IMG/VR virus record: IMGVR_UViG_3300030060_001855
Location: 1-35,025 of that record
Length of the DNA: 35,025 nt
DNA from: a virus
Strand: one strand, 5' to 3'
Shown in pieces: positions 1-35,025 of this stretch. Positions within the stretch are counted from its first letter, which is position 1. Every line of letters starts with the position of its first letter. A program made the position numbers and the translations under genes. The notes beneath the pieces were generated by a model. That model saw only the letters and a list, made by a program, of their open reading frames with translations, was not told where the DNA came from and made no database searches.

Positions 1-67
1 CATAGTTATTTGCCCACCAATAAGCTATTAGGACAATTACAATAAATATTATATCTTTTTCAGACAT
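1..67 (-). CDS. small membrane protein, 3' end outside window
   Basis: An ATG at 67 opens a frame that stays open to the left edge, giving 22 residues: a short polar start (MSEKD) followed by a hydrophobic run with two Trp (IIFIVIVLIAYWWA). This looks like a single membrane-spanning segment. The start lies inside the last codons of the upstream membrane protein (its TGA is at 62-60), the tight overlap used throughout this late region. The function cannot be assigned from so little; a small holin or spanin-like accessory protein is possible but not shown. Confidence 0.45.
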   Translation of the reverse strand, partial: MSEKDIIFIVIVLIAYWWANNY

Positions 68-551
68 CTTGTTGTTTTTTTAACCATATTGCAAAGAATA
101 TTAATCCTATTATTGAACATATTAACAATATTACAAATACAACTTCAATAATTTTTTGTTTTAATTCTTGTCTTTTATAAATAAGTTCTTGCCTTTTTTT
201 ACGAATAGCTCCTTCAGTCTTAATTAGATCATCCCAAGCTTTTACCCCAAACTTAAATTTTACGTATTGTTGCAACTCATATCTTTGCTTTTCAATAGTC
301 TTTTTAGCAACTAAAGATTTCATAGCAGCTTCTTCTACAGAATCACCACTTAACATCTTCTTGTAAAAAGGTACGTTCTCAGGTTTATTAGATTTTACTG
401 CTTGATCTATATCCGAAGAAGCAGACATCCATCTTGATAAATCACCACCCATTTGTTCGATATCACGACCCATAGCAAATGCTTTTTTTAGGTTATTAAA
501 TGCAGCTGTACTTAAACTTACTGCTGTGGCTATAGATGCAGGATCAAGCAT
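60..551 (-). CDS. conserved phage protein with C-terminal membrane anchor
   Basis: This 163-residue protein starts at ATG 551, overlapping the end of the preceding gene by 8 bases. The N-terminal part is mostly helical, with MLDPASIATAVSLSTAAF and a GRDIEQMGGDLSRWM stretch. The centre is highly charged (Lys/Gln/Glu) and probably coiled. Residues about 135-157 form one clear transmembrane helix followed by Lys-Lys, which suggests a long helical domain held at the membrane. I recognise the overall pattern from uncultured marine phage genomes, where it has no assigned function. It sits at the end of the ejection-protein block, so a virion or membrane-channel role is plausible but inferred. Confidence 0.8.
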   Translation of the reverse strand: MLDPASIATAVSLSTAAFNNLKKAFAMGRDIEQMGGDLSRWMSASSDIDQAVKSNKPENVPFYKKMLSGDSVEEAAMKSLVAKKTIEKQRYELQQYVKFKFGVKAWDDLIKTEGAIRKKRQELIYKRQELKQKIIEVVFVILLICSIIGLIFFAIWLKKQQDV

Positions 552-2862
552 ACTGCCTTATTTTATCAATTGTCGATGGAGTTACTGACTTTATAATATC
601 TTGAGCAGATGACGATTGATCTAAACTTGACTGTTCTTCTACAATGGTATCTAAAGCTTCATCTGCTTCTGATGGTGGTGATTCTGCTGTAGTTACAACT
701 GCACCTTGTAACCAGTTTCTACCATCATCAATTCCCATTGATTTTGCCCATCTTTTGTAAATTGGAAGTTTTGAAACACTTGATAAAGTTTCTTCAGATA
801 CACTACCAGTTTGTGCAACTTCATCAATCATTTTTCTAAAGTTAACATTATTAAACAATTCTCCTGCAAGTCCTAATCTATCTTTAGAATTAAATTTTAA
901 TGACGCAAAAATAGTAGCAGCAAGTCCTGATACTACTGGCATACCAGTTAAAGCTCCACCAACTGCACCAATACCACCTTGAATAGCTCTAGAAACTAAA
1001 CTACCTGTCATAAACTTTTCAAGCACACTTTGTGCCTGTATTGAATTAAGTAAAGCTTGATTTGCTTTACCAGTAACATCAACATTTGCTCTGGCTTCTG
1101 TAATTCTTTTAGATATTTCTGCTAATTCATCTAAAACTTTTGTTGTTTCTGGCCCTAATTCTTTTGATATTGCAGTAAATATAGGTTTTTGATCTTTTAA
1201 ATTTTGATATAAAGTACTAAATTGAGATAAACCAAAATTTACATTTCCTTGTATATCTTTTGCTTTAGTTACGTCTTGAATTGCTGTTAGAATTGCTTCT
1301 GTTCTTAATTCTTCTGGTATAGCTTGTAAAATTCTATTTGTATTTGATATGTCACCTTTACCACCAGAAGTAATTGCACCTTTTAATTTTGGAGCTATAG
1401 AACCTTGTAAATCTTTACCTAATATTTTTACAAGAGTTTGCTCTAATTCTTTTCGTTTTACAGTTATACTATTTGCAGTTTTTATTAAATCTTTTACCTC
1501 ATCTCCACCAATACGAATTGCATTAGCAAATTGGTCATCAGTTAGTTTACCATATAGTAATTTTAATTGTCCTGTTGATGTATCTGAATATGGACCTTTA
1601 TTTTTAAAAGCACCATCTCCTATTGATTCTTTTAATCTAAGAAGTCCACCATAAGTTAAATCTTTTCTTTTCAAAATTGTTTTAATTTTAGGATCTAAAG
1701 ATTCAATTCCTTCTTCTTTAATAAGTCTGTTAATTTCATCTAAAGTATTTGTAATATCAACTTTTTCTGTTTTATTAACTAATGCAACAATATTTTTTTC
1801 TGGATTACCATTTATTCTATCAAATAAATCGCCCTCTCTTACTTTTAAACTTTGTTGAGTTGTCTGAAGTGTGTTTCCTATTTTTTCAGATATTGTTGCT
1901 AAATCTGTAGCACCTAGATCTTTAATTATATTATCTGCTTGATTTATAGCATCTTGAACTTCTTGTCTAAATACTGCTTCTGCAACACTACCTTTAACAT
2001 CCCTAGTTATTCCTGCTGATCTTTTTACTAATTGACCTTCAGCAAAAATATCAAATGGTAATTTAAATCCTAAACGATCAGCCATTTCTTTTATTTCTGG
2101 ATTTATTTTTGCTTGTGCAATTAATTTTTCAATCGCTTTATCAGCATTTGCACCACCACCTGAAGCAGATCTAATTAATTTAGCAATCTCCTGTTCATTC
2201 ATTACAGGAGTTTTTGTAGTAATTTTTTTAATAGTAGTAGGCTTTAAACCAGATGGCATGATAGGTCTAAACAATTGTGATGGTGAACCTGCAAATGCTT
2301 CAGGCATAGCCATTACATCATTTGCTAATTTTCTAGCAGAAGATTCATTCATTCCTGCTTTTACAAGTGCATCAGCTATACTACCAACAGTAAAACCAAC
2401 TCCTGCTTCTGCATACCCCAAACCAGTAATTACTGTATTCGCAATTTTTTCTAAAATTGTTTGAGCCATAGGTGGTATATCTAATTGCTTACCACCTTCA
2501 GAATATATATCTACAGTATCAGGAACATCGACAATTTCAGATTTACCTGCTTCTGCAAGTTCTAATCCACTTTTTGCCATATCTTGAGCTATAGATGTAT
2601 CTTTCCCACCTGAAGTAGTATCAGCCATAAATTGTTGAAATATTTCAAATGTTCTTGGACTTACTTGCCCTTCAACTTCACTCTCATCGTAAAAAGGTGG
2701 GGGAGTTCTACCACCACTAGCCATCCAAGATTTTAAATTATCTTCAAAAGTTACTGGTTTCTGTTCAGTTGCAACAACTGGAGCATTATCTTTAAGATTC
2801 TGTTTCTTAATAGAATTAATTTTTTCTTCTAATATTTTTCTTTGTAATTCTTCTGGTGTCAT
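544..2862 (-). CDS. large putative ejection (internal virion) protein
   Basis: This 772-residue protein starts at ATG 2862 in an ATGA overlap with the gene before it. The first 100 residues are polar and probably disordered. A Gly/Ala-rich hydrophobic segment lies around residues 135-165, followed by a long Lys/Glu/Ile-rich helical middle. A second hydrophobic glycine-zipper stretch at about 620-656 contains GGIGAVGGALTG. The C-terminal 100 residues are acidic and Ser-rich. Long helical proteins with membrane-active Gly-rich segments near the end of a podovirus late operon are typical of internal virion proteins that leave the capsid with the DNA and extend the short tail through the envelope. 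No lytic transglycosylase motif was seen. The role is inferred from composition and position. Confidence 0.7.
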   Translation of the reverse strand: MTPEELQRKILEEKINSIKKQNLKDNAPVVATEQKPVTFEDNLKSWMASGGRTPPPFYDESEVEGQVSPRTFEIFQQFMADTTSGGKDTSIAQDMAKSGLELAEAGKSEIVDVPDTVDIYSEGGKQLDIPPMAQTILEKIANTVITGLGYAEAGVGFTVGSIADALVKAGMNESSARKLANDVMAMPEAFAGSPSQLFRPIMPSGLKPTTIKKITTKTPVMNEQEIAKLIRSASGGGANADKAIEKLIAQAKINPEIKEMADRLGFKLPFDIFAEGQLVKRSAGITRDVKGSVAEAVFRQEVQDAINQADNIIKDLGATDLATISEKIGNTLQTTQQSLKVREGDLFDRINGNPEKNIVALVNKTEKVDITNTLDEINRLIKEEGIESLDPKIKTILKRKDLTYGGLLRLKESIGDGAFKNKGPYSDTSTGQLKLLYGKLTDDQFANAIRIGGDEVKDLIKTANSITVKRKELEQTLVKILGKDLQGSIAPKLKGAITSGGKGDISNTNRILQAIPEELRTEAILTAIQDVTKAKDIQGNVNFGLSQFSTLYQNLKDQKPIFTAISKELGPETTKVLDELAEISKRITEARANVDVTGKANQALLNSIQAQSVLEKFMTGSLVSRAIQGGIGAVGGALTGMPVVSGLAATIFASLKFNSKDRLGLAGELFNNVNFRKMIDEVAQTGSVSEETLSSVSKLPIYKRWAKSMGIDDGRNWLQGAVVTTAESPPSEADEALDTIVEEQSSLDQSSSAQDIIKSVTPSTIDKIRQYA

Positions 2863-4223
2863 TGACCTAACTCAGTTAATTGTGCAGATCTAGCAATCCA
2901 AGCTTGAAGTATAGGAGTACTAACACCTGTTGTATCAAAAGCATTTAATTCATCTCTAGTCATTGTTTTTATTCTGTCAATTACAGCTTGATCTTCTTGA
3001 CTAATAGTAGGTTCAATATTTTCAACTGGTTCTGCATCATCTAACGTACTAAATTCAACATCATCTAATCCTAATGTTGATCTCCATGTTCCTTCTTGTT
3101 GCAAACGATCTTTACGATTATAATAATCTTGCATTGTTTTATCACCACCAGAAAGAAATCTTACTAAATCTTGTGTTACTTTTAATAAATTGTTTTTTGA
3201 TTTAAGTCTGGCTTCAAACCATTTTCTTAGATATTCTGGTTGCATGTTTGTAGGTGCAGCTGTGCTCATTGCCATACTTAATTCACCTGCACTCAAAGCT
3301 CCAAAAGTAACTGATCCAACAACATCTAATCCTAGTCTATTAACGACATTATCTAATTCAATAGATGACTGTCTGATGCTTGGCAATAAACTAACAAAAA
3401 ATCCAGATTGAGCACCTTGATCAATCGCACTTATACCTTCTTGATAATTTGTAATATTTTGTTGAAGTCTAGGAATTAATTTCAAACCTTCATCTGCTTG
3501 TTTTTTAGCAACATCAAAAGCTCCTTCTTTTCCTTTTTTCATCCCTGCAATTTCAGCGTCTACTACACCTGTATCTAAAGATACTCTATTAGCTTCCCTA
3601 TTCGCCTTTGCTATTAATTGTTCTATTTGCACAGGATCTGTATAAACTTTGTTTAAAAACTTAACAACCATAGTACCATCTCTTGTTAAGTATTGAACTA
3701 ATCCATTATCCCATTGTGCCAAAACTTTTGCTACATTCCCACCTGGAGTTCCAGTTGTTCTACTTTTAGCTTGTGCCATAAGATATTCAGCAGGACCTTG
3801 AAAACCACCTGCAAAAGAACTTAATAAAGTCGAACCAGGTTTGTTTGCTTCTTCGCCCATCCTAGCAAAATATAAATAGGATAATAAAGCAGGATCTATT
3901 TTAGTCGGTTGAGCAGTTGCCATTGTACCTATATTCAATGCACCTGCATTTGTTGTTGGTTCTGGCAACGCACCTGTATTAGGATCAGGATCAGGAGTAG
4001 GATTAGGATTAGGATTAGGAGTAGGAGTAGGAGTAGGAGTAGGAGTAGGAGTAGGAGTAGGATTATTGTTTGCTTGATCTTGTTTAAATAAATTATAAGA
4101 ACCTAATAATTGATCAACAACAACTCCATCTATATCAACAATATTTCCAGTAAATTCAGGTCGATTTTGTTGCATCCAAATTGAGAATGCATTTAATTCA
4201 GATTGCGATAATTGTGGATTCAT
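2859..4223 (-). CDS. virion-associated protein with Thr-Pro repeat linker
   Basis: This 454-residue protein starts at ATG 4223, with an AGG-type ribosome site overlapping the previous stop. Residues about 1-50 form a short helical head. Then comes a Pro-rich linker of alternating Thr-Pro, Asn-Pro and Asp-Pro dipeptides (about residues 53-80), and after it a helical body. The body holds a TFGALSAGELSMA segment near residue 300 and an FLSGGDKTM segment near residue 360; I recognise this combination from phage virion-associated proteins next to ejection proteins. It lies between two Gly/Ala-rich proteins of the same block, so it is probably carried in the virion. The exact function is unknown. 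The linker resembles a stiff spacer, and its DNA is a hexamer repeat that could change length. Confidence 0.75.
   Translation of the reverse strand: MNPQLSQSELNAFSIWMQQNRPEFTGNIVDIDGVVVDQLLGSYNLFKQDQANNNPTPTPTPTPTPTPTPNPNPNPTPDPDPNTGALPEPTTNAGALNIGTMATAQPTKIDPALLSYLYFARMGEEANKPGSTLLSSFAGGFQGPAEYLMAQAKSRTTGTPGGNVAKVLAQWDNGLVQYLTRDGTMVVKFLNKVYTDPVQIEQLIAKANREANRVSLDTGVVDAEIAGMKKGKEGAFDVAKKQADEGLKLIPRLQQNITNYQEGISAIDQGAQSGFFVSLLPSIRQSSIELDNVVNRLGLDVVGSVTFGALSAGELSMAMSTAAPTNMQPEYLRKWFEARLKSKNNLLKVTQDLVRFLSGGDKTMQDYYNRKDRLQQEGTWRSTLGLDDVEFSTLDDAEPVENIEPTISQEDQAVIDRIKTMTRDELNAFDTTGVSTPILQAWIARSAQLTELGQ
3981..4064. repeat. hexanucleotide tandem repeat coding a Thr/Asn/Asp-Pro linker
   Basis: About fourteen hexamers run in tandem. 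On the plus strand the units are AGGATC, AGGAGT, AGGATT and a homogeneous block of seven AGGAGT units. Read on the minus strand in the frame of the overlapping gene they encode Asp-Pro, Asn-Pro and Thr-Pro. The homogeneous block is a likely site of replication slippage. Any change is a multiple of three, so linker length would vary without breaking the frame. Confidence 0.9.
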
Positions 4224-4229
4224 AATAAT

Positions 4230-5351
4230 TTACCTCGACAATGCGTATGCACTTCCTAAACTTCCTAAACCAGATAACAACTGTGAATAAACACTTGGTG
4301 CTTGCCCACGAGTTTCTCTCATACTTGAAGAATATGATGATGTATCGTATGGAACTCCACTTGCTAATCCAAGTAAGAAATTCAAATCATCATATGGTTT
4401 AGATCTTTGATCTAAGTAATCAGAATATTGTGCATCAAAACCTCTTTGATCTAACATTCTTTCTGCTTCACCTGCTGTAATTAAACCTTGTGCAACTTGA
4501 TTTTTTAGGTTTTCTTGAGTAGTAGCTGCGTCTTGTATAGCTTGTATTTCTTTTAATCTAGATGCTTCGTCAGTTTCATATGCTGATCTCAATGCAGTAT
4601 CAGCATCAAATCTTGCACTTCTATCTGTATCAAATCGACCTGCTGCAAATCCTAATGCATCTGCACCTGCTTGTGCTAATAAATCAGCTTCTGATTGTAT
4701 TCCTTCTGAACCTAAAGTCGCTTCCATTAATCCTAATCTTGAACCACCAAATGCACCTGCTGTAGCTGCTCTATCTCTAGCTGCTTGTTGACCTAATGCA
4801 GTTTGCTCTTGTATTTGCCTTATAGCAGGGTTCATTGCAGCTGTATAAGTATCTAAATAAGGTGACAAATCAGCTTCACTAAAAGTGTCACCTATTAAAT
4901 AATTTCTTAAATATTCATCAGTTGTCATACCTGCAGCTAATGCATCAGCTTCCATACCTGGTGCGTATCCTTGACCTAATCCAGTTAATAAACCATCATC
5001 ACCAGTAATTTGACCCATTAAATCTGAATAATCACCTCTAGTATCCATCAAGATTTTCATAGCTTGCTGTTCAGCAGGACTCATTTTTGATCTTAGCTGA
5101 CCATCAACTGTCATACCTGCAACCCCTGTACCACCTGGAATTACATCATAACTTTTAAATCTTGATCCTGTAAATTCTGGAAAATCTCCACCTATTAAAG
5201 ACATCCCTTGATCAATAATTTGTTTACTAGCATCTGCTAAATAAGTTGGTATTTGCGTACCAGTAATCGTATCGTCAAGTGAAGTACCTGTGATAGTCAT
5301 GTTTGGAGAACTTGCTCCATAACCTGAATAATCTGGAGGAGTAGTTGCCAT
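4230..5351 (-). CDS. Ala/Gly-rich virion protein, putative ejection protein
   Basis: This 373-residue protein begins at ATG 5351 behind a GAGG ribosome site. Its N-terminus is rich in Ser/Thr/Gly/Tyr. The middle is a long Ala/Gln/Asp/Arg-rich helix carrying a GAFGGSRLGLMEA segment around residue 200, which I recognise from internal virion or tail proteins of marine and other phages. The C-terminal 40 residues are Ser/Tyr/Gly-rich. It is one of four consecutive large proteins at the end of the late operon. The low-complexity helix and position favour a structural or ejected protein. No enzymatic motif is visible. Confidence 0.72.
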   Translation of the reverse strand: MATTPPDYSGYGASSPNMTITGTSLDDTITGTQIPTYLADASKQIIDQGMSLIGGDFPEFTGSRFKSYDVIPGGTGVAGMTVDGQLRSKMSPAEQQAMKILMDTRGDYSDLMGQITGDDGLLTGLGQGYAPGMEADALAAGMTTDEYLRNYLIGDTFSEADLSPYLDTYTAAMNPAIRQIQEQTALGQQAARDRAATAGAFGGSRLGLMEATLGSEGIQSEADLLAQAGADALGFAAGRFDTDRSARFDADTALRSAYETDEASRLKEIQAIQDAATTQENLKNQVAQGLITAGEAERMLDQRGFDAQYSDYLDQRSKPYDDLNFLLGLASGVPYDTSSYSSSMRETRGQAPSVYSQLLSGLGSLGSAYALSR

Positions 5352-5355
5352 GATT

Positions 5356-5760
5356 TTACCTCATTCCTGCTAATGCACCCATTTCTTCGGACATAGGTTG
5401 TTGCTGTTGACCACCTGCAACCTGTTCTATAAGTTGCCTTAGTTCTGGTAACAATTTCATTAATACTCTAGCCACATCTGGTGTAATCGCAGAATCTAAT
5501 GCCCTTAATTCTTCTGGTGACATGTTTGTTAATCTAGAAACTAAAACTGCTGATATTTCATTAGATGGTTGCATTAACCTCATTTTAGCTTGATCTGGCA
5601 TATCTGTAGGCATCATTTCCCTACTTGGCATTTGCCTTTCCATCATAGCTCTATCTGGCATTTGTCTTTCCATCATAGCTCTATCTGGCATTTGTCTTTC
5701 CATCATAGCTCTATCTGGCATATTACCCATAGCACCTTTGTCTTTCATCATATCAGCCAT
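5356..5760 (-). CDS. Met-rich protein with three decapeptide repeats
   Basis: This 134-residue protein starts at ATG 5760 after a strong AAGGAG site inside the end of the previous gene. The N-terminal 50 residues are extremely Met-rich and contain three exact MPDRAMMERQ repeats followed by degenerate copies. The remainder (about 55-120) is a conventional helical domain (PSNEISAVLVSRL, PEELRALDSAI) ending in a Gln-rich tail. No family is assigned. Its position between a glycine-zipper protein and an ejection-type protein suggests a virion accessory role. The Met/Arg amphipathic repeat might be membrane- or metal-interacting, but that is speculation. Confidence 0.7.
   Translation of the reverse strand: MADMMKDKGAMGNMPDRAMMERQMPDRAMMERQMPDRAMMERQMPSREMMPTDMPDQAKMRLMQPSNEISAVLVSRLTNMSPEELRALDSAITPDVARVLMKLLPELRQLIEQVAGGQQQQPMSEEMGALAGMR
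5611..5722. repeat. 30-bp in-frame tandem repeat
   Basis: The period is 30 bases. Units at 5641-5670 and 5671-5700 are identical, the unit from 5701 matches over its first 20 bases, and 5611-5640 is a diverged copy. The repeat encodes a Met-Pro-Asp-Arg-Ala-Met-Met-Glu-Arg-Gln decapeptide in the minus-strand gene. Two adjacent identical copies point to recent duplication. Confidence 0.9.
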
Positions 5761-6910
5761 TCTTGTTCTCCTTATAAAGTACAGACCAGTCTGTTGCTTT
5801 TGTAAAAGTACCTAAAAGCCAACAGACAGGCTCTAAGACACGACGATATATTTTACCTAGATAATCTGGTTTTTCTTTTTTACCATAGATATATGCAATT
5901 TCATTTGCTCTATGTGTCGCTATATGTTTCCAAAATTTTATCATTCTACCTTTACGCATTTGTCTAACTACCCATACTGCCCAAAGATGATATCCATTAA
6001 CATGTGTAGGTGTAAGGTAATCCCTTGTAAACTTATAATCCATCAAAACTTGTTCTTTTGTCAATAATCCTTGTTTGTGTAATTCGTTACATATAACTCT
6101 ACCACCTAACATCCCCCCAACAAATCCTGCCAATGCACCACCAACTGGACCTAAAATTGGAGTAAAAATAGCTTGTGCTACATGTTTTGCTACAGCACCT
6201 GCACCTGCTTTTCTGGCTGCACTTGCAGGATCTTCACCCATAGCAAGTTGTACAGCAAAACTACCTACTGCTTGACCACCCATTTGCCCTAATTGAGTTG
6301 GATCAGTAAATATGTCCATTCCTGAAACATCTTTATTAAACATTATATTTGCACCTTGTTGAGCACCTGCTGTTCCTTCTGCAACTGCTTTCCCTGTGCT
6401 TGGATCAAAAAAAGCATCTGTTCCAAAATCCAAAGCACCTTTCCCTGCAAGACCTCCAGGCACTACAGATTTAAAAACATCTTTTCCAGTAATTTCTATA
6501 GCTGAATCACTAAAAGAAGGAGCAAAATATGCACCTGCAGCTGAACCTAAAACACCACCAACACCTTGACCTACAATTCCACTTGCTTGTGCTATCAATT
6601 CCTCTGGTGATGGGAAGTCACTTGGCTGACCATATTTTTCAACAAAGTCCTCATACCTTTTCATCATTGTAGTATCTACATCATCTCTTTCATCATATGT
6701 AGATTCACCAACTTTTATTTTTTGCACCCATTGAAACATGGGTATAGCACCTGTTCCGTATGATGATCCAATTTGGTCTAAAGTTAAGCCACCAAATGTT
6801 TCTCTTGGATCTTGAGATTGCAACTCAAAAAGATCAAATGTTCTTGGCTCAGTAGTCTGATCATCATCATTAGTCTGGTCATCATTAGTAGTTTGATCAT
6901 GACTTGGCAT
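5753..6910 (-). CDS. glycine-zipper virion protein with conserved C-terminal domain
   Basis: This 385-residue protein starts at ATG 6910. Residues 1-25 are Asp/Gln/Thr-rich and disordered. Two Gly/Ala-rich hydrophobic zones follow: around 115-135 (IVGQGVGGVLGSAAGAYFAP) and about 235-270, where GGALAGFVGGMLGG forms a strong glycine-zipper. The last 110 residues form a compact Trp/Tyr/Arg-rich domain beginning VICNELHKQG and including GYHLWAVWVVRQMRKG. I recognise this C-terminal pattern from structural proteins of diverse tailed phages, where it has no settled function. It sits just after the hub-like protein and at the head of the ejection block, so a tail-tip or membrane-penetrating component is likely. 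Confidence 0.75.
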   Translation of the reverse strand: MPSHDQTTNDDQTNDDDQTTEPRTFDLFELQSQDPRETFGGLTLDQIGSSYGTGAIPMFQWVQKIKVGESTYDERDDVDTTMMKRYEDFVEKYGQPSDFPSPEELIAQASGIVGQGVGGVLGSAAGAYFAPSFSDSAIEITGKDVFKSVVPGGLAGKGALDFGTDAFFDPSTGKAVAEGTAGAQQGANIMFNKDVSGMDIFTDPTQLGQMGGQAVGSFAVQLAMGEDPASAARKAGAGAVAKHVAQAIFTPILGPVGGALAGFVGGMLGGRVICNELHKQGLLTKEQVLMDYKFTRDYLTPTHVNGYHLWAVWVVRQMRKGRMIKFWKHIATHRANEIAYIYGKKEKPDYLGKIYRRVLEPVCWLLGTFTKATDWSVLYKENKNG

Positions 6911-6911
6911 G

Positions 6912-7235
6912 TTAACTAACCTCCAATATACTTGCGACTACATGTAGTCTATCTGCTGTTGCTGCTGTAACTTTTAAAATTTCACTTTCTTCTACAACTA
7001 ATGGTGCAGATAATAATTCTAGTGTTTGTTTAGCAGTAACTGCTTTATCTTTATATATACTAAATACTGCTGATGACGAATTAGTCAATGTTAAAGTTAT
7101 AGTATCTGCATTATTTGAATCTTCACTTACCAATATAGATTTGACAATTGCAGTCGTTGCACTTGGACAAGTGTACAAAGTTGTGGCATTTGTAGTCGTT
7201 AAATCAACTTTAGCATTTTTAAATAAATTAGCCAT
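6912..7235 (-). CDS. small beta-rich virion protein
   Basis: This 107-residue protein opens at ATG 7235, overlapping the upstream stop. It is rich in Thr, Ser, Ala and Val with alternating hydrophobic residues (TTLYTCPSATTAIVKSILVS), as expected for a small all-beta sandwich. I recognise the opening MANLFKNAKVDLTTT from marine phage structural proteins. The protein encoded at 15140-15514 has a similar organisation, so the two may share a fold. Its place next to the hub-like protein suggests a tail-associated or decoration protein. The role is inferred. Confidence 0.7.
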   Translation of the reverse strand: MANLFKNAKVDLTTTNATTLYTCPSATTAIVKSILVSEDSNNADTITLTLTNSSSAVFSIYKDKAVTAKQTLELLSAPLVVEESEILKVTAATADRLHVVASILEVS

Positions 7236-7416
7236 TAAACCAAGTCACTGCTTCTGATTGTTCTGTTGCTGATTTGATAATAAAACTTTGTCCAAAATAA
7301 GCTGACCTTTTTTCTAATTCTAAAACATTATTCAATCTTACTTGATAAGTTCTATCATAACTATTTGGTGGTTCTGGTAATCTAGCTAGTGCTAATGGTG
7401 AAGCTTGTTCTGTCAT
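7228..7416 (-). CDS. small conserved phage protein
   Basis: This 62-residue ORF overlaps its neighbours on both sides (ATG 7416 within the previous stop; its own end covers the next start). It contains LPEPPNSYDRTYQVRLNNVLEL, a Pro-rich entry followed by a helix. Similar short proteins sit beside tail genes in many phages. The tight coupling to the 774-aa hub-like gene suggests it is co-produced with it. No function can be assigned. Confidence 0.65.
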   Translation of the reverse strand: MTEQASPLALARLPEPPNSYDRTYQVRLNNVLELEKRSAYFGQSFIIKSATEQSEAVTWFNG

Positions 7417-9737
7417 CTTAACCCATCTTGTTTTGTATTTATTCTAAAAGTTCCCAATGCCCATTGGTCATCAGTTCCTTTACTTTGTACTTTTAAAGAT
7501 ACTTGTCTACCTCTAATCCTTGTACTTATTTTATCAGTTGAAGATAAACTTGTTGTATTTGTGTAACTTAAATTATGTGGACCTTTTAACGAAACGTCAC
7601 CTGTACCCACCCCACCAGAAGTAGGCAATGAAAAAGGAAACTTACTTGCTTTTAAATATAAATCTAAAGATGTACTGTCACTAATACTTACATCAGGTAT
7701 CAAGCGATCAATTAATTGAATGTCATTACCATCAGCAGTAAGTTCTTGTGGAGAACTTTCTATATAAGCATTCATAGCATCTCCATCAGCAGTTGTGCCA
7801 CTTTCATGATTATATAATACCCCATCTGATTCAAAAGCAAAAGGATTATCTCTTGCTCCAAAGGAATCCAACCAACAACTTCTACCCATATTGCCGACAG
7901 TCCATACGTTTAATTCATAGTTATATGAAACATAATTGTTGTTTTCTGGATTGTCATCGTCAGTTAAAGTTGTAACTGAATTAATAGCAGACCTTTTATC
8001 TTGTATTGAAGAACTTACAGTAATTTGTTTACTAATAAATTGCCAATTACCAGTTGGTACAATCGTTGTTTCACTACCAGTCAAATAATTCATAGGATCT
8101 ATTTCTACTTCAATATTGTTTTGATCTGTAACTTTTGTAATAAAAGCTTTTACACTATAACCATTTTTTGAAAAAAGACTAAAAATACCATCTGCATCAC
8201 TATTTTTTGATATCCACACAGGATCTCCAACTTCCCAAGTGTCCACACCTGGTGATGGCCAAGTAATACCACAAGAACTTTTTCCTAATGTTTGAGTAGT
8301 AATGTTACTTGATAAACCTATACTCAAAGAATATTTTTTATTTTTACTTGGGTAAAACCAAGATATTTCTTTGAATTTTTTATTATGACCTGTGACTACT
8401 TTATCTTTATATGCAGAGTGCATCCTATTAAATACATATCTTTGTACTGGACATGCTAGTTCTTTTACACTTCCATCATAAATATAAAAATTCTCACCAC
8501 CCATCCAATATACAATGCTATCAACATTTATCATTGCATTTAAACCTGTTGATGCTGAACCAACAGCCAATAGTCTAAAACTAAATACAAAATCACCCCC
8601 GACAAAAGTCATACCATATACAGCTTCATCTGTTGATATTATTGTTTCTTCTCTAGTGCTAATCATAGATATAATTTTAGAACCTATCTGTAATCTTTGA
8701 TCACCAGAGGTATTAGTCGCAGTTGGTGTCCATTTAGTGTAGTCTTCTTGAGTACTCCAACGAACCAACATTTCATCCATTGTCGATGTTCCTGCTGTAG
8801 TACAACCACCACACACATAATGTCTGTCTGGGAAAGATACAATTGCAGTTCTTGCCTTACTAGGAACGTCAGTTGCACCACCAAGTGAAGATATTAAAAC
8901 TGATCTACTAGTAGGCCCACCAGAGGTATCCCAATAATATAAACCATCATTTCTAATTCCTGCTAATACATCTTCACCCCAAAGATTAATGTGCCAACTA
9001 GAATTTTCTAACACAACAGTTGTACTTCCGACAGTAGCAGGGCTACCCCAACCATCACTACCCCAAGTGCTAATTCCCCAACCAAGAGCAGGAGCTGCTG
9101 ATTGTGTACCTAATCCATTGTCTAAACCTTTAAGATATAAAACATCTAAAGTTGTACCACCACCAGAACTTACTGTGCTAGAAGCTGCACTATCTACTGT
9201 TATGGTATATGAATTAGAATCAACAAGTGTAATTTGATATCCTGATTTTCTATTTAAATCGTCAGCTGCAATACCACCAGTTGCAGTTGCACTTTCTATT
9301 ACAACAAAATCCCCAGTTTTCGCACCATGAGAACTATCTGTAATAGTAACAGTTGTACTTCCATCAGTTGTAGCTAGTGGATTACTTAAATTATTTGTAG
9401 TTTTTCTTAATGGTGTAATATCATATAATACACCATCTTGTATAATATATAAATGACTGTGTGTTCCTAAAACTATTCTATCTTTACCATCTGATAAAGC
9501 TCTCCAAAAAAGCATTTTCCTACCAACACCTTTTGGATTTTCAGCTACACCACTAGCACCACCACTTACTGTCAAACCTTCTATTTCTTCTTTTGCCCAA
9601 CCACCAATTTTTGAAGCATAACCATCTTCAAATCGCACAAGGTTACCATCTACCCAAAAAGGTCCATTTTTACCTGCTGTGTATTCTGTGATATCTTTTA
9701 CGATACCTGCATTAAATTGTAGTAGTTGTAATGGCAT
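7413..9737 (-). CDS. large tail-hub/DNA-stabilisation-like virion protein
   Basis: This 774-residue protein starts at ATG 9737. It opens with MPLQLLQFNAGIVKDIT and a GNLVRFEDGYASKIGGW segment, which I recognise from the large tail proteins of uncultured marine phages. It is beta-rich throughout. A Thr/Ser/Gly-rich insert at about 120-200 resembles an added beta domain, and many Trp-containing repeats follow, consistent with a propeller-like or hub fold. Its size, single copy and closeness to the lysis genes and ejection proteins suggest the tail hub or needle base, analogous in place to P22 gp10 or T7 gp12. The specific family match is not proven here and needs a profile search. Confidence 0.7.
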   Translation of the reverse strand: MPLQLLQFNAGIVKDITEYTAGKNGPFWVDGNLVRFEDGYASKIGGWAKEEIEGLTVSGGASGVAENPKGVGRKMLFWRALSDGKDRIVLGTHSHLYIIQDGVLYDITPLRKTTNNLSNPLATTDGSTTVTITDSSHGAKTGDFVVIESATATGGIAADDLNRKSGYQITLVDSNSYTITVDSAASSTVSSGGGTTLDVLYLKGLDNGLGTQSAAPALGWGISTWGSDGWGSPATVGSTTVVLENSSWHINLWGEDVLAGIRNDGLYYWDTSGGPTSRSVLISSLGGATDVPSKARTAIVSFPDRHYVCGGCTTAGTSTMDEMLVRWSTQEDYTKWTPTATNTSGDQRLQIGSKIISMISTREETIISTDEAVYGMTFVGGDFVFSFRLLAVGSASTGLNAMINVDSIVYWMGGENFYIYDGSVKELACPVQRYVFNRMHSAYKDKVVTGHNKKFKEISWFYPSKNKKYSLSIGLSSNITTQTLGKSSCGITWPSPGVDTWEVGDPVWISKNSDADGIFSLFSKNGYSVKAFITKVTDQNNIEVEIDPMNYLTGSETTIVPTGNWQFISKQITVSSSIQDKRSAINSVTTLTDDDNPENNNYVSYNYELNVWTVGNMGRSCWLDSFGARDNPFAFESDGVLYNHESGTTADGDAMNAYIESSPQELTADGNDIQLIDRLIPDVSISDSTSLDLYLKASKFPFSLPTSGGVGTGDVSLKGPHNLSYTNTTSLSSTDKISTRIRGRQVSLKVQSKGTDDQWALGTFRINTKQDGLR

Positions 9738-9738
9738 A

Positions 9739-10194
9739 CTAAATTATCAATTCAAAATGAGGACCATCCAGGAAAGGTCGTTTTCCTTCGCTACGTCTTA
9801 AATCAATATAACTATTCATAGCACCTTCCATACCACTATTCCATTGAGCTATATTTCCTATACTCCAAGCAGCTCCCCATTTAATGGGAACATTATGTTC
9901 TTTGGATGCTTGAGCCATTGCGTCAGCAATATCATCATAAAGATTCAACTCCCAAGATGCTCTCGATCCAAGATAAGCCATGAGGTCCACAGCATGACCT
10001 GTCAAGTGTTTTGATGCCATTGTTTTACTTGCTCCTTTAGCGACAAGTTCACGTTGCTCACTTTCCGATCTCATGCCACAAATCACTCCGAAATCCACCT
10101 TTGAGTAGTTTATGGCACTTGTAACACATTTAACCATATCTGGATGTACACCTTCTAGTTTATCCAAAGATCTCTGACTTAATTTAAAACTCAT
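9739..10194 (-). CDS. M15-family endolysin (zinc peptidase)
   Basis: This 151-residue protein is a VanY/L-alanyl-D-glutamate-type peptidase that should cleave the peptide cross-links of murein at lysis. The M15 signature is present: SKHLTGHAVDL places zinc ligands His63 and Asp70, and DGPHFEL near the C-terminus supplies the catalytic acid Asp143 and third ligand His146. A conserved GMRSESEQ lies at about 40-47. The length is normal for a single-domain phage enzyme without a wall-binding module, as expected for a Gram-negative host. There is no signal peptide, so export relies on the holin encoded immediately upstream with an ATGA overlap. The substrate bond is inferred from the family. Confidence 0.93.
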   Translation of the reverse strand: MSFKLSQRSLDKLEGVHPDMVKCVTSAINYSKVDFGVICGMRSESEQRELVAKGASKTMASKHLTGHAVDLMAYLGSRASWELNLYDDIADAMAQASKEHNVPIKWGAAWSIGNIAQWNSGMEGAMNSYIDLRRSEGKRPFLDGPHFELII

Positions 10195-10592
10195 TTTGTT
10201 AATCCTTTCGACTTTTCATAGCTACGAAGTCCACCAATCCCTAACATTCCACCCAAAACAGTAAGAAGTGTATTCATTTCAAATTCAGGCAAGTTAACAA
10301 TTGTAATACCAAATATAGTTAAAACAAAAACAACAATAGGCTGACAAACAAAGTGATAGAAAAAAGCAATCCCACAGATCCAACCAATGCAAGGCCGCCA
10401 CCCACCTTTAAAAAGGCTTCCAGAAGAAGCTTCTTCCTTATTGATTGCCAATTGTGCAAGTTGTTGTTCATGAGCTAATTTATCGGCCATCGTTGCCAAT
10501 TCGTGGGCAAGCTGTGCCTTTTGATCTTTATCCTCTATAACTTTATCTAATAATTTTGTTGCAGGACCAATTAAGTTGTTAAGTAAACTCAT
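10191..10592 (-). CDS. GTA-type three-helix holin
   Basis: This 133-residue protein has an amphipathic, Lys/Glu/Gln-rich N-terminal half (1-58), then FKGGWRPCIGW and three hydrophobic segments at about 67-83, 85-99 and 106-122. The GWRP entry to the first segment is the hallmark I associate with the three-TM holin family used for gene-transfer-agent release (Holin_3TMs). It should form lesions in the inner membrane that let the M15 endolysin reach the murein. It overlaps the endolysin gene by four bases, giving a holin-endolysin pair under one translation control. No separate spanin gene was recognised next to it. Confidence 0.88.
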   Translation of the reverse strand: MSLLNNLIGPATKLLDKVIEDKDQKAQLAHELATMADKLAHEQQLAQLAINKEEASSGSLFKGGWRPCIGWICGIAFFYHFVCQPIVVFVLTIFGITIVNLPEFEMNTLLTVLGGMLGIGGLRSYEKSKGLTK

Positions 10593-10593
10593 T

Positions 10594-11436
10594 TTAATGT
10601 TTCTTTTTATTTTCTAATTTTTTTGTGTTTGTTAATGATTGTTTGTCTAATAATGTAAAACCTCTGCGATTTGCAAATATTTCTGGATCTTTTTCCCATT
10701 TATCTGCACAAGCTTCTAACCAACGCATTGTCATTTCATGAGTGGGTGCTTTGCCATTTTTCATTAGTTCATTTTCAGTTTGTAAATAAGCAAAAACTTC
10801 AGCTTGTGCTTGAGCACCACTTATACCTAAATCAAATATATAAATCATATTGCCTTCATCTATTACTCCACCTCTTGGTCTAGCACTTGATAAAGCTTGT
10901 TTCATAGCTGTCATTATATGGTATCTGTTTTCTTCTCTTTCGTACATTTCCTCTGTTATTTCATCGACACCTAAATGTTTTAACAAAGAATTATATTGAT
11001 TAATAAAAAAGTTTAATTTTCGTATAGCACCTTGTACAGAGTTTTGTGCATTTACAGAATGTGTTTGTATTTCTAGTATTTCTACTTCCAACATCTCACG
11101 ATCTAAATTATCTTGACATTCTAATAATTCACGCTGTTTCATTTTTAATTCGACAGCTTTTTTCTGCATATTTATTTGTGCTTCTTGTAAAGCACTTTTA
11201 GTTTTATCTACTTCAGCCAAAGTGTGTTTGATAGAACGTATAGGTGTTATAGCAGTAACATCTAGCGTTACACCCATAAATTGAGAATGTGATTTATAGA
11301 AATTACTAGAAGCCTGTTGTATCATAGGCATATTTTTATCTATGTTTTTCAACATAGTTTTATACTCTGGCTTTACTTCAGATAAAGCTGTTTGTATGTT
11401 TTTTATAACAAGTTCGGTTTTCAAATTATCCACCAT
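10594..11436 (-). CDS. coiled-coil protein of unknown function
   Basis: This 280-residue protein starts at ATG 11436, overlapping the previous gene by 11 bases. Residues about 70-160 are a long heptad-like coiled coil rich in Lys, Glu, Gln and Met. The C-terminal part is globular, with a GGVIDEGNMIYIFDLG segment near 185-200, and the extreme C-terminus is Lys-rich. No catalytic motif or membrane segment is visible. It sits between the tail-repeat genes and the holin, so it could be a tail-fibre assembly factor or a late cytoplasmic protein. I recognise no named family. Confidence 0.7.
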   Translation of the reverse strand: MVDNLKTELVIKNIQTALSEVKPEYKTMLKNIDKNMPMIQQASSNFYKSHSQFMGVTLDVTAITPIRSIKHTLAEVDKTKSALQEAQINMQKKAVELKMKQRELLECQDNLDREMLEVEILEIQTHSVNAQNSVQGAIRKLNFFINQYNSLLKHLGVDEITEEMYEREENRYHIMTAMKQALSSARPRGGVIDEGNMIYIFDLGISGAQAQAEVFAYLQTENELMKNGKAPTHEMTMRWLEACADKWEKDPEIFANRRGFTLLDKQSLTNTKKLENKKKH

Positions 11437-11767
11437 TTAATGTTGTTAAATCTTTCCAAATAATTGTAGCTGCAGTTGAAGGTACAAAATCTTCTTCACT
11501 ACCATCTGATGCTGTTTGTTTCCAACCTTTACCATCACTTATACTTGTTAGGTAAGTTGTAAGATTGTCTTTACTTGTAATCTCACCTTCAGAACCAGAT
11601 ATATCTGCTCCATCATCTGCAATACCAATCATTATATGATCTCTTGGACTTGCTGTACTATCTTTAACAGGATACATACCTCCTGTTCCTTGAGGCACAC
11701 CAAACTTGAGAAAGGTTGGTATTGTACCTTCTGCTGTTAATCTATATTTTATTACTTTATAAGCCAT
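11426..11767 (-). CDS. small tail-associated protein of unknown function
   Basis: This 113-residue protein starts at ATG 11767 behind a strong AAGGAGG site, suggesting high expression. It is beta-rich (YKVIKYRLTAEGTIPTF; HIMIGIADDGADI) with an acidic, Ser/Thr-rich C-terminal half. It directly follows the three six-repeat tail genes and may be a cap, chaperone or attachment subunit for them. Nothing in the sequence proves this. Confidence 0.65.
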   Translation of the reverse strand: MAYKVIKYRLTAEGTIPTFLKFGVPQGTGGMYPVKDSTASPRDHIMIGIADDGADISGSEGEITSKDNLTTYLTSISDGKGWKQTASDGSEEDFVPSTAATIIWKDLTTLNGG

Positions 11768-11783
11768 TTATTCCTCCTTAAAA

Positions 11784-12842
11784 TTAACTTAAACCACCAT
11801 GTGAGTTTGAACATCCGGGGAAAGCATACAATGTATTACTTCCACCTTCACTGGGAAGATCTCCAAAGTCAGTACCATTACCTGTTGAAGCTATTGTAAT
11901 GTATTCAATTCCTGCTGTTATTAACACACTTACTCCTCCTGCTATAACACCTCTTGTTGTACTACCACAACCACCTGCATAATTTCTATCTACTGTGAGA
12001 TCTCCAAAGTCTGTAGCGTTACCAGTTGATGCTATTGTAATGTATTGTATTACGTTTCCTGTAGCACCACCTGCATAAATACCTCTTGTACCAGAAGATA
12101 TGTTGCCCTCTGCAAATTGTCTTTGTGCTGAAGTTAAATCACCAAAGTCTGTGGCATTACCAGTAGACGCTATCGTAACATACTCTATAACATCAATAAC
12201 ACCAACAGCATATTGATAACCTCCTCCAATAACTCCTCTTGTTGAGGAAGATACTGATCCTTTATTATTAACTGCACCAGATAAATCTCCAAAATCTGTA
12301 GCGTTACCAGTTGATGCAATAGTGACATAATCAATAACATCTGTATAACCTGTACCTGTTGCTATTGTTCCTCCAAAACTTAACCCTCTTGTACTATTAG
12401 AAGTTGCAGTAAATAACCATCTAGCCACACTTAAATCTCCAAAATCTGTAGTGTCACCTGTTGTAGCTATAGTAACATACTCCATCTTATTAATTATTGT
12501 ACCCCCCTCATCACCACCTACAAATACACCTCTTGTGCCAGAAGCAAATGCTGAATGTCCATATCTAGCTACACTTAAATCTCCAAAGTTTGTAGTGTTT
12601 CCTGTTGATAATATAGATATGTAGGATATTGTATCAGTAACTCCACTACCTACCGAAGTATAACCACCTGCAAACAATCCTCTTGGTGCTGCATTACCTG
12701 CTGTTGGCCAACGATTTGATTTATTTAACAGTTCAGCTTCAGCTAATGTCCATACTCCAGGTGCAGAGGTATCTCCATAATTATTAGCAGGAAGAACCTG
12801 TGATTCATCTGCTGTTATTAATCCACCTAAGTATCTTGCCAT
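11784..12842 (-). CDS. six-repeat propeller-like tail protein (third paralogue)
   Basis: The chosen start is ATG 12842 (MARYLGGLITAD), which forms a TAATG overlap and has a GGAGG site; an in-frame ATG 27 bases upstream lacks this spacing. The 352-residue product has an N-terminal GVWTLAEAELLNKSNRW segment, then six repeats of about 45-50 residues. Each repeat has a TRGVFAGG-like strand, a variable loop, then an IEYVTIASTGNATDFGDL-like pair of strands. It ends SNSHGGLS. Six repeats of this size suggest a six-bladed beta-propeller (kelch/RCC1-like). I recognise the repeat from cyanophage and other marine phage tail proteins, where host recognition is likely but unproven. Paralogues lie directly upstream. 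Confidence 0.82.
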   Translation of the reverse strand: MARYLGGLITADESQVLPANNYGDTSAPGVWTLAEAELLNKSNRWPTAGNAAPRGLFAGGYTSVGSGVTDTISYISILSTGNTTNFGDLSVARYGHSAFASGTRGVFVGGDEGGTIINKMEYVTIATTGDTTDFGDLSVARWLFTATSNSTRGLSFGGTIATGTGYTDVIDYVTIASTGNATDFGDLSGAVNNKGSVSSSTRGVIGGGYQYAVGVIDVIEYVTIASTGNATDFGDLTSAQRQFAEGNISSGTRGIYAGGATGNVIQYITIASTGNATDFGDLTVDRNYAGGCGSTTRGVIAGGVSVLITAGIEYITIASTGNGTDFGDLPSEGGSNTLYAFPGCSNSHGGLS

Positions 12843-13426
12843 TAACTTAAACCTCCTTGACCACCACAAGCACCTACTTGTCCTCTTAAACCTGTAACTA
12901 AATCCCCAAAGTCTGTGGCATTACCAGTGCTTGCAATTGTTACCACATCTATATTATTATCATAAGTCCACGAGTCACGACCACAAACTGCTTTTGTTGC
13001 ATTAGAAGTACTAAAAACATAAACTCTATCTGTAGATGTTAAATCTCCAAAATCTGTTGCGTTTCCTGTAGATGCTATAGTAATATAATCAATTACATTT
13101 TGATAAGCATAACTTGAAATATAACCACCAAATGTTAAACCTCTGGTTGAACTAGATGCAACCCCACTTCCTACATTCTGCCTTCCAACTGTCAAGTCAC
13201 CAAAATCAGTTACATTACCTGTAGATGCTATGGTGATATAATCAATTACGTTAGAAGCAACATTACCTGATGTGCCTAATCCAACATAAAAACCACCTGA
13301 GAATACTCCTCTAGTTGTATTACCACAAGAACCAAAATTATCTCTAGCAGCAGCTAAATCACCGAAGTCAGTAGCATTTCCTTCAGAAGACATAGTAACA
13401 TATTCAATAACATTACTTACACCCAT
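12842..13426 (-). CDS. C-terminal part (repeats 3-6) of split six-repeat tail protein
   Basis: This 194-residue ORF starts at ATG 13426 in the middle of a repeat: MGVSNVIEYVTMSSEGN is the second half of a unit whose first half ends the upstream ORF. It then carries four DFGDL-type endings and the GGQGGLS terminus seen in its paralogues. It is in the same frame as the ORF at 13454-13870, separated by 30 bases holding four stop codons. An AAAGG sequence ten bases upstream could serve as a ribosome site, so the fragment may be translated separately. It is either a functional split subunit or the downstream part of a broken gene. Confidence 0.75.
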   Translation of the reverse strand: MGVSNVIEYVTMSSEGNATDFGDLAAARDNFGSCGNTTRGVFSGGFYVGLGTSGNVASNVIDYITIASTGNVTDFGDLTVGRQNVGSGVASSSTRGLTFGGYISSYAYQNVIDYITIASTGNATDFGDLTSTDRVYVFSTSNATKAVCGRDSWTYDNNIDVVTIASTGNATDFGDLVTGLRGQVGACGGQGGLS

Positions 13427-13453
13427 TTAACGCTAACCTTTCTTTTGTTTTTA

Positions 13454-13870
13454 TTATCCATCATCTCCCCCTGCAAACACACCTCTGGTTGTAGAGGAGC
13501 AACCACTACTTCCAGTTGGAGCATGGGTTAAATCACCAAAGTCTGAACTACCACCTGTGCTTGCATAAGTTACAGTTTGTATTACATTTACTCTGGCTGA
13601 ACCTGTATAACCCCCACTATTAAAAGCTTTTGTTGTTGAAGAACAAGAGCCACCATAAGGACCACCTGCATATAACTCACCAAAAAGTGTTGCATTACCA
13701 CCAGATGCTATATCAAGATATTCTATAATTCTTGACTCTTGAGTAGATGAGCTATAACCACCCATGACTAAACCCATATTAGCTGCTTGAGGCAATGTTT
13801 TTTGCCACCTATCACCTTTAACAGCCACACCTTGTTCTCTTAAATCCCAAACTCCAGAAAAATTAGGCAT
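13454..13870 (-). CDS. N-terminal part (repeats 1-2) of split six-repeat tail protein
   Basis: This 138-residue ORF starts at ATG 13870, overlapping the stop of the previous paralogue by one base. The opening MPNFSGVWDLREQGVAVKG aligns with the GVW segment of the third paralogue. Two repeats follow (ending NATLFGEL and SSDFGDL), then the first strand of a third, TTRGVFAGGDDG, and a TAA. Together with the following ORF (2 + 4 repeats) it would make one six-repeat protein like its neighbours. Four in-frame stops in the 30-base gap exclude a single-base sequencing slip as the only cause. It is probably co-translated with the C-terminal part. Confidence 0.75.
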   Translation of the reverse strand: MPNFSGVWDLREQGVAVKGDRWQKTLPQAANMGLVMGGYSSSTQESRIIEYLDIASGGNATLFGELYAGGPYGGSCSSTTKAFNSGGYTGSARVNVIQTVTYASTGGSSDFGDLTHAPTGSSGCSSTTRGVFAGGDDG

Positions 13871-15129
13871 TAAGATAATCCCCCATGATTACTTGAAACA
13901 ACTCCGTTGTCCATTTCTGAAGGTACTTCAGCTAATAAGTCACCAAAATCGGTGGCATTACCTGTAGACGCAATAGTAACATACTGTATAACATCACTAT
14001 TACCAGTTCCAATAAAACCACCTGCAAATAATCCTCTAATTTTTGAACAGCAGCCACTTAACCCATTATTAACTGTAAGTAAATCACCAAAATCAGAAGC
14101 ATTTCCTGTGGATGCAATAGTCATGTAGTCTATAGTGTTAGTTCTAGGAAAAGGAGGCGAGGAAGTACCAATGACACCACCTCCAAACAATCCCCTAGTA
14201 GAACTACTAAGAGAGCCATGAAGATACCTTTGAGTTGTTAAATCACCAAAGTCAGTAACATTTCCTGTTGACCCTATGGTAACATATTCCATAACATTTA
14301 AATTACCGGGTATAGAATTATCAGTAGTACCACCACCAATTACATATCTAGTTGTATTAGTAACAGCACCCGGATATGATTTAGCAGCAGAAAGGTCTCC
14401 AAAGGTAGATGTATTTCCAGTGCTTGCTATAGTAATATAGTTTATATCAGTTGTGCGATATGAACTACCTGATTGATATGACATACCACCTGCAAAAATA
14501 CCTCTGGTGTCATTAGACCCTCCACAGTGGTAAAATCTATATGACTCAGTACCCCAATCACCAAAATCAGTTCCATTTCCCGTGCTTGCTATGGTTATAT
14601 ATTCTATCGTTGTTTGTTCTGGATTGCCATAACCTCCCGCAAAAATACCTCTGGTAGATGAAGAGCAAGATGCGTGGCTATATCTATGGTCAGCTAATAA
14701 ATCGCCAAAATCTGTTGCGTTTCCTGTTGTTTCTACTGTGACATACTGTATAAAATTACCCGGATTATTTGCAGATGAGCCACCCGACCAAATAGCTCTA
14801 GTAGGAGCTTGAGGAGAAGCTGAAGTTGCAGAAGATTGAACACTTGCACCAAAATCATTATTTGCTGTGCCTGTTACAGAATAGCTTGTGCCATTACTTA
14901 ATCCAGTTATTGTTACAGGAGTTGTTGAACCTGAAGCTGTAGTAACATTCCCACCTTCTACTGCAATAGCTGTATAAGAAGTGATAGCACCACCACCAAC
15001 ATCTGATGGATTAGTAAAAGCAACTACTAATTCTGTGCTATTTTCTGTAATACTACTTATCGTAGGTGCATCTGGTATTCTTAATTGATCAGAAGCTCCT
15101 AAAAAACCACCTTTATTATTCGAACCCAT
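13870..15129 (-). CDS. fibronectin-III plus six-repeat propeller-like tail protein (first paralogue)
   Basis: This 419-residue protein starts at ATG 15129 behind AAAGGA. Residues about 19-107 form a fibronectin type III domain (IPDAPTISSITENSTELVV; GLSNGTSYSVTGTANND), a common phage tail module. Six repeats follow from about residue 109 (PTRAIWSGG), each closing with an NATDFGDL-like motif, and the protein ends SSNHGGLS. The C-terminal HGGLS strand may close the ring with the first PTRAIWSGG strand, as propellers often do; this is inference. The FN3 domain probably attaches the propeller to the tail. The loops between repeats vary widely in length (for example TSSPPFPR in one repeat) and are the likely contact surfaces. 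Confidence 0.85.
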   Translation of the reverse strand: MGSNNKGGFLGASDQLRIPDAPTISSITENSTELVVAFTNPSDVGGGAITSYTAIAVEGGNVTTASGSTTPVTITGLSNGTSYSVTGTANNDFGASVQSSATSASPQAPTRAIWSGGSSANNPGNFIQYVTVETTGNATDFGDLLADHRYSHASCSSSTRGIFAGGYGNPEQTTIEYITIASTGNGTDFGDWGTESYRFYHCGGSNDTRGIFAGGMSYQSGSSYRTTDINYITIASTGNTSTFGDLSAAKSYPGAVTNTTRYVIGGGTTDNSIPGNLNVMEYVTIGSTGNVTDFGDLTTQRYLHGSLSSSTRGLFGGGVIGTSSPPFPRTNTIDYMTIASTGNASDFGDLLTVNNGLSGCCSKIRGLFAGGFIGTGNSDVIQYVTIASTGNATDFGDLLAEVPSEMDNGVVSSNHGGLS

Positions 15130-15139
15130 TTAAAATCCT

Positions 15140-15514
15140 TTAGCTCAATTCCTCATATGTAATTGTACAAGCTAAATCATTTGCTGCACTTGCTGTAACT
15201 CCAATAGAAGTATCTTCTTCTAAATATAAACCCATATTTTTATCTATTACCACTAATGAAGCATCAGCAGGTACTGAAATTGTAGAAGCTAATAAAACTG
15301 GAGTACCACCAATATCGTCTTGTGGATAGATCCCTACAGTTATTGTAGCTGCATTTGTACCATCTACATTCGCCACTACCAATGAATTTACTTTTATTAC
15401 TTTACCAGACGATGCTGCATTTTCCAACAATTGAACTGCACTTGTTCCAGTCAACAAAAGATGATCTGATTTTGCTGTAATTGTTGCAACATTTACTATA
15501 TTTGGTGCTGCCAT
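15140..15514 (-). CDS. small beta-rich virion protein
   Basis: This 124-residue protein starts at ATG 15514 with an AAGGAG site. It is Ala/Val/Thr/Ile-rich with regular strand alternation (ATITVGIYPQDDIGGTPVLL; IGVTASAANDLACTITYEE) and looks like an all-beta sandwich. I recognise similar small proteins beside tail fibre genes in marine phages. Its layout resembles the protein at 6912-7235. It is probably a tail or capsid accessory protein; no enzymatic residues are seen. Confidence 0.68.
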   Translation of the reverse strand: MAAPNIVNVATITAKSDHLLLTGTSAVQLLENAASSGKVIKVNSLVVANVDGTNAATITVGIYPQDDIGGTPVLLASTISVPADASLVVIDKNMGLYLEEDTSIGVTASAANDLACTITYEELS

Positions 15515-15528
15515 TTTTTATCTCCTTA

Positions 15529-16002
15529 TTATCCAAATACCATTGCCATTGCGATTGCTTTTCCAGTAGTGGCAGCTGAAGATGATATTCCTGCATCTTG
15601 AACTGCAGCTCCTGAACCTGCTCCATCTAAATAAACTATTCTTTTTTCATTAGGAACAATTGTGACTTCATTGCCTGAACCTTGTTTTATAATTATGTTC
15701 TGGCTGCCACTTGTCGCATTTTCAATTATGTGAACTCTTTTTAAAGTGTTTGGACCGATTGTAATTGTACAAGCAGAATCTAATGTGCCAGTGTATTTAA
15801 TATACATTGCCCTTGCTTCATCTGCTGAACCATCTGCAACAGTACTAGCATGAGTATCAGCATTAGTTGTTATGGCTTCTGTTCCATATCCAACTGCTTG
15901 CCCAACTAATTCAAGATTGGTATTTGTGGATGTTCCCCAAGTACCAGATTCTGCACCAGTTGCAATTTCTTTTAATCTTAAATTATTTACATATGTTGCC
16001 AT
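15529..16002 (-). CDS. tail fibre-associated structural protein
   Basis: This 157-residue protein starts at ATG 16002 in a TAATG overlap. The opening YVNNLRLKEIATGAESGTWG and the segment LDSACTITIGPNTLKRVHIIENAT are strongly familiar from tail fibre-related proteins of marine phages and prophages, where the fold is thought to be beta-structured. The C-terminal 40 residues are Ala/Gly-rich. It lies between connector-type genes and the propeller proteins, which fits a distal tail or fibre-base role. The precise function is unknown. Confidence 0.75.
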   Translation of the reverse strand: MATYVNNLRLKEIATGAESGTWGTSTNTNLELVGQAVGYGTEAITTNADTHASTVADGSADEARAMYIKYTGTLDSACTITIGPNTLKRVHIIENATSGSQNIIIKQGSGNEVTIVPNEKRIVYLDGAGSGAAVQDAGISSSAATTGKAIAMAMVFG

Positions 16003-16439
16003 TAATCTATCCTAACTATCGCATTGCTTGCAGTCGCAGCTGGAAATACTATCTTAAAAGTACCACCTGCAACAGTAAAATCTCCACCGAAATTTAAAAC
16101 TGCAATTGCACCTCTAGAGTTTGATGAAGCATCTCCTAGAGTTTTATTATAAATTAAAGCACCTCTTGCAGTAAAACTAGCAGAAGTCCACTCTGGATCA
16201 GCTGCATCGAATACACCACTTGTGCTATTTTCTGTTACTGCTTTACTTGATAAAGCATTACCACCTGCTGTATAGCCAGATCCACTTACTTCATTAGAAG
16301 TAGTATATCCATCTGTGGCAGCATCTAAAGATGCAGAACTAGTATATAGTGCAATATAGATATCATCTGTGTCTAAATGATGATCACCTAGTAACGCATC
16401 TTTTTTGAACAATGTACACATTGCTTGAGTTATAGCCAT
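16002..16439 (-). CDS. conserved phage structural protein
   Basis: This 145-residue protein starts at ATG 16439 with a GAGG site. It contains the conserved string DIYIALYTSSASLDAATDGY near residue 27, then EVSGSGYTAGGNALSSK, TARGALIYN and a C-terminal FGGDFTVAGGTFKIVFP. I recognise this pattern from tail or head-tail structural proteins of many siphoviruses and podoviruses, without a defined role. The gene order places it with tail attachment proteins. Confidence 0.75.
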   Translation of the reverse strand: MAITQAMCTLFKKDALLGDHHLDTDDIYIALYTSSASLDAATDGYTTSNEVSGSGYTAGGNALSSKAVTENSTSGVFDAADPEWTSASFTARGALIYNKTLGDASSNSRGAIAVLNFGGDFTVAGGTFKIVFPAATASNAIVRID

Positions 16440-16441
16440 TT

Positions 16442-17065
16442 TTAAATACCTCCGTTATATTCTGCTGCAAAATTACGTTGCATTTCTTGTACGAATAAAT
16501 TCACAGCTTCGTCAAATTGTGTTTTATATAATTGTAATGTTTCTGGAGCTTTAAGGAAAGCAGAACTTTCATAAAGTGCTGCTGACAATAAAACATTAGG
16601 AGCATTAGAATCAACCCAAGTGGTTGTATTGCTTGAACTTAATCCAGTTTCTGGAGCAATAAAATCAACTTGGTAAGCAAGATCAGCAGATGGTGTCGGA
16701 GCAATTGTAATAATTGTTCCATCATTGCCTGAAGATTTAGTGCTATACATTATTGGTGTTCCTGTGTTAGAGGAATTTGGCCAATAATCTCTTAAATAAG
16801 AATCAATTCTATGATTCAAATAAACTTTATTGCTAGAATCAGTAATGCAGACTTGTCTTATCATTCTAGCATTTGCAATTGTATAATCAGATGTATTTGT
16901 AATTAATGTTCCTGTAAATGTATTTCTAAAACAAGGTAAATTAGGCAATCTTTGAAATACCATAGCTTCAGCTTGAGCGATTATATCATCAATAGATGCA
17001 ACAAACTCTGAACCATCATTCTCAATAAAATTTTGTATTTTAGTCTTTAAAGTTGTATAGCTCAT
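16442..17065 (-). CDS. head-tail adaptor-like protein
   Basis: This 207-residue protein starts at ATG 17065. It has an N-terminal helical part with FIENDGSEFVASIDDIIAQA and RLPNLPCFRNTFTGTL. A beta section with a TGTPIMYSTK turn follows (about 85-140), then a C-terminal helical bundle containing NAPNVLLSAALYESSAFLK. I recognise this organisation from marine phage adaptor or tail-tubular-A-like proteins that bind below the portal. A second protein of comparable design is encoded at 18342-19007, so the two may form successive rings of the short tail. The assignment rests on pattern memory and context. Confidence 0.68.
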   Translation of the reverse strand: MSYTTLKTKIQNFIENDGSEFVASIDDIIAQAEAMVFQRLPNLPCFRNTFTGTLITNTSDYTIANARMIRQVCITDSSNKVYLNHRIDSYLRDYWPNSSNTGTPIMYSTKSSGNDGTIITIAPTPSADLAYQVDFIAPETGLSSSNTTTWVDSNAPNVLLSAALYESSAFLKAPETLQLYKTQFDEAVNLFVQEMQRNFAAEYNGGI

Positions 17066-18342
17066 TAATTACCCCAAGTACCATCACCCCAAGTACCAGA
17101 ACCCCATTCTTGATTTACTGTTACTGATTCAGATCCTACACCACCAGTGCCACCTACACCAGTTTCAGTTATTGAAGTTTCAACTGCTTCAGATCCTACA
17201 CCACCAGTGCCACCAAGTCCAGATTCATTTATACTTAATTGTACACTTTCATCATTTGTTTCTCCAGGATTTCCTGCTTTACCAATACCTGCAACACCAC
17301 TTATAGATAAATGTAAATCTGCAATCAATGATACAGATCCTACACCACCAGTGCCTGCAACACCACTTACACCACCAGTACCTGCAATAATTGCTGTTCC
17401 AACATTACCTGCACCACCTAAACCAGTTTCAGTTATTGTAAGCTCAAAAGCTTCATCACCAACACCACCAGTGCCACCTAACCCAGTTTCATTTATTAAA
17501 GCTTGTGGAGTTTCATTCCCAACACCACCAGTGCCACCTGAAGCAGTTGGTGATACTAATATTCTTAAACCTTCTATACCAACTTCACCTGCACCACCTA
17601 ATGAACCAACACCAATAACAGGTGCAATTTCAACAGTTGTAACTGTATCAACTACATTTATTGTATTACCCATGCCATTGCCATGAACAGTACAATAATA
17701 TTTTAATGTATCAGGTGCATCAGAAGGAACAACAAATACAACTGTTGCACCTGAATCTCCTGCTGTACCATTTACTGTAACTCCAGAAGTATAAGATGCA
17801 TCAGCAGATGTTCTAAATGCCAAAGGATGTCCATCATTTGTGCTATCACTTTGATCAAAAGTATATGTTGCACCTCTTCTTAATGTAAGGACTGGATTAG
17901 TAGAACCATCTAGTGCAAATTTATTACCACCACTATCTACAACAGTTACAGCATAAGTTCTAGCTCCAATTCCTGCTCCAGTTTCACCTAAACCACCTAC
18001 CCCAGTTAGAGCCAAAGATGTAAATAAATCCATACTTCGTAAACTAACTTCACCTTTACAAGATGGTGTAGATCTATTAATTGTTTTTGGATCTACAGTC
18101 CAATCATAATTGTAAGCTAAATAAATTTCTACATTTTCTGGATCATTGTCAGGTCTTGGATTTAATAAACTTGTAGCATCTATTATATTTTTTACTGGTG
18201 TAAGTTGTGGATGTTTTGTTTCAAACTCTTCAGGTTCAACACGCAAATTATTCCAAGTAGTTTTAAGCTGTGTGTAAGGTACTTTAAAACCACTTATGTC
18301 ACTTATTGCATATGATTTTTTACCTTTTGCACGTTTTGCCAT
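17065..18342 (-). CDS. virion protein with cupredoxin-like domain and GGTGGVG repeats
   Basis: This 425-residue protein starts at ATG 18342. Residues 1-80 form a module (FKVPYTQLKTTWNNL; PEEFETKHPQLTP) familiar from marine phage structural proteins. Residues about 128-232 resemble a cupredoxin: a beta-rich stretch with LTLRRGATYTFD, GHPLAF (His172) and LKYYCTVHGNGM (Cys217, His220, Met224), a full set of type-1 copper ligands. Residues about 245-410 are Gly-rich repeats of GLGGTGGVG type separated by EAxxxxITETG strands. The C-terminus is GSGTWGDGTWGN. It lies between two connector-like genes, so it is probably a surface virion component. Copper binding is a prediction, not shown. Confidence 0.75.
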   Translation of the reverse strand: MAKRAKGKKSYAISDISGFKVPYTQLKTTWNNLRVEPEEFETKHPQLTPVKNIIDATSLLNPRPDNDPENVEIYLAYNYDWTVDPKTINRSTPSCKGEVSLRSMDLFTSLALTGVGGLGETGAGIGARTYAVTVVDSGGNKFALDGSTNPVLTLRRGATYTFDQSDSTNDGHPLAFRTSADASYTSGVTVNGTAGDSGATVVFVVPSDAPDTLKYYCTVHGNGMGNTINVVDTVTTVEIAPVIGVGSLGGAGEVGIEGLRILVSPTASGGTGGVGNETPQALINETGLGGTGGVGDEAFELTITETGLGGAGNVGTAIIAGTGGVSGVAGTGGVGSVSLIADLHLSISGVAGIGKAGNPGETNDESVQLSINESGLGGTGGVGSEAVETSITETGVGGTGGVGSESVTVNQEWGSGTWGDGTWGN

Positions 18343-19007
18343 TAACTTAAATTCAATACAGTGGGTTGAATCCTCAAATTAACACCATCATTATCAGATG
18401 AAGATGCAAAATTAAAAGACTTTTCATAAGCTTCATTTAAAAGTTGATATTTATCAGTAGCATATTTAAGTGCCAATTTAGCAGCTAATCCTGCACATAT
18501 ACAATCTGTCCAACGATAAGGTATATCAGCATCCTGGTTCGATGCTGTAACATCATCCAATTGATTAACTGCCCAATAAACCATTGTATAAGATGCATCT
18601 GGCACTTGCCAAAAATATATTTGTGGAGTGTATTGTTTATCAATCATATATTGATTAGGCTTTCCAGTTTCTGTTTTATTAGGAATTTGATTATATTCTG
18701 CTATAGAAACTCTATTAATCATTTGATCAGTATTATCTTCTCGTATGACTGCATCAATTATATCTATAGTTCCAACTGGAAGTGCATAATTAGATGTACC
18801 ACTAGACAAAGAAAGAGTATTATTACTTACTGCCCAATGATTAATTCCTCTGTTAGACCATTCAGAAAACAATAAATTTAAGCTTCTACGTGCAGATTTT
18901 GCAAAATAACCAGTTCTAGTCTGATTATCTATTCCACATCTTTCAAAAGACTCTGATATTATTTCTTCAATATTTGGTCTAAATGTTACTGTTCCAGAAG
19001 TTGCCAT
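18342..19007 (-). CDS. connector / tail-tubular-like protein
   Basis: This 221-residue protein starts at ATG 19007. It opens with a helical segment (IEEIISESFERCGI; SARRSLNLLFSEWSNRG). A beta section follows (LSLSSGTSNYALPVGTIDIIDAVI), then NKTETGKPNQYMID and a C-terminal helical section with DIPYRWTDCICAGLAAKLALKY. This pattern is familiar from phage head-tail connector proteins of the T7 gp11 / P22 gp4 functional class. It would form a ring between portal and hub. The family link comes from recognised sequence pattern and has not been checked by profile search. Confidence 0.72.
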   Translation of the reverse strand: MATSGTVTFRPNIEEIISESFERCGIDNQTRTGYFAKSARRSLNLLFSEWSNRGINHWAVSNNTLSLSSGTSNYALPVGTIDIIDAVIREDNTDQMINRVSIAEYNQIPNKTETGKPNQYMIDKQYTPQIYFWQVPDASYTMVYWAVNQLDDVTASNQDADIPYRWTDCICAGLAAKLALKYATDKYQLLNEAYEKSFNFASSSDNDGVNLRIQPTVLNLS

Positions 19008-19420
19008 TAATACTGTTTAATACCTCTAATTATAATTTGGTATGCATCTCCTGTTGCTCCTGCACCAGTAGTTGTGAATTTAATATCACCAGTTCCATTA
19101 GTGCCAAAAGACTTACTATTAGGTAATCCACCAAATTTAGAAAAATCTTGATAACCAGATTGACCTTCAGTTAAATGCATAATGATTATATTAGTATCTG
19201 CTGCAGCTAATATTTCAACTGTCATAGCTGATATTACCCACCAACACTCTACAATTCTAATTCCAGTGCATGTTTCACCATCAGCATTTGTTGCTAAAGC
19301 TGATACATCAATTTTAGAAACTGCACTTTCATTTCCTGTGTCTACATATTGATATTGGAAAGCATACACAACTTCATTTGTATTTTCTGATAATTTATTT
19401 ACTGTAACGATATCTGCCAT
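19007..19420 (-). CDS. virion structural protein of unknown role
   Basis: This 137-residue protein starts at ATG 19420 with a GGAG site. It is Thr/Ala/Ile-rich and beta-structured (VTVNKLSENTNEVVYAFQY; IRIVECWWVISAMTVEIL) and ends DAYQIIIRGIKQY. It resembles small virion proteins found just downstream of capsid genes in marine phages. It may be a capsid or neck decoration. No motif gives a specific function. Confidence 0.7.
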   Translation of the reverse strand: MADIVTVNKLSENTNEVVYAFQYQYVDTGNESAVSKIDVSALATNADGETCTGIRIVECWWVISAMTVEILAAADTNIIIMHLTEGQSGYQDFSKFGGLPNSKSFGTNGTGDIKFTTTGAGATGDAYQIIIRGIKQY

Positions 19421-19423
19421 TTA

Positions 19424-19612
19424 TCACTCCGATATTTCACCACGTAAAAGCATTGCTTTATATTCTGCACTCCCTTTAGGTGGGAGTGCTTTTTTAGTAG
19501 TTGTCGTTTTCTTAGGCTTTGTAGTGACCCAAGCTTCATTGACATCAGGAGTATTTGGATCGTCTGAAATAAATTTGCCAGATTTGGTTCTAGCTCTTTT
19601 TTTCTCAGCCAT
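19424..19612 (-). CDS. small basic Lys/Thr-rich protein
   Basis: This 62-residue protein starts at ATG 19612 with GGAG upstream. The N-terminal half is strongly basic (MAEKKRARTKSGKF), followed by a Thr/Lys run and a compact C-terminal helix (KGSAEYKAMLLRGEISE). It is predicted to be largely disordered, and may bind DNA or a virion partner by charge. It belongs to the set of tiny basic proteins scattered through this late region. Function unknown. Confidence 0.65.
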   Translation of the reverse strand: MAEKKRARTKSGKFISDDPNTPDVNEAWVTTKPKKTTTTKKALPPKGSAEYKAMLLRGEISE

Positions 19613-19623
19613 TTAAATCTCCA

Positions 19624-20343
19624 TTATCTATCTTGAGCTGCGAACATATAATCAATATTCATTGATTTAGTCCCAGTCGCAGAACCTGATAATTCCATAG
19701 CACCAAGTGCAAGATTTTCATCATCTGGAATATTATCTGTGTGAGTAGCCACTTTAGCTCTATTTACAAAAAATTCTACTGAACCTGTACTTTTTACATG
19801 AATGCCTAATGTAACTGCTGTTCCACTTTCAATATCAATGCCAGAATCGGTTGTAGTTGCAGTTCCATCTTTTTCTGTAACACAATCAATGTTGCTATCG
19901 CCATCATCTACTTGAAATACAATTCTGTCAGCTGCTGCCAACATGTTTTCTGGATTAGTCGCAAAGTTTACTGTTAATCCAATACAAATATCCATTGCAT
20001 CACCTTCAGCATCTGTAGGTGTTATTTTGGTTTCAAACCAAATATCTCTTCCAGAACTTACAGCAAAAATTTCATTTCCTTGTATTGAAGAACCATCATC
20101 ATCAGTAGTTGCTTGAGAACTCATTGTCAAAGCACCACCATCAACATCAGCTGCAATTGCAACAGATGCACTTGAATCTTTTACAACAGTCCAATCATTT
20201 GTTGAATCAAGTGTAACACCAGTAAAATCATCCATGTAAACCATGTAATCTGGATTTCTATCAATTGGTAAATTTTCAAACCAACCTTTAGAGTTGCCCT
20301 TTCCTGAAAATAGAATAGGACCTGAAAAATGTGTATTAGCCAT
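19624..20343 (-). CDS. jelly-roll-like virion protein
   Basis: This 239-residue protein starts at ATG 20343 behind CAGGAG. It opens MANTHFSGPILFSGKG, a start I recognise from marine phage virion proteins. The following beta-rich body (FAVSSGRDIWFETKITPTD; TGSVEFFVNRAKVATHTDN) has the look of a concanavalin-like lectin or glucanase-type sandwich. It is the first gene after the capsid terminator, preceded by a 16-bp palindrome, so it may be separately controlled. A surface or carbohydrate-binding role is plausible but unproven. Confidence 0.7.
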   Translation of the reverse strand: MANTHFSGPILFSGKGNSKGWFENLPIDRNPDYMVYMDDFTGVTLDSTNDWTVVKDSSASVAIAADVDGGALTMSSQATTDDDGSSIQGNEIFAVSSGRDIWFETKITPTDAEGDAMDICIGLTVNFATNPENMLAAADRIVFQVDDGDSNIDCVTEKDGTATTTDSGIDIESGTAVTLGIHVKSTGSVEFFVNRAKVATHTDNIPDDENLALGAMELSGSATGTKSMNIDYMFAAQDR

Positions 20344-20368
20344 GTGTATCTCCTGTCTTGGCTAGTGT

Positions 20369-20384
20369 CAGTTGTATACAACTG
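20369..20384. promoter_or_regulatory. 16-bp perfect palindrome upstream of 20343
   Basis: CAGTTGTATACAACTG is its own reverse complement and lies between the capsid terminator and the start of the next minus-strand gene, 26 bases before its ATG. It could be a dimeric regulator site, part of a late promoter, or simply a hairpin in the leader. No recognisable -35/-10 pair is seen around it. Confidence 0.55.
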
Positions 20385-20390
20385 TCAGGA

Positions 20391-20420
20391 TTAAAATAAA
20401 AGGGGAGATTTCTCTCCCCT
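20391..20420 (-). terminator. rho-independent terminator after the capsid gene
   Basis: On the minus strand an 8-bp GC-rich stem (AGGGGAGA / TCTCCCCT) closes a GAAA tetraloop at 20420-20401 and is followed by TTTATTTTAA. It lies directly after the major capsid stop at 20430. This is a textbook terminator that should end most of the capsid operon transcripts and lower expression of the genes to its left. Confidence 0.9.
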
Positions 20421-20429
20421 CAGTTTTTA

Positions 20430-21344
20430 TTAGGCAGCTCCTTCAGTACCAAAAATACCTCGCCAATCAGTAAAACCGAAAGAATATCTTTCTCTTACCT
20501 TATAACGAACATTTCCAGTCTCAAAGTCACCTTCCATACCTTTTTTCATAGGACTTCTTTGGAACATTTTCATTCCATCAGGAACGTCAGTCAAAATAAA
20601 AAATGCATCCGAATCAGTTAATCTTCTCATGATATGATATCCTTGAGGTAAATAACCACCATTGCGAATTGCATTAATGTCATTGTCAGCAGTTCCAGTC
20701 CTTAACTGTGATTCTAATAATCTTTCAGCAGTAAAGGTATACGCTGTTGGAATTATCAAAGTTGTACCTTGAGCTGCAACTCTCAAACCACGATCATCTT
20801 TCATATCTGCGATTTGAATTAACATTGACTCAAGTGATGTTTCAGATAAGTCAGCTGCTGTTGCCAAAGTATTACTTTGGTTTCCATTAGTTGTCGGATG
20901 AGATGCACTTAAAAGTGCAACACCATCACCACCACCATATGGATCAGTATTAGAAGTCGCATTATTCAAAATATTTGCAGCCTTGATTTCTTTTGTAGAA
21001 GCCATAGATCTTGCAAGTGCTTTTGTATAACGTGACGCTATTGAACCATATTGACCATCTTCTTCAGCTTCTTCTGTAATTGAAAATGCTAATGCTACAG
21101 TTTCATGTTGGTATCTAGCTGTCCACTGCTGACTTGCAGTATCATAACTAATAGCTGAACCTTCATTCTTTGTTGGTGCATTACCAAAACCTTGCAACAA
21201 TACATCTTCTTCAAAAGCTCTTGTAGAAGTGTTAGCAGAAAAAACTGCTTCATATTCTGGTGGATAACGATCATACTCAAGACCAAAAAGGGTATTCAAC
21301 CCTGGCTCAAGCATTTTAGCAAATTGTGCTCTATTCATAGCCAT
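20430..21344 (-). CDS. major capsid protein (HK97 fold, Mu gpT-like)
   Basis: This 304-residue protein starts at ATG 21344 behind GGGAGA. The early motif YPPEYEAVFSANTSTRAFEED and the central ERLLESQLRTGTADND with YHIMRRLTDSDAFFILTD match the pattern of Mu gpT-type major head subunits (HK97 fold). The C-terminus VRYKVRERYSFGFTDWRGIFG is also typical. The position fits: scaffold and decoration-like genes lie just upstream and a strong terminator directly follows. No prohead protease gene was recognised in the window, so maturation may depend on another protein or on none. Confidence 0.87.
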   Translation of the reverse strand: MAMNRAQFAKMLEPGLNTLFGLEYDRYPPEYEAVFSANTSTRAFEEDVLLQGFGNAPTKNEGSAISYDTASQQWTARYQHETVALAFSITEEAEEDGQYGSIASRYTKALARSMASTKEIKAANILNNATSNTDPYGGGDGVALLSASHPTTNGNQSNTLATAADLSETSLESMLIQIADMKDDRGLRVAAQGTTLIIPTAYTFTAERLLESQLRTGTADNDINAIRNGGYLPQGYHIMRRLTDSDAFFILTDVPDGMKMFQRSPMKKGMEGDFETGNVRYKVRERYSFGFTDWRGIFGTEGAA

Positions 21345-21357
21345 TGTCTAATCTCCC

Positions 21358-21909
21358 TTATATACCTGCTGTTGCTTTGAGAAGGTGCTCATTTACAAGC
21401 ACTTCCAAAACAGCATATTGTGCCATTGAATTATCAGGTGTTTCATGCAAAGCTATAATCTTACATGTAGCAGTACCATTTGCCATAGTACCATTTAAGC
21501 TAAATCCTGATCTACCAGTAACAGTTGAACCTGCACCTGCAACAACATCAGCACAATTACCAATGTTAGTTTGGGCAGGAGTTCCTGCTGACTGAATTTT
21601 ATACACAATATATGGATCATCATATACATATGCGATTATATTTGTAGCAGTAGTGCCACTTGGCCAATACTCACTATAAACATAAGAACCATCTGAAGCA
21701 GTATAGCTCACACCTGCAAATACACCAATATTGTTTGTTTCTGTAGCAGTATGAGGTGTAATTACACCATCTGCTGTAAGAATGCAAAGATCACCACTAA
21801 AGATGTTCTCTGCCAAACCACTTGTTATTGTATATTTGTTAGCACGAGGAATATTACCACTCATATGGCGAACTGGCACTAAGCCAAAGGCAGCGTTTAC
21901 GTTTGCCAT
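21358..21909 (-). CDS. capsid decoration / stabilisation-like protein
   Basis: This 183-residue protein starts at ATG 21909 with GAGGAG upstream. It opens MANVNAAFGLVPVRHMSGN, familiar from proteins encoded next to Mu gpT-like capsids in marine phages. The body is beta-rich, with a YSEYWPSGTTATN segment at about 80-95 and GNCADVVAGAGSTVTGRSG near 120. It is probably a head-surface protein present in many copies. The role is inferred from its neighbour and composition. Confidence 0.75.
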   Translation of the reverse strand: MANVNAAFGLVPVRHMSGNIPRANKYTITSGLAENIFSGDLCILTADGVITPHTATETNNIGVFAGVSYTASDGSYVYSEYWPSGTTATNIIAYVYDDPYIVYKIQSAGTPAQTNIGNCADVVAGAGSTVTGRSGFSLNGTMANGTATCKIIALHETPDNSMAQYAVLEVLVNEHLLKATAGI

Positions 21910-21934
21910 TATTTTGTCTCCTCAGAGTTAAGTT

Positions 21935-22417
21935 TCAATCTTCCATGACAGATAAATCTCTGCCACGACTAGAATTGGATGTCCGATCTTGGTAGATCCT
22001 CTGTCCATTGTTTCGACCTAACGCATCCAGATCACCTGCGATTGATTGGTTTGCCTCTGAACTTTTATTTTTGTAATAGTCCTTCTGTGCCTTGTGTCTT
22101 TCTTTTGGCATTTCACAAAGCAACATGCCTTCAATCCCTATTGACCCTTGCCACTGTCCATGATTGATAGTTGGATACAACTTCTCTTTCACAGTATCAG
22201 CTTTGCGTGGACTCCATCCTTCACGCATACGTTTGTACACATTGTCTGGAGTTTCCTTACCCTGAATCGAGGTAGCTATCCATCGTTGAACATATCCTGG
22301 TCGAGGTTCTGGAGCATCCAACAATGATGGTGGTTTCCATGCAGTATCTGGTCTTACTTCACCTTCACGCATTGAAACCCTATTTTCATTCGCACGAATA
22401 TTTCTATTTTCAACCAT
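21935..22417 (-). CDS. conserved protein of capsid cluster, unknown function
   Basis: This 160-residue protein starts at ATG 22417. It is polar and rich in Arg, Lys, Asn and Pro. The centre holds RPGYVQRWIATSIQGKETPDN, a KRMREGWSPRKAD segment and IGIEGMLLCEMPKER, strings I recognise from proteins between scaffold and capsid genes in marine phages. The C-terminal 40 residues are disordered and Arg/Ser-rich. It may act in head assembly. No named family is offered. Confidence 0.75.
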   Translation of the reverse strand: MVENRNIRANENRVSMREGEVRPDTAWKPPSLLDAPEPRPGYVQRWIATSIQGKETPDNVYKRMREGWSPRKADTVKEKLYPTINHGQWQGSIGIEGMLLCEMPKERHKAQKDYYKNKSSEANQSIAGDLDALGRNNGQRIYQDRTSNSSRGRDLSVMED

Positions 22418-22419
22418 GA

Positions 22420-23319
22420 CTAACCTCTTTGCTGTTTTCTGATTTCAGATTCATATTTTTTAAGACTTCTTTCATCACTAATACCAAGCTGTCGAGCCAT
22501 TTCAAGTTGATCTTTACTCATTCGTACTCTATTGCCCTTGTAAGACGAGCCACCAGTAGAAGGTGCAATTGGTTGTCTACTTTTTACTTTAGCCTTAGTC
22601 GGACTTGATCCTGATACTAATTCAGGAAATACTTTTTGTAAACGATTATTTAATTCACTGTAATAATCGTCAGAATTTTTATCAAAACCTTCCATTTCTA
22701 TTTGGATATCAAAAGACCTTGCCAATGCAGTTTCTCTTTCAAATCCTGGTGAATTAAACCAATTATTCTTCTGCCACCAATCAATAGCTTTAGGTGGTGC
22801 AGGATTTTGAACAGTTTGCTGTGCTTTGCCTACTGTCGGTGAAACAGATTGTTGTTGAGCTTGTTGACGTTGCATTTCTGCAACTCTTAAAGCAGCTCTC
22901 ATATCTGCTAATTGTTCTGTAAAATTAATAGCTGCTTTAGTATCACCTTCTTCAGTAGCTTTTTCTAAAGCTCTTTTTGTTTGGTCATACCTTGTTTTAA
23001 ATTCATTTTGTGCAGATTTTTCTGATCCTTGCTCTAATCTAGATAACCTAGCATTTAATTGAGCATTTTGCTCTTGCATTAATCTAGTTTGTTCTTCTGC
23101 TTCTCTTCTTTGATCAACAAGCTTTTTTATTCTTTTTTGAACTTTATCTCCATAGTCATCTTTTTCTTGTTGCTCTACTGCTTGTTGTTTTTCTTCAGCT
23201 ACGTCTTTAGCTTCTTCCTTTGGATCTTCTGTAATTTCTATTTGAAATTCTTCTGGATCTGCTTGAGCTTTTTTAATTTCATCATTAATTTCATCAATTA
23301 CTTCTTTTTGATCTTGCAT
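22420..23319 (-). CDS. scaffolding-like protein
   Basis: The chosen start is ATG 23319 (MQDQKEV) with GGAG ten bases upstream; extension to a TTG at 23334 would place that ribosome site inside the gene. The 299-residue product is highly acidic at its N-terminus, then forms a long Gln/Glu/Arg coiled coil (about 60-155). An ordered IDWWQKNNWFNSPGFERE segment lies near 180 and the C-terminus is basic (RVRMSKDQLEMARQ...). The acidic coil with a basic C-terminal end, just upstream of the capsid gene, is the usual arrangement of an internal scaffolding protein. Proteolysis on maturation is not demonstrated. Confidence 0.82.
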   Translation of the reverse strand: MQDQKEVIDEINDEIKKAQADPEEFQIEITEDPKEEAKDVAEEKQQAVEQQEKDDYGDKVQKRIKKLVDQRREAEEQTRLMQEQNAQLNARLSRLEQGSEKSAQNEFKTRYDQTKRALEKATEEGDTKAAINFTEQLADMRAALRVAEMQRQQAQQQSVSPTVGKAQQTVQNPAPPKAIDWWQKNNWFNSPGFERETALARSFDIQIEMEGFDKNSDDYYSELNNRLQKVFPELVSGSSPTKAKVKSRQPIAPSTGGSSYKGNRVRMSKDQLEMARQLGISDERSLKKYESEIRKQQRG

Positions 23320-23335
23320 GGTTGCGTTCTCCAAG

Positions 23336-23743
23336 TTATGTCGCTATGTAAGATGTAACTTCTACACTTTCTGGTAAAATAGATGTAATTTCATCATCAT
23401 TTAACAAAAGTAAACGTACACCATTAATTGTAACTTTCTGACCTGCATACTTTCCGTATGTAACTCTGTCACCTTCTTTCGGTACAGTTGTCATTCTCCA
23501 TGACTGCCCAGTATCACGATCTTTATAAGCCAAATCACCCAAAGCCAATACACGACCATGAGCAGTCATATATTCTTCATTATCTTTTGATTGAGATGCC
23601 AGATACAAACCACCTTTAGTTTTCATTTTAACTTGATGAGGTTGTATCAATACTTTCCAATTTAATGGTTTTGGAAGTTGTTGCGTATAAATCGTCTGTT
23701 CAGTCGATTCGTCTTTATATTCTTTGTATACTCTATATCCCAC
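23336..23743 (-). CDS. phage GroES-like co-chaperonin
   Basis: This 135-residue protein starts at GTG 23743 behind GGAAG. The segment LNWKVLIQPHQVKMKTKGG followed by LYLASQSKDNEEYMTAHGRV and ALGDLAYKDRD reads as a Cpn10 fold: an opening beta strand, a mobile-loop region (KMKTKGGLYLA), and a GDRVTYGKYAGQKV strand pair near 90-105. The end LLLLNDDEITSIL matches the usual Cpn10 C-terminus. It should pair with host GroEL, as T4 gp31 does, to fold the capsid protein encoded shortly downstream. The extra 25 residues at the N-terminus and the C-terminal tail are phage-specific. A well-supported call by motif, unverified by profile. Confidence 0.85.
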   Translation of the reverse strand: MGYRVYKEYKDESTEQTIYTQQLPKPLNWKVLIQPHQVKMKTKGGLYLASQSKDNEEYMTAHGRVLALGDLAYKDRDTGQSWRMTTVPKEGDRVTYGKYAGQKVTINGVRLLLLNDDEITSILPESVEVTSYIAT

Positions 23744-23779
23744 TTTTACTTCCTTTCTCTTGCATGGTGATGAGTCATG

Positions 23780-23977
23780 TTATTCATCCTCTTTATCTAA
23801 TTTTTTCATTGTATCATCGATAATTTCAGAAGCTTGTGTTAATCCCTCTGCAATACCAACGTGTTTATGATATGATTCAAAATCGGAAATACGACCTTCA
23901 ATCATCCCCTTCGCTATTTCTAGCTTCTTCTGTTCCAGATTTTCTTTTATCTTCTGCAACAGGTCTGTTATCGTCAT
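23780..23977 (-). CDS. small helical protein
   Basis: This 65-residue protein starts at ATG 23977 behind a GGGGG site. It is almost entirely helical and charged: LLQKIKENLEQKKLEIAKGM, then a turn and ASEIIDDTMKKLDKEDE. It may be a small coiled-coil assembly factor. It overlaps the end of a shorter upstream ORF by 80 bases in another frame, which is unusual even in this compact region. Function unknown. Confidence 0.65.
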   Translation of the reverse strand: MTITDLLQKIKENLEQKKLEIAKGMIEGRISDFESYHKHVGIAEGLTQASEIIDDTMKKLDKEDE

Positions 23978-24044
23978 TTCTTACACCCCCTGACATTGAA
24001 ACACCAGTTACGTGTATGACTACATCTTTTTTATTATCAGTCAT
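23898..24044 (-). CDS. possible 48-aa protein overlapping the next gene
   Basis: The ATG at 24044 shares a TAATG junction with the basic ORF before it. The product begins MTDNKKDVVIHVTGVSMSGG, with a plausible hydrophobic core strand, and then becomes polar and disordered through the part that overlaps the following gene out of frame. The coupled start favours translation. The long overlap argues for caution, since only the first 22 codons are free of it. Confidence 0.45.
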   Translation of the reverse strand: MTDNKKDVVIHVTGVSMSGGVRNDDNRPVAEDKRKSGTEEARNSEGDD

Positions 24045-24157
24045 TAATAACCCTTTTTCTTACCACCTTTTTTCTTACCACCTTTTTTCTTTGTGCCTTT
24101 ATGCATCATCTTTTTAGCTCCTTCTAAAAGTTTTGAAAATTTTGATCTTAATAACAT
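24044..24157 (-). CDS. tiny Lys/Gly-repeat basic protein
   Basis: The frame opens at ATG 24157 (37 aa) or, more probably, at ATG 24109 (21 aa), which has a strong AAGGAGC site. The C-terminal part is a KKKGG repeat ending in GKKKGY, encoded by a tandem 15-base repeat. It is extremely basic and should bind nucleic acid or an acidic partner non-specifically. It belongs to the scattered set of tiny basic late proteins here. Confidence 0.5.
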   Translation of the reverse strand: MLLRSKFSKLLEGAKKMMHKGTKKKGGKKKGGKKKGY

Positions 24158-24197
24158 AATGACACAAAGATAACATTTATAAAAAATATTTCAAGTT

Positions 24198-24548
24198 TTA
24201 AAATCCATAAGCATCGCAATAAGCATCTGATCCATAACAAGGCTCATCTTCTTCCCAAAGATACTCATTAAGCTTTCCACCATTATCAACATGTGATTTC
24301 ATTTTATCAAATAAAACGCTCATTGTTTGCTCAAGAATTTCTCTAGCTTTAGTTGTATCTCCTTCAGCTTTTTTAATAAAATCTGAAAGAAGAAAAACTT
24401 TGTTATGATTCCATCTATTACCTCTAGAATCTTCTGCTTGTGTACAATAACCCTCGTAATGGATCTCTGTGCCATCTTCATCTCTACCTGCACGATACAA
24501 CCAAGTGTTTGTGTAAAAAAATAATCCTTTTGCTGCTGTTATATTCAT
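24198..24548 (-). CDS. hypothetical protein with acidic, Cys-containing C-terminus
   Basis: This 116-residue protein starts at ATG 24548, two bases after the previous stop, behind AAAGGA. It contains LFFYTNTWLYRAGRDEDGTE near the N-terminus, a helical middle (SDFIKKAEGDTTKAREILEQ), and an acidic tail with two Cys (EDEPCYGSDAYCDAYGF). No family is recognised. It lies just downstream of the divergent promoter and so belongs to the first genes expressed from it. Confidence 0.65.
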   Translation of the reverse strand: MNITAAKGLFFYTNTWLYRAGRDEDGTEIHYEGYCTQAEDSRGNRWNHNKVFLLSDFIKKAEGDTTKAREILEQTMSVLFDKMKSHVDNGGKLNEYLWEEDEPCYGSDAYCDAYGF

Positions 24549-24549
24549 T

Positions 24550-24678
24550 TTATATTTCCTTTCTTAAAAATGACTTGCCTTGCTGTCTTGCTTTTTTATT
24601 ACCTTTTCTCTTTAAAGCTTTTTCCCAACCTCTAGAAGAGCTGTGAGTTTTTCCTCTACCTTTTATTCCTTTTGCCAT
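24550..24678 (-). CDS. 42-aa basic protein, first gene behind divergent promoter
   Basis: ATG 24678 follows an AGAAAGGAAAC site that is nearly identical to the one before the plus-strand gene at 24851. The product is MAKGIKGRGKTHSSSRGW followed by a Lys/Arg helix (ALKRKGNKKARQQG), a strongly basic peptide likely to bind nucleic acid. It is the first minus-strand gene after the promoter at 24733-24706. Function unknown. Confidence 0.65.
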   Translation of the reverse strand: MAKGIKGRGKTHSSSRGWEKALKRKGNKKARQQGKSFLRKEI

Positions 24679-24695
24679 TTTGTTTCCTTTCTAAA

Positions 24696-24711
24696 TATAC
24701 GAATCAGTATA
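24696..24711. promoter_or_regulatory. operator-like site over the leftward promoter
   Basis: TATAC, six bases, then GTATA form an inverted repeat here, containing the 13-mer ACGAATCAGTATA that recurs in direct orientation at 24804-24816. It covers the -10 of the leftward promoter, where a bound repressor would block initiation. The binding protein is inferred to be the winged-helix product of 24851-25090. Confidence 0.6.
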
Positions 24712-24733
24712 CCAGAAATAAAATCTTTGTCAA
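24706..24733 (-). promoter_or_regulatory. sigma70-type promoter, leftward
   Basis: On the minus strand TTGACA (24733-24728) is followed after 16 bases by TATACT (24711-24706), a near-consensus pair. The first downstream gene starts at 24678. It would transcribe the small genes, chaperonin, scaffold and capsid cluster up to the terminator at 20420. The -10 element lies within an operator-like repeat. Confidence 0.8.
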
Positions 24734-24791
24734 GTGCTAGGGATAAAATAAATTTATAATAAATGAATACAATAACTTATATTATTAAAAC

Positions 24792-24820
24792 TTGACAAAC
24801 AAAACGAATCAGTATATATT
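24792..24820 (+). promoter_or_regulatory. consensus sigma70-type promoter, rightward
   Basis: TTGACA (24792-24797), a 17-base spacer and TATATT (24815-24820) make an almost perfect housekeeping promoter 31 bases before the ATG at 24851. An AT-rich stretch lies just upstream. It should be active immediately on infection with host RNA polymerase. Confidence 0.88.
24804..24816. promoter_or_regulatory. second copy of operator-like 13-mer over the rightward promoter
   Basis: An exact copy of ACGAATCAGTATA lies in the spacer of the rightward promoter and overlaps its -10 by two bases. The upstream half of the inverted repeat is degenerate here, so binding may be weaker than at the left copy. The two copies are 105 bases apart (ten helical turns), a spacing compatible with looping. 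Confidence 0.6.
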
Positions 24821-24850
24821 AGATTTATAAGTTTTGAGAAAGGAAACAAA

Positions 24851-25090
24851 ATGAAACTCACAAGCAAAGAAATTAAAGTTTTAAAAGCAATCGCAACAAA
24901 TGATTGTGGAGTGTTTTTAAAAGAAATCAAAGAATTTACAGATTTTAATGACCAAGTAATTGGTGGTGTTATTTCCTCTTTAGAAGATAAATTGTTTGTA
25001 GATGTAGTTAGAGGTCAAGCTGACAATGGTAAGGTTCTTTATCAGCACAGATGTGAACATGAAGAATTAGTTAATCTAGGTATTAAATAA
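24851..25090 (+). CDS. small winged-helix DNA-binding regulator
   Basis: This 79-residue protein starts at ATG 24851 behind AGAAAGGAAAC. Residues 4-15 (TSKEIKVLKAIA), 20-30 and 32-46 (DFNDQVIGGVISSLE) form a helix-turn-helix pattern with the third helix as recognition helix. Residues 47-66 (KLFVDVVRGQADNGKVLYQ) can be the beta wing. The C-terminal 12 residues include Cys68 and His70. It resembles small MarR/wHTH phage regulators in outline, without a named family. Being first behind the rightward promoter and beside repeated operator-like sites, it probably controls the divergent promoters, including itself. DNA binding is predicted, not shown. Confidence 0.75.
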   Translation: MKLTSKEIKVLKAIATNDCGVFLKEIKEFTDFNDQVIGGVISSLEDKLFVDVVRGQADNGKVLYQHRCEHEELVNLGIK

Positions 25091-25102
25091 ATGGTAATTA
25101 AC

Positions 25103-25120
25103 TGGGGGAGAAATCCCCCA
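25103..25120. promoter_or_regulatory. GAAA-tetraloop hairpin between the two plus-strand genes
   Basis: TGGGGGA-GAAA-TCCCCCA forms a 7-bp GC-rich stem with a GNRA loop 12 bases after the regulator stop. No T-tract follows on either strand, so it is not a standard terminator. It may be an attenuator, an RNA stabiliser or a processing site that sets the ratio of the two genes. Confidence 0.65.
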
Positions 25121-25143
25121 CCAACTTTAGAAAGGAGTCTATC

Positions 25144-25410
25144 ATGGACAATCAATACTGGAATTTAAAAAAGATCGCAAATGCTTGTGATCTCAAGTTA
25201 ATTAAAGTTCCTAAATCTCAACGACTTGACTGCGATTTTCCTTATTGTCTTTTTCGTATTGGCGAAACTATGCATGATGCTGTTGCTTGTTGTAACACTT
25301 TAGATGAAGTCACTCAAGCACTCTGCAATCATATTTTGTACAAGACAACTGCTGACGTTAATCGTGGCATTTATCTTCATAAAGAAAAAGGTATTGAGAA
25401 ATACCGATAA
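25144..25410 (+). CDS. hypothetical protein of the plus-strand island
   Basis: This 88-residue protein starts at ATG 25144 with AAAGGAG, a strong site. It is helical with several Cys (CDLKLIKV; DCDFPYCLF; AVACCNTLDEV) and ends in a Lys/Tyr-rich tail. No family is recognised. It is co-transcribed with the winged-helix regulator and ends two bases before the stop of the convergent minus-strand gene. An early host-takeover or anti-host role is possible by position only. Confidence 0.65.
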   Translation: MDNQYWNLKKIANACDLKLIKVPKSQRLDCDFPYCLFRIGETMHDAVACCNTLDEVTQALCNHILYKTTADVNRGIYLHKEKGIEKYR

Positions 25411-25412
25411 CT

Positions 25413-26852
25413 TTATTCTGGTGTCTTGCCATCGTCAACAAATGGTAAGACACCAAGTGGAATACCGAACTTTAAATTATTAATATCTTTTAAAAGAGGA
25501 TCAAAAATAGCACTTGTATATCTAGCAGATTGTGGATTCTGAATTAATACTCTTTCATCTTGTGGTTTATCAATGTCTGAAAAAACAATGTCATCATCTC
25601 TAATCGGACCTGAACTTTTTGGAATACCAAGTGATTGATTAATATTATCTTGCAAATCATAAACACCACCTTTTGCACCACGATCAATAATATTTTTAAA
25701 ATTTAAAATTCTTGGTTTTCCATCTTCTTCTCCTACTCTTCTTAAATAATAAGATATACCATCAGTTGATAGTTCATTATCTATTTTACCTTTTACTAAT
25801 TCTGGAAAAGTTTCTTCAAATGATTTTTCTGCACCACCATCAATTGAAACAGTCATATCATCAACTTTTAATTGATTAAAGTTTTGACCTTTTGCATCTA
25901 TTGTTATTTCTTGTTGTCCTAATCGTTTGCTAGTGACCAACTCTGCTATTTCACCTGATGTTGGGAAGTCAGCATATGTAGATGCAATAAAAGGTGATTT
26001 AGACATATAAACTTCTTCGCCTAATGTACTACCAAGTTCTTCAGGATCATATTTACTAAATCTACCTCTATAATAAATATCATCAACATCAAAACCAAGC
26101 TCTATAGCTCTTTGCATTCTTGATTCTTTATCTAAAGGTAAATCATAATTTTTATAAAGATAATCATAATCTAATTTTTGAACCAAGTTATTTACAAATC
26201 TTTTTTCATTATCATTAAGAACTCTATCTTCTTTTCTAGCTTGCTTAATAAAATCTAAAAAGAATTGTGTTTGTAGTTGTTTTGGATTTAAATCTTTGTA
26301 TTTATTTTTTGTTTCAGTATATATATCATCAGATGTTTTAACTGATCCTTTGTTTTTTAAATTTTTAGCAAAATCAATTACTTTAGGAGTAACACGAGAT
26401 GCACCAAATAATAAAGGCCCTGCTACACCACCAATGATAGCACCTGTAGCTCCTTCTGATATTCTATCTCTTGTTCCTTCTCCACTTAAAAAACCTTCAG
26501 TAAAACCTGCAAGTGCTCCAACACCTGTTGATTTTAAATAACCAATGCCTTGCAATAATCTTGGTGCAGAAATACCTAAAGTTGGTGCAACACCTGCAAA
26601 AAATAATGCTGTGCTTTTCTCTGGATTATCTTCATCAAACTTTTTTAAACTTTCTCTAATGACATTTAAATTTTCGCTATATGATTTGTCACCAATAACA
26701 CTTCTAAGATATGCTTCTAATTCATCAGCAGAACCAAAACTTGCACCTTGACCCATAGTTCTTGCCATGCCAACAAGATCTTTTTTCAAATCTTCATTGT
26801 AAATATCGCTAAATGTAGAACCTTCTGGTAAAGCACCAACTATCTGAACCAT
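25413..26852 (-). CDS. putative ejected protein with ADP-ribosyltransferase-like C-terminus
   Basis: This 479-residue protein starts at ATG 26852 (TAATG overlap, GGAGG site). GASFGSADELEAYLRS (36-51) is a motif I recognise from phage ejection proteins. A hydrophobic Gly-rich span at about 108-152 (VGALAGFTEGFLSG; GAIIGGVAGPLLFGAS) could insert in membrane. From 248 the sequence fits ADP-ribosyltransferases of phage polyvalent proteins: AIELGFDVDDIYYRG (R262), VYMSKSPFIASTYA (281-294), and VLIQNPQSARYTSAIFDP followed by INNL (435-460). This suggests a toxin-like effector delivered with the DNA. The catalytic Glu was not identified, so activity is uncertain. Its 3' end meets the plus-strand island tail to tail. 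Confidence 0.68.
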   Translation of the reverse strand: MVQIVGALPEGSTFSDIYNEDLKKDLVGMARTMGQGASFGSADELEAYLRSVIGDKSYSENLNVIRESLKKFDEDNPEKSTALFFAGVAPTLGISAPRLLQGIGYLKSTGVGALAGFTEGFLSGEGTRDRISEGATGAIIGGVAGPLLFGASRVTPKVIDFAKNLKNKGSVKTSDDIYTETKNKYKDLNPKQLQTQFFLDFIKQARKEDRVLNDNEKRFVNNLVQKLDYDYLYKNYDLPLDKESRMQRAIELGFDVDDIYYRGRFSKYDPEELGSTLGEEVYMSKSPFIASTYADFPTSGEIAELVTSKRLGQQEITIDAKGQNFNQLKVDDMTVSIDGGAEKSFEETFPELVKGKIDNELSTDGISYYLRRVGEEDGKPRILNFKNIIDRGAKGGVYDLQDNINQSLGIPKSSGPIRDDDIVFSDIDKPQDERVLIQNPQSARYTSAIFDPLLKDINNLKFGIPLGVLPFVDDGKTPE

Positions 26853-27046
26853 TAGACTTGACCTCCAGATAACTCTCTGGCTAGTATTTTAAGTGTTTCA
26901 CTAAAACTTTTATCTAATTCTTTAGCTGCCTTTGCAAATTTTTTAGGAGAAACTTCATCCGAATCAATGTTTCTTCTTTTTAAAAAACTTTTAGCTGCTC
27001 TGATTTCAGCTTGTGCTACTTTTTTTATTGCTGTTTTCTTTGCCAT
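26852..27046 (-). CDS. 64-aa basic helical protein
   Basis: The start is taken at ATG 27046 (MAKKTAIKKVAQAEIRAAK), directly after the stop of the previous gene and behind AAGG; 19 further upstream codons overlap that gene and are probably not used. The product is helical and Lys-rich with an acidic middle (NIDSDEVSP) and ends ARELSGGQV. It is the last of six tiny basic genes before the ejection-type gene. Function unknown. Confidence 0.65.
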   Translation of the reverse strand: MAKKTAIKKVAQAEIRAAKSFLKRRNIDSDEVSPKKFAKAAKELDKSFSETLKILARELSGGQV

Positions 27047-27047
27047 A

Positions 27048-27305
27048 TTACCAAGCCTTACAACTCCAATATCTTGCCTTTGTCTTAGGACCAGGATTAT
27101 CACAATTATGTCTTGCCCTAAAGTTTTTACGTCTGCCTTTTTGATTCTTTTTTATTCTCATATTAGGATCACCAAAGGTAACACGTTTGACTCTGTCACC
27201 ATCAGAAACAAAAACAACAGATTTCTTTTTTCCATAGCTCGTTTCACCCTTGCGAATCCTACGAGGTTTATTAAGTGATACGTTTTTACCTTTGTACTTT
27301 GCCAT
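27048..27305 (-). CDS. 85-aa conserved basic Cys/His phage protein
   Basis: ATG 27305 lies in a TAATG overlap. The product is MAKYKGKNVSLNKPRRIRKG, then VVFVSDGDRVKRVTFGDPN and a C-terminus of NFRARHNCDN (His66, Cys68) and ARYWSCKAW (Cys82). The GDPNM...RARH...ARYWSC...KAW pattern recurs in many marine tailed phages, in my recollection. The conserved His/Cys residues could bind a metal or DNA. Function not established. Confidence 0.75.
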   Translation of the reverse strand: MAKYKGKNVSLNKPRRIRKGETSYGKKKSVVFVSDGDRVKRVTFGDPNMRIKKNQKGRRKNFRARHNCDNPGPKTKARYWSCKAW

Positions 27306-27460
27306 TATTTTTTATGTATTGTTTGTATTTCAAAACTTGCTTTTTTACTTGCACCTTTATGTGGTTTATATCCACCTGTTGGATTTTTCATTAATTTAAA
27401 ACCTTTGCCTGACTTCATCCAATGAAATCCTTTAGGTGCTTCAACTGCTTTTCTTGCCAT
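27305..27460 (-). CDS. 51-aa basic protein
   Basis: ATG 27460 overlaps the end of the previous gene by 20 bases and is preceded by AAAGG. The product reads MARKAVEAPKGFHWMKSGKG and continues through KLMKNPTGGYKPHKGASKKA. It is basic with several Gly/Pro turns and no Cys. It belongs to the block of tiny late proteins, possibly packaged or DNA-bound. Function unknown. Confidence 0.65.
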   Translation of the reverse strand: MARKAVEAPKGFHWMKSGKGFKLMKNPTGGYKPHKGASKKASFEIQTIHKK

Positions 27461-27752
27461 CTTTTTTACCTTTATGTTTTTTTCTTAATGTTTCTTTTGC
27501 TTTTTTTGCGATTTGTGCTTGTTCGTTTTTCCCAGATACTTTGGCTCTTTGCTCCATGACAGTAAGGATTTGAATTTTTCTAGCATATGGTTTCTTAATG
27601 TTTTTAACTTTCCTAGCAGTTTCCCTAGCATCTGAAACGGTAGCAAACTTAATTGAAACAGTGTCTTTAGGATTTTCATCGGTATATAATCTCCTTTTAC
27701 TTCCTTTTGGCTTTTTGCCTGTACCTTTTTTAGGATCAGCTTTTTTTGCCAT
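27441..27752 (-). CDS. 103-aa basic helical protein
   Basis: The start chosen is ATG 27752 in a TGATG overlap; a GTG one codon upstream is an alternative. The ends are disordered and Lys/Gly-rich (ADPKKGTGKKPKGSKRR; KHKGKKDGKKSS). The middle has a compact helical domain (FATVSDARETARKVKN; YARKIQILTVMEQRAKVSGK). The domain looks ordered, unlike its smaller neighbours. No family assigned; nucleic-acid binding is likely by charge. Confidence 0.7.
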   Translation of the reverse strand: MAKKADPKKGTGKKPKGSKRRLYTDENPKDTVSIKFATVSDARETARKVKNIKKPYARKIQILTVMEQRAKVSGKNEQAQIAKKAKETLRKKHKGKKDGKKSS

Positions 27753-27997
27753 CACTTACCTTTTTTCTTTAAATAAACTTTTTTCGCAGATGTCTTTCTT
27801 TTAGCTGCTGATTTTGCAGCCTTTGATTTACATTGTGCCATAGTCGGTCTGCAATATGGATAGGCTCTTTTAGTGCTTGATTTAGACTTTCTACCACAAG
27901 GTTTACCAGTCTTACAATCAACCCAACCTTTACCTTTGTTTTGACCAAACCATGCTTTAAGTCCACCACTAGTGCTACTTTTTCTTTTTCTTGGCAC
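27752..27997 (-). CDS. 81-aa four-Cys basic protein (DUF5872-like)
   Basis: The GTG start at 27997 has a GGGGAAAG site. The product contains GGLKAWFGQNKGKGWVDCKT, GKPCGRKSK, YPYCRPTMAQCKSKAA: four Cys at 28, 34, 49 and 56, a spacing suitable for one zinc site. The sequence resembles the protein family listed as DUF5872, which occurs in phages and large DNA viruses; the match is from memory. The C-terminus is Lys-rich. A DNA- or RNA-binding zinc protein is plausible. Confidence 0.75.
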   Translation of the reverse strand: MPRKRKSSTSGGLKAWFGQNKGKGWVDCKTGKPCGRKSKSSTKRAYPYCRPTMAQCKSKAAKSAAKRKTSAKKVYLKKKGK

Positions 27998-28151
27998 TTT
28001 TCTTTCCCCAGTTTTTTGCTCCGACTTTACGACATTTAACTAATGCACCTGAACCATATGCAGATGGCCAAGTGCCACCACCTCTAGTATATCTAGCTTT
28101 TACCTTATGATAACAAGCATCTCTTTTAGGTTTTTTCTTTTTTGTAGCCAT
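27975..28151 (-). CDS. 58-aa basic Cys/His protein (DUF6321-like)
   Basis: ATG 28151 follows the previous stop at once, with an AAGGAGC site. The product carries DACYHKVKARYTRGG, TWPSAYGSGALVKCRKVGAK and NWGKKS, a pattern I know from very many marine phage genomes (DUF6321-like, from memory). Cys13, His15 and Cys40 are candidate metal ligands. The ends are poly-Lys. It overlaps the next gene by 23 bases. Function is undetermined. Confidence 0.8.
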   Translation of the reverse strand: MATKKKKPKRDACYHKVKARYTRGGGTWPSAYGSGALVKCRKVGAKNWGKKSAKKKKK

Positions 28152-29234
28152 TTACCTAGCTCCTTGCATTAATTCTTGAAACTCACTAACTTCATCAATC
28201 ATTTGCTGATCAACTTTTTGTGAAATACTTGGTGTAAAAGAAAAAGCTCTCTGAATATTAGTTTTTGGATCTAATGCTAATTTTGCAGCTTGTCTTTCAA
28301 AAAAATCTCTAAAGATTAACTGAGCAGGTACATCAAAATTTAAAGATCCTATATAATCACCTGCAATTTGCGAATCATACGTTTTATGTTGTGAAGGTAC
28401 TACTTCTAAAGAAGAAGGTTGTCCTATTGATCGACCTGCTGCATATGGTGGAACAGTTAACAATCGAGCATCGGATATTGCTGTACGAATAACACCAATA
28501 TTAGGAAAGCCACCATCTTGTAATGTTTTTTTATCCATTTCTTGCCAAAGCTCTCTTCTTATAGTACCAGGCAATTTATCAACATATTCATCTATATTTT
28601 CTGATAATATACCAGGCCAGTTTTTATCAAATTTTTTCTTGATAATGTTATCATATGTTTCTGCTGATTTTTTACTAATATTACTTTGTTTAATTATATC
28701 TAAAGTAGTATCAGACATCATTTTAGAAAAATCACCTGATTGACCTGCCATTGCAGTATAAATCATAAGTGGATCATCCATTTTTTTCATAGCTCTAGCT
28801 TTACTGTCCATTGCTTGTTTAAGTGATGCCCAAAGTCCTTCACCCTCACGCATATATCCATGACCACCTTCTAATGCTACTGGAGTTGTTAATTTAACAT
28901 CACCAACACTTGTTAATGTAGCATCAGCTGCTGTCCTATCACCATAAGCAGGTGTCAATACTCTACCTTCTAATTCTGATATATCTATTTTTTTCTCTGG
29001 CACAGATAAACCTGATTCGGTTCTTTTAAATGGTATGTCCTCAACAAAAGTAGGTAATTTAGTTTTACCCATTTCAGCAGGATCTAAAACACCTTTTGTA
29101 GGTGCAGGTAAATCTCCTAATGCACCATAACCACGAACAGAACGCAAAAATCTATCTATCGTTGGCTCTACAAGTTCTTCTTTAATTAAACCAGATAAAG
29201 CACCAAAAATAGGTATTTTTTGCGATCTACTCAC
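28152..29234 (-). CDS. protein with phage polyvalent-protein type domain
   Basis: This 360-residue protein starts at GTG 29234, sharing one base with the previous TAG. After a helical N-terminus, residues about 88-150 read GRVLTPAYGDRTAAD, VGDVKLTTPVALEGGHGYM and EGLWASLKQAM. This pattern (P-leading strand, lEGG-like core, WAS) recurs in large phage polyvalent proteins injected into host cells. It continues YTAMAGQSGDFSKMM and a helical C-terminal half. No catalytic motif is known to me for this domain. With the ADP-ribosyltransferase-like gene downstream, the region carries two modules usually met in giant polyvalent proteins, here as separate genes. Confidence 0.62.
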   Translation of the reverse strand: MSRSQKIPIFGALSGLIKEELVEPTIDRFLRSVRGYGALGDLPAPTKGVLDPAEMGKTKLPTFVEDIPFKRTESGLSVPEKKIDISELEGRVLTPAYGDRTAADATLTSVGDVKLTTPVALEGGHGYMREGEGLWASLKQAMDSKARAMKKMDDPLMIYTAMAGQSGDFSKMMSDTTLDIIKQSNISKKSAETYDNIIKKKFDKNWPGILSENIDEYVDKLPGTIRRELWQEMDKKTLQDGGFPNIGVIRTAISDARLLTVPPYAAGRSIGQPSSLEVVPSQHKTYDSQIAGDYIGSLNFDVPAQLIFRDFFERQAAKLALDPKTNIQRAFSFTPSISQKVDQQMIDEVSEFQELMQGAR

Positions 29235-29344
29235 TACTTTTTCTTTTTTCTAAGTTTTTTTAAATCAGCTGCAGTAATTTTCTTTTTATTACCTGTAAGT
29301 GCAGCCAATTTCTTTTGTTTTGGAGAATATTTACTAAATGGCAT
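29234..29344 (-). CDS. 36-aa basic protein
   Basis: ATG 29344 is preceded by AGGGGG at good distance and nearly abuts the previous stop. The product, MPFSKYSPKQKKLAALTGNK followed by KKITAADLKKLRKKKK, is a conserved type of tiny phage protein in marine genomes: a KYSPKQKKLAA start and a Lys-rich helix. Its TAG overlaps the next GTG by one base. It probably binds nucleic acid or an acidic virion protein such as its upstream neighbour. Confidence 0.7.
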   Translation of the reverse strand: MPFSKYSPKQKKLAALTGNKKKITAADLKKLRKKKK

Positions 29345-29345
29345 G

Positions 29346-29627
29346 TTAACCCCCTAACATTTTATCCATCATTTCTTGGATATTGTCACCCTCACCAACT
29401 TTCATAATTTTGACTTTTACATCACCATCATGATGATCCATCATTTCTTCTTCTTCCATTTCTTCTTGTTCTTCTCCAACACCATACTGATACTGGTGAC
29501 ATAACAATAAAAAGTTAACAAGTTGGTCATCAGACATTTCCAAACCTTCTGTATCATGTGGAAACCCCATCTTTTCTACAAAAAGATCTGCATTTTCTTC
29601 CATGTTTTCTACGTTTACTTCAGCCAT
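29346..29627 (-). CDS. acidic 93-aa protein
   Basis: The start is set at ATG 29627 (MAEVNVENMEENADL), next to the previous stop and behind GAGGAAG; eight codons upstream are an unlikely extension. The product has a helical N-terminal part with LVNFLLLCHQYQYG, a Glu-rich tract of about 12 acidic residues, DHHDGDV, and a C-terminal helix (NIQEMMDKMLGG). Its strong negative charge is opposite to that of the neighbouring 36-aa protein, so the two may pair. Function unknown. Confidence 0.7.
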   Translation of the reverse strand: MAEVNVENMEENADLFVEKMGFPHDTEGLEMSDDQLVNFLLLCHQYQYGVGEEQEEMEEEEMMDHHDGDVKVKIMKVGEGDNIQEMMDKMLGG

Positions 29628-29628
29628 T

Positions 29629-31425
29629 TTATTCTTCCTCTTTGTTGTCAATTACTACTTTAGGCATTCTAACTGGTTTGCCATCATCATCTTTAACTAC
29701 CTGACCTTCATCATCCAATTTTGTCAATTGCATATTTTGTAAAAATTCAGGATCTACTGGTTGACCATTTTCAAAGAAATATAACTCTTGTACTGGATCA
29801 TATCTTAATAACATGTCAATAGTTTCTGTTGGTCTATAACCAAATCTTTGAAAAATATAATTACTTGCAAAAGGCCCTACACCACCACCTTGATAAGCTC
29901 TAACAACAAATGGATCTGTTTCTTCTGGTGTTTCAGGATTTGCATCTGTACCTTCATCATCACCAGAAATAGATGCTACTTGTGAATCCGAATCAGTACC
30001 AAAAGGATCTACTTCAAATGAAGGATCTATTCTATTAACTGTTGTTGGATCATTATCAATACCTTGCAGTTGATTTAAAACTTCGTTCAAACCTTCTTGA
30101 CCTGTTAAAGTAGGATATATTTTATCAAGAGGAACAAAAGTATCTCCAACTCTTTTACCACCTGCTAATGCTGTGAAAATATTACCATCTTTAATCATTT
30201 GCAATGTGTCTTGTTGTTGAGATCTTAAAAAATTATCTGTGCCTTGTGATTCTGCCTGATTAAAAAATCCTCCAACATTAAAACGATTAGATGGTGGATT
30301 GCTAAACTCAAGAACTCCTTCATTTAACCCAAATACTTTACCTAAATCAAATGGCCGACCACCTTTAGTTTGAGGAGTAAATGCTTCTAAAAATGTACCT
30401 GAATCTGGCACACTTTCTAAAAGCTCTTCTGTTGTTGCACCAGTTGGTGCTTGATATCCTTCATAAGTTTTTTCTAATTGAAGACTATCTTTTTCCATAG
30501 TTCTTCCTATATTTGTTGATCCGACTGGTATGCCTGACCCAGTATTATCTGGTGTATAATATGGTGTACCATTATATTCATAAAATAAACCTCCACCACC
30601 AGATTCATATCCTGGTTCATCGTCAACTTGTGCTTGGTAAGCAGCAGAAGTTAATGGATCTGTCATCCCACCCCAACCTAAATTTAAACCAGACAAATCT
30701 AAATTTTTTCTTTCACCATCTTCCTTAATATTAATTCCTGTAATTTTAAGATTAGATCCTTCAGGTGGAGTACCACCTACCCAACCAGTATCACCTGATT
30801 TACCTTCATTGTCATCATATTGATATGATCTACCTGTATCTTGGTCTACCATATAAACAAAACTGCTACCTCTTTTAAAATTAGGAATTGCATTCCCTGT
30901 TGTTGAATTTAAATAAGCATTTTTTAATTGTGGTTGTTCTGGTGGTTGTGGACTGCCATCTTCACCTAAATCTTGAGCGACTGGTTGTGGTACATTTGGC
31001 TGACCAGTCAAAGGATTGATTTCAGGTGGAACATAATCTTCTGGAAGATCAATTAACGGATCTGGAGTTATTAAAGGATTGTATCCAGGCTCTCCAGGTG
31101 CAGGTAATCCTGCATTATGATAAAGGTCTTTTATCCTTTGTTGATATTCTTCATCAGTAAGATTTTCTCCTGCTGTTGGAAAAGGTTTTCTAGTAGAAGA
31201 TGGATCAAGAGGATCAAGATTACTTAATGCACCTGTGCCAGTTCCCATGTCTAGTGGATCTTGAAAGTCTGGAGATCCAATAATAGGATTATTAACAATA
31301 TCTTGTTGTTGAGTTTCCACGTTTTGAAATGCTTGACGAAATTGGTCAGGAGTAATTTCGCCAGATTGCAATTGCTGAATGAAAGGTGTCATCTCATTCG
31401 TAAAATGTGCAAAATTATGTGGCAT
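29629..31425 (-). CDS. large Pro/Gly/Asp-rich protein of unknown function
   Basis: The start at ATG 31425 (MPHNFAHFTNEM) has a GGGGGAAG site; ten further codons upstream overlap the previous gene and are discounted. The 598-residue product has a short helical head, then long acidic, Pro/Gly/Asn-rich, low-complexity stretches (DPLDMGTGTGALSNLDPLDP; PEINPLTGQPNVPQP). The C-terminal half is more ordered, with VRAYQGGGVGPFASN and IDMLLRYDPVQELYFFENGQ near the end. It follows the portal in the operon. It may be a virion or head-assembly protein; no enzyme motif or family was recognised. Confidence 0.7.
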   Translation of the reverse strand: MPHNFAHFTNEMTPFIQQLQSGEITPDQFRQAFQNVETQQQDIVNNPIIGSPDFQDPLDMGTGTGALSNLDPLDPSSTRKPFPTAGENLTDEEYQQRIKDLYHNAGLPAPGEPGYNPLITPDPLIDLPEDYVPPEINPLTGQPNVPQPVAQDLGEDGSPQPPEQPQLKNAYLNSTTGNAIPNFKRGSSFVYMVDQDTGRSYQYDDNEGKSGDTGWVGGTPPEGSNLKITGINIKEDGERKNLDLSGLNLGWGGMTDPLTSAAYQAQVDDEPGYESGGGGLFYEYNGTPYYTPDNTGSGIPVGSTNIGRTMEKDSLQLEKTYEGYQAPTGATTEELLESVPDSGTFLEAFTPQTKGGRPFDLGKVFGLNEGVLEFSNPPSNRFNVGGFFNQAESQGTDNFLRSQQQDTLQMIKDGNIFTALAGGKRVGDTFVPLDKIYPTLTGQEGLNEVLNQLQGIDNDPTTVNRIDPSFEVDPFGTDSDSQVASISGDDEGTDANPETPEETDPFVVRAYQGGGVGPFASNYIFQRFGYRPTETIDMLLRYDPVQELYFFENGQPVDPEFLQNMQLTKLDDEGQVVKDDDGKPVRMPKVVIDNKEEE

Positions 31426-31627
31426 TTCTTCCCCCTGTTTGTTGTAAAAATGCAAGTAAATTACCTAAAGCACCAAAGTTTCTTTCTTTAGCTTGTCTGT
31501 CTTGCATCATTTTCTGCATTAACATCTGTTGCATTCTAGGATCAACACCTTGTTGCATAGGTCTTTGCATTCCACCAAACTTACTTGGATCAACTGGTCT
31601 TAAAGCTAATACATCACTTATTCGCAT
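31415..31627 (-). CDS. 70-aa Met/Gln-rich protein
   Basis: ATG 31627 lies 14 bases inside the end of the portal gene. The product opens MRISDVLALRPVDPSKFGGM, then a Met/Gln-rich helix (MQQMLMQKMMQDRQAKERN) and LGNLLAFLQQTGG. It also overlaps the next start by 11 bases, so translation is coupled both ways. It is possibly a small portal-associated or head assembly factor; nothing specific is recognised. Confidence 0.65.
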   Translation of the reverse strand: MRISDVLALRPVDPSKFGGMQRPMQQGVDPRMQQMLMQKMMQDRQAKERNFGALGNLLAFLQQTGGRNAT

Positions 31628-34025
31628 TTTTTACAGCTTCCATTTGTAGTTTAGCTTGTGTCTTTTCCCTTTCTAATTGTAATTCTGCTTCAAGTTTAGC
31701 AACTTTTGCTTGTAAGTCTGCTTGAGCTTTTGCAGTTTCAATCTGTAAATCTTGTTTAGCTTCTGCTTGTTTAATCTGAATATCAGACTTAGCTTTTGCC
31801 TGATCTGCTTGTATTTGTGCTTTTGTTCTAGCTTGTAAAGCTTGAGCTTCAAGTTGTGCCAACTGCTGTGCATACTGTAAAGGATTTTGCTTTTGTTGGT
31901 TTTGTTGTTGAGTTTGTAAAGCTTGTATCTGTTGCATTTGAGGTGCTTGTTGTACAACTTGAGCTGCTCTTTGACTTATTAAATTATCCAAATCTGGATT
32001 AATGTCTTTGCCTTTATATTTAGGATCTTTGAAATCTGGTAGCTCTGGCATTGGTATTCCAATACTAGCTTCCATCCTAAGTCGATATAATAAAGCAACA
32101 TGTTCTGCAATGTGTGCAGAAATCAATGGAATTGATCCTTTCATAGCAGGATTACCACCTAATGATGGATCTTGTAAAAACTGCATGTGAACTGCAATAT
32201 GTGATTCGTGGTCTTGTTCTATAAATGCCTTGATAGGTTTACCATACATCACAGACATATTTTCATCAATCGGATCTAATCTTGGTGCTTCTTCTGGTTC
32301 TTTTAAGATTTCTTCAATATTTGGTATACGTAAAGCTTCATACATTCTTTTATAAGCTGAATATAAATCATGTAATTGTGGAGCTGCTTGAGCCATCTGT
32401 AATGATGCTTGTGCTTGAGCAATACGTTGTGTACTTGAAAATATATTAGGATCACTGACTGGAATAATATCAATTGTCTCATCAAAATCAGATGCATAAA
32501 TTTCTGCACTTGCACCAGATATGGCAAATCTAAATACTTCATCCAAGTTTTCTGAATTTAATTTAGCAAGTAATTTAAACTCTTGACCTTGTGAATAATG
32601 TAATCGTTTGTGTATAGCTGAAAATGCTTTTGAGCCTTGTTCTATTAAAGCAACTGTCGAACCGACTGGTGCGTTTGGATTAACATCACCAACATTTAAA
32701 TCAGCAGTATTCGCAAATCTTTTACCTGCATCAACAATAAATCCTAATAAATTAAACAAAGATCCACTAGGTTCTTTAAATGGCAATGGCATAATAGCCT
32801 TGTTTACATCGTCAACTGTAGCATCTAAATCAACAAACTCACCAGGATTGACTTGTATTTCACCACCATTAACACGACCTCTTAACTTAAATCCACCTTG
32901 CATATTACTAAATGCAGCCGAATCAAGTAATGCTCTAAGTGATCCAGTAGCTGCTTTTCCTAATCCACCGATCACATGATAAAGACCAAAACCATAAAAC
33001 CCTAAACCAGGTAAAAACTTATAGCTGACAAACCAATCTCTTTTTAATTTCTTTTCATCATCTTCATTCCAATTTCTACGAATGCTAACAACATTCTGAT
33101 TATCGTAATCAATCGTAACGACATATGGCATACCAACTTCTGTTTCTTCATCATCAAAATATTCATAGACATGCATTTCTAACAAAGTAACAACATGATC
33201 TTCTGATTCGGATGCATATTGATCTACACCTTCGACTTGACCTACAATATCACCTGATGGGTCTATATTACTATTTGTTTCAACTGTTTGCATGTAATAA
33301 CCTGCATCGACATATTTTTCATAGTCGTTTCTTGGCATTCGAATCACATGGGTATATCGAATCGATGTATGTAAATCTTTGCTTTCTGGTGCAACTACAA
33401 AATCTTCTGCCTTAACAAATTGAGAACATTGTCTATCTAAATTGACATCCCACCATACTTTTTTAAATGTATGACCAACTAATGGCAGATGAAATAACAT
33501 CTGATCAAGTTCTGGAAAGTATTCTGGCATTTCTTGCGTAATCTGATAATTCATAAAGTCTTTAACTCTACGTGCCTGATTTTCAGATTCCTCACTGGCT
33601 TCACCGACAATAACAGTCTTAACAGGCCCACCTGATGGATATAATTCTGCAATAGCTCTTGCATTAAATTGCGTGGCTGCTTCTGCTATCAATGGATGTA
33701 CAACAACACTTAATCCACGACTGGCACGTTCATCTTCACTCTCTTCTAAACCACCATCTGGATCTAAAGTTTCTAATCCTTTTTTATATCTATGTTCCCA
33801 TTCGGATCTGGCTTCTCTATCAGTTTCATAATATTTAATTAATTCTGATGCTTTTCTTAATAATTCTGTATCAGTCATTTCTTCTGCAAGGTTTTCATCA
33901 AAAGAACTATCTTCCTTTCCAACCTCTGCATCTAAATCTGGATCACCAATTAAAACATCATCACCAACTGATTCGACTTGCAAATCATCTGGTGGAGCAC
34001 CTTCTGCGAAAGGGATTTCAACCAT
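31614..34025 (-). CDS. portal protein
   Basis: This 803-residue protein starts at ATG 34025 within the end of the terminase gene, behind AAGGA. An acidic N-terminal arm (1-55) precedes a helical wing with YYETDREARSEWEHRYKKGL. The core includes VVVHPLIAEAATQFNARAIA, FHLPLVGHTFKKVWWD and YKFLPGLGFYGFGLYHVIGG, typical of podovirus-type portals. NVGDVNPNAPVGSTVALIEQ is also characteristic. The last 110 residues form a long Gln/Ala/Lys coiled coil that could extend as a barrel into the capsid. It would form the dodecameric DNA channel, docking the terminase encoded just before it. Its length is in the range of long P22-like portals. Confidence 0.85.
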   Translation of the reverse strand: MVEIPFAEGAPPDDLQVESVGDDVLIGDPDLDAEVGKEDSSFDENLAEEMTDTELLRKASELIKYYETDREARSEWEHRYKKGLETLDPDGGLEESEDERASRGLSVVVHPLIAEAATQFNARAIAELYPSGGPVKTVIVGEASEESENQARRVKDFMNYQITQEMPEYFPELDQMLFHLPLVGHTFKKVWWDVNLDRQCSQFVKAEDFVVAPESKDLHTSIRYTHVIRMPRNDYEKYVDAGYYMQTVETNSNIDPSGDIVGQVEGVDQYASESEDHVVTLLEMHVYEYFDDEETEVGMPYVVTIDYDNQNVVSIRRNWNEDDEKKLKRDWFVSYKFLPGLGFYGFGLYHVIGGLGKAATGSLRALLDSAAFSNMQGGFKLRGRVNGGEIQVNPGEFVDLDATVDDVNKAIMPLPFKEPSGSLFNLLGFIVDAGKRFANTADLNVGDVNPNAPVGSTVALIEQGSKAFSAIHKRLHYSQGQEFKLLAKLNSENLDEVFRFAISGASAEIYASDFDETIDIIPVSDPNIFSSTQRIAQAQASLQMAQAAPQLHDLYSAYKRMYEALRIPNIEEILKEPEEAPRLDPIDENMSVMYGKPIKAFIEQDHESHIAVHMQFLQDPSLGGNPAMKGSIPLISAHIAEHVALLYRLRMEASIGIPMPELPDFKDPKYKGKDINPDLDNLISQRAAQVVQQAPQMQQIQALQTQQQNQQKQNPLQYAQQLAQLEAQALQARTKAQIQADQAKAKSDIQIKQAEAKQDLQIETAKAQADLQAKVAKLEAELQLEREKTQAKLQMEAVKNANK

Positions 34026-35025
34026 ATAATGTTATCCTTTTATTTTCCTCAATATCATCCTCAATATCATCTTGTGAATGACTAACAAACCAACCTTTGC
34101 GTAATCTTAACCAAGCTTGTGTACAAGTGTCAACAATATCATCGTTGTCAGTAGCAGGAAAAGATGCACATATATCAATTAAGTCCTTACACCATTTTTT
34201 GTTGGAAGGATACCAAATTCTTCCATCTTCTAATAAAGCTGACGATGCATGTGCTCTAGCTTCTTTATCTCTATCAGGTAAATATTCAATAACTGGTACA
34301 CCTGCCATACGTAAATCTTGCAATAAACTTTGACCAGATGCTTTCTTTTCTATCAATACAGCATCAGGTTCATAATCCTCATAAGCTTCTTGAGCAAGTT
34401 TTCTAAGTTCTGGATAAGGTACTCTATCATACCACATTTCCAACACTAAAGCATTTATCTGGCCATTTTTTCTAAACACACCCCACGTAGTTCTGGCAGA
34501 ATAGGATGTTTTTTCTTTGGTACTATAAGCAGTATCATAAGATTGTAATACATATTCTATGTCAGGTAAGTCTGGACTTTCGTATGGCATCCACCATTCT
34601 GCTTTTAGAATGCCACCACCTTTGGGCATCGGTCTTTGCTGCAATTGACCTGCTGATGCGTAACTCCCAAGACTCTTTTCAATATTAACAAGAGTTTTTT
34701 CATCAATCCTCTTTTCCCACAACAAATCTCCTTCTTTTGTTCTTGGATCTGTAAATCCAAGTGATGATTTGGTCGGTGTCGGATGTCCGATTTCATATCG
34801 AGCAGGTATGCATAAATGATCCCATTCATTATATTGATTCGCTAATATATGTCCTGTTAAATCTTTTTCATGTACTCTTTGCATAATAATTATGAATGCA
34901 CCAGTCTTTGGATCATTCAATCTTGTTTGCATTGCTTGATCCCACCAGTCAAGGACACTTTCACGAACTGTAGCTGATTCGCTTTCTCTGACATTATGTG
35001 GATCGTCAACAACTATAATATCACC
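34018..35025 (-). CDS. terL: large terminase subunit, N-terminus outside window
   Basis: The frame is open from the right edge to the TGA at 34018, giving 335 residues of the C-terminal two thirds. It begins GDIIVVDDPHNV, the Walker B region with its DD pair. It continues with RESVLDWWDQAM, then IIIMQRVHEKDLTGH, which is the ATPase coupling motif. The RNase-H-like nuclease follows: VLQSYDTAYS supplies the first Asp, VLIEKKASGQSLLQDL the central acid, and NDDIVDTCTQAW the last Asp. The Walker A segment lies outside. This enzyme pumps DNA into the prohead and cuts concatemers. The pattern fits the Terminase_6 type. It overlaps the portal gene by eight bases. Confidence 0.93.
   Translation of the reverse strand, partial: GDIIVVDDPHNVRESESATVRESVLDWWDQAMQTRLNDPKTGAFIIIMQRVHEKDLTGHILANQYNEWDHLCIPARYEIGHPTPTKSSLGFTDPRTKEGDLLWEKRIDEKTLVNIEKSLGSYASAGQLQQRPMPKGGGILKAEWWMPYESPDLPDIEYVLQSYDTAYSTKEKTSYSARTTWGVFRKNGQINALVLEMWYDRVPYPELRKLAQEAYEDYEPDAVLIEKKASGQSLLQDLRMAGVPVIEYLPDRDKEARAHASSALLEDGRIWYPSNKKWCKDLIDICASFPATDNDDIVDTCTQAWLRLRKGWFVSHSQDDIEDDIEENKRITLYG

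Follow-up and report, generated by a model that had tools for sequence, protein, structure and literature searches.

Transcription control in marine phages has been little studied. In the lambda CI/Cro switch, divergent promoters carry the same site over each of them, an arrangement shared by the locus described here; unlike lambda, however, the locus has no conserved repressor gene beside its operator-like sites, and the regulator-like neighbour that does occur there is optional. In T4-type cassettes, small genes that can be exchanged sit between promoter blocks and hairpins, again as in the present locus. Such mobile regulatory cassettes, cited in PMC4177764, consist of an early promoter and a stem-loop; the divergent pair with its shared 13-mer sets the present locus apart. 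Phage moron loci, for example P22 pid (PMC3573128), are comparable in that small accessory genes form a locus of their own in the late region but differ from an island in which two divergent operons lie under one operator-like site and genes are exchanged on both sides; lysogeny is not known here.

The DNA analysed is a viral contig of 35 kb with a GC content of 35% (the window, meaning the whole stretch of 35,025 nucleotides), and it carries mostly late genes in the leftward direction, among them those for terminase, portal, GroES, capsid and tail proteins. Its closest named relatives are the roseophages CRP-901 and CRP-902, with 67-69% DNA identity in parts. The window and the CRP-901-type phages have a related late cluster (groES, scaffold, capsid), but no such divergent island lies next to groES in CRP-901/902. 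These two phages encode no RNA polymerase (PMC10149686) and would thus rely on host transcription. The window comes from a marine phage related to CRP-901, and its island sits inside the late gene cluster. Judged from its sequence, the island is a real, conserved regulatory core that had been assigned to the wrong neighbour; it is made up of accessory genes under divergent promoters that are apparently co-regulated.

Divergent promoters and a shared 13-mer

The core of the island is a pair of outward-facing promoters that match sigma70 elements closely, P_L and P_R, and sequence and scans place both exactly where the preliminary description had put them (Table 1). Under the strict definition TTGACA-N16-18-TATANT the window contains no match other than these two, where 200 shuffles give 0.235 on average; under a relaxed definition the region shows no enrichment (15 versus 12.4), with P_L and P_R as its two best sites. 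The two identical 13-mers 105 bp apart, separated by a gap of 92 bp, are likewise confirmed, and the window holds no further copy at one mismatch or fewer. Both had been described as overlapping a -10 region, which is true of the left copy, as it covers the -10, but true of the right copy by only 2 bases. The nearly identical ribosome sites of the two leading genes are also there, both leaders having AGAAAGGAAACAAAATG in common.

Table 1. Features of the island and its surroundings, in window coordinates.
Feature	Position	Strand	Remarks
GroES co-chaperonin	23336..23743	-	Leads into scaffold/capsid cluster with 65-aa gene
65-aa gene	23780-23977		With GroES leads into scaffold/capsid cluster
groES/capsid promoter TTGAAA-N16-TATCTT, extended -10 TG	24167..24194	-	Scan
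116-aa protein, phrog_1507	24198..24548	-	Related proteins encoded in terminal repeats of jumbo phages
42-aa basic protein, first leftward gene	24550..24678	-	Another small basic ORF instead in L026
Left 13-mer ACGAATCAGTATA, operator-like	24699..24711	+	Over -10 and toward +1 of P_L
P_L -10 TATACT, extended TG	24706..24711	-	N16 spacer; TATAGT in clade B
P_L -35 TTGACA	24728..24733	-	Sequence and scan; invariant in all 11 contigs keeping P_L
58 bp between -35 boxes	24734..24791		Bounded by inverted repeat TTTGTCAAGT...ACTTGACAAA
P_R -35 TTGACA	24792..24797	+	Sequence and scan
Right 13-mer ACGAATCAGTATA, operator-like	24804..24816	+	P_R spacer into -10
P_R -10 TATATT	24815..24820	+	N17 spacer
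79-aa probable winged-helix protein, right variable slot	24851..25090	+	Weak wHTH profile matches; identical in L003
Hairpin TGGGGGA-GAAA-TCCCCCA, gap between slot gene and p88	25103..25120	+	Missing where slot gene is missing
p88, constant gene of rightward operon	25144..25410	+	Present in every readable contig

Relative to transcription, the 13-mers stand in opposite orientation and at different offsets in P_L and P_R, so that plain promoter duplication does not explain them and an operator or binding site is favoured over a copied promoter. The divergent near-consensus pair with one conserved site over each promoter has a layout that supports co-regulation by a single DNA-binding protein.

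Both promoters and both 13-mers, the latter with at most one G/C change, recur in 10 other marine IMG/VR contigs, and two more (L003 and L116) keep only the right 13-mer. With the window, the carriers of the complete pair number 11 and fall into two clades, A and B, with about 83% overall identity. Between the window and clade B, the -35 boxes match at 6/6 and the 13-mers at 12-13/13 positions, whereas the 58-bp segment that separates these boxes agrees at just 25-28/58 and cannot be aligned in the forward direction. Within the 13-mer only position 11 varies, between G and C; the contigs of relatives that hold the pair have no 13-mer elsewhere. This conservation is the strongest support for the observation being more than chance.

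The same data bear on a plainer reading, namely that there is no operator: two ordinary constitutive sigma70 promoters would share the 13-mer as a coincidence or relic, retained through its overlap with promoter bases and the short time elapsed. Its TATA does lie within each -10, so part of its conservation is mere promoter conservation; when the 171-bp intergenic region is dinucleotide-shuffled, 63 of 20000 sequences (0.3%) contain a repeated 13-mer of any kind. The sample moreover comprises two clades only, made up of contigs that are not independent of each other, and no binder was identified among the genes examined. What speaks against coincidence is the ACGAATCA part of the 13-mer, which is clear of the hexamers in P_R and, for all but its last base, in P_L, yet is invariant in every copy while adjoining spacer bases vary. 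We consider the absence of any operator unlikely.

Only after reverse-complementing does the central segment of clade B align with that of clade A. When window positions 24734-24791 were compared with L009, L015, L016, L017 and L026, the inverted alignment scored 15, a value that none of 2000 shuffles reached (their maximum was 12), and the forward alignment stayed at shuffle level. The breakpoints coincide with the -35 boxes, themselves an inverted repeat, and the inversion exchanges which promoter has AT-rich DNA upstream. One old inversion, through a hairpin or template switching, would be the simplest cause; both orientations were never seen within one clade, and a working switch is therefore not indicated. 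Helical phasing, suggested by the 105/104 bp spacing of about ten turns, was dismissed because an inversion by itself preserves length. A separate trace of recombination is found in L011 (positions 1-7733), whose island part matches L009 of clade B at 100% and whose sequence from inside groES onward matches L012 of clade A at 99-100%; unless it is an assembly chimera, L011 is apparently an island exchange, that is, a natural chimera.

Exchangeable genes around a constant core

The preliminary description had read the locus as an autoregulated switch: the 79-aa winged-helix protein, whose gene heads the rightward operon of the window, would bind the 13-mers and repress or switch P_L and P_R. 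The gene itself is a real open reading frame, and its winged-helix fold is probable rather than proven. Profile matches are weak (SarA/Rot 0.011, TFIIE alpha 0.017, TrmB 0.13), and the match to TIGR01889, at 4.7e-4, falls far below that profile's cut-off; the structure model is poor (pLDDT 65) and does not confirm the fold, its structure search gave no credible match, and a comparison with PDB sequences gave none. Isolated phages were searched for proteins related to p88 or to the 79-aa protein, with none found, and CRP-902 gp02, annotated as TrmB, has no detectable relationship to the 79-aa protein.

It is the distribution of the gene that tells against autoregulation. Among 12 readable contigs with the same P_R and 13-mer, only the window and L003 have the 79-aa gene as first right-hand gene, and it is missing from the other 10. 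The right slot holds a 79, 76, 74, 66+64, 66+70 or 64 aa protein, or none; the other slot proteins lack evident similarity to the 79-aa protein, and promoter and 13-mer are unchanged above them. In L013 and L116 the slot is empty and p88 stands directly behind the leader. Sequence identity between contigs stops at the ribosome site or the start codon, which means that the promoter block stays constant while the gene changes. Present in a minority of carriers, the 79-aa gene is no general partner of the invariant site, and the constant regulator-operator linkage of a lambda CI/Cro-type switch is not found. Autoregulation by this neighbour is, on these grounds, very unlikely, and the case may serve as a warning against naming a regulator by adjacency alone.

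If a gene of the island did encode the binder, further candidates would be those that are nearly constant in the operons, p88 or the 42-aa basic protein, either of which would autoregulate the island. p88 follows the slot in all readable contigs and is the only right-hand gene of which this is true, and the 42-aa protein is strongly basic. On the other hand, the moderate-confidence structure model of p88 (pLDDT 76) contains no helix-turn-helix and has no structural match; L003, L116 and L026 lack the 42-aa protein, and its gene lies under 13-mer-free promoters in L022, L101 and L104-L106. Binding by either protein is quite unlikely. The hairpin between slot gene and p88 has a folding energy that is by itself unexceptional (z -0.9 to -1.6).

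On the left, one slot swap was seen, in L026; L003 and L116 lack P_L and the left 13-mer together with the 42-aa and 116-aa genes. Within the late cluster the island has its own promoters, in part on the opposite strand, and both its presence and its content vary among close relatives. By a strict consensus, no intrinsic terminator was found in 23300-26000; as some accessory loci do without one, the term accessory-gene island is preferred here to classical moron. With a fixed promoter-operator core and genes swapped on both sides, it is a natural experiment, and a clean one, on the way in which phages take up small genes of unknown function.

A proposed binder encoded elsewhere, or a possible host mark

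The reading that we favour, and hold to be moderately probable, is that the 13-mers form a shared repressor-type site for a protein encoded elsewhere, within an island of exchangeable cargo. The core would be two divergent promoters for host sigma70 with one 13-mer over each; a binder, most likely encoded in the part of the genome missing from the 35-kb contig, would occupy the 13-mers and block RNA polymerase at both promoters, repression being assumed rather than activation, so that both short operons would be switched together. The promoter-adjacent genes (the 79-aa gene on the right and, with its one swap, the 42-aa gene on the left) would be the cargo, probably expressed early, and the groES/capsid cluster would be served mainly by its own promoter downstream. 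If the operator is real, its binder would act as a phage-wide regulator and control accessory genes that are probably host-directed.

Wider searches were made with parts of the motif. TTGACA-N5-8-ACGAATCANTATA, scanned in genome contigs as a possible host regulon, gave 28 scattered matches against an estimated 30 or so expected by chance, with no alphaproteobacterial cluster. For ACGAATCA as a general phage promoter motif, a scan of viral DNA gave no informative signal: among the matches listed, the reversed control did not set it apart and the spacing peak came from one coding family. Copies of ACGAATCA with promoters in the outgroups L035, L098 and L111 may be coincidences, given that the 8-mer is common in viral DNA.

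A different explanation places control of the island with the host. The invariant GAATC of the 13-mer, at 24701 and 24806 within both core promoters, is a GANTC site that host CcrM would methylate, and GcrA or methylation would gate P_L and P_R. GANTC is methylated in Pelagibacter and has been noted in regulatory regions there (PMC9516812), and methylated GANTC at Caulobacter promoters recruits GcrA (PMC3667746). A random 13-mer of the window contains GANTC with a probability of about 0.02, and the word is strongly depleted in CRP-901 and CRP-902 (61 versus 173 and 50 versus 174 expected). In the window, however, the depletion is just mild (71 versus 93), and conservation of the 13-mer reaches beyond GANTC, the N of which is always A. 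Neither the capsid promoter nor the cassette promoters of L022, L101, L104 and L106 contain the word, and the GANTC of the CRP-901 early promoter is not retained in CRP-902. Methylation control of both promoters appears highly improbable, and we give slightly less credence to the form in which the constant core is gated by a host cell-cycle mark (GANTC, CcrM/GcrA) and the docked genes follow the methylation state of the phage DNA. Enrichment of GANTC between genes was looked for and is absent (83 observed, 118 expected). The depletion in CRP-901 and CRP-902 (L095 and L121), to about a third of expectation, is an observation in its own right; most other words of like make-up are not depleted there, and it suggests avoidance of host methylation.

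The capsid cluster and the leftward genes

The divergent pair had also been proposed to time expression of the capsid cluster, which does not agree with what is found to the left of P_L. Downstream of the island, in the gap that separates the 116-aa gene from the groES cluster, there is a separate promoter that, by its sequence, would serve the cluster; it is conserved in clade A and clade B (TTGAAA...TGTTATCCT in the latter) and occurs in altered form in L022 and L035, both of which lack the 13-mer. L003 and L116, which have lost P_L and the left 13-mer, retain both this promoter and the cluster. Timing of the capsid genes by P_L is unlikely, and P_L would not be needed for it; the stretch from the 116-aa gene to groES yielded no terminator, so P_L may still add capsid transcripts. 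The favoured reading, a shared site with its binder encoded elsewhere, would leave capsid timing to the downstream promoter.

The leftward genes have a history of their own. In L101 and L104-L106 the 42-aa and 116-aa genes lie upstream of terminase under other promoters, which indicates that these genes travel, and in some relatives their orientation is reversed. Terminal repeats of jumbo phages are the usual territory of early genes. Proteins of the phrog_1507 type occur in the terminal repeats of the jumbo phages CcrSC and Muenster (MH588547, MT708547) as well as at 24198-24548 of the window; from these relatives we infer an early, host-directed role for the 116-aa family, which is a candidate host-takeover family. 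Upstream of the 42-aa gene in L101, L104, L105 and L106, between the leftward genes and terminase, there is a long, divergent, non-coding region rich in TTACCGA/GGTAAC repeats, which may be an operator array or an origin.

Repeats of another kind mark the structural genes of the window. Short in-frame tandem repeats occur at 3993-4070 and 5636-5720 (a PTPTPT-type run and a 30-bp repeat), and between 11784 and 15129 several successive open reading frames are built of one RGxFxGG...YITIASTGNATDFGDL repeat, probably encoding propeller-like tail or adhesion proteins.
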